A stretch of DNA of 56,472 nucleotides from a virus. The stretch spans positions 1 through 56,472 of IMG/VR virus record IMGVR_UViG_3300032006_000007. One strand, 5' to 3'. The position numbers and the translations under genes are program-made. Positions 1 to 56,472 of the stretch are shown here, piece by piece. Each line of letters begins with the position of its first letter. The first letter of the stretch is position 1. The notes below the pieces were generated by a model. The model saw only the letters and a list, made by a program, of their open reading frames with translations. It was not told the DNA's origin and did not search any database.

Positions 1-2
1 AA

Positions 3-2396
3 GATTTTAACTCAGGTGTTCGTGAGTTATATAATAATGAAGCTCGTGCTTGTAGAACAGCAAGAGATCAGTACGGAGCTAGACCTCGCATTGATATTAA
101 GATAGATGTTGAGGAAAGAAACTTCATCATGCACGGTGTTGATTCATTAGGTATTAGTGAGGAAGTATTCAAACAAGTAATAAAAGTTCTTGGTAAGTCA
201 GGTAATTTATCAGGTAATGAAGTAGGACAATTCGGTATGGGATTTGTTTCATATCAAATGCTTACAGATTTCATGGTATTAAATACATGGACAAGAGAAG
301 AAACAGAAGGTAGTGAATATTATACTGCACTATGTAAGGAAGATTTAGCTACAAAGAAAATAGTTGAGAAAGAACCAACATTAGATACACATGGAACTAA
401 ACTACAAATGATATTAAAACCAAACGTAGTTATTAATGAAGTTATTCAAACAATAAAAGATTGTGCAAAGTTCTCACAAATTGAAACAAACATAGAGATT
501 ACTAATAGTGATGATGATGAACTACCTGATCAAGTCATGGCAACAGAACAATATGATTCTGTTAATACATGGTGGGTGTTGAATAATAATATTAGAAAAT
601 ACACACATGAACGTGAAGGTATACAAGAGATTCAGAAACTAAAAGGAGATTCATTATATCGTAGGGTTAAAGCAATTAACTTTATTCATAACATAGCTTA
701 TGAAGATGATGACATAGAATTTAAAGCTGTGTTAGCAACTACAACTAACTATGAGTATGATGATAAGGGTAAACTTAAAAGAGCCATTGGTAATGTAAGC
801 ATTGAAACTGGTTCTGATAATAGACCTTACAGTTATGGTGATGATGAAGATGATTATAAAGGTAATCAAACATTCCTTGTAGGTGTTCCTATTAACACAA
901 ACTTTAATTCATTATCATGGGATGATAATTGGCTTGAAAGAATATTAGAAAATTGTGATTGGTATGTAAATATTAAAAACGAAAGAGTTTACAAACCTAA
1001 CGCAAATCGTGATGACTTGGAAAGAGAAAGCACGGAAGCAATAACAAAATTGTTAGCAAAAGTAATCAAAGAATCATTCAAGAAATATTGGTTAACTTCT
1101 GCTGATGATTACAGACAAACATTAAACAAACCATTGTATCATTCAAATCTTAGAAGTGAATTATCACAACGTATTATATTTGATAGTATGACCAATGAAG
1201 TATTAGACACACTTAATGATCACTACCCAACAGTTGGTAGTCAATGGGGAAAGAGTTTAGAGAGTTTAATTAAAGATGGTAAGACAATTATATCTTTACA
1301 ATCATTGAGATCAGACATGATGAATATGTTTGTTCAACATTTCAAAGATGATACATTAGAATTTATAAGATGTAAAGAGCATGGTAAGTATGATGTCTTA
1401 AAACAATGGGGTGTCATAATTGGTGAAGAATATAAAGCAGAACATAAATTAAAAATTAAAGGAGCTAAGAAAGGTAAAGGTTCTCAAACAATATTAAATG
1501 ATAAACCAGTATCTCTATTTAATAGACATACTTGGGGTGGTTCTGCTTGGGGAAATAGAAGCTGGAGAAATAGAAAGAACTATTCATCAACAATAGGTGA
1601 AGTTAATGAACAGAATGAATTAGAACCACATAGAATAATTCAATTTGATAATAGTAAACAAAACTTTGAAAACACAAAGGATTTCTTTAATGGTTATAGA
1701 TATGACGGAACTAGATATGAGAAGGGTAGTATATTATATTGTAGAGCAAGAAAAGGTTTAACTGTTGATACCCCCGAACAGTTTGTCAGTTGGTTTGAAG
1801 GTAAAACACTTACGACAACTGAAGGTGATCTAACAGTAAGACAACTAAAACAAATTGATAAAGATAATAAAGACATTAAAGTTTATTACTTTGAATATGG
1901 TTTGCCTGATAAAAATACTGCTGAGAAATTAGAAACAGTTAGAGAACTAATAAAAGATAGTGATCATGACACATACAAATCAGCTATAATTGCTTGGGTT
2001 GATAAAGATATGATGAAGAGAGTTGGAATGTATAATGGATTCAAGCATGGTATTGGTGGTTATAGTAGTTTGAAAGGTAGTGGTCTTAACATAAGAGGTG
2101 GAACTTATTCTACTGAAGATAGTTATATGAAAATATTCAAGACAATTCTTAATGATGAGTTCTTTGAAAATCCACACACACAAGAAGTATTAACTCAAGG
2201 AAATGGCTTTGAAACAAATTGTATAACAAGAATCATAAACTTACATAAACATGACAAATTATTTAGTAATGAATATGATAGAATGATACTTGGAATAGTT
2301 CTTAAAGCAGTTAGAGGTGGTGAAATTCCTAATCAAACAGAAGAAACCATGACTGACATATTAATAAAGAGGTTAAACTTAACTGGATATGAGTGA
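3..2396 (+). CDS. GHKL-type ATPase (Hsp90/MutL/TopoVIB-like fold), 5' end cut by window edge
   Basis: The reading frame is open from the first bases, so the N-terminus lies outside the window; 797 residues are visible. Residues 7-12 (RELYNN) match the Bergerat N-box (E-x3-N, Mg-ATP binding), a degenerate G1 box follows (HGVDSLGI instead of DNGxG), and GQFGMGF is a good G2 lid motif. This order defines the GHKL ATP-binding fold. The remaining ~650 residues, including a Trp/Gly-rich stretch near residues 505-525, resemble nothing I recognise, so the partner and reaction are unknown. It could be a chaperone, a topoisomerase-VIB-like subunit or a defence/anti-defence ATPase. The end overlaps the next gene by 8 nt (ATGAGTGA). 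ATPase fold fairly sure; function open. Confidence 0.75.
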   Translation, partial: DFNSGVRELYNNEARACRTARDQYGARPRIDIKIDVEERNFIMHGVDSLGISEEVFKQVIKVLGKSGNLSGNEVGQFGMGFVSYQMLTDFMVLNTWTREETEGSEYYTALCKEDLATKKIVEKEPTLDTHGTKLQMILKPNVVINEVIQTIKDCAKFSQIETNIEITNSDDDELPDQVMATEQYDSVNTWWVLNNNIRKYTHEREGIQEIQKLKGDSLYRRVKAINFIHNIAYEDDDIEFKAVLATTTNYEYDDKGKLKRAIGNVSIETGSDNRPYSYGDDEDDYKGNQTFLVGVPINTNFNSLSWDDNWLERILENCDWYVNIKNERVYKPNANRDDLERESTEAITKLLAKVIKESFKKYWLTSADDYRQTLNKPLYHSNLRSELSQRIIFDSMTNEVLDTLNDHYPTVGSQWGKSLESLIKDGKTIISLQSLRSDMMNMFVQHFKDDTLEFIRCKEHGKYDVLKQWGVIIGEEYKAEHKLKIKGAKKGKGSQTILNDKPVSLFNRHTWGGSAWGNRSWRNRKNYSSTIGEVNEQNELEPHRIIQFDNSKQNFENTKDFFNGYRYDGTRYEKGSILYCRARKGLTVDTPEQFVSWFEGKTLTTTEGDLTVRQLKQIDKDNKDIKVYYFEYGLPDKNTAEKLETVRELIKDSDHDTYKSAIIAWVDKDMMKRVGMYNGFKHGIGGYSSLKGSGLNIRGGTYSTEDSYMKIFKTILNDEFFENPHTQEVLTQGNGFETNCITRIINLHKHDKLFSNEYDRMILGIVLKAVRGGEIPNQTEETMTDILIKRLNLTGYE

Positions 2397-2691
2397 ACAT
2401 ACTAATAACGGATTCCAGTTAAAGACAGTTCATCATAGAAATGAATGGACTTGCTGGTCTTGTGATGAAACGTTTGAAGGACAAAGAACACCTCATCACT
2501 ATTGGAGAATAAAAGATGTTAGAGGTCAGTATTGGCAAACATGGTTAGCTGGTTGCCCTGATTGTTTTAAGGCTTGGATTAATACTGTATTACTAACAAC
2601 TACTGAGATACAAAAGTATACATCAGAGTATACAACAACAGAAGGATTGGTTGAGTATCTAAACCATGAACATGAGGGTGATTATCAATGA
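2389..2691 (+). CDS. Small zinc-ribbon protein
   Basis: 100 residues with two Cys pairs, CWSC near residue 22 and CPDC near residue 56, plus His residues between them (HHYW), suggesting a structural zinc site. Trp-rich. Starts inside the stop of the GHKL ATPase gene (8-nt overlap) and ends in an ATGA overlap with the next gene, so it is translated as part of that operon. No family recognised; it could be a partner of the ATPase. Confidence 0.65.
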   Translation: MSEHTNNGFQLKTVHHRNEWTCWSCDETFEGQRTPHHYWRIKDVRGQYWQTWLAGCPDCFKAWINTVLLTTTEIQKYTSEYTTTEGLVEYLNHEHEGDYQ

Positions 2692-3467
2692 CCTTTCAAA
2701 TTATATCTGAAAGGGAAACAACTCTATTAGTATTAGAGAATGGAAAGATTAAACAATTATCTAAAGACCTTTACAATTTAATAAGAGTAAAGAGATTTAA
2801 TAATGAAAGAATCATACAGACATTTAATGATATTAATAGTGATGATGAGATTGAAGTCCAAGAAACATTTAACAAAGGTATCTTCAATGTAAAATATAAA
2901 GACGTAGTTATTCAACTACGCAATAGGAACAAAGTATGTAGTGGTATTGAGGATTGGTATCATACTAATGAAATTAAATCGTTGGTTGAACAATTCACAG
3001 AACAATATAAAATACAAGAGAGAACCAAGATTGCAAGAGTTATTGCTGGAATGTTCCCTGATGATAGGGTAGTTGCAGTAGATGATGGATTTGAAATTGA
3101 TGGTATTTGGAAAGTTGATAATCAAGGTACTGCCTTTATCAATTCAAAACCACACACAAGATTTTCCGAACACGCAACATATGATCCACACAACCCTGAC
3201 GGAAAAATAGATAACAAATCAAAATGGAAGTTCTTATGTATAGTTCCTAAAGGAAAAATATATCCTACACAAATCGACACGGAGATTGGTAAGGTGGATA
3301 TTACTGAAACAGATGTTGGTATATTATCTAAGATTGCTTTCTTGTTAGACGAAAGAAAAATATTCGATACAGTATTCTTTGATCAAATCAAAGATAAAAG
3401 AACAAGAAAGTTTTTGGAAGATGAATATAAATCAAGAGTAAAACAAGATGAAACAAGAACTGATTAA
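2688..3467 (+). CDS. Hypothetical protein
   Basis: 259 residues, mixed charged, only one Cys, no signal peptide or membrane segment. The N-terminal third looks like a small beta-rich domain and the C-terminus is helical and basic. ATGA overlap with the zinc-ribbon gene upstream and a ~20-nt overlap with the gene 88-like gene downstream place it in the same operon. No family recognised. Confidence 0.7.
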   Translation: MTFQIISERETTLLVLENGKIKQLSKDLYNLIRVKRFNNERIIQTFNDINSDDEIEVQETFNKGIFNVKYKDVVIQLRNRNKVCSGIEDWYHTNEIKSLVEQFTEQYKIQERTKIARVIAGMFPDDRVVAVDDGFEIDGIWKVDNQGTAFINSKPHTRFSEHATYDPHNPDGKIDNKSKWKFLCIVPKGKIYPTQIDTEIGKVDITETDVGILSKIAFLLDERKIFDTVFFDQIKDKRTRKFLEDEYKSRVKQDETRTD

Positions 3468-4269
3468 TTTAAATTACGTTCTATATAATTATCTGCTTGG
3501 TATTAACCACGCATTTAATTATGTAGAAGATAGTCCTTTCAAGATAGTTCCTAAGTGGCAAACATTTAAGGAAGTTTATTTCTATCTGACAGGTAAGACA
3601 ACAGATTACTTGACATCAACAAGTAAGATGGAGAACGGTTCGTTTGGTTATAGTGCTAGTAATTGTAAAGCTGGTGGACACTTACAAAAGATAAAGAATA
3701 GTATATGTTCTATATGTTATGGTATGGTTGGTTGCTATGCTTTTAAGAATTACATAACTAAATCAAAAAGAACTGTTGAATCTGTAAGCAAAAGCTTTTG
3801 GAAAGAAGCTATGGTATTTATTATACAACGCAAAGGATTCAAAGAGTTTCGTTGGTTTGACAATGGAGATTTATTATCAGATAAAATGCTACGTGATGTA
3901 TTTTATATCGCAGAACATACGCCTGATGTAAAACATTGGTTGCCAACAAAAGAATATAGAATGGTAAAGCGTGTGATTGAGAGTGGTTTACACAAACCTG
4001 ATAACCTTGACATTAGATTGTCAGCGTTTAATATTAATGGTAAGCCACCAACAAAATTAGCACGTAGGTTAGGAGTTAATTGCTCGGTGGCATTAACAAC
4101 AGATGAGTTTAACAAACGCAAGGATGGATTCAAATGTCATACTGGTCATTCAATTAAAGACCAGTTCAAAGAATCAAAACCAGAACTGTATGAAATACTA
4201 TCATCATGCTCTGGTTGTACTGCTTGTTATAATAATAAGGTAGATGTTATCTACTACGAGGTGCATTAA
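3448..4269 (+). CDS. Gene 88-like protein (mycobacteriophage gp88 family, Pfam GP88 type)
   Basis: 273 residues. The hallmark segments of the phage gp88 family are present in order: CKAGGHL, the Cys set SICSICYGMVGCY (about residues 86-97), FRWFDNGDLLS (134-144) and HWLPTKE (163-169), then a terminal Cys cluster CSGCTAC. The conserved cysteines suggest a metal or Fe-S site. The family is common in bacterial phages but has no established biochemical role that I know of. The family match is from remembered motif pattern, not a search. Start ATG lies 20 nt inside the previous gene. Confidence 0.7.
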   Translation: MKQELINLNYVLYNYLLGINHAFNYVEDSPFKIVPKWQTFKEVYFYLTGKTTDYLTSTSKMENGSFGYSASNCKAGGHLQKIKNSICSICYGMVGCYAFKNYITKSKRTVESVSKSFWKEAMVFIIQRKGFKEFRWFDNGDLLSDKMLRDVFYIAEHTPDVKHWLPTKEYRMVKRVIESGLHKPDNLDIRLSAFNINGKPPTKLARRLGVNCSVALTTDEFNKRKDGFKCHTGHSIKDQFKESKPELYEILSSCSGCTACYNNKVDVIYYEVH

Positions 4270-4344
4270 ATGATTAATTATTTAATAGGTCATGGTCATT
4301 TGATTCTACCTAAATTAATATTTATGCTGGTGGTTCATGTATGA
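4270..4344 (+). CDS. Putative 24-residue hydrophobic peptide
   Basis: ATG follows the preceding TAA directly and the TGA overlaps the next ATG (ATGA), the same junction style as the verified-looking genes around it. The product is hydrophobic (…LILPKLIFMLVVHV) and could be a single membrane helix. Very short, so it may instead be a leader that couples translation of the C2H2 gene. Confidence 0.35.
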   Translation: MINYLIGHGHLILPKLIFMLVVHV

Positions 4345-4589
4345 GATATAAAATAAAAGTTAAGAAGAAAAGAATTATGTCGCCAAGACATGAACATAAA
4401 TTACTTCGAGGTTTGTTAGCATACTATGGACTAGAAGATTTTATTCAATGCACACAATGTAATAAGAGATTCTATGAAGAAAAAACATTTCAAACACATA
4501 TGTTATTTAAACACGGAAGATTTATAAGTAGCATAGAAAAAGCAAGAGACATGATGTTATGTACATTTAAGAGGGTGCGTGAACAATGA
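4341..4589 (+). CDS. C2H2 zinc-finger protein
   Basis: 82 residues, basic N-terminus (KKKRIMSPRHEHK), then one classical C2H2 finger C-x2-C-x12-H-x4-H (CTQC…HMLFKH, about residues 37-58). Single C2H2 fingers of this size are frequent in archaeal viruses, where several are transcription factors. DNA binding is inferred. ATGA overlaps on both sides. Confidence 0.75.
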   Translation: MRYKIKVKKKRIMSPRHEHKLLRGLLAYYGLEDFIQCTQCNKRFYEEKTFQTHMLFKHGRFISSIEKARDMMLCTFKRVREQ

Positions 4590-4807
4590 GTACATGGATT
4601 AAGATGTTCGCAACACAAGATGGACATCCCGAACCTATTGATCAAACAGTTAACAAATGGTTAATAAGTAATCCTTCAATCAATCTAATTGATATTAAAT
4701 ATAAATTACATTACAATAACAATGCGTACATAGATGTTGTAATTGTTGTGTATGAATCCTCGCAAGAACCTTACGTTGATTGGAAGAAAGGAGATGAACA
4801 GGCATGA
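4586..4807 (+). CDS. Small protein, Cse60-like fold suspected
   Basis: 73 residues. The pattern of a short amphipathic segment, NKWLISN, then IDIKYKL and a terminal beta strand VIVVYE resembles small Cse60-type proteins seen in Firmicutes and phages (inference from pattern only). No Cys pairs, unlike its neighbours. ATGA overlap with genes on both sides. Confidence 0.6.
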   Translation: MSTWIKMFATQDGHPEPIDQTVNKWLISNPSINLIDIKYKLHYNNNAYIDVVIVVYESSQEPYVDWKKGDEQA

Positions 4808-4986
4808 TTCTAGTACGCAATTCTGAATGGAGAGTATGTAGTATGTGCAAACGCAACATTGAAGAAGGAGAAAAGTATCTCGCAAAATGTAAAGAACGTT
4901 CTGACCGTACTGCTCATTGTGTTTATTGTTTACGTGATGAATGTGATGATGTTATTAATCAATATCATTATGGGGATGTAGCCTGA
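4804..4986 (+). CDS. Cys-rich mini-protein (zinc ribbon)
   Basis: 60 residues with CSMC near residue 12 and CVYC near residue 39, a two-knuckle zinc site. Acidic C-terminus. ATGA overlap upstream. Function unknown; one of a series of treble-clef or zinc-ribbon mini-proteins in this operon. Confidence 0.65.
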   Translation: MILVRNSEWRVCSMCKRNIEEGEKYLAKCKERSDRTAHCVYCLRDECDDVINQYHYGDVA

Positions 4987-5060
4987 TGAGTTGTACACCA
5001 ACTAATATCAAAATAATACTTTTTTTTCAGGCAAAAATTGGAGATGAATTTTCAAAATGA
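4986..5060 (+). CDS. Putative 24-residue peptide
   Basis: ATG shares one base with the preceding TGA (TGATG) and its own TGA overlaps the next ATG (ATGA). That seamless fit is the only strong argument for a gene. The sequence has one Cys and no recognised feature; it may serve mainly to carry ribosomes to the next start. Confidence 0.3.
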   Translation: MSCTPTNIKIILFFQAKIGDEFSK

Positions 5061-5245
5061 AATTTGAAATTGCAAAAAATGACGTTTTTAACGCTATTGA
5101 CGGTATTTATGCAAATGACGGTCATATAGATTGTATATATTGTGGAAATGCAATTTTAAACCCAAATTCACTTGTTTTATGGTCTAATGAGATTGTTCAT
5201 GTAAAATGTGCTGTTAAATGGAAAAAAGAGGTTGATAACGCATGA
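5057..5245 (+). CDS. Cys-rich mini-protein
   Basis: 62 residues with CIYC near residue 26 and a later C-A-V-K-W context (HVKC), a C-x2-C…H-x2-C site likely to bind zinc, as in treble-clef mini-domains. ATGA overlaps on both sides. No family recognised. Confidence 0.65.
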   Translation: MKFEIAKNDVFNAIDGIYANDGHIDCIYCGNAILNPNSLVLWSNEIVHVKCAVKWKKEVDNA

Positions 5246-5838
5246 GATGTAAGAATTGTCCAAGAACTTCCAAGGCAAGCTATAGAAAAACAGCAAAATG
5301 TTGGAAAAAATGGCAACTATGTGGTCAATGTGCTGTTAAACTACACCCTGAAGAATTTACTGAAGCCCAAATAAAATCATGGTCAGAAATGCCTGTGGTA
5401 AAAGAAACTCCTACTATAAGTAAGGGTTATGCTTGGACTTTAAAAAGGAGAGCACGTATGCACACACATTGTTTACAATGTAATGCTTCTTTAGAAGGTA
5501 GACATTATAATGCAAAGTATTGTAGTAATTACTGTAAAAGGATAGCGTATAATAGTAGACACGCCTATGAAAATAGGAAAATATACTTTAAAAATTGGTA
5601 TAAAAATACAAAAATTGAAAGGTTGGCTAAATCTTATGCAAAAGACTGTCAATTATGTGGTAGAAATATACATGAGGTAAACCCTACAAAAAAACTGATA
5701 GATAAGTTCTGTGGTCATAAATGTATGCAAATTTATAATCACATGAGTTCTAAGAAAAAAGAAATTAAAGATACTAAGGTTAGAATACCTTTGACTAAAT
5801 ACTTAGACCTATTACGAGGTGGACACCTTGAACAATAA
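5242..5838 (+). CDS. Multi-zinc-finger protein
   Basis: 198 basic residues with three Cys clusters: CKNC…CGQC at the N-terminus, CLQC…YCSNYCK in the middle (a form seen in zinc sites of HNH-type and FCS-like modules), and CQLCG…CGHKC near residue 140-160. No HNH catalytic pattern is visible. Likely a nucleic-acid-binding protein, by composition only. ATGA overlap upstream. Confidence 0.7.
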   Translation: MRCKNCPRTSKASYRKTAKCWKKWQLCGQCAVKLHPEEFTEAQIKSWSEMPVVKETPTISKGYAWTLKRRARMHTHCLQCNASLEGRHYNAKYCSNYCKRIAYNSRHAYENRKIYFKNWYKNTKIERLAKSYAKDCQLCGRNIHEVNPTKKLIDKFCGHKCMQIYNHMSSKKKEIKDTKVRIPLTKYLDLLRGGHLEQ

Positions 5839-6061
5839 GTGTATAGGTAGACATGACTTCGCAGAAGTCAATAGAACATACAACGGCAATGTTTTCTGTG
5901 CAAGCTGTAATATTTTTATAAAAAGAACAGAAGAAAAACAGAGATGTCCTTGCTGTAATGGTAATGTTAGATACCGTTCAAAGTATAGCTTTGGAAAGCG
6001 TAAAAAACACTACATTTATAATGAGGATAAACCTGTATACAAAGTGATAAAAAATGAATAA
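5828..6061 (+). CDS. Zinc-ribbon protein, TTG start
   Basis: 77 residues with CASC and CPCC knuckles and a basic Tyr-rich tail. An alternative in-frame GTG lies at 5819, but the strong GAGGTGG motif at 5816-5822 sits 5 nt before a TTG at 5828, which I take as the start. Overlaps the upstream gene by 11 nt and the next gene by 8 nt. Confidence 0.6.
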   Translation: MNNKCIGRHDFAEVNRTYNGNVFCASCNIFIKRTEEKQRCPCCNGNVRYRSKYSFGKRKKHYIYNEDKPVYKVIKNE

Positions 6062-6473
6062 CGAAATAGATCAAACCGATTGGATGATTATGGGTATGAT
6101 TCATGCCTATAAGATAATCGAAAAAACAAAGGAATCTGATGAAGAATACTCATTAAATGAAGTAGACTTTCCTTATCTCATAGAAATGCAACGTAGAGAT
6201 ATTGAAAAACCAGATTTATTATCGCAGAGTTACCCATACATTTTTGAGAATGGTAATGATTCTGCACACGACCAAGTTCACGTTGGAATGATGAATGTAT
6301 TTCACATACTACATGAACAGTTGCAACAAGGTGAGGATTTAAATAATTTAAAAATTAAATTCTTAATAAATGCACTAACAAAAGAAATGTTAGAGCCTGA
6401 ACTCGTTGAAAGATACGAAGATATATTCAGGCAGATTGATGAAACCCATGATGAAAGGGAGGATTTGAGATGA
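6054..6473 (+). CDS. Hypothetical acidic helical protein
   Basis: 139 residues, strongly acidic, predicted mostly helical, no Cys. ATGA overlap with the following 51-residue gene. A His-containing central segment (HDQVHVGMMNVFHILHE) is notable but no family is recognised. Confidence 0.65.
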   Translation: MNNEIDQTDWMIMGMIHAYKIIEKTKESDEEYSLNEVDFPYLIEMQRRDIEKPDLLSQSYPYIFENGNDSAHDQVHVGMMNVFHILHEQLQQGEDLNNLKIKFLINALTKEMLEPELVERYEDIFRQIDETHDEREDLR

Positions 6474-6625
6474 GTCATAAAAGTAAACACATTGAAATAT
6501 CCTCTAAATTAATAGAGATAGATGAAATCTTAGACAAGTGTAGGAATGGATTTAATGACGGTCTATTATTTACTGCTAAGATTAAACTTGATGAGATAAA
6601 TAAAATTATGGAGAGTAAAGAATGA
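6470..6625 (+). CDS. Small helical protein (51 aa)
   Basis: ATG overlaps the preceding TGA (ATGA) and its TGA overlaps the next ATG (ATGA), with no gap. The product is 51 residues, Lys/Glu/Ile-rich, probably two helices. No family recognised, but the exact fit between neighbours makes it a real gene. Confidence 0.6.
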   Translation: MSHKSKHIEISSKLIEIDEILDKCRNGFNDGLLFTAKIKLDEINKIMESKE

Positions 6626-7290
6626 GTTCTTACACACAAGTACAAGCAGAAAACTTTGCAAAGCATGAAACAACTGCTGAGGATTGGGAAGTCTGTGAGT
6701 TTGATGGCTTCTTAAATGGTCGCCCAAACTACAAGAGAAGATTTCCACAAGTGCAAGGTTGGTCAATGGGTAATGCAATAGCAGAATACCTAGCTGGTGA
6801 ATTACATTGTGAATTATGTGGACACCCAATAGTTTATGACCACTACATTGAATGTGAGAGTAAAGAGATGACTATGATGGTTGGCTCTGATTGTGTTAAC
6901 TCATTTAAAGGTGCTCACTTTTCAGAGAAACTTGAGAAAGTATATCGTGAAGAACAAACACGTAAAATGTTTGACGAGTGGATAATATCTGCATGGGAAG
7001 AGTTCAAAGAGATTTATAGTGGTGGTAGTCGTTGGAATGATGGTATAAGATACCATGATAAAAAGCAATGGGCATACATGAAGGAAATAAGAAAGATTGT
7101 AGGGTTTGGAAGACCAAGAGGTGTCTACGCACCTTATGGTGTAGTTGTGACTGATCCGTCAGAACTATCTACTAGAAAGTTGTTGGGCATAATGAAAAGA
7201 GGTGCACAGAATGGACTTAAATTACCTGAACTATACTTCAAGATAATTGAGAAGAGACCTCTACCTAGAAAGAAGGAGGAATCGAAATGA
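6622..7290 (+). CDS. Phage-type zinc protein with C-x2-C…GSDC
   Basis: 222 residues. The segment CELCGHPI…ECESKE…VGSDCVNSF (about residues 63-95) is a pattern I associate with uncharacterised phage proteins, where the two Cys pairs likely hold zinc. The rest is charged and helical with a basic C-terminus. Operon member by ATGA overlaps on both sides. Biochemical role unknown. Confidence 0.7.
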   Translation: MSSYTQVQAENFAKHETTAEDWEVCEFDGFLNGRPNYKRRFPQVQGWSMGNAIAEYLAGELHCELCGHPIVYDHYIECESKEMTMMVGSDCVNSFKGAHFSEKLEKVYREEQTRKMFDEWIISAWEEFKEIYSGGSRWNDGIRYHDKKQWAYMKEIRKIVGFGRPRGVYAPYGVVVTDPSELSTRKLLGIMKRGAQNGLKLPELYFKIIEKRPLPRKKEESK

Positions 7291-7463
7291 GTGAGAATAA
7301 ATTCTGTCTTGATTGTATATATGGACGTGATCATTTATATTTAGATGGTACTGAAATACATAGGATAGTAAGACCAGATGATATTCTATATTATCGTGGT
7401 AATGATACAGAACCATTTGTAACTGGTAGTTATTTCTGTGACAAGGAGAAAGAAAATGAGTGA
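7287..7463 (+). CDS. Small Cys-containing protein (58 aa)
   Basis: ATG overlaps the preceding TGA (ATGA). 58 residues with CLDC near the N-terminus and one C-terminal Cys. Ends in an 8-nt ATGAGTGA overlap with the next gene. Short but fits the operon exactly. Confidence 0.55.
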   Translation: MSENKFCLDCIYGRDHLYLDGTEIHRIVRPDDILYYRGNDTEPFVTGSYFCDKEKENE

Positions 7464-7707
7464 AGAAGATAAATGGTTAGGAGATTATGGTAATATTATA
7501 TCTCTTGCAAACTTTCTTGTAGAAGTTAAGGGGTTTGATACAGAAAACCTATTGTATTTTATAGAAAAACCATACAAGTTTGATAATGAATACAAGGAGA
7601 TGAAATACTATCATGAAAATGATATCTATCCTTATGGAGATAATGAATTTACGGGCTTTGTAAATCCACATCTTCAAGATAAAAAATCAGAGGAGGTGCA
7701 CTCGTAA
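7456..7707 (+). CDS. Hypothetical acidic protein (83 aa)
   Basis: 83 residues, acidic, Tyr/Phe-rich, no Cys. I start at ATG 7456, because AGGAG at 7443-7447 is well placed and the 8-nt overlap matches the operon; an upstream GTG at 7438 is possible. Its stop TAA is directly followed, in the same frame, by the winged-helix gene. Confidence 0.65.
   Translation: MSEEDKWLGDYGNIISLANFLVEVKGFDTENLLYFIEKPYKFDNEYKEMKYYHENDIYPYGDNEFTGFVNPHLQDKKSEEVHS
7691..7698 (+). promoter_or_regulatory. Strong Shine-Dalgarno for an ATT start
   Basis: AGGAGGTG is near-perfectly complementary to the 16S rRNA tail and lies 9 nt before ATT 7708. The only ATG/GTG/TTG it could serve is the GTG inside it, which runs into TAA after three codons. 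Confidence 0.65.
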
Positions 7708-7992
7708 ATTCCGAAGTCATATCGTTCTGAACAAAAAATTATCTATGATATATTAGATACAACAAACTATCAAGGGCGTGATGGTATTACTATCACCCCC
7801 CTGATAGAAAAGGCTAATCTATCTTATAAAAGAATCAATCCATTCATCGCTAAACTTACTACAAATGGTATGATGAATAAGATTGAGGTTAAGGGTAAGA
7901 ATGTATTTGTTATTACTGAGGTTGGTCAGTTATTCCTAGAGGAATATAAAAAGTTCGATGACTTTGCTAAGTCTATGGGGTTAGAACTATGA
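7708..7992 (+). CDS. Archaeal winged-helix (HTH_45-like) regulator, apparent ATT start
   Basis: 94 residues. The pattern YRSEQKIIYDIL…ANLSYKRINPFIAKL…MMNKIEV…VFVITEVGQLFLEEY matches the small archaeal winged-helix proteins of HTH_45 type along its whole length, and that domain begins right after the proposed start. No ATG, GTG or TTG precedes the domain: the frame is bounded by the upstream TAA at 7705-7707. The ATT at 7708 has an excellent Shine-Dalgarno. The end overlaps the next gene (ATGA). The alternative is readthrough of the TAA to make an 83+94-residue fusion. Likely a DNA-binding regulator. Confidence 0.7.
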   Translation: MPKSYRSEQKIIYDILDTTNYQGRDGITITPLIEKANLSYKRINPFIAKLTTNGMMNKIEVKGKNVFVITEVGQLFLEEYKKFDDFAKSMGLEL

Positions 7993-8564
7993 AAGTTTTA
8001 CTTGCTTGTGAATGCTCAGGTATAGAAAGAGATGCATTTAGAAAACTAGGACATGATGCATGGTCGTGTGATATAAAACCAGATGAAAATGGTAATGATA
8101 AATATCACATACAAGATGATGTATTAAATCACTTAGATGAAGGTTGGGATATGATGATAGGACACCCTGTTTGTACATTTATTTGTAGAAACAGAGCTAG
8201 ACTTAATGAAAAAGAAAACAAAGAAATAGACACAAGTTTATTTATGTCTTTACTTAATGCACCAATAGAAAAGATTTGTATTGAGAATCCAGTGCCTTCG
8301 TTAAAGGCAGAGCTTCCTAAGTATGATCAGATAATACAACCATACCAATTTGGACATGACCACTCTAAGAAAACTTGTCTTTGGTTGAAGAACCTACCTA
8401 AATTAAAACCAACAAAAATAGTAAAAATAACATACATAACTACAAAGAATGGTCATAGATATACAAGAGGTTGGTATGAAACACCTAGAAATTCTACTGA
8501 TAGAAGTCGTGCTTTCACAGGTATTGCTAATGCTATGGCTAAACAATGGGGTTGTAAAGTATGA
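7989..8564 (+). CDS. Phage C5-methyltransferase-like protein
   Basis: 191 residues. It follows the common phage protein usually annotated DNA cytosine methyltransferase: MKVLLACECSG, GHDAWSCDI, HIQDDVL, WDMMIGHP, IENP, YQFGHDHSKKTCLWLK, and AFTGIANAMAKQWG in order. In relatives I recall, motif IV reads HPPCT; here residues 59-62 read HPVC, so the Pro before the catalytic Cys is changed. It also lacks a normal target-recognition domain. Enzymatic activity on DNA is therefore uncertain. Confidence 0.75.
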   Translation: MKVLLACECSGIERDAFRKLGHDAWSCDIKPDENGNDKYHIQDDVLNHLDEGWDMMIGHPVCTFICRNRARLNEKENKEIDTSLFMSLLNAPIEKICIENPVPSLKAELPKYDQIIQPYQFGHDHSKKTCLWLKNLPKLKPTKIVKITYITTKNGHRYTRGWYETPRNSTDRSRAFTGIANAMAKQWGCKV

Positions 8565-8761
8565 GGTGTTTAAGGTGCCACAAAACTGTAAAGACTACTA
8601 ACCTATGGTTAAGAAGAAAATATACTTGGGCTGATGATAATCGAGGTTCATATAGAAGTAGCGCATACAGTTGGAAGTGGCAGATATGTCCTACGTGTAT
8701 GAAGTACGCAAAAAAGCATAGATTTATATTGGAGAAGGATAACGATTGGTCATGCAATTAA
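8561..8761 (+). CDS. Zinc-ribbon mini-protein
   Basis: 66 basic residues with CLRC (residue 3) and CPTC (near 43), a classic two-knuckle ribbon, Trp-rich between. ATGA overlap upstream and 10-nt overlap downstream. Confidence 0.65.
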   Translation: MRCLRCHKTVKTTNLWLRRKYTWADDNRGSYRSSAYSWKWQICPTCMKYAKKHRFILEKDNDWSCN

Positions 8762-8994
8762 CTGATAGAGAGAAATTTATTGCACATTATTTATCTGTGA
8801 CTATAATAGGTATGCTTGACAACCAACCAAAGAGTGCTATGCAGAAAGTTGTTGAGACTTTACGTCAAAGTAGAACAAGAAAGATAACACAAGAAGAAGC
8901 ACATGAAATCATTGAGTATCTTAATGATGAGTTTGTAAACGCAGGTGCCCTACTTAATCATAGACGTAGAGAATTAAATGATGAGTGGAAGTAA
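8752..8994 (+). CDS. Hypothetical helical protein (80 aa)
   Basis: 80 residues, mostly helical, no Cys. ATG 8752 chosen over an in-frame TTG at 8746 because it is ATG and lies downstream of a purine-rich GGAGAAGGA at 8731-8739. Its stop overlaps the next ATG (TAATG). No family recognised. Confidence 0.6.
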   Translation: MQLTDREKFIAHYLSVTIIGMLDNQPKSAMQKVVETLRQSRTRKITQEEAHEIIEYLNDEFVNAGALLNHRRRELNDEWK

Positions 8995-9236
8995 TGGGAG
9001 TATTAAAGAAGTATGATTTTGTATGTGCAAACATTAATTGTGGTTTTACACTCACTGGTTATGAAATTGGTAGACAAAAGTATTCAAGGAAGTATAGGTT
9101 CTGCAAAAAATGCAGGTCAAGCAACAGAGAATTGACTTGGTTATGTCGTAGTTGTGGTAAGTATATGACATCTTCATTAAATGTGTATGGAAAATACTAT
9201 TGTAATTCTAGATGTGTTAAACCAATGACTCATTAG
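8994..9236 (+). CDS. Double zinc-ribbon mini-protein
   Basis: 80 basic residues with CANINC, CKKC, CRSC and a YCNSRC motif: two putative zinc sites. ATG at 8994 overlaps the upstream TAA (TAATG), favoured over GTG 8985. Last gene of the left-hand + strand operon; its 3' end overlaps the convergent HExxH gene by 20 nt. Confidence 0.65.
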   Translation: MGVLKKYDFVCANINCGFTLTGYEIGRQKYSRKYRFCKKCRSSNRELTWLCRSCGKYMTSSLNVYGKYYCNSRCVKPMTH

Positions 9237-9444
9237 CCCACGCCATTTGATATATTATATCTTCCTCTTGTTTTTCATCTAGTGTTTCATCAAAGTCGTT
9301 GATACATTTATGAACTAATTCGTGGGTTATAGTACCTAGTATATCTGTGAGGTTTTCGTGGTTGCTAAGATATATAATAATCCTACCAGTTTCTCCGTAG
9401 AAAATACCCCTCTCATCACAGCCTACTACTTTAAAGTCCATCAT
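9217..9444 (-). CDS. Mini metallopeptidase-like protein (HELVH)
   Basis: 75 residues carrying THELVH, the HExxH zinc-metallopeptidase motif, in the middle, followed by an acidic helix ending MAWANESLV. A third ligand is not obvious, though a Glu downstream could act. ATG 9444 is chosen because TTATAAAT lies 25-32 nt upstream, ideal for a leaderless archaeal transcript. Protease activity of so small a protein is inference; it may be a minimal toxin-domain-like or inhibitor module. Confidence 0.6.
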   Translation of the reverse strand: MMDFKVVGCDERGIFYGETGRIIIYLSNHENLTDILGTITHELVHKCINDFDETLDEKQEEDIIYQMAWANESLV

Positions 9445-9483
9445 ATGTAAAGATATAAATAAGGTCAAATTTATAATTTTCCT
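9445..9483. promoter_or_regulatory. Divergent promoter with two interleaved TATA boxes
   Basis: TATAAAT at 9454-9460 lies 24-30 nt before ATG 9484 (+), and TTATAAAT (minus strand, 9476-9469) lies 25-32 nt before ATG 9444 (-). Each box sits on the far side, so the two promoters cross over. Both transcripts would be leaderless. Confidence 0.65.
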
Positions 9484-9741
9484 ATGTCATACATTCGTAG
9501 ATTCATGGAATGGTATAATCGTAGGATGGTTGAGAGCCTTTCGATATCAGCAGTTATTTTATACCTTCAAATCCCTCATTCTTGGTGGGCTCTGGAGTGT
9601 GTATTTGGTCAAGGTTTTTTACACGGACATGGTATAGTTGTTGACTTCTTATTATATGGTATTGATACTCTAGAAATGATACCTATTATTGGTGTAACAT
9701 TGACGTTGATAGCGAGGTATAAAGTTGGACGTTCCAAATAG
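9484..9741 (+). CDS. Small membrane protein
   Basis: 85 residues with a basic N-terminus (RRF…NRRM) and two hydrophobic stretches, about residues 18-45 and 60-78, so probably two membrane helices with a basic C-terminus. Leaderless start behind a TATA box. No family recognised; a holin-like or membrane-remodelling role is possible but not shown. Confidence 0.6.
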   Translation: MSYIRRFMEWYNRRMVESLSISAVILYLQIPHSWWALECVFGQGFLHGHGIVVDFLLYGIDTLEMIPIIGVTLTLIARYKVGRSK

Positions 9742-9856
9742 ATGTACTACGTGCTGGAAGAAATTCGAGCCAACTGATATGTGTACGTATAATGGTAAGC
9801 CTACGTGCTCAAAATGTAGTGCAAAGTTTATAAAGTATAACTTCGGTAAAAGATAG
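9725..9856 (+). CDS. Zinc-ribbon mini-protein, TTG start (43 aa)
   Basis: TTG at 9725 has GAGGT six bases upstream and overlaps the membrane-protein gene by 17 nt. The 43-residue product has CTTC near residue 7 and CSKC near 28, separated by a charged loop, and a basic tail: a typical zinc ribbon. Confidence 0.55.
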   Translation: MDVPNRCTTCWKKFEPTDMCTYNGKPTCSKCSAKFIKYNFGKR

Positions 9857-9857
9857 T

Positions 9858-10088
9858 ATGGCTGAAGAAGAAACCATTAGTCCTAGATGGGATAACATAG
9901 TGAGTATGTATGATGACCTAGATAGTCTGGTTGGTAAATATGTGGCTGAAAAAGAAATGAATTATCTTGAAGTTGAATGTGCATTAATGATGTTAAGAGA
10001 AAAGATAACTGAAAGTAAGGTTGGTCTTTTAATTGATGCAAAGAAATCAACTGATGATAAAGAAAAGACTAGTGATATCTATAAATAA
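9858..10088 (+). CDS. Hypothetical acidic protein (76 aa)
   Basis: 76 residues, acidic, helical, one Cys. Starts one base after the previous stop region and ends exactly where the convergent nuclease-like gene ends (stop codons abut at 10088/10089). No family recognised. Confidence 0.6.
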   Translation: MAEEETISPRWDNIVSMYDDLDSLVGKYVAEKEMNYLEVECALMMLREKITESKVGLLIDAKKSTDDKEKTSDIYK

Positions 10089-10496
10089 CTAAAGTAATTT
10101 TGAGTCTTTAAGACACGCAATTAATTCTTGTCTACTCTCTTTAGTGTTTTCTTCTAAGAAAATATTAGGACATTCATTATACCAAACATCTACAACTTTA
10201 CATTTGTTCCACTCAAGCATTTGTTTCTGTATGATATCTACATCATCAGTTCTCTTGCCTTTATGATGTCTATCTTGAACTCTTACTACTATCTTATCAC
10301 CACTTGCTTCGAAGATAACAATATCTAATGTTTCTTTCATCTGTCTTTCTCCAAGTGTGTCTTTAAATTCATCAGACATTAATGTATAAAACTTTACTTG
10401 TCTTTTAATACTAGCTGATGGATATAACTCTGTTAGTATATCGAAACAGGTGTCCTCTCCACTACCAATGTATTCTTTGTTGCTTGTTATACGCAC
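10089..10496 (-). CDS. Possible PD-(D/E)XK-fold nuclease, GTG start
   Basis: 135 residues. The segment LDIVIFEASGDKIVVRVQD (about residues 56-75) has the beta-hairpin look of a restriction-endonuclease-fold core with Asp, then V-x-V-Q-D in place of E-x-K, followed by RHHKG. This is a weak match; it may be an inactive relative. GTG 10496 has TATATAAA (minus strand) 22-29 nt upstream and no better start. Confidence 0.5.
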   Translation of the reverse strand: MRITSNKEYIGSGEDTCFDILTELYPSASIKRQVKFYTLMSDEFKDTLGERQMKETLDIVIFEASGDKIVVRVQDRHHKGKRTDDVDIIQKQMLEWNKCKVVDVWYNECPNIFLEENTKESRQELIACLKDSKLL

Positions 10497-10517
10497 AGTA
10501 GTAGTTAAAACCTGTCC

Positions 10518-10525
10518 TATATAAA
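10518..10525 (-). promoter_or_regulatory. TATA box for gene at 10496
   Basis: On the minus strand AGGTTTATATAGG, 22-29 nt before GTG 10496; same core as other early-type promoters here. Confidence 0.6.
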
Positions 10526-10558
10526 CCTTAAACTTTATATGCTAATATATATTCAACA

Positions 10559-10912
10559 TTATATTGGACTTTCATAATCTCTGGTCAACACTTCCCAAGT
10601 TCTTTCTCCTTTTCGTTTAACATTAATTACTAATACTTTAAGACTATGTTTATCTTGTAAGAAATCTATGATAGGTTGTTTACTAGCCCACGCATTTGTT
10701 TTGATCTGTATCAGTATTAAATTACCCCCCTTATCAAAACAGATACCATCAAATAGATTCCATAAATCTAAAGCTCTGTACCATTGACCTACTGTGTATA
10801 CTAAGTCTTGTCTTTTAGTGTGAGCCTTTAACCATATCTCATCATAACCATTTTCTAATAACCAATTAACTGCTTTCCTATTACTGAAACGCATTCGTTG
10901 TCTTGGATTCAT
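10559..10912 (-). CDS. PD-(D/E)XK nuclease, Holliday-junction-resolvase-like
   Basis: 117 residues. LWNLFDGICFDKGGNLIL and IQIKTNAW (about residues 50-75) give the D…(I)Q-x-K catalytic core of phage and archaeal Hjc/VRR-type nucleases, with a basic N-terminal segment (RQRMRFSNRK). It would cut branched DNA made during replication or recombination, matching its place downstream of radA and mcm. Fold fairly likely; exact substrate inferred. Confidence 0.6.
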   Translation of the reverse strand: MNPRQRMRFSNRKAVNWLLENGYDEIWLKAHTKRQDLVYTVGQWYRALDLWNLFDGICFDKGGNLILIQIKTNAWASKQPIIDFLQDKHSLKVLVINVKRKGERTWEVLTRDYESPI

Positions 10913-10921
10913 AAGAGTTAA

Positions 10922-11017
10922 TCAGTAGGCATCAATGCCGGAAAAACGTGAAACCGTGTCAGGCTTTTTAATATAACCTGAATCTAGCCTACTAACTTTT
11001 AGAATGTAAGGTGACAT
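10922..11017 (-). CDS. Putative 31-residue protein
   Basis: ATG lies 7 nt after the radA stop and the ORF ends 9 nt before the nuclease start, filling the intergenic gap. 31 residues, basic/aromatic, no motif. A TTATATT at 10972-10978 (minus strand) could instead start a transcript for the nuclease gene. Confidence 0.4.
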   Translation of the reverse strand: MSPYILKVSRLDSGYIKKPDTVSRFSGIDAY

Positions 11018-11024
11018 ATTTAAG

Positions 11025-12035
11025 TCATTCCTCAACATCTTGAATGCCTCTTTCCCCTAGAGTGAACTCTGCATCAGCCATTGGATGTTCTGGAGAATCA
11101 ACCATTCTGGCAATGCGTTTCCTACCTGACTTCTTAAAGTACATACGGTAAGTGGAAGCGTGACCTACAATGTTACCACCTATTGGTTTCACTGGATCAC
11201 CAAACATAATACTTGGATCACTTTGTACTTGGTTTGTAAACAACACAGTACAGTTAAAGAAGTATGATATGTTTTTGATATGTGTCATGAGTCTTGCTAT
11301 TTGATTTTGTCTTTCAGCAAGTGTACCTCTGCCTAGATACTCTTCTCTGAATTGACCTATTGAACCATCAATGATTACTATTCTAGGGTGTTTCTCTTGT
11401 AGTGTTTTGGATAATCCATTAATAGTTCCCATTAGATGTTCAGTATTAGGTGTATAGAAATATGTTATTTGGTCTAAGAATTTCTTAGAGTCATCAGAGT
11501 CTACAGCATATCCTCTAGCCTGTAGTATCTCTTGTATTCTTCTTGGTTTAAATGTATCTTCACAGTCTATCCATACTACATTACCACCATCTTTGATAGT
11601 TTCAACAGTTAGACTGTTACAGAATTGAGTTTTACCTGAGCCGAATTCTCCATAGACTTCATAGACTGCTTCTGGTACAACGCCACCACCAATCAACTCA
11701 TCAACTGCTTCACATTTTGAAGGTATTCTATGATAGTTTTCTTGGTATTCCATTAATTCAGTTACTGACATTGTAGTATCTCTAACTAACCCTGCTTGTT
11801 CTAGTATTCTTTGTGCTTCAAATACCCATGCATCTGCTTTTGACTTAGCAGTTCCAGTAATCTCTACTATCTCACGAGAACCTCTTACACATAAATCAAT
11901 TAAACTTGTTACTCCAAACCCGTTGAGTTTTTTTTCCGAAACTGCACCAAGTCCGGCAAGTTGAGAAAGACTTAAGTCAACTTCAGGTTTTGGTTCTTCA
12001 ACTTCAACAGGTGTTTCTATTTCTTCTTCACTCAT
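11025..12035 (-). CDS. radA: RadA/RecA-family recombinase
   Basis: 336 residues, the usual length of archaeal RadA. N-terminal helix-hairpin-helix domain (residues ~24-80, LAGLGAVSEKKLNGFGV), RecA core with Walker A GEFGSGKT (129-136), Walker B PRIVIIDGS (218-226), and the L2/ATP-cap region NQVQSDPSIMFGDPVKPIGGN near 280. It forms filaments on ssDNA for strand exchange or replication restart. Walker B ends IIDGS rather than the more usual VDSxx. Last large gene of an operon starting at 15255; overlaps the upstream TM gene by 4 nt. Confidence 0.92.
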   Translation of the reverse strand: MSEEEIETPVEVEEPKPEVDLSLSQLAGLGAVSEKKLNGFGVTSLIDLCVRGSREIVEITGTAKSKADAWVFEAQRILEQAGLVRDTTMSVTELMEYQENYHRIPSKCEAVDELIGGGVVPEAVYEVYGEFGSGKTQFCNSLTVETIKDGGNVVWIDCEDTFKPRRIQEILQARGYAVDSDDSKKFLDQITYFYTPNTEHLMGTINGLSKTLQEKHPRIVIIDGSIGQFREEYLGRGTLAERQNQIARLMTHIKNISYFFNCTVLFTNQVQSDPSIMFGDPVKPIGGNIVGHASTYRMYFKKSGRKRIARMVDSPEHPMADAEFTLGERGIQDVEE

Positions 12036-12343
12036 TTGTTTTCATCCCTTGTTTTATAATCCATAAAATCCATAGGTTTGTTTTTATTAGCCCCCTTATT
12101 AAATGTTTGTTTTTCCTCTTTCTTATCTTCTTCTTCTGTACCCTTCTGGTCAAAGTAATTAAACTTATCAATATTTTGTGTGTAATGATTATCAATATAT
12201 TGTTTACCTGTATTAATTAAAGGTGTGTCTTTATTCATTATTAAATCAATTATATACCAAACCATTATTACTATACCAACAGGTAATAAAAAGCCAGAGC
12301 ATATACAAGCACAAGCAATGAATATCCACCATCTACTTGCCAA
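12032..12343 (-). CDS. Small membrane protein, TTG start
   Basis: 103 residues: a hydrophobic N-terminal segment (residues ~4-36, containing CACICSG) likely spans the membrane, followed by a hydrophilic charged tail. TTG at 12343 has GGAG 7 nt upstream and overlaps the previous gene by 11 nt. No family recognised; its co-transcription with mcm and radA might tie replication to the membrane. Confidence 0.6.
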   Translation of the reverse strand: MASRWWIFIACACICSGFLLPVGIVIMVWYIIDLIMNKDTPLINTGKQYIDNHYTQNIDKFNYFDQKGTEEEDKKEEKQTFNKGANKNKPMDFMDYKTRDENK

Positions 12344-12956
12344 GTATTATCTCCAAGATATCTCTAAGTGTTTTTAATATATCAAGTCTAAGTTCTAAGT
12401 TCTTAAACTCATCTTCTACTGTATATGTAGTTCTTAATGTATGACTATCTTGTGTGATGTAAATCTTATGTTCTCCTTTTTCATCAGGGTTTAGTTTTGT
12501 TTCAAAGTCACCATTACTATCAGGTGTAATGACTTTGTTTGTTACTTCATTAGAAGGTGATACAACTGTTACTGCTACAGGTATGTCAGGTTCTACTTTA
12601 CCTTGTATAATATTATCTTCTACAATAATCTCTTGTTGTGTTAATTGTTTTTCTTTGATAACTATTGTTCCATTGTTAGTATCTGTTACCCACTCATAAG
12701 CACCATAATCATATGGAAAATTACCTGTCCATGTTCCATTAGTACTTATACTTGTACTAAATACCCCACCTGTATGACGAAGATTAATGGTTGAATTAGT
12801 AAAGTTTTCTAAAAATATAACATCATTCTGTTCTATCTCTAAGTAGTTAGGTAGTGTGTTAGTAAAGTTATATTGTTCACCAAATGCTTCACCTATTAAT
12901 ACTGTACTGAAAGCAACTATTGCTATTACTAATATTATCTTAGTATCTAATTCCAT
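12333..12956 (-). CDS. Secreted or membrane-anchored cupredoxin-like/Ig-like protein
   Basis: 207 residues. A signal peptide or anchor spans residues ~5-27 (IILVIAIVAFSTVLIG). Residues ~35-95 (EIEQNDVIFLENFTN…FPYDYGAYEW…GTIVI) follow the strand pattern of a cupredoxin such as plastocyanin, but the copper ligands (Cys and most His/Met) are missing. Residues ~115-180 look like an Ig-type beta domain, followed by an amphipathic C-terminal helix. ATG 12956 overlaps the mcm stop (TAATG), preferred over TTG 12971. Fold is inference; not an electron carrier on this evidence. Confidence 0.55.
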   Translation of the reverse strand: MELDTKIILVIAIVAFSTVLIGEAFGEQYNFTNTLPNYLEIEQNDVIFLENFTNSTINLRHTGGVFSTSISTNGTWTGNFPYDYGAYEWVTDTNNGTIVIKEKQLTQQEIIVEDNIIQGKVEPDIPVAVTVVSPSNEVTNKVITPDSNGDFETKLNPDEKGEHKIYITQDSHTLRTTYTVEDEFKNLELRLDILKTLRDILEIILGK

Positions 12957-14935
12957 TATGTTCTTCTCCAAGTACCATCCTTATTCATCTTTATTTTATT
13001 CTGTTGTTCCCATTGACCAAAGTATCTTGATGCTGAGTTCTCATCAAACTTTGGTGCTTCTGTTAATTCTTTCAAGAATTTTTCAGACTTTACATTACCT
13101 TTATCATCTGCTACTTTATACCAAACACTCAAAGCGATTCTTTCTTTGGTGTCTTTTGTCTTAAGTCCGTCTAAGAATGTCTGATTAAATCCACCTTTGT
13201 TTAAGTCAAGTCCAAATGAATCAAGTGAGTCACTTAGAATCTTTTGTATTGCATCCACATCTTCAGGTAACACATGACTTCTTAACATAAGTTTAGCGTG
13301 TGCTGTTGACATTCTTACTATTGCTTCTAGTTGTCTTACACCCACAGGTAGTTTCTGTTGTTGTTCTTCTCTACCTAACTCTCTAAGTTTCTCATATAAT
13401 TTTAATATTCTTTCTACTGTTTCATCATTTAATACAGGTTCTAATTCTCTACAATAATTTAATACTGACATTAGTTCTGTATCAGTTAAGTATGTATTAT
13501 AATCTTTACTATCATTTTTCTTAAATGATTCAATAATATGTTTAGCCTTTGCTCTATCTTTATCTCTATGAACATCATCTAAGAATAACCAAATGATATC
13601 AAATCTAGATATTAATGGAGATGGTATCTCAAGGTTGTCACCTAAAGATTGGTCTGAATCATACTTACCAAACTTTGGATTTGCTGCTGCAAGTATAGTT
13701 GCTTCTGCTGGTAGTGTCATCTTAGTACCTGCCTTGGCAATAGATACTGTTTGTTGTTCCATTGCTTCATGCATTGAAGATCTATCTTCCCTACCCATTT
13801 TATCAAACTCATCTATTAATGCAAAACCACCACTACATAATGGTAACACACCTGCTTGTGCCACTTGTGTACCGTTTGGTAATTTAACCATACCTATTGT
13901 AAGTCCGGCTGCTGTTGCTCCTTTACCTGATGTGTATAGAGATTTCTGTGTAATCTTCTTTGCTGATTTTAGAATCTCAGACTTTGCCATTGAAGGATCA
14001 CCTACCATTAGCATATGAATATCACCTCTCTTCTTAGAGTTGTTTGAACCACCAAGTAATGATAGTAAAACAGATTCTTTTATTTCACTGTAACCAAATA
14101 TGTGAGGAGCAAATGAGTTTACTATTTCAGACTTGTATTCATCTGGTTCCTTTTCAGACTTTAACTTTAACTTTGATATTGTTTCTTCATCTGGTTTAAT
14201 GAGTTCAGTTTCTTCCAAGTCCTCAATGCTAGCAACGTCAATAAGTATCTCATTCTCGTTTGTCTTGTAATCTATAATACTTCTAAATATACCTGTTATT
14301 CTTTTAGGTTGTCCAATGAATACTGTACCTACATTAGTTCCTATAATCTTACCCATTAATATTACAGGGCTATGGTTCTTTGCTTTATCCATAGGCTCTT
14401 GCATTAACAGAGTCTGTATATCATCAGTGACTACTCTTGAAGAATCTAGTTTCATCTTTGCTAGTTTACAAGAAGGCGTGGTGCATCTTGGTATATTGAT
14501 TTCTCTATCTTGGTTTGCTACACACTCTTCTTCATTACCACAAAGAACACACACAGCCACACCTCTCTTTACATAAGTCTTTGGAGGTTCTGCTGCGATT
14601 ACTGTACAATCAAATGTGATTGTCTTACCTTCATGTTCCCTTGAAGTTATGTCATGCATATTAATTATTGTTGAACCTGTCAATTCAATTCTTAAATTTC
14701 TATAAGTCTTTAAAGCACTACTACCTTTCTTATCTGCTATCACTTTGATAACTGCATCAAATAAATATGTCATGAAATTCTTACCTGTTTCAACATAGAT
14801 ATCAATTATCTTTTCATTACTAATATCTAAAACATATGTACTGTTAGGTCTTAATGCATCAATAACTTCTGTGTGTTTTGGTGATGATAGTATTTCATAT
14901 AACTCGTCTGTATAATATGAAGGTGTTGCATTCAT
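12956..14935 (-). CDS. mcm: MCM replicative helicase
   Basis: 659 residues, typical archaeal MCM length. N-terminal domain with a Cys cluster at ~129-156 (CVLC…CTTPSC) for zinc; AAA+ core with Walker A GDPSMAKS (312-319), Walker B FALIDEFDKM (371-380), sensor AAANPKFGKY, and arginine finger SRFD (443-446); C-terminal winged-helix-like region. It unwinds DNA at the fork as a hexamer. With radA and a resolvase-like nuclease it forms a replication/recombination operon. No viral polymerase is seen, so host polymerase is probably used. Confidence 0.95.
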   Translation of the reverse strand: MNATPSYYTDELYEILSSPKHTEVIDALRPNSTYVLDISNEKIIDIYVETGKNFMTYLFDAVIKVIADKKGSSALKTYRNLRIELTGSTIINMHDITSREHEGKTITFDCTVIAAEPPKTYVKRGVAVCVLCGNEEECVANQDREINIPRCTTPSCKLAKMKLDSSRVVTDDIQTLLMQEPMDKAKNHSPVILMGKIIGTNVGTVFIGQPKRITGIFRSIIDYKTNENEILIDVASIEDLEETELIKPDEETISKLKLKSEKEPDEYKSEIVNSFAPHIFGYSEIKESVLLSLLGGSNNSKKRGDIHMLMVGDPSMAKSEILKSAKKITQKSLYTSGKGATAAGLTIGMVKLPNGTQVAQAGVLPLCSGGFALIDEFDKMGREDRSSMHEAMEQQTVSIAKAGTKMTLPAEATILAAANPKFGKYDSDQSLGDNLEIPSPLISRFDIIWLFLDDVHRDKDRAKAKHIIESFKKNDSKDYNTYLTDTELMSVLNYCRELEPVLNDETVERILKLYEKLRELGREEQQQKLPVGVRQLEAIVRMSTAHAKLMLRSHVLPEDVDAIQKILSDSLDSFGLDLNKGGFNQTFLDGLKTKDTKERIALSVWYKVADDKGNVKSEKFLKELTEAPKFDENSASRYFGQWEQQNKIKMNKDGTWRRT

Positions 14936-15255
14936 TTCATTAGTACCTCTTCTCTTTGTCTGACTAAGTTCTCTAACTGGATAAGTCTGTCTTGAATTTC
15001 TTCAAGTCTACCACTATCTGATTTCATAATAAGTTCTCTCCATACAGTAATGTCTGAATAGAAACTAGGTACTACTTTCTTTTCTGAATCAAAGTCATCA
15101 ATCTTCATGTTGTTTGGATCATGATTCTTTATGTATTCATTAGAAGCGATAGCAATCATTTCACTAAATGATATGTTATTAGGTCTAAGTTCATTAAGTC
15201 TATCTAGGATAGGCTCACTAGTTTTTGATACTGAAATTGTTTTAATTTTTGCCAT
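14932..15255 (-). CDS. Ribbon-helix-helix-like regulator with coiled coil
   Basis: 107 residues. KTISVSKTSEPILDRL…ISFSEMIAIASNEYIKNH (residues ~4-45) has the strand-helix-helix look of RHH proteins; the C-terminal half is a likely coiled coil (RLEEIQDRLIQLENLV). First gene of the mcm-radA operon, leaderless behind AATATAAA, so it could autoregulate that operon. ATGA overlap with mcm. Confidence 0.55.
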   Translation of the reverse strand: MAKIKTISVSKTSEPILDRLNELRPNNISFSEMIAIASNEYIKNHDPNNMKIDDFDSEKKVVPSFYSDITVWRELIMKSDSGRLEEIQDRLIQLENLVRQREEVLMK

Positions 15256-15367
15256 AGTGTATAGAAATAGTTACCCAATATAAACCTAACTCGTGGTAAA
15301 ATGAAAGTGATAATAAAAATAAAAATGTTATATAAGTTAAATAATATAACTTAAATAACTTATTTAA
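15256..15367. other. Intergenic AT-rich segment
   Basis: Holds the operon promoter and a very AT-rich stretch (15310-15370) with repeated AATATAACTTAAATAACTT-like words. No ORF of note. It could be a binding region for host or viral factors, but nothing specific is recognisable. Confidence 0.4.
15277..15284 (-). promoter_or_regulatory. TATA box of the mcm-radA operon
   Basis: Minus strand TAGGTTTATATTGGG, 22-29 nt before ATG 15255. It drives the operon from the RHH-like gene through mcm, the cupredoxin-like gene, radA and possibly the nuclease gene. Confidence 0.7.
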
Positions 15368-15499
15368 TTATTTTGAAACTTCGAACCAAGTCTTAACGCC
15401 TTGTGATTCTATCTCCTTTACCATAGGAAATAACTTATCAATATGAACGCATGATTTCTTAATCTCTCCATCTCGTTTCCAACATATATTAACGAACAT
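15368..15499 (-). CDS. Leaderless small protein (43 aa)
   Basis: ATG 15499 has TATATAAAT (15522-15530) at -23 to -31. The product, 43 residues, begins MFVNICWKRDGEIKK and has one further Cys; Trp/Lys-rich. The promoter spacing and clean ORF argue for a real gene. No family recognised. Confidence 0.55.
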   Translation of the reverse strand: MFVNICWKRDGEIKKSCVHIDKLFPMVKEIESQGVKTWFEVSK

Positions 15500-15521
15500 A
15501 AAGACTCCTAACAGAATGGTC

Positions 15522-15530
15522 TATATAAAT
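15522..15530 (-). promoter_or_regulatory. TATA box for 43-aa gene
   Basis: ATTTATATA on the minus strand, 23-31 nt before ATG 15499. Confidence 0.6.
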
Positions 15531-15572
15531 TAACCTGAATATAAATCTGATTTATAAAAAGAAGAAGTCGGG

Positions 15573-15836
15573 TTATAATTTTGTGAATACTCTACACCTT
15601 GATGTAGATTTCTCAAATTTTATAGTGCCCATTTCGGAAGTTAGTTTACCTTCCTTTTCTAGTTGTGATAGAGCCATCAAAGCAGCACGTCTGTCAACAC
15701 CCATAGCCTTTGCAACTATAGAAGGTATTGTATTCTTACCTTTTGGTAGTGCATCGTAAACTCTTTCTCTAAAACTTTTACAAAGTTCCAAGTCTGAGTC
15801 TTCAAGTGTAATGAAGATCTGATTCTTCTTACTCAT
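15573..15836 (-). CDS. Small winged-helix protein
   Basis: 87 residues. The segment LPKGKNTIPSIVAKAMGVDRRAALMALSQLEKEGKL (as a helix-turn-helix core, residues ~30-65) followed by a beta wing (GTIKFEKSTSRCRVF) fits a winged helix. Likely DNA-binding. Overlaps the phosphoesterase gene by 4 nt (ATGA). Confidence 0.6.
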   Translation of the reverse strand: MSKKNQIFITLEDSDLELCKSFRERVYDALPKGKNTIPSIVAKAMGVDRRAALMALSQLEKEGKLTSEMGTIKFEKSTSRCRVFTKL

Positions 15837-16687
15837 TTTATATGCACCTGCTGTGGTTTGACACCAATATCTTTAATGAATTTGTCAACATAGATATCCC
15901 CATTAGGTTCTACTTGTGCTAGTACCATTCCAATGTCTGGAGTTGTGCCTGCAACACCACCACGGAAAAGGTGATAGTCAGCAAACTTCCATGCAGGGGT
16001 TATTATCCCATGCCTGTTAACACTTTCATGGTGCCAGAAGTAATGAACATGGCTTCTTACGACCACATCAATCTTACCTAATTTGTCATCTTCGAAGTGC
16101 ATATTAGCCATCTCTCTTGCTAGAGCAGTTGACCTATATGCCATGGACTTTGAATAACCTATATGATGTGAGAAGTTGAATACTTTACCATACACATTAA
16201 CCATAGCATAAGCATCAGTATAGCCAGAACCTCCCCATGGTTTAGCACGGATTGCTCCCATTCTATCTGCTAATATCTCTTCAATATTAGTGCCGTCTAC
16301 AGTTGTATGATAATTAGAACCTCTTACAAGTAGAACTTTATCTCTACTTATTAGACTGTCTAATTTCATGAAGTCTTGCATTCCATCTTCTAGGTTTGTA
16401 GTCCAAGATTGTTGCCCCAAATTCTTTTTGTTGGCTCCATCTACTGGTTCACCATTGTAGACCATCAAGTCAACTTTACCATACTTATCTTTTACATCTG
16501 CTGCAACATCTTTCCAAGCCTGATTCAAACCTTTCTGCAAACCTGTTAGTTTCATAGTTTGGTCTAACTCAGAGTTGTAAGGTGTGTCGGAACAGACAGC
16601 CATCCGTGACATATCATGTATGTCTGATGCCATAAGTACAGTCTTTGACGACTTACTTCTACCGGTGATTCCCTTTAGTCTACTCAT
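15833..16687 (-). CDS. Calcineurin-like metallophosphoesterase
   Basis: 284 residues. Metal-ligand motifs in order: DIHD (22-25), VYNGEPVDG (76-84, where GD is usual, so the bridging Asp is Glu80), GSNYH (123-127, GNH-type), FSHH (near 172) and SHVHYF (near 212). The family cleaves phosphodiesters or phosphomonoesters with two metals; phage members are often of unknown substrate. The D-to-E change may alter activity. Leaderless start behind ATATAAAC at 16712-16719. Confidence 0.75.
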   Translation of the reverse strand: MSRLKGITGRSKSSKTVLMASDIHDMSRMAVCSDTPYNSELDQTMKLTGLQKGLNQAWKDVAADVKDKYGKVDLMVYNGEPVDGANKKNLGQQSWTTNLEDGMQDFMKLDSLISRDKVLLVRGSNYHTTVDGTNIEEILADRMGAIRAKPWGGSGYTDAYAMVNVYGKVFNFSHHIGYSKSMAYRSTALAREMANMHFEDDKLGKIDVVVRSHVHYFWHHESVNRHGIITPAWKFADYHLFRGGVAGTTPDIGMVLAQVEPNGDIYVDKFIKDIGVKPQQVHIK

Positions 16688-16705
16688 TACCAGTCTGAGA
16701 AAACA

Positions 16706-17017
16706 TTACTCATATAAACCTTTGTATTCTTCAACTTCTGTTGACTTTGCTGTTTTTGCTTTCGCTTTTCTTTTTCTTAAAAACTCTGTAAATTGTTTTC
16801 TATGTTCATATGAATCTGACAAATGCCAAGGACAAGGTTCTGCTAAATTATATCTACCACCACATTCATTACATCCTTCTGTTGTACATTCTAACCATAT
16901 GTTTTTTAACTTAGAATTTACCTTATCTCTATAAGAGTATGTTGCATAGTAATTATAATCCTTTACATTTTTTGAGTATAGTTTCCACTTACCATTAGGT
17001 TGTTTCTGCCACTTCAT
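16706..17017 (-). CDS. Hypothetical Cys-containing basic protein
   Basis: 103 residues. An N-terminal beta-like half (WKLYSKNVKDYNYYATYSYRD) precedes CTTEGCNECGG…CPWH, a likely zinc site, and a Lys-rich helical tail. ATG 17017 overlaps the stop of the upstream zinc-ribbon ORF (TAATG), preferred over TTG 17023. No family recognised. Confidence 0.6.
   Translation of the reverse strand: MKWQKQPNGKWKLYSKNVKDYNYYATYSYRDKVNSKLKNIWLECTTEGCNECGGRYNLAEPCPWHLSDSYEHRKQFTEFLRKRKAKAKTAKSTEVEEYKGLYE
16712..16719 (-). promoter_or_regulatory. TATA box for phosphoesterase operon
   Basis: GTTTATAT on the minus strand, 25-32 nt before ATG 16687, located inside the 3' end of the upstream gene. Confidence 0.6.
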
Positions 17018-17136
17018 TACCAAGTGCTCCCCTTATCAGAACAATCCATCTCTGCACCACAGTTAGGACATCTTAAATGACAAGCACTAAGTTCACCCAT
17101 CTCCCAATCACATCTCGGGCACTTTTGTTTTACCAT
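17017..17136 (-). CDS. Double-knuckle zinc-ribbon mini-protein (39 aa)
   Basis: 39 residues: CPRC near residue 6 and CPNC near 23 plus H/C in between, a compact rubredoxin-type ribbon. ATG 17136 has AATATAAG at -24 to -31 (17160-17167), and the stop shares a base with the next ATG. An overlapping 33-residue ORF at 17108-17209 starts upstream and could be a further gene. Confidence 0.55.
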   Translation of the reverse strand: MVKQKCPRCDWEMGELSACHLRCPNCGAEMDCSDKGSTW

Positions 17137-17159
17137 GCTTACGTAATTTCTTCCTCATT

Positions 17160-17167
17160 AATATAAG
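17160..17167 (-). promoter_or_regulatory. TATA box for zinc-ribbon gene
   Basis: CTTATATT on the minus strand, 24-31 nt before ATG 17136. Confidence 0.55.
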
Positions 17168-17211
17168 TCTTTCGAAAATAGAATCAACATCATCACATTC
17201 TAATGCCATAA

Positions 17212-17220
17212 TAAAAAAAA
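17212..17220 (-). terminator. U-tract terminator
   Basis: A run of eight T on the minus strand, 15-22 nt after the stop of the 17235-17567 gene. Archaeal RNA polymerase terminates at such T-tracts. Confidence 0.45.
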
Positions 17221-17234
17221 GAAGATTGAAGTAT

Positions 17235-17567
17235 TTATTGTTTTGGTGGGAACATAGAAAGTGCTAGCATGATTCTGCCTGTACCTTCAGCTTCCTTCTC
17301 AACAACATATACATCAAGTCCGTCAGATGCATCTTTCGATACACATTTCTCTACGACATCGTTCCAGTATTCAGATTTAGCTTGACCAATAACTGTTTTT
17401 CCAAAGGAATGTCTAAGTCCTTCAGTAGTTTTAATCTCTACTATATCTGAGCCTAGTGACTCAACGTGTCTAACGCTGAATCCTTGTACTGTGAATTTAT
17501 CTCCCGATTTAATAGCAACGCTATTCTGGAAAGAACCTTCAATGTCCACGACTTCTGATACGTTCAT
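17235..17567 (-). CDS. Hypothetical beta-rich protein
   Basis: 110 residues, one Cys, alternating hydrophobic pattern (DKFTVQGFSVRHVESLGSDIVEIKTTEG) typical of a small beta-barrel, perhaps OB-like. No motif is diagnostic; ssDNA binding is only a thought prompted by its early-type promoter. Leaderless: AATATAAA at 17591-17598 is 24-31 nt upstream. Confidence 0.6.
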   Translation of the reverse strand: MNVSEVVDIEGSFQNSVAIKSGDKFTVQGFSVRHVESLGSDIVEIKTTEGLRHSFGKTVIGQAKSEYWNDVVEKCVSKDASDGLDVYVVEKEAEGTGRIMLALSMFPPKQ

Positions 17568-17590
17568 TGTATTAGTAGAAATAGATACCT

Positions 17591-17598
17591 AATATAAA
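17591..17598 (-). promoter_or_regulatory. TATA box
   Basis: AGGTTTATATTAGG on the minus strand, the clearest copy of the early-type promoter; 24-31 nt before ATG 17567. Confidence 0.65.
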
Positions 17599-17599
17599 C

Positions 17600-18007
17600 C
17601 TACTCTTTTGTCAAGTGACAAACAGATAATAGTTGGTCTGTAATTTTAGAACGGATTTGTCCAAAGGTATGTGTCTCCTCATCTAGTTTAGGGTACAACG
17701 ACTTTGTCATATGGTGTGCTGTTACAAGACATTGTAAAACCATTTCGGCACATTGTTTAACACCATCAGATACAGGCACATCTGGTATATCCATTTTCAA
17801 ATTAGTGTCTGGCTGAGTATTGAAACTACCTGTTTTTTTATCTTGTGGTTTCCATTCAGATACTTTACCACCTTGTTCATTGAAACATCTTTCTTCTGAA
17901 CAGATTGCTTTTGGTGTCTTTTGATAATATATCTTATCTCCGACCTTCCATTCAGAATCACAATACTGACAGGTTCCTTTGTATTTGGCGTTCATTATAG
18001 AGCCCAT
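17600..18007 (-). CDS. Zinc-ribbon N-terminal protein
   Basis: 135 residues. KGTCQYCDSEWKVGDKIYY…CSEERCF (residues ~10-42) is a C-x2-C…C-x4-C zinc module resembling PARP-type or treble-clef fingers in phage proteins that bind nicked or structured DNA; the rest is helical. Function unknown. ATG 18007 lies 22-29 nt from AATATAAA, leaderless. Confidence 0.6.
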   Translation of the reverse strand: MGSIMNAKYKGTCQYCDSEWKVGDKIYYQKTPKAICSEERCFNEQGGKVSEWKPQDKKTGSFNTQPDTNLKMDIPDVPVSDGVKQCAEMVLQCLVTAHHMTKSLYPKLDEETHTFGQIRSKITDQLLSVCHLTKE

Positions 18008-18067
18008 ATCTAATCATTAATATAGCCAAATATAAATCTTTATATTACATAAAAATTGATAAAAAGA
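18008..18067. promoter_or_regulatory. Symmetric divergent promoter
   Basis: AATATAAA-TC-TTTATATT (18029-18046) is a perfect 8+8 inverted repeat giving a TATA box in each direction. Its centre (18037.5) is exactly 30.5 nt from ATG 18007 (-) and from GTG 18068 (+). This symmetry decides the GTG start. Confidence 0.7.
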
Positions 18068-18913
18068 GTGAACATATTAAGAATAGTATCTATAGTATTG
18101 ATAGTATTTTCATTATGCACACTATCCACAGTATCTTTACTAAATGCTTATGCACAATATCCAGATGAGGGAAGTGATAGATATGAATATCTTGGTATAA
18201 GACATGATAAAAATCCACACGTTTGTTTGTTTGAACCAAACCCAACTTACATTGATTGGGATTATTGGTTAGAAGTAGAGAAGGTTTCTCATCAAGCCAT
18301 ACTTGATTGGCAAACAGAAATGACAGAATTTTTACCAGAAGGAGATTGGACTTTAACTATACATTCAACGGTTCCTTACGTTGAACATTGGAATAAAATC
18401 CCTGATGATTATAGGCATTGTAATATTTTCTTAACGTTTGAAGCATGGAATGATGATGAAGATAAGGCTTTAGGTTATACAGGTATTGATTTTTCTAAGA
18501 GTTCTCATAAATTTACATTCATAGTTGTGTTCTTACAAGCAGTAAACAACACTGCTTTATCATTGAATTTTGGTGATGGTTATAAAGATCCAGAATCAGG
18601 TTTGACCAAGTTTGAAATAAATCTTGAAAGACAACCTCTACCAATTCAAACTGTATATAATATAGTCCTACATGAATTAGGTCATGGATTAGGATTAGGT
18701 CATTATGAATCTGCTTATCCAAACGGTCTTGAACGTTCTACTATGACACCAAGTTTAAAACCATTTTCAGATGATGCATTTGGAATTAAAATTACAGATA
18801 AATTTATGCTTGGATATCTTTATGGCACAGACGGTTATGGTAAACCACAGCCAATATGGATAGATGACTATTGTTTGTTTGAACATGGCATAAAAGTGAT
18901 TGGTTGTTATTAA
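18068..18913 (+). CDS. Secreted matrixin-like zinc metalloprotease
   Basis: 281 residues. Signal peptide at residues ~1-29 (hydrophobic core IVSIVLIVFSLCTL, cleavage near NAYA|Q). Catalytic motif HELGHGLGLGH (202-212) with Met-turn residue in STMTP (M226) identifies a metzincin of matrixin type. It would act outside the cell or in the envelope, possibly on host S-layer or surface proteins during entry or exit. GTG 18068 chosen from promoter symmetry; TTG 18056 in frame is the alternative. It is set apart from structural genes, with its own promoter. Confidence 0.8.
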   Translation: MNILRIVSIVLIVFSLCTLSTVSLLNAYAQYPDEGSDRYEYLGIRHDKNPHVCLFEPNPTYIDWDYWLEVEKVSHQAILDWQTEMTEFLPEGDWTLTIHSTVPYVEHWNKIPDDYRHCNIFLTFEAWNDDEDKALGYTGIDFSKSSHKFTFIVVFLQAVNNTALSLNFGDGYKDPESGLTKFEINLERQPLPIQTVYNIVLHELGHGLGLGHYESAYPNGLERSTMTPSLKPFSDDAFGIKITDKFMLGYLYGTDGYGKPQPIWIDDYCLFEHGIKVIGCY

Positions 18914-18915
18914 GA

Positions 18916-18924
18916 CTTATATAT
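18916..18924 (+). promoter_or_regulatory. TATA box
   Basis: CTTATATAT, 21-29 nt before ATG 18945, just after the protease stop. Confidence 0.6.
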
Positions 18925-18944
18925 GTGTAGTTTTATAGGTTGAT

Positions 18945-19199
18945 ATGGCACGAAGAAAAGTTGGTAATTCACACACCACAATAAGTGTACGTTGGGAAGA
19001 TAAAGAAAAACTTAGACGACACGCCAAACTAGTTAAGAAAACAAAGAATGGTGATATGTATGAAAGTGATTCAGTTTTATTCCAAAGGATATTAGATTAT
19101 TACAACGAAAATAATCCTACATCAGAGAGCCCAAAGGCTACATATCCTCAAGGACAAACCCAGCAAAATTCCTCTCCCGAGGAACCCACTTCAGTTTAA
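18945..19199 (+). CDS. Ribbon-helix-helix-type regulator
   Basis: 84 residues. Basic N-terminus, TTISVRWEDKEKLRRHAKLV strand-helix and ESDSVLFQRILDYYNENN second helix fit CopG/RHH DNA-binding proteins; the C-terminal 25 residues are a Ser/Pro/Gln-rich tail that runs over the convergent RNase H gene (3' overlap of 62 nt). Leaderless. Confidence 0.6.
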   Translation: MARRKVGNSHTTISVRWEDKEKLRRHAKLVKKTKNGDMYESDSVLFQRILDYYNENNPTSESPKATYPQGQTQQNSSPEEPTSV

Positions 19200-19494
19200 T
19201 ATTATCTGAAAACTTATCCCTACATTTTTTATACAAAGGTAATAGTTTTTCAGTAGTAACTCTCCACCCACCATTAACCTGATTTACTATTAGTTTTGAA
19301 TCAGAATGTATGGTTATTTCTTCTGTATAATTTCTATTTTTAATATATTCTAATGCATATATTAGGGCAAGATACTCTAACTCATTATTTGTTAAGTCAC
19401 CCGTTCTCGTTTTAACGGTTGTTAAATCTTTTGATCTATCTACAAGACATATTCTAGAACCTCTTGTACCACCATCTACGTAGATATTAATCAC
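19138..19494 (-). CDS. rnhA: Type I RNase H
   Basis: 118 residues. IYVDGGTRG (catalytic Asp), NNELEYLALIYALEYI (catalytic Glu), IHSDSKLIVNQVNG (catalytic Asp) and WVPRERNFAGFVLE, the C-terminal segment of the RNase HI fold in which the fourth acidic residue is replaced by an AGxxLE form seen in some archaeal/bacterial relatives. It removes RNA from RNA-DNA hybrids such as primers. GTG start with GTATAAAG at 19518-19525, and 8-nt overlap with the upstream 46-aa gene. Confidence 0.8.
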   Translation of the reverse strand: MINIYVDGGTRGSRICLVDRSKDLTTVKTRTGDLTNNELEYLALIYALEYIKNRNYTEEITIHSDSKLIVNQVNGGWRVTTEKLLPLYKKCRDKFSDNIKLKWVPRERNFAGFVLEDM

Positions 19495-19627
19495 TAGATG
19501 GTTTTGGATTCTTTGATGTATAAAGTTTCCTACATTCGTTACTACAGTAGATTCTTTGTCTGCCCTTATACCTCCATGGTAATGTGGCGTTACACTCTAT
19601 ACAGTGTTTGGGTTCATCTCGTCTCAT
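19487..19627 (-). CDS. Zinc mini-protein (46 aa)
   Basis: 46 basic residues with CIEC and YCSNECRK, the same C-x2-C…YCS-x2-CR module as in the multi-finger protein at 5242. ATG 19627 has TATTTAAA (19651-19658) 24-31 nt upstream; overlaps the RNase H start by 8 nt. Confidence 0.6.
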   Translation of the reverse strand: MRRDEPKHCIECNATLPWRYKGRQRIYCSNECRKLYTSKNPKPSSD

Positions 19628-19650
19628 ATAAAAAGGTATTGCTTTTAATG

Positions 19651-19658
19651 TATTTAAA
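19651..19658 (-). promoter_or_regulatory. TATA box (TTTAAATA type)
   Basis: TTTAAATA on the minus strand, 24-31 nt before ATG 19627. Confidence 0.55.
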
Positions 19659-19661
19659 GGT

Positions 19662-20795
19662 TTACTCTTCTTTTTCTTCTTCTTGTGTGTATCTTATGCC
19701 CCATGTGTTAACATTGACATCATTGAATTTCTTTGTTTTGTATGGTTTAACATCTGAATAAACAAAGTTTGCTGCTCCTTGTGTAGCAGTTGTTGCACTA
19801 CCACTAGAGGTTGAACCAACATCTTTCTTTTTTCCAGTTGCCGGATCTATATCTGCACCATCATCTTTTGTTTCTGGTTTTAATTCTTCGTGTTTAAATT
19901 GTTCTGGTTTCTCATCATGTGTTTGTCCTTCATAATCTTCAGTTGCATCTACTTGTCTTGATACATTACCTGAAATTCCTACAAATGGTCTTCCTCCTAC
20001 ATTACCTAATGCTGTATCTTCAACATCAGATTTGTCTTGGAAGTTACCAGTTCTAGCATGGTCTTTGGTTTCTGATTCTTTTGTTTCACCTTGTTCATAT
20101 GTGAATCCTTCTTTAGTTAAGACATCTTTTAATTCTTGTGGCATTTCTCTCCATGATTTTGAAATAAATCTAGGTGAAGGTACTCTAGCTGATGCTAAAA
20201 CATTCTCTCTTTCCTCATAATCCATGGAATCCCATGTCTTATTTACTATAATATCTTTAACGTAAAACGTCTCATTAATATGAATATCTTCAATTGTGCC
20301 ATCATCTTTGGCTACTGTAATATATGAACCACCCATTTTTACAACTACTCCTCTACCATTATCTACGCCATTTTGATAATAATGGATTTCATCTCCTATC
20401 TGTGTGGTTGCTATTTTGTTTAAGTCAGCCATTCTATTACTCTTTTTTGCAGGTCGCCCTATATAAGTTTCACCCTCAACGTCTTCATTAGGTTCTGATT
20501 GGTTAAACGCAGGTGCTAAATCACCATAACCATTTCCATCTTTCTCTACTTCTTCTTCTGGATCTTTCTCTACTTCTTCATTAGGGTTTTCTACTGGTTC
20601 AGACTCTGTTGATCTGAATGTTGGTTTAGGATTAGACCACCTAGATAACTCTTGATGTCCTACTTCATCTGGATCCATATTACCTGCTGGCATGAATACA
20701 CTTCGACCACCAACAGTCTGCCATTTTCCAGATTCACCTGTTGCAGGGTGTGCAATAGATGGATGTCTCCATGGTTTTGTTTTCTCTTCTACCAT
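19662..20795 (-). CDS. Acidic virion- or packaging-associated hypothetical protein
   Basis: 377 residues, low-complexity acidic stretches (ENPNEEVEKDPEEEVEKD), a compact beta segment near residues 130-175 (IGDEIHYYQNGVDNGRGVVV…YITV) resembling an SH3/KOW-like barrel, and a disordered C-terminus. The N-terminus (KPWRHPSIAHPATGE) looks structural. Adjacent to the terminase, so a head-assembly role is possible. ATG 20795 chosen because TATTTAAA lies 22-29 nt upstream; GTG 20804 also in frame. Confidence 0.55.
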   Translation of the reverse strand: MVEEKTKPWRHPSIAHPATGESGKWQTVGGRSVFMPAGNMDPDEVGHQELSRWSNPKPTFRSTESEPVENPNEEVEKDPEEEVEKDGNGYGDLAPAFNQSEPNEDVEGETYIGRPAKKSNRMADLNKIATTQIGDEIHYYQNGVDNGRGVVVKMGGSYITVAKDDGTIEDIHINETFYVKDIIVNKTWDSMDYEERENVLASARVPSPRFISKSWREMPQELKDVLTKEGFTYEQGETKESETKDHARTGNFQDKSDVEDTALGNVGGRPFVGISGNVSRQVDATEDYEGQTHDEKPEQFKHEELKPETKDDGADIDPATGKKKDVGSTSSGSATTATQGAANFVYSDVKPYKTKKFNDVNVNTWGIRYTQEEEKEE

Positions 20796-20816
20796 ATATA
20801 TCACTAATGTGTTTAA

Positions 20817-20824
20817 TATTTAAA
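20817..20824 (-). promoter_or_regulatory. TATA box (TTTAAATA type)
   Basis: TTTAAATA on the minus strand, 22-29 nt before ATG 20795. Confidence 0.55.
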
Positions 20825-20826
20825 GT

Positions 20827-22209
20827 TTAACCAAATAAAGCCTTCTTGAGACCTTCACCTACGTCTAAAGCGAACCAACCATCACCACCTTGAACTGCTC
20901 TACAGGCTAAAACAAGGCTATCAGGGTAGTCATCATGCTCATCTGATTTAATCTTCATAATTCCAGTTTCAGTATATTCTCTTCTCAAATAGGACAATTG
21001 ATAAACCAACTTATTAACATCCTTTAGAGTGATTCTTTTATTCTCAAATAGTAATCTAAGATTCTTATACATATCAGCCTTTTCTTGTAGTGTAAACATA
21101 ACCCCTCTAGCAGGTAAACCACGCTCCCGTGCCAAATCTATAAGACCACCACCCAATCCAGTTTCGTCTACATATACAGTTTCTACTTTATAATCTCTAC
21201 AAAATTCACCCATTCTTCCACATACATCTACCACATTAGATTGTGATTCTGCTTCTACGTGTTCAACAAACACATGATCATCATCGTCAACACCTACCAC
21301 AGTGTATACAGTTTCATCTCTTCCAGTACGTGCAACGTCAACTCCCATATAATATCTTGGTCTACCTTTAGGACTCTTATCATTAACAGCATCTTGTATT
21401 AATGAGTTAGGAATTAATGCATCACCTATATCTAGGAACTCACCTTCAACTTCTTGAACATACTCTTCTCTTGTTAATTTTTTAATCTCCTCAATAAATG
21501 TAGGATCTTCTTGTACAAGTGGGTTATCAGTTGACTTTACATGGAACTCTGTCCACATACCATCAGGGTTAGCAGGTCTTGCATTCTGACACGCTTCATA
21601 AAAATAACCTGATTTACTAAACGGTGTTGAAGTTAACCAAACTCTTGCTTGTGTAGCCATACCAGAAGGTAAGAACGCTCTAAGTATTTCTGTTTTAATG
21701 AAAGAACATTCGTCAGCTATAATTACGTGTGGAGAATAACCTCTCAGTGACACACCAGTTTCACCTGTTGCTCTTGTTACTATACGTGTCATGCCTGTTT
21801 GGTCTAAATATTTTACCCACATCTCTGTCTGTGTATTTCTAACTATGTAGCCTTTCAGAAACTCATTATTTATGATAAGACTTCTAATTCTATCAAACAT
21901 GATTGTTGCCTGATTTTGTGTAGGTGCAGCAATTACTATGGTACATTCTTCTTTTACTGTTTTCAACATTAAAGGTGCAAAGAAAGCAAAGTGTACTGTT
22001 TTAACAGCAGTTGACATTGTTTTACCTACCTGTCTGCCTGATCTATAGACTATAAATCTGTCTTGGCAGTTAACATATTTCTGATTATACTCAAATAATT
22101 TATGGTCTAAGAATATCTCAGAAAATTTACTAGGATTTGTTACACATTCTGCTACTACCTTGACAAAATTTTCTCTGTCTTTCAGGTCTTCCATTGTGGT
22201 TCTAGGCAT
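20827..22209 (-). CDS. terL: Terminase large subunit
   Basis: 460 residues. ATPase: Walker A RSGRQVGKT (56-64), Walker B VIIADE (162-167), motif III LTSTP (192-196). RNase-H-fold nuclease: GVDVARTGRDET with Asp291, VYVDETGLGGG with Asp348, and HDDYPDSLVLA with Asp427/430. It powers DNA packaging and cuts concatemers. ATG 22209 is the true start: it overlaps the stop of a C2H2 gene (TAATG), whereas an upstream in-frame start at 22287 would overlap that gene for 79 nt. Confidence 0.93.
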   Translation of the reverse strand: MPRTTMEDLKDRENFVKVVAECVTNPSKFSEIFLDHKLFEYNQKYVNCQDRFIVYRSGRQVGKTMSTAVKTVHFAFFAPLMLKTVKEECTIVIAAPTQNQATIMFDRIRSLIINNEFLKGYIVRNTQTEMWVKYLDQTGMTRIVTRATGETGVSLRGYSPHVIIADECSFIKTEILRAFLPSGMATQARVWLTSTPFSKSGYFYEACQNARPANPDGMWTEFHVKSTDNPLVQEDPTFIEEIKKLTREEYVQEVEGEFLDIGDALIPNSLIQDAVNDKSPKGRPRYYMGVDVARTGRDETVYTVVGVDDDDHVFVEHVEAESQSNVVDVCGRMGEFCRDYKVETVYVDETGLGGGLIDLARERGLPARGVMFTLQEKADMYKNLRLLFENKRITLKDVNKLVYQLSYLRREYTETGIMKIKSDEHDDYPDSLVLACRAVQGGDGWFALDVGEGLKKALFG

Positions 22210-22358
22210 TATACTGCCCTCGTATGAGATGCTTTTATATGCTCTATTACTTCTTGAGAGTCTTTGAACCCCCTCTTTCCACACCATATACAGTGCTTTA
22301 TATTATAGATATTGGATTTTTCCCATGATCTTTCATGAAATTCATCAACATCACTCAT
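22209..22358 (-). CDS. C2H2 zinc-finger mini-protein (49 aa)
   Basis: CIWCGKRG…EHIKASH (residues ~23-45) is a C-x2-C-x13-H-x4-H finger. Starts in an 8-nt ATGAGTGA overlap with the preceding gene and ends in TAATG with the terminase gene. Its place just before terL suggests a packaging or regulatory role. Confidence 0.65.
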   Translation of the reverse strand: MSDVDEFHERSWEKSNIYNIKHCIWCGKRGFKDSQEVIEHIKASHTRAV

Positions 22359-22437
22359 CAGTTACTTCATCCCCACAAGTTCTACAGTAGAATTTGAATT
22401 CCTTGAAGAAAAAATTAGGGTGTTTACATTCACTCAT
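22351..22437 (-). CDS. Zinc mini-protein (28 aa)
   Basis: 28 residues: C-x-H near the start, then CRTC; enough ligands for one zinc. ATGAGTGA 8-nt overlaps at both ends with genes already supported, which is the main evidence for translation. Confidence 0.5.
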   Translation of the reverse strand: MSECKHPNFFFKEFKFYCRTCGDEVTDE

Positions 22438-22672
22438 CTTCTACCCACACCCATTTACCTCTGTTATTCATCTTAATTGGTTTCTTTGGCTTTTTCTTAT
22501 TCTTTATCTGGTTTAGAAACATTAGTTGATTGGCTAGCATATATGTTAGTGTAGTTTTTTCAGAACCGGTAGCAGTTTTTAGTTTCTCTTCTATTTCCCT
22601 TACCAGTTTTTCTTGTGCTTCCTCTGGAGGTAGTACAAATTTCTCTCTTTTTAACCAGTCAAATATACCCAT
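22430..22672 (-). CDS. Hypothetical basic helical protein
   Basis: 80 residues: short hydrophobic start MGIFDWLKRE, a coiled-coil-like acidic helix, then a Lys/Pro-rich linker (KNKKKPKKPIK) and WVWVEDE end. Stop and start abut its neighbours. Likely part of the terminase operon; role unknown. Confidence 0.6.
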   Translation of the reverse strand: MGIFDWLKREKFVLPPEEAQEKLVREIEEKLKTATGSEKTTLTYMLANQLMFLNQIKNKKKPKKPIKMNNRGKWVWVEDE

Positions 22673-23188
22673 TTAATCACCACTCTTCTGTGCTTTTATC
22701 TGTCTAAATATATTAGCAATATCCCCTTCTTTATTATATTCTGCCTTTTCTGTTACAACTATCTTTGAGTTCATGTCATTGATAGATTTGACCACATTTA
22801 ATAAAGTATTAATTTCAGATTTAGTGTTTCTATCAGGTATATTACCATCAAGTTTTGATTGTGTTAGAGCCATAAGTACATTTTCAAATGATAGTTTTGC
22901 AATCATATCCATCATTGATTTTAAATCTTCAGGGTTTCTAGTATCAATTTCATTAATGAATTGAACAAAGTCATCTCGTATTCCACAAGCAGCACCAGCT
23001 TCATACTTAGGACATTTTCCATTGCCACCTGTTTCGATTGATCTATAAACACATTGGTCACAGAGAGCAGGGATATTTGCCGTCTTAAAATGTTTTGCAG
23101 CATTGAATTTAGAGAGTGTTTTCCTCTTATCTTCACTAGCAATATATGTACCATCAAGCTTCTTAATCTTAAAGATATCATCTGCCAT
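22673..23188 (-). CDS. Possible terminase small subunit (zinc-containing)
   Basis: 171 residues. An N-terminal Cys module LCDQCVYRS…KCPKYEAGAACGI (residues ~42-70) is followed by helices (FINEIDTRNPEDLKSMM…). I recall similar Cys-led proteins just upstream of large terminases in phages, and this one heads the terL operon. Call rests mainly on position. Start supported by TTAATAAA 22-29 nt upstream. Confidence 0.45.
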   Translation of the reverse strand: MADDIFKIKKLDGTYIASEDKRKTLSKFNAAKHFKTANIPALCDQCVYRSIETGGNGKCPKYEAGAACGIRDDFVQFINEIDTRNPEDLKSMMDMIAKLSFENVLMALTQSKLDGNIPDRNTKSEINTLLNVVKSINDMNSKIVVTEKAEYNKEGDIANIFRQIKAQKSGD

Positions 23189-23205
23189 ATAATAACTGTT
23201 ATATA

Positions 23206-23970
23206 TTAGTTAATAAAGTTTTCTTCATAAATTCCGTATGATTTACACATTGGCATAAATAATATAGCAATTGGAACTTTCATCAATGTATAATAATCTC
23301 CATTAATTATATCTTCTGTTTTTATATTACATTTTTCTAGGTTTTCTTTGTAAACCTCACACCAATGACGTAATTGTGGTACCATACCCCTACCTTTTTC
23401 ACCAAAGAACATAGATAAAGTAGAGTTATTATTCCAAACTTCTGTTTTTTTACTCATGGCTGCTGACATCCAACCACTAGTATCTAAACTTTCAAAGAAC
23501 CTTTGTTCAATATATCTTCCTTTTGCAAGACCGTGATATTTTAAATTCATTGGTAGTTTTCTCATCTGATCTTCAGTTTCTAGCTTACCTTTTATTTCTC
23601 CAAGACATACATAAGTGTCTGCTGGTAGTTGTAATTGACTTAGATGATGTAAATAGTTACCTTGTAATACAGGTAAAGTCCAATCAATACCCAATTCTTT
23701 TTCTTTTTTCCAGTATTTTAATGTCTCATTCATGTCATAAAACACATCAAATTGTGTCGCAAAATTGTAACGTTCTTTATTAGCTTTTAACCAACTATGA
23801 TATTTGTCTGCATCTCCATTCGTACCTGCTACAACGAATACAGAATCAAATTCTTGAAATTTTTTGATATTCGCATATGAATATCTATGTGATAACATCA
23901 CATTTTTTATTCCACATGATTGTAATGCTTCTAAATGAGCTTTATTATTAGCATTAAAATAAATCTTCAT
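23206..23970 (-). CDS. TGT/DpdA-like protein (possible 7-deazaguanine insertion enzyme)
   Basis: 254 residues. Segments FATQFDVFYD (70-79), TLPVLQGNYLHHL (98-110), YVCLGEIKGK (120-129), KYHGLAKG (144-151) and SLDTSGW (161-167) follow the order of the TIM-barrel core in tRNA-guanine transglycosylases and their DNA-modifying DpdA relatives, with Asp74 or Asp78 as possible catalytic residue. If correct, it swaps guanine in viral DNA for a 7-deaza base. No queuosine-precursor genes are in the window, so the base would come from the host. Pattern-based; alternatives remain. ATG 23970 chosen for the motif MKIYFNANNKAHL. Confidence 0.5.
   Translation of the reverse strand: MKIYFNANNKAHLEALQSCGIKNVMLSHRYSYANIKKFQEFDSVFVVAGTNGDADKYHSWLKANKERYNFATQFDVFYDMNETLKYWKKEKELGIDWTLPVLQGNYLHHLSQLQLPADTYVCLGEIKGKLETEDQMRKLPMNLKYHGLAKGRYIEQRFFESLDTSGWMSAAMSKKTEVWNNNSTLSMFFGEKGRGMVPQLRHWCEVYKENLEKCNIKTEDIINGDYYTLMKVPIAILFMPMCKSYGIYEENFIN
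23210..23217 (-). promoter_or_regulatory. TATA box of terminase operon
   Basis: TTTATTAA on the minus strand, 22-29 nt before ATG 23188, inside the 3' end of the TGT-like gene. Confidence 0.5.
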
Positions 23971-24133
23971 CGGCATCAACCACCCATCTCAATGCCCTTA
24001 TAATACCTCTTCTTTCTTCATCAGGTATTTTAAGAAATCTTACTGGTGTCTCTCTCACATCTGTTTCTTCATGTAATAATAGTTCTTTCTGTACTAGAAT
24101 TAGATGTCTGATTTGTTCTTCAGTTCTCATCAT
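23954..24133 (-). CDS. Hypothetical small protein (59 aa)
   Basis: 59 residues, helical, charged, no Cys. ATG 24133 (or 24130) sits inside the end of the Cas4-like gene, and its 3' end overlaps the TGT-like gene by 17 nt; an upstream in-frame start would run much further into the nuclease gene. Confidence 0.5.
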   Translation of the reverse strand: MMRTEEQIRHLILVQKELLLHEETDVRETPVRFLKIPDEERRGIIRALRWVVDADEDLF

Positions 24134-24887
24134 AATACTCCCTATTATCTGTGAAACATTTACTGGCGTATGGACACATACCATCACACAAGAAGCATTT
24201 CGTTCTTTCAGGGAGTTTTTTATCTAGTAGTGATTCTTTGATTATAGCAGCCTTTTCTTTCATATCTTCCACGGTTTCTTCATAAGGTGCTAATTTAAAT
24301 GTTAAAGCCACTGGCTTATCTCTAACTTCTTTTTCTATCTTATTACTAATGTATATGACACAGCCAAATGTTGCATCGATATTATAGCATTTATGTAACA
24401 ATACTCTATATCTATTAATCTGATCTTTATGAGAATCACTTGGTTTAGATGATGCTTTAGAGAAATAACCTATAGAACCGGTTGTTTTCTTATCACATAT
24501 TACCCATTTATCCTCTACTTTCATTAGGTCATCTATGCTTCCATATATAATATCTAGGTGTTTTGGATCATCATCTGGTATAGCTTTGGCTTCTTCATAT
24601 GTTAGTGGTTTATCTTCCACCCAATCCCAAGCCAAGAATTTTTCATGATTTTCATCTGTTGCTAATTGTGAATTACTATGTACAGCTTGACCAAAATAAA
24701 GAGATTTTGTATTCTCTGTGTCCATGCCTGTGTCTGGTAGTATTTTTTTATAAATAACATTTCTCATACATGGTTTAATAACATCAGAAACGTGTATTGT
24801 ACCAAGTCTTTCTGTCTCCATAGCTTCCATTTGGGCTCTACGAAACTCAAAATATATTTGATTATTAATATCTTCTATCTTTAACAT
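24120..24887 (-). CDS. Cas4/RecB-like nuclease with Fe-S cluster ligands
   Basis: 255 residues. HVSDVIKPC puts a Cys at residue 40; the PD-(D/E)XK core is GSIDDLMKVEDKWVICDKKT (Asp119, Asp132, Lys134) with QINRY as motif III; the C-terminus has CFLCDGMC…C (residues 231, 234, 238, 244). One N-terminal plus three C-terminal Cys is the Cas4/AddB 4Fe-4S arrangement. Standalone viral Cas4-like proteins are exonucleases for recombination or counter-defence. Leaderless behind AATATAAA (24910-24917). Confidence 0.75.
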   Translation of the reverse strand: MLKIEDINNQIYFEFRRAQMEAMETERLGTIHVSDVIKPCMRNVIYKKILPDTGMDTENTKSLYFGQAVHSNSQLATDENHEKFLAWDWVEDKPLTYEEAKAIPDDDPKHLDIIYGSIDDLMKVEDKWVICDKKTTGSIGYFSKASSKPSDSHKDQINRYRVLLHKCYNIDATFGCVIYISNKIEKEVRDKPVALTFKLAPYEETVEDMKEKAAIIKESLLDKKLPERTKCFLCDGMCPYASKCFTDNREYYDEN

Positions 24888-24909
24888 TGTCTGGTGTAAA
24901 ACTATACCT

Positions 24910-24917
24910 AATATAAA
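24910..24917 (-). promoter_or_regulatory. TATA box for Cas4-like operon
   Basis: ACCTTTATATTAGG on the minus strand, 23-30 nt before ATG 24887. Confidence 0.6.
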
Positions 24918-24920
24918 GGT

Positions 24921-25031
24921 TTAGGCTATATCTTTTGGACAATCACAAGATACATTTCCTTGATCATCATGGTCAAATTTCTTTTTACAGGTTCCACAAA
25001 CACCTGATGCAACTATTGTTATATCTGCCAT
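24921..25031 (-). CDS. Zinc-ribbon mini-protein (36 aa)
   Basis: 36 residues with CGTC near residue 12 and C-D-C near 29: a minimal ribbon. ATG shares a base with the stop of the Ig-like virion gene (TAATG), and it is the last gene of the tail-fibre operon. Confidence 0.5.
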   Translation of the reverse strand: MADITIVASGVCGTCKKKFDHDDQGNVSCDCPKDIA

Positions 25032-25384
25032 TAGTAACTCTCCTCTATACTAAAAGAAAAAGATTCTGTTTGTTCTGAAATAGCACCGTTTGTATCTAAT
25101 AGTTCTACTTCTCCTTCCCATCTACCAGCTTTAGAGTTGGTTGCATCTGTTGCACTTAGTGCATAACTTACTTCTCCATTAGATCTATCATCAAATATTA
25201 AGTCTCCGTTTATTAATAGTGTTCCATCTGTTTTCCATACCTTCCATTTACCTGTGGCATATGTAGTAGTATTGGATAGGTTCTTTGCTGAGCCTGTTGA
25301 ATCAGATATAGTCAACTGTAGTGTTGCCCTACTTCCGGCTTTTACCTTATACTCGATTGCTCTTGGTGTCATATCTATACTCAT
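25031..25384 (-). CDS. Ig-like virion protein (BppU N-terminal-like)
   Basis: 117 residues. KAGSRATLQLTISDSTGSAKNLSNTT… and a closing GRWEGEVELLDTNG…FSFSIEE follow the beta-sandwich pattern of phage baseplate upper protein N-terminal domains. No signal peptide. A small virion beta domain near the fibre genes; role in attachment or decoration is inferred. Confidence 0.55.
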   Translation of the reverse strand: MSIDMTPRAIEYKVKAGSRATLQLTISDSTGSAKNLSNTTTYATGKWKVWKTDGTLLINGDLIFDDRSNGEVSYALSATDATNSKAGRWEGEVELLDTNGAISEQTESFSFSIEESY

Positions 25385-25385
25385 T

Positions 25386-26660
25386 CTAGTAACCTGCTCC
25401 TCTTAAACTCTTATTCCTTTTAAATATTCTTGCAATCTTACTTCTACCGAATGCTCTAGCCACTCTTCTTCTGCCTGCTACAACTCTTCCTTCTAATGAG
25501 TTTCTTAATGAAGTTTCTATTATATTTTCAGTTTCTGCTATAGCACGTATAATTCCTTTCAACCTAGTAGTGTTATCAGATATACTCAATGTGTCTGATA
25601 GGACACGAATCATTGTTCTTACTATAGCACTTGCTTCTGATATTCTTAATACTTCATTAATCATAATTGTTACGTTTAATGCAGTAATAAATGCTTCAGA
25701 TATATTAACACTCTCGTTTATTCTTCGTACCATTGTTCTAGGTAGTTTTTGTAAGTCTTGTATCTGTTGTGACTCATTAAATATTCTTACAAGTGTTCTT
25801 GAGAAATTCTCTGCTTCATCAATTCCTATAACCTCATTAATCATTCTTGCTAAAACTCTTGGTAATGAATTTATTTCTTGGACTTGAATTGTTTCGGTTA
25901 TTAATCTTGCAGTGTTTCCTAACCTGTTCTTTGTTTCAGATATTTGTAATGTTTCATTAACAAACAAAGCCATTCCAAGTAACCTGCTTGTGACTTCAGA
26001 TGTTTGTATGGTTTCATTCATTGCTCTTATTATTAATCCAAGTCTATTAGAAACCTCACTTGTTTGTAATGTCTCTGCTAATATTCTTACTAAACTTCTA
26101 ACTGTTAATTGTGATTCAGATATAGATAGTGTTTCATCTATTGGTTTTAATCCAGTTCCTAATCTACTAACTGATTCAACTTGTTGTATAGTATCAGATA
26201 ATAATCTTACCAAAAATCTTGTCTTTTCTTCAAGATCTGCTACTGTTTCTGTTTCGTTGATTTGTCTTGATAATTCTTCTAATCTGTTAAAGTTTTCAGA
26301 TATCTGTTCTGTTTCATTTACTGCTTTAATCCTTCCTCTCAAATAAGCAACTGCTTCAGATATAGATGCTGATTCATTAACGTGTTTAAACAAACCAGAT
26401 ACTTTTATTGCTGCTTCGTTAACAGACATTGATTCATTAATGAATTTTAATATTGTTGGTATGACATCAAAAACTGCTGCTATCTCATATGAGCCTACAT
26501 TGTAAGCATTTGCTTGAAAGACATTAGTCTGAAATAGTTTTTGATTCTTATTTATTCCTTGAAATATACTTTTTTGAAATGGATATGCACCCCACTTTTC
26601 ATTTTGGAATGTGTTATTTTGTGTTATATTCTTTTGGAATACCGGTAATACTTTTGCCAA
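25386..26660 (-). CDS. Repeat protein: 16 gapless 20-residue repeats
   Basis: 424 residues. N-terminal ~55 residues contain spaced FQ pairs (VFQ, TFQ, PFQ, IFQ, LFQ, VFQ). Residues 73-392 are exactly sixteen 20-residue repeats with no insertions, consensus x-I-N-E-T-x2-I-S-E-x3-R-L-x4-R. The C-terminal 32 residues are strongly basic (GRRRVARAFGRSK). A regular solenoid or fibre shaft is likely, possibly virion-surface. TTG start abuts the upstream stop. No homologue recognised with certainty. Confidence 0.75.
   Translation of the reverse strand: MAKVLPVFQKNITQNNTFQNEKWGAYPFQKSIFQGINKNQKLFQTNVFQANAYNVGSYEIAAVFDVIPTILKFINESMSVNEAAIKVSGLFKHVNESASISEAVAYLRGRIKAVNETEQISENFNRLEELSRQINETETVADLEEKTRFLVRLLSDTIQQVESVSRLGTGLKPIDETLSISESQLTVRSLVRILAETLQTSEVSNRLGLIIRAMNETIQTSEVTSRLLGMALFVNETLQISETKNRLGNTARLITETIQVQEINSLPRVLARMINEVIGIDEAENFSRTLVRIFNESQQIQDLQKLPRTMVRRINESVNISEAFITALNVTIMINEVLRISEASAIVRTMIRVLSDTLSISDNTTRLKGIIRAIAETENIIETSLRNSLEGRVVAGRRRVARAFGRSKIARIFKRNKSLRGAGY
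25484..26444 (-). repeat. Coding tandem repeat, 16 x 60 bp
   Basis: The 20-residue protein repeats correspond to 60-bp units. DNA copies are diverged (frequent words such as TCATTAAT…TCAGATAT on the + strand) while the phase is strictly kept, pointing to selection on the protein. Confidence 0.7.
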
Positions 26661-27239
26661 CTATGTTATCTCTGTCCACGAATTCGATGTTGCATTCCAT
26701 ATATAGTGTTTACCTGTATCACTCTCTTCAAAAACTGAACCGTCATTTGTTGTATCAACTATTACATCACTTGCATCGCCCCATACTGTAATATATGAAC
26801 CAGCTCCAAATCCACCACCACCACAAGTTGCACTAAATGAGGTTATTTTATTTGAGGTATCTGTATATTTTCCAACTGCTTCAAATCTATCAGGTGCAGA
26901 TGAACCATTATATAAACAATATTTCCATTGAACTAATTTTTCACTATTAGTGAGATTTGTTATATTATATGTTGCTAGAGTGTTTCCAGCTAGTTGACCA
27001 TAATTACCATGAATACCGGTATGATTATTATTTCCACTATAACTACCACCATTCTTTGTATAACTAGCAGAAAAATTACTACCAGATGTAACATTATTTG
27101 GAAATAATGTAAAGTCACCTGTTCCTTCTTTTACAACATATACAACTACTTTCAAAATATCTGCTTCATCAAATGTAAAATTACTAAAATTATCCCCTGT
27201 ACTTGATATTGATTGATGTGCTAATCTTTTCCAAGTCAT
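26661..27239 (-). CDS. Tail-fibre paralogue (single domain)
   Basis: 192 residues. MTWKRLAHQSISSTGDN… followed by NTSNKITSFSATCGGG…GSYITVWGD matches the repeat unit found twice in the 27239 and 33211 proteins and once in 31964. A C-terminal 35-residue tail (TGKHYIWNATSNSWTE) is a small WN-type motif. Probable receptor-binding or decoration protein. Confidence 0.6.
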   Translation of the reverse strand: MTWKRLAHQSISSTGDNFSNFTFDEADILKVVVYVVKEGTGDFTLFPNNVTSGSNFSASYTKNGGSYSGNNNHTGIHGNYGQLAGNTLATYNITNLTNSEKLVQWKYCLYNGSSAPDRFEAVGKYTDTSNKITSFSATCGGGGFGAGSYITVWGDASDVIVDTTNDGSVFEESDTGKHYIWNATSNSWTEIT

Positions 27240-28297
27240 TAGTCAGCACCCCACACCTTTAAGATACTACCACTTGCCCAACCACCTGAACCATTTTCTT
27301 TTACTTTAATTGATGTAATTTGGTTTGAAGTGTTTGCCCATTTTCCAGTAAGTTCTCTAGCACTTGGATTATTTGCAGCTCCAGTTGAACCCCACATAGC
27401 TTGACCAATTGCCATTTTTTCTCTATTTGCTTTATTAACAATAAACCAATGATTGCGACCGTAATTTCCACCAGTACCACCACCTAATGTTGATTCTGAT
27501 GTACCTGTATCGTCAGAAGCTCCATCATTACTATACCTTCTTGCATAGTTAGAACCTGTATCTTCATTGAATTGTAAATCAGAACCAGATATTGAACCAT
27601 CAGCTATAACATTAAGTTCAATCCATAAATATTTTTTAGCAGTAAAAGTTCCAGAATTAATTTCATTAGCAGTAGATGTTAATGTTGTGCTTGCTAATTC
27701 TTGCCAAAAATTTGTACCACTATCAGCTTCATCATTATCACATCCAAGAACAACACATTCTGAACCGGCAGCATAATCTCCACCTTCTGTATGATATACA
27801 TTTACAGATGTTATTGCATTTGAAGTATTACGCCATACGCCAGATATTTCTGATCTGTTTGGATCATTACCTGCACCTGCTGTACCATCTATTCCATGTG
27901 TAATCCATAATTTTTCTTTACTTGGTTCATTTACAACATTAGCAACTAACCATTCATCACTTGCGTTACCGGGATTGAGTGAGAATGAAACATTTGTTCT
28001 ACTAGCACTTGTTGCTTCACTACCACCGTTTCTACAACCTCTTTGTGCATAGTTTGAACCTGTATCTGAATTAAATCTTAAACGACTTGATATATCTCCA
28101 CTTGGTATTCCATGTTGTAATATCATAAGATTATCTTTTGCAGCAAAATTTGAAACATCTATTGCATCACCTGTTGAACTTAATGTAGTTCTTCCTAGTT
28201 CCTTCCAACTTGTTTGTGGAGGTGAAGTTAGATTTAATGCTGTTCTTTCAGCAGCAGTTCCCTGCATTCTTCTACCACCTAGATATTTAATAGCCAT
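27239..28297 (-). CDS. Tail-fibre protein with two paralogous domains
   Basis: 352 residues. Starts MAIKYLGGRRMQGT, then two ~160-residue copies of one domain: (WKELGRTTLSSTGDAID…RFNSDTGSNYAQR…NTSNAITSV…VLGCDNDEAD) and (WQELASTTLTSTANEI…QFNEDTGSNYARR…NTSNQITSI…LKVWGAD). Beta-rich, Asn/Ser/Gly-rich, typical of surface fibres. TAATG coupling on both sides. Confidence 0.65.
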   Translation of the reverse strand: MAIKYLGGRRMQGTAAERTALNLTSPPQTSWKELGRTTLSSTGDAIDVSNFAAKDNLMILQHGIPSGDISSRLRFNSDTGSNYAQRGCRNGGSEATSASRTNVSFSLNPGNASDEWLVANVVNEPSKEKLWITHGIDGTAGAGNDPNRSEISGVWRNTSNAITSVNVYHTEGGDYAAGSECVVLGCDNDEADSGTNFWQELASTTLTSTANEINSGTFTAKKYLWIELNVIADGSISGSDLQFNEDTGSNYARRYSNDGASDDTGTSESTLGGGTGGNYGRNHWFIVNKANREKMAIGQAMWGSTGAANNPSARELTGKWANTSNQITSIKVKENGSGGWASGSILKVWGAD

Positions 28298-28932
28298 TAG
28301 TTATCTTTCTCCATTGTTTCTAGATTTGCTTTTGAATGTCTATAAAGATCAGCTTGATTAGTCATTTGACCTACTTTCATTTCTTCCATCCATCTCTTTC
28401 TATATGATTCTTTTTGATGTGCATCAACATCATCTATATTAAAGTCATCTTTATTCATCTGTTCTTGTTTTAATTGCTCCCATAAATTAATTTCTCTTAC
28501 TCTGTCATGTGCCTGTAATCTCATATTCATTAATGCAAACTTTTTTTGTTTAATTTCTGCATCTTTTATCATTCTTAATGCCTTTGATTTTTTACTTGCA
28601 CCTTTTGTTTCGTCATATTCACATTCCAATAACTCTAATTCACCCTGTGCTTTTTGATAGTCACATGATAATTGAATTAGGTTTGAAAAGAATGAATCTT
28701 GCTCACGAACACACTGCCAATACTTACTTGCTGGGGTAGGGAAAGACACATCATTTAGAACGGAATATCTCATTTCTGTTTCAGTTCTCCATACCTGTTT
28801 AACTTCAAATACTCTTTGTAATTCTTTTGATAATTTTGAAACTGACATTAAATCATCCTTCTCAAGAATATCCACATCTTTTATTTTATCTACACCTAAT
28901 TTTGTGTATTTGGTTATTTCGTTTTTGGTCAT
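28297..28932 (-). CDS. Helical coiled-coil protein between fibre genes
   Basis: 211 residues, mostly helical with long charged coiled-coil segments, quite unlike the beta-rich fibre proteins around it. It may be a fibre chaperone or scaffold, by analogy with assembly factors encoded next to fibres; no family recognised. ATGA overlap with the giant LamG gene. Confidence 0.6.
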   Translation of the reverse strand: MTKNEITKYTKLGVDKIKDVDILEKDDLMSVSKLSKELQRVFEVKQVWRTETEMRYSVLNDVSFPTPASKYWQCVREQDSFFSNLIQLSCDYQKAQGELELLECEYDETKGASKKSKALRMIKDAEIKQKKFALMNMRLQAHDRVREINLWEQLKQEQMNKDDFNIDDVDAHQKESYRKRWMEEMKVGQMTNQADLYRHSKANLETMEKDN

Positions 28933-31900
28933 CTTATTGTTCCATCTCCTAATCCAGCATACTGTGTTTCAGTCATGTTACCTTTTGCTGTCCAAGAACT
29001 TCCATTCCATAACGTACAATTATTCATAGAAGAACCACCATCTAAACCACACATAACCCAATGATGATCTTTATTTCCACCACCTGAAACATATCTAGGA
29101 GTAGTATCACTTCCTAAAGTTATTGCTGTAACAGAAGTCCAAGTTGTTCCATCCCAATCATAAGCATAAGCACCATTACCACCAGCTACATGAGCTGATT
29201 CTGCTGTTCTACCAGCATGGTTATGTGATGAGGTATCTTGAGGTAGTGCAGTTGTAGCTGACCAAGAACTACCATTCCATTTATCTGCTTCTTTACCTCT
29301 ACTACCACCTGTAATTAACATACTAGTATCTAAACCATCTCCACCAACGTGTTCACCAGCTTGACTTCCTACTGCTCCAGCACTTGACCAAGATGTACCG
29401 TTCCATTTTGATGATGAATCTACTTCTGTTCCAGAATTATTTCTTCCTAAAGCTATTATTGCACTTGATGGACTTCCACCATAAGCAGTTGTATCTCGTC
29501 TTTGAGTGTCTAATGCTACTGCTGAAGCCCATGAACTTCCATTCCAAATTGTTGATGAATCAAAGAAACTACCACTTGCAATATAACCACCACAAGCTTG
29601 AAAAGATGATTTATAACCACCACCAGCAGAATATCCTAAGTTATTTGGTAAGTTTGCACTATTAGTTGCCCATACATAATCTGTTGCCAATGATGTATTA
29701 TTTGTTAGACTTCCAGCACCACCACAATATAATCCGTCACCTGTTGAAGCATGAACTACTGCAAGATCAGTATGATAATCCATTAACCAAGTATTATCAG
29801 ATTGTTTCCAATAATATTTTGGTGTATCATCTGTTTGTTCAAAGATTGTGTTAACTGGTAGATTAGTCATTCCATCTAATTCGCTTGTTGTTGAAGCATT
29901 GTTTTTACAACCTTCTGTTGCTGTAACACCATCATAAACTTTCACTTCTCTAACCCAAGCTGTTCCGATATCACTATCGGCAGAATTTTCATTCCAATGC
30001 TGTATTCCAGTTAAACCATCAAGATTAGTTCCTACTGCTAAGTTAGATGATTCAAAATGTGGAGTTCCAGTTCTATCTGCATTTGTCCAAACTTTACATT
30101 TAATATTACTTCCATCACGATACATATCAACCCAATATTGTGTATTAACTGCTAGAGCATTATTACTTGATGTGACTTCTGCATAACTGTTAGTTTGACC
30201 TGACATTAATACGAATCTGTTATATGAACCACTTCCAGCTCCAAGAGGAGTTCCTTGTGGCATGAAGTTAATTGTTTTCAAACCTGAAACTTTGAATCCT
30301 TGAGTGTGATCACTTGTCAATGATACAAGACCTGCATCGTTTGTATTCCAATCTGCAATTTGGAATGTGAATTGACAAAGCCATTTACTATTAGACAATG
30401 TAGTTCCTAATGATTTACCAATACCTGAATCACCTACATTAACATCTGTATATGTCACTCCTTTGTTTGTAGTATCTATTGCTATATCACCACCTGTATC
30501 AACATCTGTCCAACCTGATGCAGAAGCATAATCATCATCAGGTGTAAAAATCGCTGTTGCACCCAAACTTGTACTATCCATAGTATAATGTGCTTTTAGA
30601 CCTGCTTTATTACTTAATGTTGAAACTAATGCACCTGTGCCACTATTATATAATGCTGTTATTTCTGTTGTAGATAAATTTCTATCCCAAAACGACATAT
30701 CATTTAAATCACCATCAAGATAAAATGTGCCTGAACCTCTTCTTCCTATATTTAATACGTGTTGTTGAGCACTTGATACTGGAGTTCCAGTAAATGAAGG
30801 ATAACTAGAGTCTGCTGATTTTTCTGTACCGTCAACATATGCCTTTAAATAACTGTTTGAAAGATCAGTCACTATTGCATAATGATGCCAATTACTATCA
30901 TTTGGGAAAAACTGTTGTGCATAGTATAATCCAATTTGCTGACTTGATGCGTTTGTAAATTCTATTTTTACTTTTCTATCTTCACTTGATGATGATCTAT
31001 CTAAGTAAACAATTTCAATTCCATTACTTGTTCCATCTGCTGTTGAAAGAACAACTCTTACATCACCTGATTCAGGTGTATCTTTTTTAAGCCAAAATGT
31101 GATAGTATTTTTTCCACCATCATGTAAGAATGTAAAGTCACTTGTTGAACCTGCTGTCACATAATCATTTGTTCCATCAAAAGAATAAGCACCTGTGCCA
31201 AGTTTGTAATTATCAGTTGAGAATGTGACACCTGTATTTGTTCCATTGTTAGAACCTTGTGAATCATTTGTATCACTAGATAAATTATATTTTGAAACTA
31301 AACCTGATGTTGAAGGACTTGTGACAGGCGTTCCACTATTGTATAATGTAGTGACTTCTGATTGTGTTAATGCATCGTTGTAAACTAATGCTTGATACAT
31401 ACCACCTTCAAATTTATGATCATTTCCATTTGCACTCCAACCTATTCTAGCATTATATGTTCCAGCAGAACTGTTTGCTGTCATTGAACCTGATTTTTGT
31501 AATACTCCATTTCGATAAATTTTACCTGTTGTTCCATCGTATGTGACACACAAGTGTTGCCATTCATCACCAGTGAGAATTTCTGAATCTGTTGTAATAC
31601 TACTATCAGTTGAACCCCAAATTCCAAACAAAACAAGTGTTTTACCACCACTATGATCACTATGTCTAATTGTAAATCCATTGTTTGAACTACTTGCATC
31701 ACTATTATCAAATATTATATCATTACCTGTACTACTAATATTAGATGGTTTAAGCCATACCGAAAAACTTCCAGCTTGTTGCATTTGGTTAAACTTTGTT
31801 GCAAATGTAATATAATCATTAGAACCATCAAATACTGCATAATCTTTTATAGGTATTAATGAAACTCCAGTATTTGTTCCATCAACATCTGAACCTAATG

Positions 31901-31964
31901 AGTCACTAACTCTATCAGCTTTAGTTCCCTGTATTCTCTTTGCTCCTAGATATGTAATAGCCAT
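28929..31964 (-). CDS. Giant LamG/kelch-like fibre (putative receptor-binding protein)
   Basis: 1011 residues. N-terminal MAITYLGAKRIQGT tag shared with the 27239 protein; LamG (concanavalin-like) domains at ~40-215 (FDGSNDYITF…GEWQH-type strand) and ~225-440 (FDGTNDYVTAGS…); another jelly-roll-like part at ~460-690; then five WNGSSW-type repeats (~780-1000) resembling kelch blades. This architecture suits glycan binding at the tail tip. ATG 31964 overlaps the upstream stop (TAATG). Confidence 0.75.
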   Translation of the reverse strand: MAITYLGAKRIQGTKADRVSDSLGSDVDGTNTGVSLIPIKDYAVFDGSNDYITFATKFNQMQQAGSFSVWLKPSNISSTGNDIIFDNSDASSSNNGFTIRHSDHSGGKTLVLFGIWGSTDSSITTDSEILTGDEWQHLCVTYDGTTGKIYRNGVLQKSGSMTANSSAGTYNARIGWSANGNDHKFEGGMYQALVYNDALTQSEVTTLYNSGTPVTSPSTSGLVSKYNLSSDTNDSQGSNNGTNTGVTFSTDNYKLGTGAYSFDGTNDYVTAGSTSDFTFLHDGGKNTITFWLKKDTPESGDVRVVLSTADGTSNGIEIVYLDRSSSSEDRKVKIEFTNASSQQIGLYYAQQFFPNDSNWHHYAIVTDLSNSYLKAYVDGTEKSADSSYPSFTGTPVSSAQQHVLNIGRRGSGTFYLDGDLNDMSFWDRNLSTTEITALYNSGTGALVSTLSNKAGLKAHYTMDSTSLGATAIFTPDDDYASASGWTDVDTGGDIAIDTTNKGVTYTDVNVGDSGIGKSLGTTLSNSKWLCQFTFQIADWNTNDAGLVSLTSDHTQGFKVSGLKTINFMPQGTPLGAGSGSYNRFVLMSGQTNSYAEVTSSNNALAVNTQYWVDMYRDGSNIKCKVWTNADRTGTPHFESSNLAVGTNLDGLTGIQHWNENSADSDIGTAWVREVKVYDGVTATEGCKNNASTTSELDGMTNLPVNTIFEQTDDTPKYYWKQSDNTWLMDYHTDLAVVHASTGDGLYCGGAGSLTNNTSLATDYVWATNSANLPNNLGYSAGGGYKSSFQACGGYIASGSFFDSSTIWNGSSWASAVALDTQRRDTTAYGGSPSSAIIALGRNNSGTEVDSSSKWNGTSWSSAGAVGSQAGEHVGGDGLDTSMLITGGSRGKEADKWNGSSWSATTALPQDTSSHNHAGRTAESAHVAGGNGAYAYDWDGTTWTSVTAITLGSDTTPRYVSGGGNKDHHWVMCGLDGGSSMNNCTLWNGSSWTAKGNMTETQYAGLGDGTIR

Positions 31965-33211
31965 TATGCAGTACCTCTCTCTTTCCATTCAGCATCTACT
32001 TTTGAAGCACCATTGTAAAACTTCACATCGTCAATAATACCTGTAATAGTTCTACCACCACCACTATCTACTCTGTTTGCTATTTTAATATATCGTAAAC
32101 TTTGTGTTGATGATGAAACACTATAAGAAAGTGTTGTAAATGCTTTAGTAGAATAAGAAGAATCAGAAAATATATCAATAGTAGCATTTGTAGATGATGT
32201 TCTAATAATTTGAACATAATAATCAGTTGATGTTGATGGTGTCCAATTAACAGTTGAAGAACCTGCACCTAATGGGAATGTTCCATCATTTGTTGTTGCA
32301 CTTCTCATCACGTTTGTGCCATCCATGTTCATATCAATACCAATAAAGTCTTGTGATGTTGTACTTCCAGCAGATTCATCTTTATCTGATAGACCTACCC
32401 AAATATCATTACCATTTGCTGAACCACCTGAAATAGCAGAAAAATTGATTTTAAATCTTAGAACCCATTTATCATTACTAACACTTGTTAAATCATATAC
32501 ACAAGTATCATTTGATCCATCTCTCATCATATTAAAGTCTAAATCATTGTCAGTTGTATTAACTCCTATCTTTGAAGAATCAGAATCAGTCCAACCATCT
32601 GTTCCTGAAAAATCATCTGAAAATGTTACAGTAGCACCTGCTGTTCTACGGTAAATCTTACGAGTATCTGTTTCTTCATAACGTGTACCTGCTTCTACGT
32701 TTGTTAGTGTAGTTTTTTCATCTTCCGTTCCATCTTCAGCATCACCAAAAACAGTAATGTAAGAACCTGTATCATAACTACCTGAACCATCATTTGTGAC
32801 AGTAATTTGTGTTATCTGTGCCGATGTGTTTTGCCATTTTCCAACCCATTCAGATCTACTTGGAGCATTACTTGCACCTGCTGTGTTAATATTATATTCT
32901 CCGAATATTAGTTTCCATTTATCGGCTTTATTTGTTATATCTAATTGTAAATATCTATCTTCTGTAGTATCACCATACACTTCAAGTTGTGCTTGAGATG
33001 TATCTGATGAATCAGCAGCACCATCATTACTTCTACGTCTATTATAATTATTACCTGAGTCAGAATTAAATCTTATATTCTCTTTAATATTTCCACCTGA
33101 AGCTATTGTATGAATTACAACTCTAAGTTTATGACAACCAGTAATTGTACCAGTATCTAATATATCACCAGCACTGCTTAAGGCAACATGAGAAAGTCTT
33201 GTCCAAGCCAT
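31964..33211 (-). CDS. Tail-fibre protein, paralogous domain plus jelly-roll
   Basis: 415 residues. Residues ~1-165 are the fibre paralogue domain (WTRLSHVALSSAGDILDTG…RFNSDSGNNYNRR…SYITVFGDAED); residues ~190-400 are a jelly-roll (TFSDDFSGTDGWTDSD…IIDDVKFYNGAS) similar to the third part of the giant fibre. TAATG coupling upstream and downstream. Confidence 0.65.
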   Translation of the reverse strand: MAWTRLSHVALSSAGDILDTGTITGCHKLRVVIHTIASGGNIKENIRFNSDSGNNYNRRRSNDGAADSSDTSQAQLEVYGDTTEDRYLQLDITNKADKWKLIFGEYNINTAGASNAPSRSEWVGKWQNTSAQITQITVTNDGSGSYDTGSYITVFGDAEDGTEDEKTTLTNVEAGTRYEETDTRKIYRRTAGATVTFSDDFSGTDGWTDSDSSKIGVNTTDNDLDFNMMRDGSNDTCVYDLTSVSNDKWVLRFKINFSAISGGSANGNDIWVGLSDKDESAGSTTSQDFIGIDMNMDGTNVMRSATTNDGTFPLGAGSSTVNWTPSTSTDYYVQIIRTSSTNATIDIFSDSSYSTKAFTTLSYSVSSSTQSLRYIKIANRVDSGGGRTITGIIDDVKFYNGASKVDAEWKERGTA

Positions 33212-34257
33212 TAGTTAGCTCCCCATACGGTAATTCTACTACCGACTCCGATGTTTCCACTACCACCATTTGCAGTTTGAACGCTTGTAATCTGTGATGA
33301 TGTATTAACCCATTTAGAAGTAAATTCTTTTCTTCGTGGTTCTTGATTATTTGAATTTGAATCTGTACAAGTACCAGTAATTAATTTCTCTTTATCTGAT
33401 TTATTTACAATGAAAAATTCTGCGTAATGATCAACAGAACCATTATGAGTTGCATATAATACACCTGAAATGCTTGTATTGGTATCAGATGCAGCACCAT
33501 TATTTGCTTTTCTAAATGAATAATTATTACCACTGTCAGCATTAAATCTAAGATAATTCATATCTAGAGCACCGTCAGCTATTTCATGCACTTGAATCCA
33601 TAGATATTTTTTAGATGTAAAAGTGCCTGTGTCCATAGCATCACCAGCAGTTGTTTGTGTAAAGTCAGCTAATCTTTCCCAATATGGTGTTCCACCATCT
33701 GCTTCGTCATTATCACAACCTAAAACAACTAGTTCACTTCCAGCTTCAAAATCACCTGTTGATGTATTTACTATTTCTATTCTTGTTACTTGATCAGAAG
33801 TATTTGCCCATTTAAATATTTGTTCTCTACTACTAGGTGCATTTCCAGCACCATCAGCGTTACTACCAGTAACATGACCTATACATAATTTTTCTTTTGA
33901 TGCAGTATTTACAAATGTAAAACAACCAAAGTTTTCATTAACTACACCACTATGTAATGCTATATTAGCTTGACTTGTTGCTGTGGCATCAGTTCCACCA
34001 TTTAAAGAATAACGTTCTGAATAATTACTACCACTATCTCCGTTGAATCTTATCCTAATATTTTGATCGCCTGATGAAGGTCTTAAAATATGAAATTGAA
34101 ACATAATATTATCTTTTGCAGTAAATGTACTTGTATCTAATGTATCACCTGTTGAACCTAATGTAACTCTATCTAATTCTTTCCAACTTGTTTTAGCTGG
34201 TGGTACTGTTAATGTAGAACTACCTTGGATTCTACCACCGTCTAAATATTCTACCAT
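33211..34257 (-). CDS. Tail-fibre protein with two paralogous domains
   Basis: 348 residues, close in design to the 27239 protein: MVEYLDGGRIQGS tag, then two domains, each opening W(K/E)(E/R)L…TLGSTGDTLD and closing with VVLGCDNDEAD or RITVWGAN. Repeated duplication within one operon suggests recent expansion of a receptor-binding module. Confidence 0.65.
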   Translation of the reverse strand: MVEYLDGGRIQGSSTLTVPPAKTSWKELDRVTLGSTGDTLDTSTFTAKDNIMFQFHILRPSSGDQNIRIRFNGDSGSNYSERYSLNGGTDATATSQANIALHSGVVNENFGCFTFVNTASKEKLCIGHVTGSNADGAGNAPSSREQIFKWANTSDQVTRIEIVNTSTGDFEAGSELVVLGCDNDEADGGTPYWERLADFTQTTAGDAMDTGTFTSKKYLWIQVHEIADGALDMNYLRFNADSGNNYSFRKANNGAASDTNTSISGVLYATHNGSVDHYAEFFIVNKSDKEKLITGTCTDSNSNNQEPRRKEFTSKWVNTSSQITSVQTANGGSGNIGVGSRITVWGAN

Positions 34258-34258
34258 G

Positions 34259-35338
34259 TTATGCTATTTGTATTTCAACAAGAGCACCATTCTTGTGAAT
34301 AACTGTAAACACACCCTCATTATTTGTGTCTATTTTACGAATGTAAACATCTCTATTACCTGAACCACTTGCTAATGAACCAACTGTTGTACCAATAGTT
34401 TGTGATTCACCTGATTGACCTGCATAAGATGTAGTTGTTGAGTTATCAAATACTGAAAATACTCCTCCTCCAGTTGCTACTTCAGCCCAAGTTAATCCAC
34501 CTGTATTACCTGACTGTGCTTGTAGATAATATCCGTTTGTAGGTGTATTACTTACCTTTAGATTTGCTTCATCAACAATATTATCTGCTATTGTTGTTGC
34601 ATTACCTGATGAGGTTACTTCGCCTGTTAAGTTTGCATTAGTAGTTACTGTTGCTGCGTTACCTGTACAAGAAGCTGAACTACCTGTGGTATTTTGGTTT
34701 AATGTTGCTACTCTTGCTGCTGCTAGAGTACCACTACTTATGTTACTTGCGTTAGTTGTATCTGTTGTTGCACTTGCTGCAAAACCTGCTTCTGTTGGTG
34801 TTTGATTTATCCATTTTGAAGTTGAATTATCATATGCTAAAAGTTCATTATCTCCTACTGATGTGACTGTTACATCTCCAACATCTGCAATAGCATTAAC
34901 GACTCCACCACCATACCCATACCAGTAATTTCCCTTTCTGATTAGGATTGTTGGACTGGTGGATGAGAGTGTTTCATTCTGACCACTTACTGTTTTTATT
35001 TGTCCATCTGCACTAGGACTTCCAGTATGTGTTAAAGTGATTGTATCACCTGTATCTGCAAATAAGTATATTAAATCATACTGACTTGTGTTTGTAATTG
35101 CTAATTTATCAAGTACGTCTGATGTTCCAGACTCTGCTGCTGCAACTGTAATAGTATCTGTAACTGTTAACACACCACTAGATATAGTACGTGTGGCATT
35201 TGCTGGAGAAAATCCCAACATACCTTGTGCATCTGGATCAGCATTCCATTCATTTGAACCAACGGGGGAACTCCCATCATCAGGGTATGTGTTAGTGTCT
35301 ACCTGTGTTGCGTGTTTGTAAAGTGCTTTTCTAGCCAA
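34259..35338 (-). CDS. Phage-type tail fibre with LAAARV/NATTIA repeats, TTG start
   Basis: 359 residues. N-terminal ~150 residues beta-rich; then NISSGTLAAARVATLN, SSASCTGNAATVT and LTGEVTSSGNATTIADN, words shared by many marine phage tail fibres; C-terminal head domain (VYIRKIDTNNEGVFTVIHKNG). TTG 35338 overlaps the upstream gene's TAG by 8 nt. Confidence 0.7.
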   Translation of the reverse strand: MARKALYKHATQVDTNTYPDDGSSPVGSNEWNADPDAQGMLGFSPANATRTISSGVLTVTDTITVAAAESGTSDVLDKLAITNTSQYDLIYLFADTGDTITLTHTGSPSADGQIKTVSGQNETLSSTSPTILIRKGNYWYGYGGGVVNAIADVGDVTVTSVGDNELLAYDNSTSKWINQTPTEAGFAASATTDTTNASNISSGTLAAARVATLNQNTTGSSASCTGNAATVTTNANLTGEVTSSGNATTIADNIVDEANLKVSNTPTNGYYLQAQSGNTGGLTWAEVATGGGVFSVFDNSTTTSYAGQSGESQTIGTTVGSLASGSGNRDVYIRKIDTNNEGVFTVIHKNGALVEIQIA

Positions 35339-35453
35339 GTTTTACCACCACATTTTCATGAGTTCTTACTTTGTCGTTTAATCCTTCTTGTGGAGTATGA
35401 TTAAGTCTTTCTAATAGTTTAAAGACTCCACCCATTGTGAGTTTATTAGCCAT
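35331..35453 (-). CDS. Small tail-operon protein (40 aa)
   Basis: 40 residues, MANKLTMGGVFKLLERLNHTPQ…, probably a helical hairpin. It lies between two tail genes, starts 4 nt after the upstream stop and overlaps the fibre gene by 8 nt. No family recognised. Confidence 0.55.
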   Translation of the reverse strand: MANKLTMGGVFKLLERLNHTPQEGLNDKVRTHENVVVKLG

Positions 35454-35457
35454 TTGG

Positions 35458-36006
35458 CTATACTCCATTGAAGGTGTGATTTACGAAAATTTTCAGAGTG
35501 TCTGAAGTTGTCTTGTTAAATGATGTAATACTGAAATGAGATAATACTTTTGTACCTGATGCTGGACTTCCTCCACCTACGTGAATACATCCACCAATGA
35601 TTGCGTTTGCGTTAAAGTCTGATGTTGTCCAACTGGTTCTCCAAGTTACAATATCTGTACCTGCACCTGTGTTGTCAGAGTCACCGTCATTAGTTTTAGG
35701 ATAATTAGAATCTAATGCTTTTCTTGATGCTGTTACTGGTGTTGCTACCTGTGCATATGCATCTCCTTTTGCTGGAGTTGCTGAACCTGTTCTTAATTCC
35801 ATTCTACCATTAGAACCTCCAAAGTCACTTGTTGGTGATTCACCTGCTGCCTTTTGTGCATAGTATAAATCTCCATCATTTGTAACAATATTCTCTGCAT
35901 ATAACCATGATTTATTACCCTCAGAATCTTCCTTGACGATACATACGTTAAGGTCTGGATTTATCCAGTTTGTTCTTGGTGTTTTTGATTCGAATAGTCC
36001 AATCAT
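35458..36006 (-). CDS. Tail/virion protein
   Basis: 182 residues, beta-rich. LYYAQKAAGESPTSDF…MELRTGSATPAKGD resembles small phage structural proteins that share a fold with the 36890 product. Starts a transcript of its own: TTTAAATA at 36031-36038 lies 25-32 nt upstream. Confidence 0.55.
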   Translation of the reverse strand: MIGLFESKTPRTNWINPDLNVCIVKEDSEGNKSWLYAENIVTNDGDLYYAQKAAGESPTSDFGGSNGRMELRTGSATPAKGDAYAQVATPVTASRKALDSNYPKTNDGDSDNTGAGTDIVTWRTSWTTSDFNANAIIGGCIHVGGGSPASGTKVLSHFSITSFNKTTSDTLKIFVNHTFNGV

Positions 36007-36030
36007 ACTGTATCTACTAATTAGTTAGAG

Positions 36031-36038
36031 TATTTAAA
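36031..36038 (-). promoter_or_regulatory. TATA box of fibre operon (TTTAAATA type)
   Basis: CTTTAAATA on the minus strand before ATG 36006; the following fibre genes down to 24921 are coupled without further clear promoters. Confidence 0.55.
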
Positions 36039-36044
36039 GATTTT

Positions 36045-36893
36045 CTATGTCCTCATTATATATGCTATTTCATAGAATGCAGGTCTGTTTTCGTGAGCAC
36101 CACCACCACCTGTGTTTTGAATATTTGCTGTACCAGTTCCAACAGAAACACCAATGTCACCCATAGTAGCATTTGCTGCTCCTTGACTATGAGGTCTTGT
36201 TTGAGTACTACTACCACTAGAATTATAAGGAGCACCTGACCATTTAGAATTTGGATGACCGTGTCCAGAATCTGTGTGATTATGTGCTGGCATTTCAGCA
36301 GTTGTTAATGTATGAGTATCAGAACCACCAGTAGTTCCCGGATTAGTAGAGTTTGTTGCAACTCCTCTTATAAATTTAGCAATTAAATTTGGTGTACCAT
36401 TACTACCATCACATAAAACCCAACCAGTAGGAATGTTTGCAAGTGTTCCAGACCACATAATAATACCACCCTTTGGTACAAGATAATATTGACCTGCTAC
36501 AGCAGATGTAAATGTTTGATCTACACTTGTAACAGCAGAACCACTAGCAACACACGTTGCAATTTTTATAGAATCTGCTGGTGCGCTTCCAGTTGTATTT
36601 GCTACTAATGACCAAGATTCAGCTTCACTATTACTATCTCTTGCCAAAACAACATAAATATGATTTGTATTACTTGCAGTAACGGTTACTGCTTCTGTTG
36701 CTGTGTTGTTAACATATAATCCTTTTAATGATATTTTACCTGCTGCTACGTTTGCAGCTAATCCACTTCCAGCAGTTACTGTAAAACCACTTTTAATATG
36801 ATCTTGAACATGAGAATTCATCTCTTCAAAATCTGATGGTTCTATAACTTTTGCAGAAACTGAATCAGATCTTGGTATAAGTATTCTACTCAT
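36045..36893 (-). CDS. Tail-collar fibre protein
   Basis: 282 residues. N-terminal part helical/beta attachment; residues ~145-280 are a phage tail-collar domain: GGIIMWSGTLANIPTGWVLC, DGSNGTPNL, FIRG, HTLTTAEMPAHNH (metal-binding His cluster) and ENRPAFYEIAYIMR. Such short fibres attach to host surface sugars. ATGA overlap with the 36890 gene. Confidence 0.85.
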   Translation of the reverse strand: MSRILIPRSDSVSAKVIEPSDFEEMNSHVQDHIKSGFTVTAGSGLAANVAAGKISLKGLYVNNTATEAVTVTASNTNHIYVVLARDSNSEAESWSLVANTTGSAPADSIKIATCVASGSAVTSVDQTFTSAVAGQYYLVPKGGIIMWSGTLANIPTGWVLCDGSNGTPNLIAKFIRGVATNSTNPGTTGGSDTHTLTTAEMPAHNHTDSGHGHPNSKWSGAPYNSSGSSTQTRPHSQGAANATMGDIGVSVGTGTANIQNTGGGGAHENRPAFYEIAYIMRT

Positions 36894-37357
36894 AAGCTAA
36901 GTTGCCACTCCACGATTGCCCTTTTAGACGATGTTTTAACTAATGGAGATGAATCAACCTGCCTTGCCCACATTACCGGACTACCTTGATTATCTCTAAG
37001 ACCTAATTCATTCCATGTGAAGTTACCTTCTGAATAACCAAAATCAGCACTCAAGAATAATGTAGGTCTGACATATACTCTTTCACTACTAGCAATTGTT
37101 TTCCAGTATTTATTAGAAGATGCTTGTAAGTCTGTTTGACCTGCTGCTACTGCTGAAGTTGAATCCCCAACACCTATAGCATTTCCATAACCACCACCAG
37201 TGATATTTCCTAAGTATTTTAATATAGAATCTTTACCCACATTTACTACTAAATTCTTATTAATTGTATCTCTAACAAGTTTTTCAGAGCCATCAGCTTG
37301 TTTTTCCCAAACTTTTATATGAACATGACCGTTTAACGGTACTACTTCATTACTCAT
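36890..37357 (-). CDS. Tail structural protein
   Basis: 155 residues. Begins with a beta segment (GHVHIKVWEKQADGSEKLVRDT), a Gly-rich middle (GGGYGNAIGVGDSTSA) and ends with FTWNELGLRDNQG…AIVEWQLSL, a form seen in baseplate or fibre-connector proteins of phages. Between hub and collar genes; overlaps both by 1-4 nt. Confidence 0.55.
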   Translation of the reverse strand: MSNEVVPLNGHVHIKVWEKQADGSEKLVRDTINKNLVVNVGKDSILKYLGNITGGGYGNAIGVGDSTSAVAAGQTDLQASSNKYWKTIASSERVYVRPTLFLSADFGYSEGNFTWNELGLRDNQGSPVMWARQVDSSPLVKTSSKRAIVEWQLSL

Positions 37358-39372
37358 TATGCACCACTTCCGTATACATCTTGTGATGCAACACCTGCTC
37401 TTCTAGAACCATAACTGGAACTTCCCCATGTTGCTCTACTCTTATCATATATATTGATCTGCCGTGTGATATTTAAGGTTTCTGTGTAAACATGAATATC
37501 ATGAATAAATAATGATGTAGTATCAGCGAGAGGTAAAATCTCTTCAGGTGATTCGTATTCTCTTATTTCTTTGATAGTAGATAACGCACCTTCCACATTA
37601 TGTAGTTTCTGAACAATTTGTTTATCATACTCAAAGTAATCAAAGTAATATTCTCCTACATTCAAAACGGTTTCAAATTTAGGATATTTCCATTGAATAG
37701 ATTTGACTACGAATGTCTGAGCAGATAGACTCATATTAGCATTAGTAATAAATATAAGGTCATTCTCGTTTAAGTAATTATCTAGTTCACCTATTTCAAC
37801 CTTGATTTTCCTATTAACATCTTTATATCTATTAAGATATGATTGAACAAATCTTACACCATCATCTCTGTTTGTAATCCAAGGTAAGTTTAATCTCTTG
37901 GCATGAACCCCATATGTATCTTGACTTGACTGTCTAGTACCTCTGATAAATAATGGTTTCTCATAATCATAAGTTGCAACAATAGCACCACTAACTGCAC
38001 TAGTAAATGTTATATTTTTACCTACACTATCTAAGGAGTAATCGACTTCAGGTGTTAATTCAGTTCCATCATCTGTTACTCTTACAGATATAGCACCATG
38101 TGCTAATGTCATGGATGTTGCGTTACTAAGATTTTGTGTTTCCGATGTAGAATAAACAGTTCTTACACCTAAAACTGTAAGGTCATTTACTATTTCTGTA
38201 TCATCATACCCATTTTCTAATATTCTAGAATTAACTCCATGTTGTAAATGAACTAAAGTTACATTATGTTCTGCTGGTTCAAATACAAATAAACCTGTTG
38301 GTGTTGTATAGAAAACTTTATTTGTTAATGCACCAAGATTTCTTATTATATCAATAAGTTTTCCATCTGCTGTATATTTCACAATATTTATACCTGAATC
38401 TGCTCCTCTTCCAGTGTAAGTAAAAGTTGTGTTATTTGTTATCAAATTATTCACAATAAACTCAGGTGATTTATTATCAAATACAGTTCCTCTAATCTCA
38501 CTCTCTCCTAATATTTTTCCAAAACTTTGAGCAATAACTTCTGAGTGTGTTGTTTTATCTTCTATCTTTGTTACATACCCACCAAATTTCATTACGGTTC
38601 TAGGATTTCTTTTTGTGTATATTTTATTAGCTTCTGTATCTAATATTTGTGATTTGTATAATCTTATCCTAGAAATAATACCTGCAAAATAATCACTATC
38701 TACAGAGTCTGTTCCAATATCTAATGTGTTTGTATCTGTTAAATTCGTAGAACTGGAAACTGTTCCTTTAGAAACACCATCAACAAACAATGTTATTAAG
38801 TTACTAGAATTTCTTGTTACACGTATTAAATGATAATTACCATCATTGAACCCTGCTGAAGAACTTGTGACAATTGAAGAACCAACCCTAAATGAAACAT
38901 CACCTGCTGTTGTTGTATTAACTTCTAATTGCCAACCGTTGTTTGCAGCACTTCTTTTTGAAAGAATAGGCATACTTGTTGTTGTTGCTGTCCAATTTAC
39001 CCAAACAAGAATATCAAACTGACCAGAAAAATCCAAACTATTTGAATCAGGTACAACTATTTTACTATTAGTTCCATTGAACTGTGCTGCGAAATCATCC
39101 CAAGCACCATCTACATATGTGATATTTGTTGCTGTTCCATGATTATCATTATTACTTTCATCTTTTTCTGTTGCTTGTAAATTATATACAGCAGATAAGT
39201 TTTCTAAGTTAACATAATCTTGCATCCAAATAACTTCATTGTTAGATGCAACTGATACATTTCTCGCAACTTTAAACTGCATTTGATCAATAGCCCTATC
39301 ACCCTCTTTTTTTAAATCTGCTTCAAGTGGTGTAGCAACTACATTATTAACTATTAATTTTACTAGTGTCAA
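37357..39372 (-). CDS. Tail hub/baseplate protein with inserted LamG domain
   Basis: 671 residues. The start (VKLIVNNVVATPLEADLKKEGDRAIDQMQFKV) and the part after residue ~240 (MKFGGYVTKIEDKTTHSEVIAQSFGKIL…) match the split first barrel of phage gpD/gp27-like hubs. Between them, residues ~58-235 (YNLQATEKDESNNDNHGT…FNGTNSKIVVPDS…IDILVWVNW-type strands…) form a LamG domain. C-terminal part resembles the rest of the hub. It sits below the tape measure gene, as expected. Confidence 0.7.
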   Translation of the reverse strand: MTLVKLIVNNVVATPLEADLKKEGDRAIDQMQFKVARNVSVASNNEVIWMQDYVNLENLSAVYNLQATEKDESNNDNHGTATNITYVDGAWDDFAAQFNGTNSKIVVPDSNSLDFSGQFDILVWVNWTATTTSMPILSKRSAANNGWQLEVNTTTAGDVSFRVGSSIVTSSSAGFNDGNYHLIRVTRNSSNLITLFVDGVSKGTVSSSTNLTDTNTLDIGTDSVDSDYFAGIISRIRLYKSQILDTEANKIYTKRNPRTVMKFGGYVTKIEDKTTHSEVIAQSFGKILGESEIRGTVFDNKSPEFIVNNLITNNTTFTYTGRGADSGINIVKYTADGKLIDIIRNLGALTNKVFYTTPTGLFVFEPAEHNVTLVHLQHGVNSRILENGYDDTEIVNDLTVLGVRTVYSTSETQNLSNATSMTLAHGAISVRVTDDGTELTPEVDYSLDSVGKNITFTSAVSGAIVATYDYEKPLFIRGTRQSSQDTYGVHAKRLNLPWITNRDDGVRFVQSYLNRYKDVNRKIKVEIGELDNYLNENDLIFITNANMSLSAQTFVVKSIQWKYPKFETVLNVGEYYFDYFEYDKQIVQKLHNVEGALSTIKEIREYESPEEILPLADTTSLFIHDIHVYTETLNITRQINIYDKSRATWGSSSYGSRRAGVASQDVYGSGA

Positions 39373-39887
39373 TCAACCGTCACATCCTCACCAACAGTGA
39401 ATTCTATTGTCGCATTCCATGTTGCCGGATCTTGTGCTCCTTTACTAAATCCAAGTCTAGATATAATACCAAACCTTCTAAATAGATTTTTAGATCCAGC
39501 ATCATCATATATTCTAAACTCATATTTTTCATTTGTTGTAATACCTATTTTTTCATATTCTTCTTGTAGAAATACAACTGCACCTTCAGGTGTTTTTGGA
39601 TCCCATGTCGTATTATCAGAAGTTCTTGTGAATGAATCCAAATAAGAACCATTTGCTTGTATTACGGGTGAATATTGTTCATTTTTAATAATCCAAGTAA
39701 AAGTTATTCTCTCTGTATTACCTTCAGCTTTTGTAAGTATAGCACTATCTGAAGAAAATTCAGGCAACCCAAAAGTTTGAACTGGTATTTCTATACTCTG
39801 ATCATACTGATTAATGTTTCTCGCTTCAAATTTATATAGCTCATTACCAGAAGATGTTGGGTTATATTTAATTAAGAATATTTTCAC
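39369..39887 (-). CDS. Distal tail/hub-associated protein
   Basis: 172 residues, beta-rich with ERITFTWIIKNEQYSP and a final PATWNATIEFTVGED, resembling LysM-less hub-connector proteins of siphoviruses that lie between tape measure and hub. Call from position and composition. ATGA overlap with hub gene. Confidence 0.55.
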   Translation of the reverse strand: MKIFLIKYNPTSSGNELYKFEARNINQYDQSIEIPVQTFGLPEFSSDSAILTKAEGNTERITFTWIIKNEQYSPVIQANGSYLDSFTRTSDNTTWDPKTPEGAVVFLQEEYEKIGITTNEKYEFRIYDDAGSKNLFRRFGIISRLGFSKGAQDPATWNATIEFTVGEDVTVD

Positions 39888-41926
39888 TATACAACACCTC
39901 TCCTACTATTAGCTTCTAATATCCAACGCTGTATTAAAGGTTTTAACTTATCAAAGTCTGCTTCTCTTGTCACATTACCTACATTAATATTCAATATGTA
40001 GTTTGTACCACCTTTTCCCGGTGTAACAGTTTCTTGTCCTCTTTCACCAAATGTATATGTCTGACCACTTCTACCTATACCAAATATTGGTTCAGTAATT
40101 AATCCTCCATTAGCATAGCCTACTGAACCTGCTGGTTTACCATTAACAATATTTGTCAAATCACCCATCTGTGGTTTCGTACCACCATGCATATTATATA
40201 ATGTCATCGCTGCACTATATGCAGCAGCGTGTTTTCTTGCTTCTTTATCATTAACGCCTTTTACACCTCCAACTGTTGTATCTTTCTTCCATTTATCTAA
40301 TAATCTCTGACCTTCAACACCAACTTGACTTCCTCCTCTAACTAATGCTTGAAATAACCCTGCTGTTTCTTGTTCATTTTTACCTTCGAACCTACCAGCA
40401 AGTGAAGCTTCTTGTAATTTATTCCAAACTGTCTGTGTGTTTGTTGTGTCTGCTCTTTTTTCTAAATTTTCTATTACGGCTGTTGCTCTTACTTTATCAG
40501 GTGATGCTGGTTTTGAACTAGTGTTAATATCAAAGTTAGTACCTGTAGCAGTAGAGAATATACCAGTCTTCCACATATTAATTGCATCATTTGCTGTTCC
40601 AACTGTTTTTGAATGTATACCTTTACCTGCATTAAGATTAGATGTTTTAAATGCCTCCCACCTACTAGATAATCTTGCACCAGATTTTTCCATTTCATCT
40701 TTTATGAAGAATATAGAATTTTTAATATCTACACCTGCTAATACAGCTCTACCCATTATCTCTTGTAGTTCATCCCATTCAGATTCTATTAATTGACCGT
40801 CTATTAAAGCTCTTGCCATGAAAGTTTCTACTTCTTCCATATGACCTGCTGAAGCTTCTGCATTGGTTTCTACTTCTGCAAAATACTCTTCAACAGTTGC
40901 TGCTGGTGCACCCGGCATTGATGAAGCACCCGGTGTAGTACCCCACATTTGACCACCTTGTTTTTCTTTTCCACCTGTCCATACATCTGCTATCAATCCT
41001 TTCATGTGTGTCCATCCGTGTTTTGATATGGCTTTATCAAATTGATTACTTGGATCCATACCTGCTTCTTTTAATTGATCTAATTGCCAATGAGCCATCC
41101 CATCATAATCTCTTGCTCTATTAACTGTTTCATCAGATAAGAAGTTTCTAAAAAATTCATTATCAGCCATAGCAGAAACAATTGCAGCGTGTATAGTTTC
41201 TGCTGGTTTTAATAAGAACCCTAATGCTTGTTTACCGTATTGTTCTCCTAATCCCATAGCGTGTTTGGAATTCTTATAAAATGGTATAGCAATATTTTTC
41301 ATAAAGAATAACATAATAGGTCTTAAGAATGAACCAATAAAGTCACCAATAGGTCTAAAGATTAACATGATAGATGTGTTAAACAAACTCATCATTGTCT
41401 TTAATATAGGTGATGAATCAAATAATTTCTTTCCTAGCATACCAACAATACTTCCACCAACTGCAAACTTCATTGCATCTTTCATGGCATTACCAGTCTG
41501 TTCACCTTTATCTTTTCCTTTCATTTTTAGAGGTGATAATGTCTTTGCAAAACCTTTAAGCATTCCTTTGAATCCTTTTTTGGTTTCCTCTTTAGCATCT
41601 TTAGCATCTTTACCTCCAGTATTTTTTTCTCCACTTGAATCCTTTTTATTCTTCTTTTTTGTTTCTTTTTCTACTACACCTAAAGCATCTTTTACTTTTT
41701 TCATATCGTTTTGTAATTTCTTTAAATTACTATTCATTTCTGTTCTAGCAGCTACCTCCTTTCTTTTCCAAGGAGTCATGTTTCTTCTATCAAGACTGTA
41801 AAATTTCATATATTTATCTTGTAAATTTGCAATTTTATTAAGAGCATCTTTTGCATCTTTTTCAAATTTTGCTGATTTCTTTGTGTTGTCAGCTATATCT
41901 TTACCAGTATCTCTCTTTGATGCCAT
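39887..41926 (-). CDS. Tail tape measure protein
   Basis: 679 residues. Helical N-terminus with long Lys-rich low-complexity linker, hydrophobic segments at ~155-250 (SSPILKTMMSLFNTSIMLIFRPIGDFI), helical middle, and the phage tape-measure C-terminal signature YANGGLITEPIFGIGRSG…YTFGERGQETVTPG. At roughly 1.5 angstrom per residue the tail would be near 100 nm. It follows the frameshifted chaperone gene, the standard order. Confidence 0.88.
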   Translation of the reverse strand: MASKRDTGKDIADNTKKSAKFEKDAKDALNKIANLQDKYMKFYSLDRRNMTPWKRKEVAARTEMNSNLKKLQNDMKKVKDALGVVEKETKKKNKKDSSGEKNTGGKDAKDAKEETKKGFKGMLKGFAKTLSPLKMKGKDKGEQTGNAMKDAMKFAVGGSIVGMLGKKLFDSSPILKTMMSLFNTSIMLIFRPIGDFIGSFLRPIMLFFMKNIAIPFYKNSKHAMGLGEQYGKQALGFLLKPAETIHAAIVSAMADNEFFRNFLSDETVNRARDYDGMAHWQLDQLKEAGMDPSNQFDKAISKHGWTHMKGLIADVWTGGKEKQGGQMWGTTPGASSMPGAPAATVEEYFAEVETNAEASAGHMEEVETFMARALIDGQLIESEWDELQEIMGRAVLAGVDIKNSIFFIKDEMEKSGARLSSRWEAFKTSNLNAGKGIHSKTVGTANDAINMWKTGIFSTATGTNFDINTSSKPASPDKVRATAVIENLEKRADTTNTQTVWNKLQEASLAGRFEGKNEQETAGLFQALVRGGSQVGVEGQRLLDKWKKDTTVGGVKGVNDKEARKHAAAYSAAMTLYNMHGGTKPQMGDLTNIVNGKPAGSVGYANGGLITEPIFGIGRSGQTYTFGERGQETVTPGKGGTNYILNINVGNVTREADFDKLKPLIQRWILEANSRRGVV

Positions 41927-41936
41927 ATATATTTGA

Positions 41937-42206
41937 TTAAGATTTGGTCTTATTTAAGTTTCTCTTATTCTTCTTTGGCTTCTTTACACGCTGATCTCCT
42001 AGAGGTTGATATGCTTTACCTTGTGCCTGCTTCATTCCTTTCTGATATTTCATTAATAATATCTTTAAGAATTTAAAAGGATGTGAATCCACTTGTTCTT
42101 TAGTCCACCCAAATTGAGTAGCACATATTAGATAAATATCGTATATTATTACTTCGAAGTCGGTGAGTCGTTGAAGGGCTCCATCATCTGACTCAAGTAT
42201 TCCCCT
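41937..42206 (-). CDS. Tail-assembly chaperone, frameshift extension (T part)
   Basis: 89 codons read after a -1 shift from the upstream ORF. It has no start of its own near its beginning; it runs ESDDGALQRLTDFEVIIYDIY…, then TQFGWTKEQVDSHPFKFL and a basic Lys-rich tail. Together with the first 93 residues of the upstream ORF it makes a 182-residue fusion. Place just before the tape measure gene is the classic lambda G/GT arrangement. See slippery site 42206-42212. Confidence 0.75.
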   Translation of the reverse strand, partial: RGILESDDGALQRLTDFEVIIYDIYLICATQFGWTKEQVDSHPFKFLKILLMKYQKGMKQAQGKAYQPLGDQRVKKPKKNKRNLNKTKS

Positions 42207-42484
42207 AAAGGGTAGTATTCGAGAATCTTATTTCCTATCTCGGTAACGGTCTTGTAGCCAACACCGTCAATGCCTTCCTTTGTTATTTCAAAGGGTGCCT
42301 TCTTAATTGAGTTTAACATAATTTCCATTCTATATTGTTGAACGTTGTCTAGTAAATTTTCTTCATTTTGTATATTAGCAGATTTCTTAATTATTTTTTC
42401 AAACACACCAAAAGGCATATCATCTTCGAATTCAATAACTTCTGATACTCCTTTAATTTCTACAGTAATAGTCTGTATAGCCAT
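42149..42484 (-). CDS. Tail-assembly chaperone (G part)
   Basis: 111 residues. Beta-grasp-like N-terminus (IQTITVEIKGVSEVIEFEDDMPFGVFEK) and helical middle, ending EPFNDSPTSK. Codons 92-93 (CCT TTA) are the slippery site for the GT fusion. It would bind the tape measure protein and recruit tail tube subunits. Leaderless behind AATATAAA at 42507-42514. Confidence 0.75.
   Translation of the reverse strand: MAIQTITVEIKGVSEVIEFEDDMPFGVFEKIIKKSANIQNEENLLDNVQQYRMEIMLNSIKKAPFEITKEGIDGVGYKTVTEIGNKILEYYPLGEYLSQMMEPFNDSPTSK
42206..42212 (-). other. Programmed -1 frameshift site CCCTTTA
   Basis: Canonical X-XXY-YYZ heptamer in frame (C CCT TTA) at codons 92-93 of the chaperone ORF. Slipping gives CCC TTT AGG and continues in the open -1 frame to 41937. 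The context ACCCTTTAGGGG can also form a short hairpin around the heptamer. Confidence 0.72.
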
Positions 42485-42506
42485 AGAAAATATAGAATAA
42501 TTCGGT

Positions 42507-42514
42507 AATATAAA
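42507..42514 (-). promoter_or_regulatory. TATA box of tail operon
   Basis: CCTTTATATTACC on the minus strand, 23-30 nt before ATG 42484; drives chaperone, tape measure and hub genes. Confidence 0.6.
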
Positions 42515-42520
42515 GGTTTC

Positions 42521-43510
42521 CTAAAGTGCTGCTGATATGCCGTTCTTACAGACTACACTTGCTCCTCTTGCTTCAAAGTTAATTGTTTCGAAGACTGGTT
42601 CTACTGGAACAATACCATCTACATTATGTGTATCTATTGTAACACCGTGTAAAGTAATTGTGATTGATTTCTCTGCTGCACCTGAACCACCATTTGTAAA
42701 TTTAAGTTCTAATGCTGCACTTGATCCAGAATGAATTTCTGAACTTGGTGGAGTATCAATTTGGTCTATTAATTGTTGTAATTTATTATTATCTTTCCAT
42801 GATGATTGGAATGTACCATTAATATCAAATCCTTGTCTGTATGCTGATGTTGCTTTATGTGAACCTATTGCATAAAGTAAGTTTGCATTTTGTGTAAATG
42901 TTGTTGAGATGTTTTGTATTTCTGCTACTGTTGCCAATGATGAACCGTTATACCATTTCAATGTACCATGTGCAAATGTGTATGGGAAATTAATATCATC
43001 TGCTGCTGGTGTAGAATCTAATGATGTTGTTGCATCTCCTTCAGAACCAAATGTTATATCAGCAGAACAGTTAACTAAGTCATCTACTGCTGTGTTAAGT
43101 GTGAAACCTGTCAAAATACAACCAAGCATTTTTCTTGATATGTTTTCTGTCTCACCTGCAAATCCTACCTCTGTACTGAATGAAGTTGCTGTTTTTGGTG
43201 CATCTTCGTATGTATGAGTGTATGGTGCTGATGAGCCTGTTGTTGCTGCGTTTCCATATAGTGCTTTGAACAACCAAGGGTTTGATAATACAAAGTCTAC
43301 TGCTACACTACCAGTCTGTTGTCCGTAAGCAAATGCTTCTCTTTCAACTTGATTTAATTTTCTGATATCTTTTCTAGAGTTATTTAATGTAATTGAGCCT
43401 ACTGATTGTTGTAATCCAAATGGTTTAGTATATGCACTTGAACCGGGATCTGTAGCGAATGTACTTTCCCAAGCGTATTGTATATAGCCATGTGCACCTG
43501 TTCTTACCAT
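42521..43510 (-). CDS. Major tail tube protein
   Basis: 329 residues. GAHGYIQYAWESTFATDPGS…GLQQSVGSITLNNSRKDI…QQTGSVAVDFVLSNPWLF and later ILTGFTLNTAVDDLVNCSADITFGSEG follow the phage tail tube fold of the Phage_tube-type families; the C-terminal segment adds an Ig-like part. Its own TTTAAATA promoter (43535-43543) fits high expression. Confidence 0.75.
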   Translation of the reverse strand: MVRTGAHGYIQYAWESTFATDPGSSAYTKPFGLQQSVGSITLNNSRKDIRKLNQVEREAFAYGQQTGSVAVDFVLSNPWLFKALYGNAATTGSSAPYTHTYEDAPKTATSFSTEVGFAGETENISRKMLGCILTGFTLNTAVDDLVNCSADITFGSEGDATTSLDSTPAADDINFPYTFAHGTLKWYNGSSLATVAEIQNISTTFTQNANLLYAIGSHKATSAYRQGFDINGTFQSSWKDNNKLQQLIDQIDTPPSSEIHSGSSAALELKFTNGGSGAAEKSITITLHGVTIDTHNVDGIVPVEPVFETINFEARGASVVCKNGISAAL

Positions 43511-43534
43511 GATAATATCATTCCTCTCTATAAG

Positions 43535-43543
43535 TATTTAAAT
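43535..43543 (-). promoter_or_regulatory. TATA box of tail tube gene
   Basis: ATTTAAATA on the minus strand, 25-33 nt before ATG 43510. Confidence 0.55.
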
Positions 43544-43548
43544 ATTGC

Positions 43549-43977
43549 CTATGGATCAATTTTCCTATAACTGACTGTTAGAATGTGCCTATACATATTT
43601 CTGTATAAATGACTGAGGGATTCACTTCCCATAAGTCTTAAATCAACAAAATCAGACCGTCTTATTTGGTCTTTCACTATTCTCTGTAACTCATTAATAA
43701 TATCTTCATGATTTTCTATATTAAGATAACTTCTCACATCTAATTCCACTATTACTTCGTGAAGATGATTAGTACCATATAAATTAAAATATTCTATATC
43801 TTCTGTTTCTGGCTTCAAAAGAATTACTGGATTTCTTGAATCTCCATAACCTACTGTTTTTTCTTCCCAAACCTTTACAACTCTTGGTGGATATCCGGCA
43901 TCAGTTGAGCCTGTATTCCATTTTTCTTCTATGACTGATTTTAAGTCATTCAATGCAATGTATAGAGCACTACCCAT
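43549..43977 (-). CDS. Tail terminator/completion-like protein
   Basis: 142 residues. ALNDLKSVIEEKWNTG…PRVVKVWEEKTVGYGDSRNPVILLKPE…HEVIVELDVRSY…RHILTVSYR has the alpha-beta sandwich order of phage tail terminator proteins, and it lies between connectors and tail tube genes. Own promoter ATTTAAATA at 43999-44007. Confidence 0.6.
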   Translation of the reverse strand: MGSALYIALNDLKSVIEEKWNTGSTDAGYPPRVVKVWEEKTVGYGDSRNPVILLKPETEDIEYFNLYGTNHLHEVIVELDVRSYLNIENHEDIINELQRIVKDQIRRSDFVDLRLMGSESLSHLYRNMYRHILTVSYRKIDP

Positions 43978-43998
43978 GTTTTATATAGATATATCGTG

Positions 43999-44007
43999 TA
44001 TTTAAAT
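43999..44007 (-). promoter_or_regulatory. TATA box (TTTAAATA type)
   Basis: ATTTAAATACACGAT on the minus strand, 22-30 nt before ATG 43977. Confidence 0.55.
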
Positions 44008-44011
44008 TAAC

Positions 44012-44626
44012 TTATTCTAACCTTTTCTTTTTTACTAATCTATCAGGTATTACCTTATCTGTATACTTATTTTTCCATACATTGTCTTTATTTGGATCTT
44101 TTTCCCATTCAGTTTTAAACCCATTATGAAACCAATCATCTTGTATAGCATATGCAATATCACTAATTAATCTGTCATGTGTTATTCCAGATTCTTCAGA
44201 ACCTTCACCATAATTAAGAAAATCTTGTGATATGCTTTTGTTTTTAAGCCTTCTTGCTAGCCAAGAACCTTCTTTAATCTCTTTATAATAACCCTTAGCT
44301 CTAACAAAATTCTTTATTGCATTAATATTAACTATTATTTTACGGTTGTCACTTTTTGGCACACCATATTTTTCGATTTGAAGTGTTTCTTGGACAGATT
44401 GATCTGCTTTCCATTCACCATCTTCATAGTATATTCTTTTATCTTTCAAATATTCTTTATCAATACCATAGTCTTCTACCATTTGTTCTGTTAAAAAATC
44501 TTCAACATCAGTAATATCTTCTGCAACTACCAACCCTGTAACAATTTCAAAATTTAGATTTGGATCTTTCTCTCTTAATTTCCTTGTTATCCATCCTTTT
44601 ATTGCACCGGATACTGTACCTGCCAT
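44012..44626 (-). CDS. Head-tail joining (neck) protein
   Basis: 204 charged residues. The opening AGTVSGAIKGWITRKLREK and a later NDDWFHNGF-like segment (IQDDWFHNGFKTEWE) suggest a gp10/neck-type protein; the main evidence is position directly after the connector gene. Adjacent (1 nt) to the upstream stop. Confidence 0.45.
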   Translation of the reverse strand: MAGTVSGAIKGWITRKLREKDPNLNFEIVTGLVVAEDITDVEDFLTEQMVEDYGIDKEYLKDKRIYYEDGEWKADQSVQETLQIEKYGVPKSDNRKIIVNINAIKNFVRAKGYYKEIKEGSWLARRLKNKSISQDFLNYGEGSEESGITHDRLISDIAYAIQDDWFHNGFKTEWEKDPNKDNVWKNKYTDKVIPDRLVKKKRLE

Positions 44627-45265
44627 CTAAGGTATCACAAATACTTCTCTACGATTCTCAATACACTTCTCAATGTCAGATCTCCAATCTTTTTTGATTG
44701 ATTCAAGATCAACACCTGAACCACCTATTGGTAATCTGTCCATTCTTAAACTTCCATTGAGAACATCTATGGCTGCCATTTTAACAACACAGTCTTCAAC
44801 GTCATATGGTATTGTTGTGTCGCCTGCATAATTCTCTCCACCATATCTATAAGTAACTCTAACTCTGTTTTTTCTTAATATAGAAAATATGAAACCTCTG
44901 AGATGTATTGTTCCTCTTTCATAGTTTGCATCATACCATTGTTCATTTGTTACAATATTTTCCCAAGTTGCACTAGCACCTTGCCAAATTTCTATTTTAT
45001 CTCCTTGTGATGTGTCAAGTTCATAGATGTTTCTATGTTGTAGAAATATTGGGGTACCCCAACCAAAAGTATAAAGTAATGGTAAGTCATGTAATTCTTT
45101 TGTCTTTGTTTTTGATCTCCAAGCATGACCTGTTCTTCTGTCAAACTCATCTTCTTTTCTGTTTATGATTTTTTCAATTTGAGCCTTATTAGGAATAGTA
45201 GTAGCAGTAATGGGGATTCTGAGCAAATCTGCAACATCTTCAACTGAACAGTAGGTCGTAGCCAT
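44627..45265 (-). CDS. Head-tail connector/adaptor protein
   Basis: 212 residues. YCSVEDVADLLRI…KAQIEKIINRKEDEFDRRTGHAW…VEDCVVKMAAIDVL is the helical framework of phage head-tail connectors (gp6/gp15 type), with an inserted beta part (RGTIHLRGFIFS…RVRVTYRYGG). Leaderless behind ATTTAAATA at 45287-45295. Confidence 0.7.
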   Translation of the reverse strand: MATTYCSVEDVADLLRIPITATTIPNKAQIEKIINRKEDEFDRRTGHAWRSKTKTKELHDLPLLYTFGWGTPIFLQHRNIYELDTSQGDKIEIWQGASATWENIVTNEQWYDANYERGTIHLRGFIFSILRKNRVRVTYRYGGENYAGDTTIPYDVEDCVVKMAAIDVLNGSLRMDRLPIGGSGVDLESIKKDWRSDIEKCIENRREVFVIP

Positions 45266-45286
45266 GATAGTGTTGAGGTGATATCG

Positions 45287-45295
45287 TATTTAAAT
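45287..45295 (-). promoter_or_regulatory. TATA box (TTTAAATA type)
   Basis: ATTTAAATACGATAT on the minus strand, 22-30 nt before ATG 45265. Confidence 0.55.
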
Positions 45296-45565
45296 TTACT
45301 TAAAGACGATGAGATATTCAGCATCTCCGGTTATATCACACCTAATACCATTCTCAAATCTTCTATGGATTCTTCCATTATCTTGTATATCTTCGCCAAA
45401 AACTGTAAACTCTATAGGATCTGAATTACTAGTACCATTTCTTAATTGAATTTTTGAACCAGATGAACCTTTCTTTGTGACTTTTACAGCAACTACAACT
45501 CCATGTCCACCTTTTATAGTGGCATCAGCGTTGACATTTGCTACATTGTGGTTTAGTTCTACCAT
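45296..45565 (-). CDS. Small beta-rich head protein
   Basis: 89 residues: GGHGVVVAVKVTKKGSSGSKIQLRNGTSNSDPIEFTVF…GDAEYLIVFK, all beta, Gly-rich. Likely a capsid decoration or tail-spike-like small subunit; position among head genes. Leaderless behind TATATAAAC (45587-45595). Confidence 0.5.
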   Translation of the reverse strand: MVELNHNVANVNADATIKGGHGVVVAVKVTKKGSSGSKIQLRNGTSNSDPIEFTVFGEDIQDNGRIHRRFENGIRCDITGDAEYLIVFK

Positions 45566-45586
45566 ACAGGTTTATTCATGTGTTCA

Positions 45587-45595
45587 TATATAAAC
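45587..45595 (-). promoter_or_regulatory. TATA box
   Basis: GTTTATATATGAAC on the minus strand, 22-30 nt before ATG 45565. Confidence 0.6.
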
Positions 45596-45604
45596 TTTAT
45601 TGAG

Positions 45605-45638
45605 AAAAAAAAGTTGGCTATTTTGGACTCTAGTAGCC
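45605..45638 (-). terminator. Hairpin plus T-tract terminator
   Basis: On the minus strand GGCTA (45638-45634) pairs with TAGCC (45620-45616) across a 13-nt loop, followed by AAC and eight T (45612-45605). It overlaps the stop of the 45630-45986 gene. Confidence 0.6.
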
Positions 45639-45986
45639 TATGACTAGAAATTCGAATACTTTGTTTGCAATTGAGGTGCTGTTTGCTACTTCTGCAAATA
45701 CTGCGCCTGCTGAGCCACCTACGGAATAGAGTTTGATTTTCTCATTTGTCTTGTCATATTCTACTTTGTATAGTGAATCGGTGAATTCCGGAATCACTGC
45801 AACTAGTGTAGAAATCCTTCCCTCTTTAAGGTCGGCTGACACTCCGTTGGTTGCATATGCATCAGAGCCACCTGCTGTGACTTTGACTTTATATACTCGC
45901 AATTTTGAGGTTAATGCTGCTTGCCATGAAAGTGTCTTTCTGACGTTAGCATTAGTCCAATCTGCTGTACTGACTGTTACTGCCAT
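45630..45986 (-). CDS. Probable capsid decoration protein
   Basis: 118 residues, beta-rich and Ala/Val/Ser-rich: KLRVYKVKVTAGGSDAYATNGVSADL…VAVIPEFTDSLYKVEYD…FEFLVIGY. It lies near the major capsid gene, has its own strong-looking promoter (46010-46017) and terminator, as expected for an abundant head protein. The decoration call is inference. Confidence 0.55.
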   Translation of the reverse strand: MAVTVSTADWTNANVRKTLSWQAALTSKLRVYKVKVTAGGSDAYATNGVSADLKEGRISTLVAVIPEFTDSLYKVEYDKTNEKIKLYSVGGSAGAVFAEVANSTSIANKVFEFLVIGY

Positions 45987-45998
45987 TGATTATTGAGA

Positions 45999-46154
45999 TT
46001 ACTTATCTTTTATAAAGTTTCGCTCATAAGTGTCTATTAGATTCTGAATAAGTTTCCTTCTGTAGAGATTTTGAGGTGATATTTCAGGTATTCTTTTAAT
46101 GATAACTACCCAATCATCATAATGTTGTTTCCAAGTTTTCTCATCTTCATACAT
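45999..46154 (-). CDS. Small helical protein (51 aa)
   Basis: 51 residues, Trp/Tyr-rich, charged, helical. ATG 46154 shares a base with the stop of the membrane-protein gene (TAATG), and its 3' end lies just before ATG 45986. No family recognised. Confidence 0.55.
   Translation of the reverse strand: MYEDEKTWKQHYDDWVVIIKRIPEISPQNLYRRKLIQNLIDTYERNFIKDK
46010..46017 (-). promoter_or_regulatory. TATA box
   Basis: CTTTATAA on the minus strand, 24-31 nt before ATG 45986, inside the 51-aa gene. Confidence 0.55.
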
Positions 46155-46333
46155 TATGGGCACACCCTCGTTTGAGCTGTATTAGGATTTATACAATCAG
46201 GTCTATCAAAAGGAGCGTTTGTACTTGGCGTTGGATCATGAAACGCTAAACCAAACATCATTATAGAGAAAAATAAAACTATAGGAACTATAAAAATCCA
46301 TTTAGAAAAAATAGGAGTATCTCTATATGACAT
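46154..46333 (-). CDS. Single-pass membrane protein (59 aa)
   Basis: 59 residues: a hydrophobic span at ~11-31 (KWIFIVPIVLFFSIMMFGLA) followed by a Pro/Asn-rich tail with two Cys (DCINP…VCP) that could form a disulfide outside the cell. Leaderless behind TATTTAAGG (46355-46363). Possible membrane-lysis or virion membrane-contact role, not shown. Confidence 0.6.
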   Translation of the reverse strand: MSYRDTPIFSKWIFIVPIVLFFSIMMFGLAFHDPTPSTNAPFDRPDCINPNTAQTRVCP

Positions 46334-46353
46334 AGAGTTATTGAAATATTGAC

Positions 46354-46431
46354 CTATTTAAGGGTTAAATCTTTTGATAGATGACCTTTAGGATAAGCTT
46401 TTCTTTCCTTTTCTGTTAATGGTACGTTCAT
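46354..46431 (-). CDS. Putative 25-residue basic peptide
   Basis: Starts MNVPLTEKERKAYPKGHL and ends just where the membrane-protein promoter lies. A weak TTATAG at 46455-46462 stands 24-31 nt upstream. Short and without family; low confidence. Confidence 0.3.
   Translation of the reverse strand: MNVPLTEKERKAYPKGHLSKDLTLK
46355..46363 (-). promoter_or_regulatory. TATA box
   Basis: CCTTAAATA on the minus strand, 22-30 nt before ATG 46333. Confidence 0.5.
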
Positions 46432-46497
46432 TATAGGTTGTAATACTTACTAAGCTATAAGCATTTCCCCCCTTAGCATACGCTAGGTAGTTGTTTA

Positions 46498-46515
46498 AAA
46501 AAAAAGAAAAAGGTA
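46498..46515 (-). terminator. T-tract terminator after major capsid gene
   Basis: CCTTTTTCTTTTTTTTTAAAC on the minus strand (five and nine T), 8-25 nt after the capsid stop. Such long U-tracts terminate archaeal transcription. Confidence 0.55.
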
Positions 46516-46522
46516 TTTTATT

Positions 46523-47743
46523 CTAGAGTTTGATATCTCTAATCTTTCCTTGTGACTTGAAGTGACGACATACAGTTTCGCCCATAGTTCTGAAGACACC
46601 TTTCTCAACAAATGCATTGTTTACGAATGGATAGCCCGGTGAACGTCTGGTTGCTTCATAGTATTCAGTTGGGATAGCAATTTGAATTCCAATTCTTGGA
46701 TATCCGTAACCTTCTGCATCAGAAGTATCTAATGCAAATAGTCTACCGATTTCTGCTGAGTCGGATGAGTTGCTTGGTGCATCCTTTGATGGGATGAATG
46801 GGATTCCATAGATTGAATCTACGTGAATACCTACACCTGTTCCTTTAAATGTTTGAATTCCGTTTACGTCAACTTGGACTAATGCTTCACCGTATGGGTT
46901 TGGAATACGGACTGAAGGCATATACAAGCCTTGTATTTCGGAGTAAACTTCGTGGGAACCTAGGAATACGTTTGGATCTTTACCTGCTGCAATACGGATC
47001 TTTCTTAAGAAAGTACGTAGTGTATCGTCGGTAAGGACTCCGTTAGTACCAATGGTACCTGAAGCTGATTCTACTGTTGAGTCGAAGTCAGTTCCACTAT
47101 CTCTGTCAATGGTTGCGTTTGCTGCCCATGGATCATAGTAACCTGCGTGTGAACCACCTAGTGCATCTTCTTCAGCATCGCTGGAGATGATTCTATCTAA
47201 GGATTCGAAGTTTTTATGACCAGAGTTTGCGCCAGAAGCACCTGCTGCTTCTGATTCTACGTCAGCCAATAACATTCTGTTTAGGAATTCTTTGTGTTGT
47301 ACAGCCATGTACAATCTGAGAGAACCAAGTCCTCCCCAAATGTCATCTTTAGAGTGTGTAGCCAACCATTCCATAACTTCAGATGCACTGAAAGGCAACT
47401 GAGCTGTTTTTGGACGTACATCAATTTCTTGAAGTGTTGGTTTTACGGTCTCTGCGATGTTGCCACCTTCTGCTGTACCACCTAAAGCAGTGTTGCCTTG
47501 GTTAGTATTTAAGGTAGGCTTTGCTGTAATTACACGCCATCCAGATTTATCCCATGGATATTTTGGTAGTATACCAAATGCATTTGCTTCAAGGTTTAAT
47601 TGAGCCCATGCGTATGCTCCGAAGATTGCGTTGAATGTACCAGTTGTTGATGTTGTAACTGGAGCATCTGCTTTTCTTAGGAGGTTTCTGTTGTATCCAT
47701 AGTAGAGAGCTTCGAGTTCGTCAATAGTTTTAATTTGAACCAT
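46523..47743 (-). CDS. Major capsid protein (HK97 fold)
   Basis: 406 residues. Features of HK97-type capsid proteins: N-terminal arm and helix, central SASEVMEWLATHSKDD…SLRLYMAVQHKEFLNRMLL spine helix, FLRKIRIAAGKDPNVFLGSHEVYSEI, GTGVGIHVDSIYGIPFIPSKDAP and YPRIGIQIAIPTEYYEATRR. Codon use is visibly richer in GC than neighbours, as in highly expressed genes. Follows the protease-scaffold gene and is followed by a strong terminator. Confidence 0.85.
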   Translation of the reverse strand: MVQIKTIDELEALYYGYNRNLLRKADAPVTTSTTGTFNAIFGAYAWAQLNLEANAFGILPKYPWDKSGWRVITAKPTLNTNQGNTALGGTAEGGNIAETVKPTLQEIDVRPKTAQLPFSASEVMEWLATHSKDDIWGGLGSLRLYMAVQHKEFLNRMLLADVESEAAGASGANSGHKNFESLDRIISSDAEEDALGGSHAGYYDPWAANATIDRDSGTDFDSTVESASGTIGTNGVLTDDTLRTFLRKIRIAAGKDPNVFLGSHEVYSEIQGLYMPSVRIPNPYGEALVQVDVNGIQTFKGTGVGIHVDSIYGIPFIPSKDAPSNSSDSAEIGRLFALDTSDAEGYGYPRIGIQIAIPTEYYEATRRSPGYPFVNNAFVEKGVFRTMGETVCRHFKSQGKIRDIKL

Positions 47744-47744
47744 T

Positions 47745-49421
47745 TTAGAATCCTACCTCTTCTTCTGTTGGTTTGTAGTATTTACCTGCGAGAATGTCTT
47801 GTGCAACTTTACTTAGTCCTTCATATCCTTGTCCTCTTGCATCTTTCAAAATTGGTGAAAAGTCTTTACCAGATTTTTCAACAGTTTCTAGTGCTGCACT
47901 TGGTCTTGGAGTTTCAGTTGTAAAGTTGTGTTGAGATTTTGTAACTAATTCGGCTTTCTCGGATGCTCGCAATCCACCGTTATCAGTGGAAGGTTTGTCA
48001 TCTCCAGATCTATCACTATCCAATCCGGATTGATCTCCTTGTGGATATGGTTTTTCTGGAACCTTTACATTTGCACCTACATCATCTCCACCTTCAGAAC
48101 CTGATGGTTTCAATGGTAAGTCTGTTGGGGTTTCTAGAGCTTTTAATCTTCCATCAATTGATTTGATAGAATCGTGAACGCCAGTTTGACCTTCAGCGAG
48201 TGATTTGATTTGCTCTACGAGAGTGTCGATTGAAGTTTTAATAGCTTCTGATTTGGTTTTCTCTTCATCTTCTCTGTCTTCAGATTTCTCTTCAACAGCG
48301 ACTGATTTAGGTTCTTCCTCATCATGTGCTTTATTTTCTACTTCATTGTCTACAATTTTCTTGTCAGAATCGCTCATGTTATTATTATATTTAACTTTTT
48401 CGGGGTTTATATATTTTTCTGTTTCTGGTTCTTTAACCTCTGAAACTTGGTTTAATATCTCATTTCCTTGTTGTGCTGTATTGTATGCTCCTAAACCTCT
48501 AACTCCCATACCTCTACCTTGAGTTGCTTGATCTTTTTCAATAATATCTCCTTCTTCTGGATTTTTTGGTTGTGGATGACCTGTTCCAGTGAAATCTTCT
48601 TTAATTTTACGTCCAGAGCTGGAATTCTCGTCTACATCTTGATTATACATACCGTGTTGTGTCTGATCAGTCTCAGCATCTGATACGCCTTCTTTACCTT
48701 GATCACTATCATCATCTTTGTTTTTAACGAATGAACCTACTATTTTCTCTGCTTGTTCATGTGTTTTACCATCTGCTACTAGTTTTGCTACTTTACCTTC
48801 AAATGTATCTGCTTCTGTTAGGTTAGCATCTTTAGTTACAGCACATCCAAATTTATCACAATTTATCTTCATCTTACCGTTATCGAGAACCTTTCCTTGA
48901 GTTACTGCTTTTGCCAATGGGTTAAAGTCAGTTATTAATGCTAATGGTACTGCTGGATCTTCACAGACTGCTACTTCATAATGTTCCAAGTCTTTTAGTG
49001 CATATGCTACTGAACCATCCTTCATAGTGATTGGTTCTCTTTCTGCTTTGGTTGCACCACCGAATGACAAGCCTTTATACTCACCACTCTTGATTTTATC
49101 CCAAATCTCATCATCTAGTTCATAATTCTTATGTATTTTACCTGTAATTTTTATAGCTGGTATTTCAGCACCTTCCTCATCTTTAATCTCCAATCTTGCA
49201 AAATTAATACCTTTACCAACTACTCTGTTTGTATGAGTGTCTGTAATAGGTGCCCCTCTATCCATCCAGACAGGTAGGACTTTCATTAACTCATCAGTCA
49301 CTGTAATCTCATTTTGTTTATCTCTCATTTGAACTGTGAGTATTCCCTCAAAGAATCTTTCTTCAGAATTAATTGGTTCTAGACTTTTCGTTAGGGTTTG
49401 CTTAAAAAACAATGGATCCAT
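47745..49421 (-). CDS. Prohead protease fused to scaffold
   Basis: 558 residues. Residues ~20-150 are an HK97-type (U35/S78) prohead protease: HTNRVVGKG gives the catalytic His63 and KGLSFGG the Ser119. The rest is acidic, low-complexity and coiled-coil (EEEPKSVAVEEKSEDREDEE; SIDTLVEQIKSLAEGQ), a scaffold domain. A CDKFGC pair near residue 190 is odd. ATG 49421 chosen: TATATAAAG is 26-34 nt upstream of it but only 5-13 nt upstream of ATG 49442. Confidence 0.8.
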   Translation of the reverse strand: MDPLFFKQTLTKSLEPINSEERFFEGILTVQMRDKQNEITVTDELMKVLPVWMDRGAPITDTHTNRVVGKGINFARLEIKDEEGAEIPAIKITGKIHKNYELDDEIWDKIKSGEYKGLSFGGATKAEREPITMKDGSVAYALKDLEHYEVAVCEDPAVPLALITDFNPLAKAVTQGKVLDNGKMKINCDKFGCAVTKDANLTEADTFEGKVAKLVADGKTHEQAEKIVGSFVKNKDDDSDQGKEGVSDAETDQTQHGMYNQDVDENSSSGRKIKEDFTGTGHPQPKNPEEGDIIEKDQATQGRGMGVRGLGAYNTAQQGNEILNQVSEVKEPETEKYINPEKVKYNNNMSDSDKKIVDNEVENKAHDEEEPKSVAVEEKSEDREDEEKTKSEAIKTSIDTLVEQIKSLAEGQTGVHDSIKSIDGRLKALETPTDLPLKPSGSEGGDDVGANVKVPEKPYPQGDQSGLDSDRSGDDKPSTDNGGLRASEKAELVTKSQHNFTTETPRPSAALETVEKSGKDFSPILKDARGQGYEGLSKVAQDILAGKYYKPTEEEVGF

Positions 49422-49446
49422 GTCTATTAACAATTCATTCATTAAG

Positions 49447-49455
49447 TATATAAAG
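49447..49455 (-). promoter_or_regulatory. TATA box of protease-capsid operon
   Basis: CTTTATATA on the minus strand, 26-34 nt before ATG 49421; it decides the protease start. Confidence 0.6.
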
Positions 49456-49460
49456 TTTGA

Positions 49461-49494
49461 TAAAAAAAGGGATGTAGGGTGGGTAATTTACCCA
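49461..49494 (-). terminator. Inverted repeat plus T-tract
   Basis: TGGGTAA-T-TTACCCA (49480-49494) is a perfect inverted repeat; on the minus strand it is followed by seven T (49468-49462). It lies 16 nt after the stop of the 49510 membrane-protein gene. Confidence 0.55.
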
Positions 49495-49509
49495 AAATAT
49501 TGCCTACTC

Positions 49510-49770
49510 TTACTCTTTCTTTGCCTTTGAAACAGCGAAGTCTGCTGCGAAGCCGGTAGTTAGACCAATTAAGCCTAGACCAACCAAACCAACTCCTTCT
49601 ACTGCAATAGTCTGTGCGACTGCAATTGCAGCAAATGTGGAGATGATTAGAGCACCTGCGAGCTTTCTTGCTGAGTATGCTTGTTCCTCAGAGTTCAAGT
49701 AGCCACGTAAAGTGTTCAAGCCTGCACCAATTACTGCTGCTACAACAGTGATTAATACTGGATCGACCAT
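49510..49770 (-). CDS. Small membrane protein (multi-pass)
   Basis: 86 residues: hydrophobic stretches at ~3-17 (VLITVVAAVIGAGL), ~38-57 (LAGALIISTFAAIAVAQTIA) and ~58-78 (VEGVGLVGLGLIGLTTGFA), and a basic C-terminus. Own promoter and terminator suggest abundance. Holin-like or virion membrane protein; not decided. Confidence 0.6.
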   Translation of the reverse strand: MVDPVLITVVAAVIGAGLNTLRGYLNSEEQAYSARKLAGALIISTFAAIAVAQTIAVEGVGLVGLGLIGLTTGFAADFAVSKAKKE

Positions 49771-49791
49771 GTCAGCTCAACAGAATACCGT

Positions 49792-49800
49792 TATATAAAC
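49792..49800 (-). promoter_or_regulatory. TATA box
   Basis: GTTTATATAACGG on the minus strand, 22-30 nt before ATG 49770. Confidence 0.6.
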
Positions 49801-49801
49801 T

Positions 49802-49888
49802 TTATTTAAAAACTAGGCATAGGAAGCAAAACTTATCATGAAACTCTTTTATCCATTCACAAGATCTCTTATTTTCTTTTTTTGTCAT
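49802..49888 (-). CDS. Putative Cys-containing mini-protein (28 aa)
   Basis: 28 residues in a frame shifted against the preceding gene, overlapping it by 20 nt; ends CFLCLVFK with an upstream Cys and His, so a zinc site is possible. Weak evidence. Confidence 0.3.
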   Translation of the reverse strand: MTKKENKRSCEWIKEFHDKFCFLCLVFK

Positions 49889-50090
49889 TCTGTTTACCCC
49901 ATTCTGATGCTTCTTTAGATATAGCAAGACCTGTTACAAAGGCTGCTGAAATTAATGCAATTACTATAGACATTTCAAAAGAAACACCTACATCATATAT
50001 GGATTCGGCTACATTACCACCCACTAATGGAGAGAAAAACGAAACTCCAAAGTTTCCGGATATACGGGCTGCTGATCGTGCTACGTTCAT
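49869..50090 (-). CDS. Small single-pass membrane protein
   Basis: 73 residues. SMSIVIALISAAFVTGLAI-type span at ~38-57 (FEMSIVIALISAAFVTGLAI) and a Gly/Ser-rich amphipathic N-terminus; charged C-terminus (KQNDKKRK). Resembles the layout of small holin-like or fusion-type proteins. Leaderless behind TATATAAT (50112-50119). Confidence 0.6.
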   Translation of the reverse strand: MNVARSAARISGNFGVSFFSPLVGGNVAESIYDVGVSFEMSIVIALISAAFVTGLAISKEASEWGKQNDKKRK

Positions 50091-50111
50091 ATAATTATGA
50101 TATATTTCTAG

Positions 50112-50119
50112 TATATAAT
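50112..50119 (-). promoter_or_regulatory. TATA box
   Basis: ATTATATA on the minus strand, 22-29 nt before ATG 50090. Confidence 0.55.
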
Positions 50120-50322
50120 TATTTCATCGGTCTTAGGAATTTCTTATCCACCAGTTCTATAAGAATTAACGGATCTGAATTCACGAGGTCAAAAAACAAC
50201 ATATCTGCATTAGATTGTCCTTTATAATGACCACATCTATAACAAATCCAAATATCATGTATATCATCAGTATAACCATACATACGTTTATCACATGATG
50301 AACATTTTATTTCTTCTGTCAT
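50119..50322 (-). CDS. Zinc-ribbon mini-protein (67 aa)
   Basis: 67 residues: CSSCDKR (residue ~7) and CYRCGH (~27) form a ribbon; C-terminal half hydrophobic helix. Leaderless, first gene on the minus side of a symmetric promoter. Confidence 0.65.
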   Translation of the reverse strand: MTEEIKCSSCDKRMYGYTDDIHDIWICYRCGHYKGQSNADMLFFDLVNSDPLILIELVDKKFLRPMK

Positions 50323-50368
50323 ATCGAAAAAGGGAATCGTTTATTAATAAGTTTTCCCTTGAATTCTT
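50323..50368. promoter_or_regulatory. Symmetric divergent promoter with one shared palindromic TATA box
   Basis: TTATTAATAA (50341-50350) is a perfect palindrome whose centre is exactly 23.5 nt from ATG 50322 (-) and from ATG 50369 (+). One element may serve both directions. Confidence 0.6.
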
Positions 50369-50803
50369 ATGGCTACAACATTCCATGTATATGATTCTTT
50401 TAGTACATATAGAGCTGTATATAAAAACAAATCTGATTCTATTTTATTTGAAACAGATGTAAAAGATTTCTATATTAAAGGAGAGAAACTCTGGATAGTT
50501 ACAAATACAAATTTAGAAAAAGAAAGACCAGACCTTAGTAGATCAATAGTTCATTTTAGAAACAATGATATTAGTAAATGGGAAGAAGGTGATGAAAAAT
50601 TAGTAAAGTATGATGAATCTAGATATAATCCTAAAACAGATCAAATAGAATTCTGTACAAGGCGTTTTAGAAAACCAATGATGGTAATGAGAGTTGGTAG
50701 ATTCCATGGTGATAGACCAAAAAAACCTGTAAAATTAGATTGGTCATATAGAATGTATGATTTAAGTTTAGATAGGATAAATCTGGTGTTATGCAATGGT
50801 TAA
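50369..50803 (+). CDS. Hypothetical beta-rich protein
   Basis: 144 residues, alternating strands (FHVYDSFSTYRAVY…ILFETDVKDFYIKGEKLWIVTN), basic middle, one region RFRKPMMVMRVGRFHGD. Sits as a + strand island among minus-strand structural genes, with a symmetric promoter. Overlaps the following 57-aa gene by 8 nt. No family recognised. Confidence 0.65.
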   Translation: MATTFHVYDSFSTYRAVYKNKSDSILFETDVKDFYIKGEKLWIVTNTNLEKERPDLSRSIVHFRNNDISKWEEGDEKLVKYDESRYNPKTDQIEFCTRRFRKPMMVMRVGRFHGDRPKKPVKLDWSYRMYDLSLDRINLVLCNG

Positions 50804-50969
50804 TCTTGATTTTTTATCTTTAAAGTCTTTGGGTTTAACAAATTATAAGTTAGATGAAATAGCCGATAGATTAGAAACAATTCAAAAATTATTAGAGTTG
50901 TTATTAACTCCACCAGATCTTAAAGAATATGATAAATGGAAATTAGAAAAAAGAAAAGGTTTAGATTAA
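50796..50969 (+). CDS. Small helical protein (57 aa)
   Basis: 57 residues, leucine-rich coiled-coil helix (EIADRLETIQKLLELLL) then a charged tail. ATG overlaps the upstream stop by 8 nt (ATGGTTAA). Convergent with the zinc-ribbon gene at 50966, overlapping by 4 nt at the stops. Confidence 0.55.
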   Translation: MVNLDFLSLKSLGLTNYKLDEIADRLETIQKLLELLLTPPDLKEYDKWKLEKRKGLD

Positions 50970-51109
50970 AACTTTGCTTTACATCCTTTACAAGTTGAGT
51001 AACCTTTTGAATGACCATCATTCTTACCCCAAGTCCATGTATAACCTGCCTTCTTTTTACATTTAGGACAAGCCTGTATAGGATAATTACCTGAACCCCA
51101 ATCACTCAT
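50966..51109 (-). CDS. Zinc-ribbon mini-protein (47 aa)
   Basis: 47 basic residues with CPKC and CKGC knuckles and aromatic loop (YTWTWGKN). ATGA overlap with the upstream Cys-rich gene. Confidence 0.6.
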   Translation of the reverse strand: MSDWGSGNYPIQACPKCKKKAGYTWTWGKNDGHSKGYSTCKGCKAKF

Positions 51110-51549
51110 CTCTTATTACCTAACTCCTTACTCATTATATGCATCCAATCTTTACCATGTTTCTTTTTCATCCTTAACCAAAATGGATCTGCACCAAACA
51201 TACCACCTTTCTTATTATAATCTTTCATTACTTTGGCTATTCTTCCATGACAAGTTTTACAGAACCTAGCATTAATTTGTTCAATGTTAAATTTATATTT
51301 ACCACAAAAATAACATAGACCATAATACTTGTCTGTTATTTTAGCTAAAAGTGGTTCTCTACCTCTTTTACCTGCACAGTCTCCACAAATATCACATATG
51401 GTTGCAATAGACACATCTCTCTTAAAACAATTTATACAAATAGCTTCTTTGTAGTTATCTACATGGGTATATTCATCTGCTTGATGTTTATCCCATAGCT
51501 TTTTTGTTAGATCGTTTGATTGTGAATTATTATCTAATTTTGTTGCCAT
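51106..51549 (-). CDS. Cys-rich multi-zinc protein
   Basis: 147 residues with CINC, CDICGDC, CYFC and CKTCH: at least two zinc sites, then a basic helical C-terminus. It follows the portal genes and could be an assembly or DNA-binding factor; unknown family. Stop and start of neighbours overlap by 1-4 nt. Confidence 0.65.
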   Translation of the reverse strand: MATKLDNNSQSNDLTKKLWDKHQADEYTHVDNYKEAICINCFKRDVSIATICDICGDCAGKRGREPLLAKITDKYYGLCYFCGKYKFNIEQINARFCKTCHGRIAKVMKDYNKKGGMFGADPFWLRMKKKHGKDWMHIMSKELGNKR

Positions 51550-51770
51550 TATTGACCTGCCAATTTGATTTGTTTAATTGCGTTCTGTAGAATAACAAAG
51601 CCGTTGCTACAACTATAATGATCAACACATTTCTGTGGTACGAGTTCTTCTAGTTCTTTCAAAGAATCTATAACAAGTTTATAGTTATCAGCTTTGTTAA
51701 TAGGCTTAACAACTGCCTTCTCTATTTTCTCTTCTGCTTCTTTATTCTTCTTTTTCTTCCGGAATACCAT
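51549..51770 (-). CDS. Hypothetical helical protein after portal
   Basis: 73 residues: Lys-rich start MVFRKKKKNK, then helices (NYKLVIDSLKELEELVPQK). Starts within the portal gene 3' end (29-nt overlap). No family recognised. Confidence 0.55.
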   Translation of the reverse strand: MVFRKKKKNKEAEEKIEKAVVKPINKADNYKLVIDSLKELEELVPQKCVDHYSCSNGFVILQNAIKQIKLAGQ

Positions 51771-53730
51771 CTTCCCACCTCCTTTGTTCTCCTAGTTCAT
51801 TCTTTACACATTCTCTTGCTTGACGTACTGTCATACGTGCTACTTTTCTAAGTTGTTCAACTGTTTTGGTTTTTGTCCAACCATAATCCAGTGAATTCTG
51901 TAAAGTATTTTTTACTAGTTCAAAATTATCTGGTGTAATACCATCTTTGAATTTTGATGTTAAATCTAAATCACCTTTTCTTCTTACAGATGCTGCTGGT
52001 TTCTTTTCTGGTGATCCTTGTAACATACCACCTTCTCTTGATGGTCTTTGATGTTTTGGTTCACCTTCAAATCTTTGTTGTTCTTCTTTAGGTGCAGCAG
52101 TACCTCTACCACGTCCACCCGGTTTCTTTGTTGGTTCACCTTCGGCTGCCATCATATCTGTAATTGATATAACTGGATCTTTACTCACTTTGAATTCACC
52201 TGTGTGTGTTCTTGTAATTTCAAATCCTAAATTCTGTAATGCAGTCATGTTTTCAATCTCTACACCTTGAATTTGTAGATCTCTTAGTTTATCTGTCTCT
52301 TCACCTGTCTTTAATTTCAAATCCCAATCATCAACACCTTGTAATAATGCTAATTTCTTTAAGAATGATTGTTGTAATACATCTTGTGCCCATTTAACTG
52401 CTCTGTTGGTGATAGTTACTTGCAGACCTTCTTGTGACCAACCAGTAGGAAGTTCACCAAAGTATAAAGGTAACACACCATATACTGCACCGATGATCAT
52501 TCTTAATTCTTTTCTAATTGCTGTAAATTCTAATTCTTTTAATGAGCCTGTAAAGTCTAACCACTGTGCCATGTTCTTTCCACCTTTATCACTTTCTACA
52601 AGTAATGGGTGAATCATGTAAGGATCTTCTGTTGCTTTCTGTTCTAATGCATCCCATGATTTTCTAAATGTTTCATAGTTACGAGAAGCAATAACTAACA
52701 TACCTCTTGGTGGTCTCATCTTATCAAAGTATTTTCTAATATACTCATCCATATGTGATAGAGCCATAACTTTAGACCAAATGGAATAAATTGGTGAAAA
52801 TCCATAAATCAAGCCCGGTTTGTATTTACCTGCTTTCCAAATAATTTCTCCTTGACCATAGATAACTCTCTTTGGTTGTGGTATACCTACAGAATAAACA
52901 GAGTTAACTTCTGCAACTGCTTTCAATGCTCTACTATCACAACGGTCACATCTATCAGTCGTTAGACGTTTATCTCTGTGCTCAAAACGTGGGCACACGA
53001 AAACGGGGTTGTGTTTATCATCATAGCCAATTCTACCATCACTATCAGCAATCATAGCAACTTGTGGTGGATCAATGCGAAGCAGTTCTTTTATCTCAGT
53101 CTTTTTCGGATCAATTTCGCCTGTACTATCATTAATAAAATAATTTTTCAAAACAAGCAGGTATGCGTTGTCGGCTATTTCCAAATCTCGTTCAAGCTGT
53201 CTAGCGATGTCCTCGAGGGTTTGTTCGTTTCCATTAACCGGTGTATTCAATAAATTCTCTAAAATCTTTCTATGCTCTGGATCTGGTCTAATTAAATCAG
53301 TAGAACCACAATTATCACATTGTAATTGTTGAGCCGTAGGCAAAGCCTTATTGGTTCTGTCTGAGCCAATTGCCGGATGCAAACTCTCGTTGGTTTCGTG
53401 AGGTTGGTCATCTGCAACATTATCTGCTAAAGGCTTGTATTGGAACTCTTTAGCACAAACTGTGCATTTATATTTGAATTTCTCTGTAATCTCAAATCCA
53501 TTCTTGAAAATCTCACGATTCAAGGTTTCGATTGGAATTCTGAGAGAATCTATGTTATCTGCTAATTCATAAATCATAATTAATGGGAATGGAAATATCG
53601 GGAGTTTAGCACCAGTATCGGTACTCATATAAGGTTGAGCAATAGAAGGTCTTACTGTGGTTTCACTATAAGATTTATTTATTCCTCTAAGGCTTTTAAA
53701 GGCATTCGTTAAATTCTCTTTAAATCCCAT
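51742..53730 (-). CDS. Portal protein with inserted zinc modules
   Basis: 662 residues. Portal features: PFPLIMIYELADNIDSLRIPIETLNREIFKNGFEI near the N-terminus, LIYGFSPIYSIWSKVMALSHMDEYIRKYFDKMRPPRG, and GVLPLYFGELPTGWSQEGLQVTITNRAVK in the stem region. Inserted are CTVC…CDNC (residues ~80-143) and CPRFEH…CDRC (near 250-270), likely zinc. A long disordered, basic C-terminus ends in a helical bundle. It is the head vertex channel for DNA. Leaderless behind TATATAAAC. Confidence 0.8.
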   Translation of the reverse strand: MGFKENLTNAFKSLRGINKSYSETTVRPSIAQPYMSTDTGAKLPIFPFPLIMIYELADNIDSLRIPIETLNREIFKNGFEITEKFKYKCTVCAKEFQYKPLADNVADDQPHETNESLHPAIGSDRTNKALPTAQQLQCDNCGSTDLIRPDPEHRKILENLLNTPVNGNEQTLEDIARQLERDLEIADNAYLLVLKNYFINDSTGEIDPKKTEIKELLRIDPPQVAMIADSDGRIGYDDKHNPVFVCPRFEHRDKRLTTDRCDRCDSRALKAVAEVNSVYSVGIPQPKRVIYGQGEIIWKAGKYKPGLIYGFSPIYSIWSKVMALSHMDEYIRKYFDKMRPPRGMLVIASRNYETFRKSWDALEQKATEDPYMIHPLLVESDKGGKNMAQWLDFTGSLKELEFTAIRKELRMIIGAVYGVLPLYFGELPTGWSQEGLQVTITNRAVKWAQDVLQQSFLKKLALLQGVDDWDLKLKTGEETDKLRDLQIQGVEIENMTALQNLGFEITRTHTGEFKVSKDPVISITDMMAAEGEPTKKPGGRGRGTAAPKEEQQRFEGEPKHQRPSREGGMLQGSPEKKPAASVRRKGDLDLTSKFKDGITPDNFELVKNTLQNSLDYGWTKTKTVEQLRKVARMTVRQARECVKNELGEQRRWEDGIPEEKEE

Positions 53731-53751
53731 GCATAATTCTTAATGTTAGTG

Positions 53752-53760
53752 TATATAAAC
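53752..53760 (-). promoter_or_regulatory. TATA box of portal operon
   Basis: GTTTATATACACT on the minus strand, 22-30 nt before ATG 53730. Confidence 0.6.
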
Positions 53761-53765
53761 TTTGT

Positions 53766-53783
53766 TAAAAAAATGTTAAAAAA
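53766..53783 (-). terminator. Double T-tract
   Basis: On the minus strand TTTTTT-AACA-TTTTTTT follows the stop of the 53793-53945 gene by about 10 nt. Confidence 0.4.
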
Positions 53784-53792
53784 GTGTAACGT

Positions 53793-53945
53793 TTACGCAC
53801 AATTACATTCTTTATCATAGCATTCTACACATCTGGCTTCAGAGGTGCATACGCAACAACTTTTCTCTTCTGGTACTCGATTATCGATAGAAGATACACT
53901 TGTAGTTGTTCCTTCTAACACTGTTTCATTATTTTCCTCAGACAT
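53793..53945 (-). CDS. Cys-rich mini-protein (50 aa)
   Basis: 50 residues: disordered Ser/Thr/Glu N-terminus, then CCVC…CVEC…C-x-C, seven Cys in 20 residues, enough for two metal sites. ATG 53945 has TATATAAAG at -23 to -31. Unknown family. Confidence 0.6.
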   Translation of the reverse strand: MSEENNETVLEGTTTSVSSIDNRVPEEKSCCVCTSEARCVECYDKECNCA

Positions 53946-53967
53946 TAAACTTTAAAAACAATCTGTC

Positions 53968-53976
53968 TATATAAAG
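53968..53976 (-). promoter_or_regulatory. TATA box
   Basis: CTTTATATA on the minus strand, 23-31 nt before ATG 53945. Confidence 0.6.
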
Positions 53977-53979
53977 ATT

Positions 53980-54041
53980 AGTAGTGGTGTGAGCTTTAGC
54001 ATTCTGCAAACGCAGAGGACTGGTGTTGCGAGCCAGCTACT
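53980..54041. other. Potential three-way-junction structure
   Basis: AGTAG (53980-53984) pairs with CTACT (54037-54041); inside are hairpins TCTGC-AAAC-GCAGA (54003-54016) and CTGG-9 nt-CCAG (54020-54036). GC-richer than its surroundings and non-coding, between divergent genes. May be a structured RNA, a protein site or part of an origin. Confidence 0.4.
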
Positions 54042-54049
54042 TTAAAGTA

Positions 54050-54057
54050 TTTATAAG
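54050..54057 (+). promoter_or_regulatory. TATA box of right-hand + cluster
   Basis: TTTATAAG, 20-27 nt before ATG 54077, within GTATTTATAAGTG. Confidence 0.5.
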
Positions 54058-54076
54058 TGTATATATTTAAAAAAAC

Positions 54077-54292
54077 ATGGAAGAGATAATAGGTGCAGGT
54101 GCTAATTTCTTTTTAAAGTGTTTTAAGCATCAAACACCTGATGAAGTTCCATATATGAACCCTGAAGAGTTAGATACATTTTTAGGTGCATTTGCAGGTC
54201 TACTCGAAGCATTAGCCGGAATAGTAAAAGATGAAAACCCTGAACAGTATCGTATGATGGTTCTTGCTTTAGAGAAGGTGGCGTTAAAATAG
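54077..54292 (+). CDS. Hypothetical helical protein (71 aa)
   Basis: 71 residues, two or three helices (EELDTFLGAFAGLLEALAGIV), one Cys, acidic. First gene of the right-hand + strand cluster. Its end TTAAAATAG could allow a -1 slip into the next frame. Confidence 0.65.
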   Translation: MEEIIGAGANFFLKCFKHQTPDEVPYMNPEELDTFLGAFAGLLEALAGIVKDENPEQYRMMVLALEKVALK

Positions 54293-54450
54293 TAGACTTT
54301 GATACAAAAGACTATGAAGAACTATTAAATTGGTTTAGTCTAGCATTCGGTAAAGATAGTCCAACAAACATAAGCCGTCAGGCTAAAAGAACTTTTTGGA
54401 AGTTGACGTTCCTATGCGAAGACAGACTTCGCGAGGAGAAGGAAGAATGA
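54289..54450 (+). CDS. Helical protein with apparent ATA start or -1 frameshift
   Basis: Open frame of 53 codons, protein-like: VDFDTKDYEELLNWFSLAFGK…RTFWKLTFLCEDRL. No ATG, GTG or TTG opens it. An ATA at 54289 has AAGGTGG 7 nt upstream. Alternatively ribosomes slip -1 at TTAAAAT before the upstream TAG. Ends in ATGA overlap with the next gene, which supports its translation. Confidence 0.5.
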   Translation: MVDFDTKDYEELLNWFSLAFGKDSPTNISRQAKRTFWKLTFLCEDRLREEKEE

Positions 54451-54572
54451 TTACTTATCGCTGTCCTCATTGTAAGTGGAAGTTCGAGGGAACAATTGAT
54501 AAGATTTATGTGATATTAAAACATCACAGTAAACATGAGCAAACATTTATAAAGCCCAAGCCTGTTGATTAA
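54447..54572 (+). CDS. C2H2-like zinc mini-protein (41 aa)
   Basis: 41 residues with CPHC then H-H-x3-H (KHHSKH), a C2H2-type site, and a Lys/Pro tail. ATGA overlap with the previous frame; ends 2 nt before the peptidase-like gene. Confidence 0.6.
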   Translation: MITYRCPHCKWKFEGTIDKIYVILKHHSKHEQTFIKPKPVD

Positions 54573-54574
54573 CC

Positions 54575-55114
54575 ATGGAAATTTCTTTTGAAACAAAAAA
54601 CTTAGACCAAAAGCTTTATCAAAAAATGATATTACATTATATTTATGAACACTACCATTATAAAGACTATGAAAGACTTCGGGCGCAAGATACATGGAAA
54701 ATCATTATAAAGGATGTTAAGATGTTTGATCAATCATTTTATCATGGAGCCAACCAAGATAATTTAGATTATTCTATTCCTCATGGGGTTACTGGACTTG
54801 GTGATATAACTTGTTACTTGATAGATTCCGAAAACCCTCTAGTTCGTTTACAGAACATGAGTGTTATATGTCATGAGCTTGCTCATATGATATTAATGAT
54901 ATATTACCCTGATGCTATTACTAAGCAGAGATATGATGACTTTTATGGTAAAGCAGGTACGGATCGTAAATTTTTCAGCTCTGAGGTACATGATAGGGTT
55001 GCCGAAGGCAGAATCAAACAATTTGCTTACCCCCTCAAACGCTTTCAGCGTGTAAAGTATGTAGGTGTTGATATAGCAGACTTGACTAATGGGAGAAATG
55101 TTATAAATGTCTAG
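54575..55114 (+). CDS. Zinc metallopeptidase-like protein (HELAH)
   Basis: 179 residues. VICHELAHMILMIYYPD contains the HExxH site (near residues 99-103), and FFSSEVHDRVAEGR about 30 residues on offers a third ligand (Glu or His). No signal peptide, so intracellular; resembles gluzincin domains of the IrrE/SprT kind only in outline. Third HExxH protein in this window. Confidence 0.65.
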   Translation: MEISFETKNLDQKLYQKMILHYIYEHYHYKDYERLRAQDTWKIIIKDVKMFDQSFYHGANQDNLDYSIPHGVTGLGDITCYLIDSENPLVRLQNMSVICHELAHMILMIYYPDAITKQRYDDFYGKAGTDRKFFSSEVHDRVAEGRIKQFAYPLKRFQRVKYVGVDIADLTNGRNVINV

Positions 55115-55319
55115 AGAAAGAAAAAAGCCAAAGTCTACAAGGTTAGGTAATAAAATAATAGGTGCTTGTATATGTGTTGCTTGTACTGAACCATTTAATA
55201 ATCATAGTAAAAGAGATTTGATAAGATGTATATTCAGAATCCAAGGAACTCTTGTCAGCGACGGAATTGAAAACGAAGCACCCGAACAAGTGAAAGGATT
55301 CAATACAGGTGTAGGATAA
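55107..55319 (+). CDS. Small basic Cys-containing protein
   Basis: 70 residues: basic N-terminus, CICVAC in the middle and a further Cys, then an acidic end. Overlaps the upstream gene by 8 nt (ATGTCTAG) and the next by 1 nt (TAATG). Confidence 0.6.
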   Translation: MSRERKKPKSTRLGNKIIGACICVACTEPFNNHSKRDLIRCIFRIQGTLVSDGIENEAPEQVKGFNTGVG

Positions 55320-55414
55320 TGAAACTTTTCCAAAAGCACCCCGAATTATATATGATTGTCATACCAGCTATCGCTGTTCCGATTATGTTAGGAGTTACTC
55401 TTCTGGTGATGTGA
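55319..55414 (+). CDS. 31-residue membrane peptide
   Basis: MKLFQKHPELY then a single hydrophobic helix (MIVIPAIAVPIMLGVTLLVM). ATG shares one base with the previous TAA and its last base starts the next ATG (TGATG). Confidence 0.5.
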   Translation: MKLFQKHPELYMIVIPAIAVPIMLGVTLLVM

Positions 55415-55530
55415 TGATGTATACAAGTAGAGATTTCGAAATGAATCAGTTTTTTGGAAAACTCTGTAAAAAATGTAAGGTACGCTTCAAAGCAGTTAAA
55501 TGTCCGTTGTGTGGCACCCGTGACTATTAA
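55414..55530 (+). CDS. Zinc-ribbon mini-protein (38 aa)
   Basis: 38 residues with CKKC and CPLC knuckles and basic linker. Coupled to the upstream peptide by TGATG. Confidence 0.55.
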   Translation: MMYTSRDFEMNQFFGKLCKKCKVRFKAVKCPLCGTRDY

Positions 55531-55714
55531 GCCCCGGATTTGTATCTACGATTTGTAATTTTGAAAAGTTTCAAATTTTGAATTTTCGCCATATCGACCA
55601 GCTACCAAATATCAAGATTCTATACAGTATGGAAATAGTTTGAATTCGTGCCTAACTTTATTTTATTTCGTGCCTGTAATTATTGCTTATATTACACAAA
55701 AACAATACTAACTC
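55531..55714 (+). promoter_or_regulatory. Intergenic region with direct repeats and TATA box
   Basis: TTCGTGCCT occurs at 55645-55653 and 55667-55675, 22 bp apart (two helical turns). CTTATATT follows at 55686-55693, 22-29 nt before ATG 55715. A TTTTGAA-rich inverted segment lies at 55556-55580. No ORF seen. Confidence 0.55.
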
Positions 55715-56353
55715 ATGGCAAAATCTAAAATCGGTCTACTTGGTCGCATAGTGGTAAAAGCCGTACGTATTAGCACTAGTATTAATGAACGTGCTATGAA
55801 CCACTACATACAAGCCATTAAGACCACAACAAAAGCCACAAACAAAACAAAGAGAATGCAAAAATTCCCAAAGAAAAGAGAATACACATCTATGCCTGTA
55901 TTAGCAAATACATTCTATGTATTGCACTCAGTAGGCATGGATAAACACTCTAGCGTACTCTTGACAGGTATAGAACAAAGCGTATTCTATACTAAAGCAG
56001 GTAATGTAAGAAAACAATTCTCACAATACCTAACTCAAGAGAAGGAAAATCAAACCAAATATGGTCACAACCTCTTTGTATTTGCTGACAAAATCGAGAA
56101 ATTAATACCAGTTCTCGAGAAGAAAACAGGCTTCACATTTGGTGGACATTTCAAGATGTCTAAAAATTCCAAAGGTGAAACAACCTTTTCTTTTTTTTCA
56201 TTATCTATTCATAACCAAACAAGTTTGGTAGATACAAGACAGAATGTAGAACGACAAAACTGCAATCAATCGAGAGGTAGGGATAACAACCACGACTCAA
56301 AATCAACTGAGGCAAAAGCCCGACATACGATGTCAGAAGGTGGTATAGTATGA
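55715..56353 (+). CDS. Hypothetical protein
   Basis: 212 residues: basic N-terminal third (KTTTKATNKTKRMQKFPKKRE), central globular part (YVLHSVGMDKHSSVLLTGIEQSVFYT…VFADKIEKLIPVLEKKTGFTFG) and a disordered Asn/Gln/Arg-rich tail. No family recognised. Possibly under operator control through the TTCGTGCCT repeats. ATGA overlap with the next gene. Confidence 0.65.
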   Translation: MAKSKIGLLGRIVVKAVRISTSINERAMNHYIQAIKTTTKATNKTKRMQKFPKKREYTSMPVLANTFYVLHSVGMDKHSSVLLTGIEQSVFYTKAGNVRKQFSQYLTQEKENQTKYGHNLFVFADKIEKLIPVLEKKTGFTFGGHFKMSKNSKGETTFSFFSLSIHNQTSLVDTRQNVERQNCNQSRGRDNNHDSKSTEAKARHTMSEGGIV

Positions 56354-56472
56354 CGACAAAAGAAGATATGGCTAAAGAGATAGCCGATTTGAAGGCTCAG
56401 TTATCAGCTAAAGAATCCAAGAAGGGTAAAACTGGTTTAACAGTTTCATCTCAAAGGAAGATTAGCAAGACA
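56350..56472 (+). CDS. N-terminal part of a gene cut by the right edge
   Basis: 41 codons visible: charged helical start MTTKEDMAKEIADLKAQLSAK, then SSQRKISKT at the edge. Coupled by ATGA to the upstream gene. If the genome is circular this could be the missing N-terminus of the GHKL ATPase at the left edge. Confidence 0.6.
   Translation, partial: MTTKEDMAKEIADLKAQLSAKESKKGKTGLTVSSQRKISKT

Follow-up and report, generated by a model that had tools for sequence, protein, structure and literature searches.

Organization of the locus

The window (the whole stretch of DNA analyzed here, 56,472 nt, from IMG/VR record IMGVR_UViG_3300032006_000007) contains, between the genes for a tail tube protein and a putative tape-measure protein, a short ORF overlapped by an open -1 frame, which raises the question of how this second frame is translated. 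The initial annotation had proposed a programmed -1 frameshift following the logic of the lambda G/GT genes in an archaeal-type virus, which is supported by the frame logic, the heptamer, the gene order and the archaeal affiliation described below. We conclude that region 41937–42484 very probably encodes the tail assembly chaperone of an archaeal tailed virus as a cassette of the G/GT type, with -1 slippage on C_CCU_UUA. The features of the locus are:

42521–43510, minus strand: tail tube protein, upstream neighbor (PF18906, E 3.2e-22; HCTV-1 tail protein, E 2e-22)
42149–42484, minus strand: candidate zero-frame tail assembly chaperone (G-like), 111 aa, from its ORF, a weak PHROG match, an AlphaFold model and dN/dS
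42206–42212, minus strand: putative slippery heptamer C_CCU_UUA, codons 91–93, from its position, register and conservation
41937–42227, minus strand: -1 frame ORF (T-like extension), delimited from stop to stop, with a homolog in all relatives
41937–42484, minus strand: predicted GT-like fusion, 182 aa, by conceptual translation
39887–41926, minus strand: putative tape-measure protein, 679 aa, downstream neighbor, assigned by position and length

The zero frame starts at ATG 42484 and comprises 111 codons up to the stop at 42151–42149, and the open -1 frame runs from 42227 to the stop at 41937–41939; the tape-measure ORF (41926–39887) begins 10 nt past the latter. As initially described, the -1 frame has no usable start codon in the overlap, its first ATG, GTG or TTG triplet being GTG 42092, 56 nt beyond the zero-frame stop. 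The CCCTTTA heptamer, reported in frame at codons 92–93 within the overlap, does occupy that place (42212–42206, minus strand) and is read TA[C CCT TTA], which is the X_XXY_YYZ register over codons 91–93. Conceptual translation in the zero frame through Leu93, and then in the -1 frame from Arg, yields the annotated length of 182 residues for the fusion. The gene order is also maintained in the relatives described below, with a tube homolog directly upstream at 66/66 loci and, in the 53/53 relatives with enough sequence, a homolog of the tape-measure ORF downstream; a tape-measure family search with the 679-aa ORF produced no significant match.

The capsid protein of the window matches only Druskaviridae haloviruses and methanogen-associated viruses, the best match being to Druskaviridae, and its portal matches only Druskaviridae; likewise, the best match of the tail tube is HCTV-1 and the MCM helicase matches archaeal viruses only. 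This helicase is encoded together with a Rad51/RadA-family recombinase in the replication region (11025–12035 and 12956–14935, minus strand). By its gene content the virus is archaeal, and we assign its host at the level of the domain. Directly upstream of the capsid gene, a 565-aa ORF (47745–49442, minus strand) has a weak match to XkdF-like proteases (E 0.0011) and is likely to code for the head maturation protease, as in HCTV-1. Additionally, two large proteins from the tail region (28929–31988 and 37357–39372, minus strand) contain Laminin_G_3/concanavalin-like domains and are likely involved in host binding.

Identity and predicted folds of the products

The zero-frame protein has a weak match to a PHROG tail assembly chaperone (E 0.12); Pfam searches with the chaperone sequences did not detect any homology, and the PHROG searches retrieved nothing beyond weak matches. 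The AlphaFold model of this protein (pLDDT 84.7) had as best match in a BFVD fold search a viral tail assembly chaperone (E 3.7e-4), the sole match below E 0.001; many of the other top matches were also viral tail assembly chaperones, with annotated ones, such as that of ChaoS9 and the N15 GT protein, at weaker scores. A PDB fold search with the same model gave no match below E 0.001 and nothing usable. These matches are suggestive of membership of the zero-frame protein in the chaperone fold.

The -1 domain was modeled as a short helical bundle with moderate confidence (pTM 0.49), and its best fold match, with none below that E value, was a small protein of an uncultured archaeal virus (E 0.067); the second-best fold match of the zero-frame model is another protein of this same taxon. 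These two BFVD proteins, A0A1S5Y368 and A0A1S5Y388, are listed separately and resemble the two halves of the chaperone from the window, so their annotation may have missed the fusion.

Conservation of the heptamer among relatives

Relatives were retrieved by scanning viral contigs with the chaperone, the chaperone alignment and the -1 domain; for the two broadest of these scans, the heptamer was no part of the peptide patterns employed. The resulting set comprised 115 scorable locus records, corresponding to 88 distinct sequences and, after dereplication at 90%, to 67 lineages. Two records from one contig (L033/L189) were left out of scoring because the contig stops before the heptamer site. 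Scans of GTDB genomes with both halves of the chaperone, and a search of an annotated phage collection, found no relative of them.

The initial annotation proposed to examine the conservation of the heptamer and of both frames, and named loss of the heptamer, or a second frame opened by its own start codon in a relative, as observations that would contradict it. CCCTTTA is present in the same register in 115/115 records and 67/67 lineages, with no loss, even though the identity of the chaperone descends to 22–35% among relatives, and the -1 extension is free of stops in these relatives. The large ORFs of the window contain 0.0023 in-frame X_XXY_YYZ heptamers per codon (Y = A/T, Z not G), which gives a chance expectation of about 0.06 in the overlap, and there is no other in-frame CCCTTTA in the 7,343 codons of these ORFs. 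Over a gene tree with a total length of 19.7 substitutions per site, third-position changes at codons 91, 92 and 93 were 0, 0 and 0, versus a mean of 15.1 per column; Pro64, which is as invariant in residue, accumulated 24. Similarly, only 1 of 266 other Pro-Leu pairs from the same contigs reads C|CCT|TTA. Some of the conservation of the heptamer could come from coding in two frames; nevertheless, the pattern is not predicted by two-frame coding alone. We did not count as a signal the invariant GGG that follows the heptamer in the window's clade, because coding in two frames (zero-frame Gly; -1 frame Arg, Glu/Gly) forces this triplet.

Translation of the -1 frame

Beyond the zero-frame stop, which lies 61–157 nt after the heptamer across relatives, the -1 frame contains 0 stops in 3,110 codons, versus 8–12% in the other two frames. 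For this extension, dN/dS was 0.55 in the sister clade and 0.30 in the window's clade, where the zero-frame chaperone gave 0.19; a FGWxKxxVD motif of the -1 ORF is conserved. Both frames are therefore under purifying selection. The +1 frame was discarded: in the initial set of relatives, L019 and L020 aside, it is closed within 27 codons around the stop.

A protein-coding second frame might instead be a separate gene, translated by coupling from an internal or non-standard start codon of its own and not as a fusion partner. Many members of the sister clade indeed contain ATG, GTG or TTG in the -1 frame 24 nt past the heptamer, and the two proteins of the uncultured archaeal virus that resemble the chaperone halves are separate entries. 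However, the NTG triplet of the sister clade is there because the zero frame has a Trp codon (TGG) at this place, and the site is CTG in 13/67 lineages and AAT, GAT or GAC in another 17/67, the window among them, such that 30/67 lineages have CTG or a non-start codon. Besides, GTG 42092, the first possible start in the window, comes after much of the conserved -1 region, and a separate gene leaves the invariant wobble bases of CCCTTTA unexplained. A start codon proper to the -1 frame was thus rejected, since it is not conserved across the 67 lineages, and we consider a separate gene to be very improbable.

Slightly less probable still is that the heptamer is kept only through constrained residues in both frames, with the real shift point or direction elsewhere in the overlap. 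The bases of the heptamer are read as Pro-Leu and Pro-Phe, and both pairs are invariant. Nonetheless, the flanking residues vary while the heptamer bases are fixed: Tyr, His, Phe and Ile all occur at codon 91, whose final base is always C, and the -1 codon after Pro-Phe is Arg, Ser, Asn, Ile, Thr or Lys with A always as its first base, indicating that letters are conserved rather than residues. Additionally, the -1 frame is closed by a stop no more than 3–6 nt ahead of the heptamer in some lineages (3 nt at the nearest), which excludes entry upstream of that stop in those lineages, and we found no other in-register heptamer conserved among relatives. Finally, a frame break between two ORFs can look like a damaged gene, but sequencing error or decay is already refuted, with a probability close to nil, because 67 lineages, dereplicated and drawn from many independent contigs, share this layout with both frames under purifying selection.

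Elements that could stimulate the frameshift

The sister clade (51 lineages; L019–L198; e.g., L056:4884–4938) has an SD-like GGAGGT element, which the initial annotation had not noticed, 8–12 nt upstream of CCCTTTA. In this clade, the positions six and five codons ahead of the Pro codon hold GAG (30/51) or GGA/GGG and then, in most cases, GTG or GTC, compared with synonymous use of 22% for GAG, 3% for GGG, 5% for GTC and 8% for GTG. Using AUCACCUCCU as anti-SD, which is the general archaeal/bacterial sequence taken from established knowledge and may differ from the 3′ end of the host's 16S, the duplex with the element reached a mean of -9.0 kcal/mol, versus -3.8 kcal/mol when codons were resampled with the protein unchanged. 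With this anti-SD, 94% of the sister-clade lineages were at or below -6 kcal/mol, at a spacing of 9–12 nt in most of them, versus 8.7% of background places, and 6% of the lineages reached this value in the window's clade. The SD-like element of the sister clade thus exceeds what its protein requires. No such element was found upstream of the heptamer from the window, where the best pairing was -0.5 kcal/mol. The heptamer is thus universal among these lineages, and the SD-like element is clade-specific.

Downstream of the heptamer, we found no RNA structure in the window (z 0.05), and the A3 consensus structure (-5.45 kcal/mol, with a covariation term of -0.28) does not indicate a conserved one; in both clades, searches for a hairpin or pseudoknot, with long-range pseudoknots outside their scope, gave mean z values near 0 and no covariation. 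As a separate observation, a Leu codon CTC (codon 88, 42223–42221 in the window) is strongly over-used in the window's clade (10/16, z -6.3); it is located four codons before the Pro codon of the heptamer, within a TTCTCGAA stretch.

Comparison with known systems

The tail assembly chaperone frameshift of phage lambda, which produces G and GT, has been reviewed (PMC5009743). The locus from the window shares with it the slot between the tube and the tape-measure genes, the latter assigned by position and length, as well as an overlapping, protein-coding -1 ORF that lacks its own start and a conserved X_XXY_YYZ heptamer within the overlap. It differs in the identity of the heptamer, in having no detectable sequence homology to Pfam families or, weak matches aside, to PHROG families, and in belonging to an archaeal virus, and its fusion is a predicted one. 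By every sequence feature examined, the locus belongs to the G/GT kind.

The same logic was already proposed for haloarchaeal tailed viruses: the chaperones of the Druskaviridae HVTV-1, HCTV-1 and HCTV-5 are annotated as -1 frameshifts on GGGAAAC or GGGAAAG (PMC5009743, PMC8211752). By capsid and portal, and in the case of HCTV-1 by tail tube, these are the closest viruses to the window in the databases, and their chaperones occupy the same gene slot and use the same -1 shift. They contain a purine-rich SD-like sequence upstream of their heptamers, with anti-SD pairing of -9.3 kcal/mol in HVTV-1 and HCTV-5 and of -6.1 kcal/mol in HCTV-1, whereas the window's clade lacks it; likewise, their GGGAAAC/GGGAAAG heptamers contrast with CCCTTTA in the window. 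Comparison of profiles with hhalign did not reveal homology to the chaperone halves of HVTV-1 and HCTV-1 (probability 0.1–0.2%, E 0.3–0.5). In view of this lack of profile homology and of the different heptamer, we discarded that the window contains a chaperone of the Druskaviridae type.

The -1 frameshift in Escherichia coli dnaX, on the heptamer AAAAAAG, is stimulated by an SD sequence. The sister clade shares with it an SD-like element at a bacterial-type distance upstream, and the dnaX-type spacing (roughly 10–14 nt) was found in this clade only and not in the window or its clade. The heptamers are different (AAAAAAG versus CCCTTTA), and no downstream hairpin was found here. SD-like frameshift stimulators are also mentioned in previous work (PMC8211752).

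In the literature we found, C_CCU_UUA is reported as a slippery site only for Giardiavirus, for which CCCUUUA has been proposed as a -1 site; the cited paper disputes the -1 mechanism (PMC8230311). The heptamer is the same as in the window; however, Giardiavirus is a eukaryotic dsRNA virus with a proposed downstream pseudoknot, unlike the window.

Proposed mechanism and significance

From the layout of the locus, its conservation and the resemblance to known chaperones, we infer that ribosomes slip, how often they do so and what the fusion does, as follows. The majority of ribosomes would stop after codon 111 and produce the short chaperone, while a minority would slip one base back on C_CCU_UUA, with the Pro tRNA of the P site moving its pairing from CCU to CCC and the Leu tRNA of the A site doing so from UUA to UUU; these ribosomes would then carry on in the -1 frame, generating the 182-aa fusion. 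In the sister clade, the SD-like element 8–12 nt upstream probably pauses the ribosome, raising slippage. By analogy with lambda gpGT, the C-terminal helical domain of the fusion would recruit subunits of the tail tube to a tape measure coated with chaperone.

What appears to be new here is the type of heptamer, its extreme conservation and a clade-dependent SD-like stimulator. We regard it as rather probable that these archaeal tailed viruses represent a large lineage, so far uncultivated, with a universal C_CCU_UUA site, supplemented by an SD-like stimulator in one clade but not in the window's. In archaea, experiments have established -1 frameshifting in essentially a single cellular gene, fucA1; for a few haloviruses it is a proposal (PMC8211752, PMC5009743). 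If true, our reading would make the two clades a natural experiment on the requirements of archaeal ribosomes for shifting to the -1 frame and would provide, as far as we found, the first comparative evidence of an SD-like frameshift stimulator in archaeal viruses. A slippery site in which no letter differs among at least 67 lineages constitutes a strong and easily tested set, and the split between clades with and without the SD-like element makes the requirement for a stimulator in archaea directly testable. The finding also completes a tail chaperone by adding the half that gene callers will omit.
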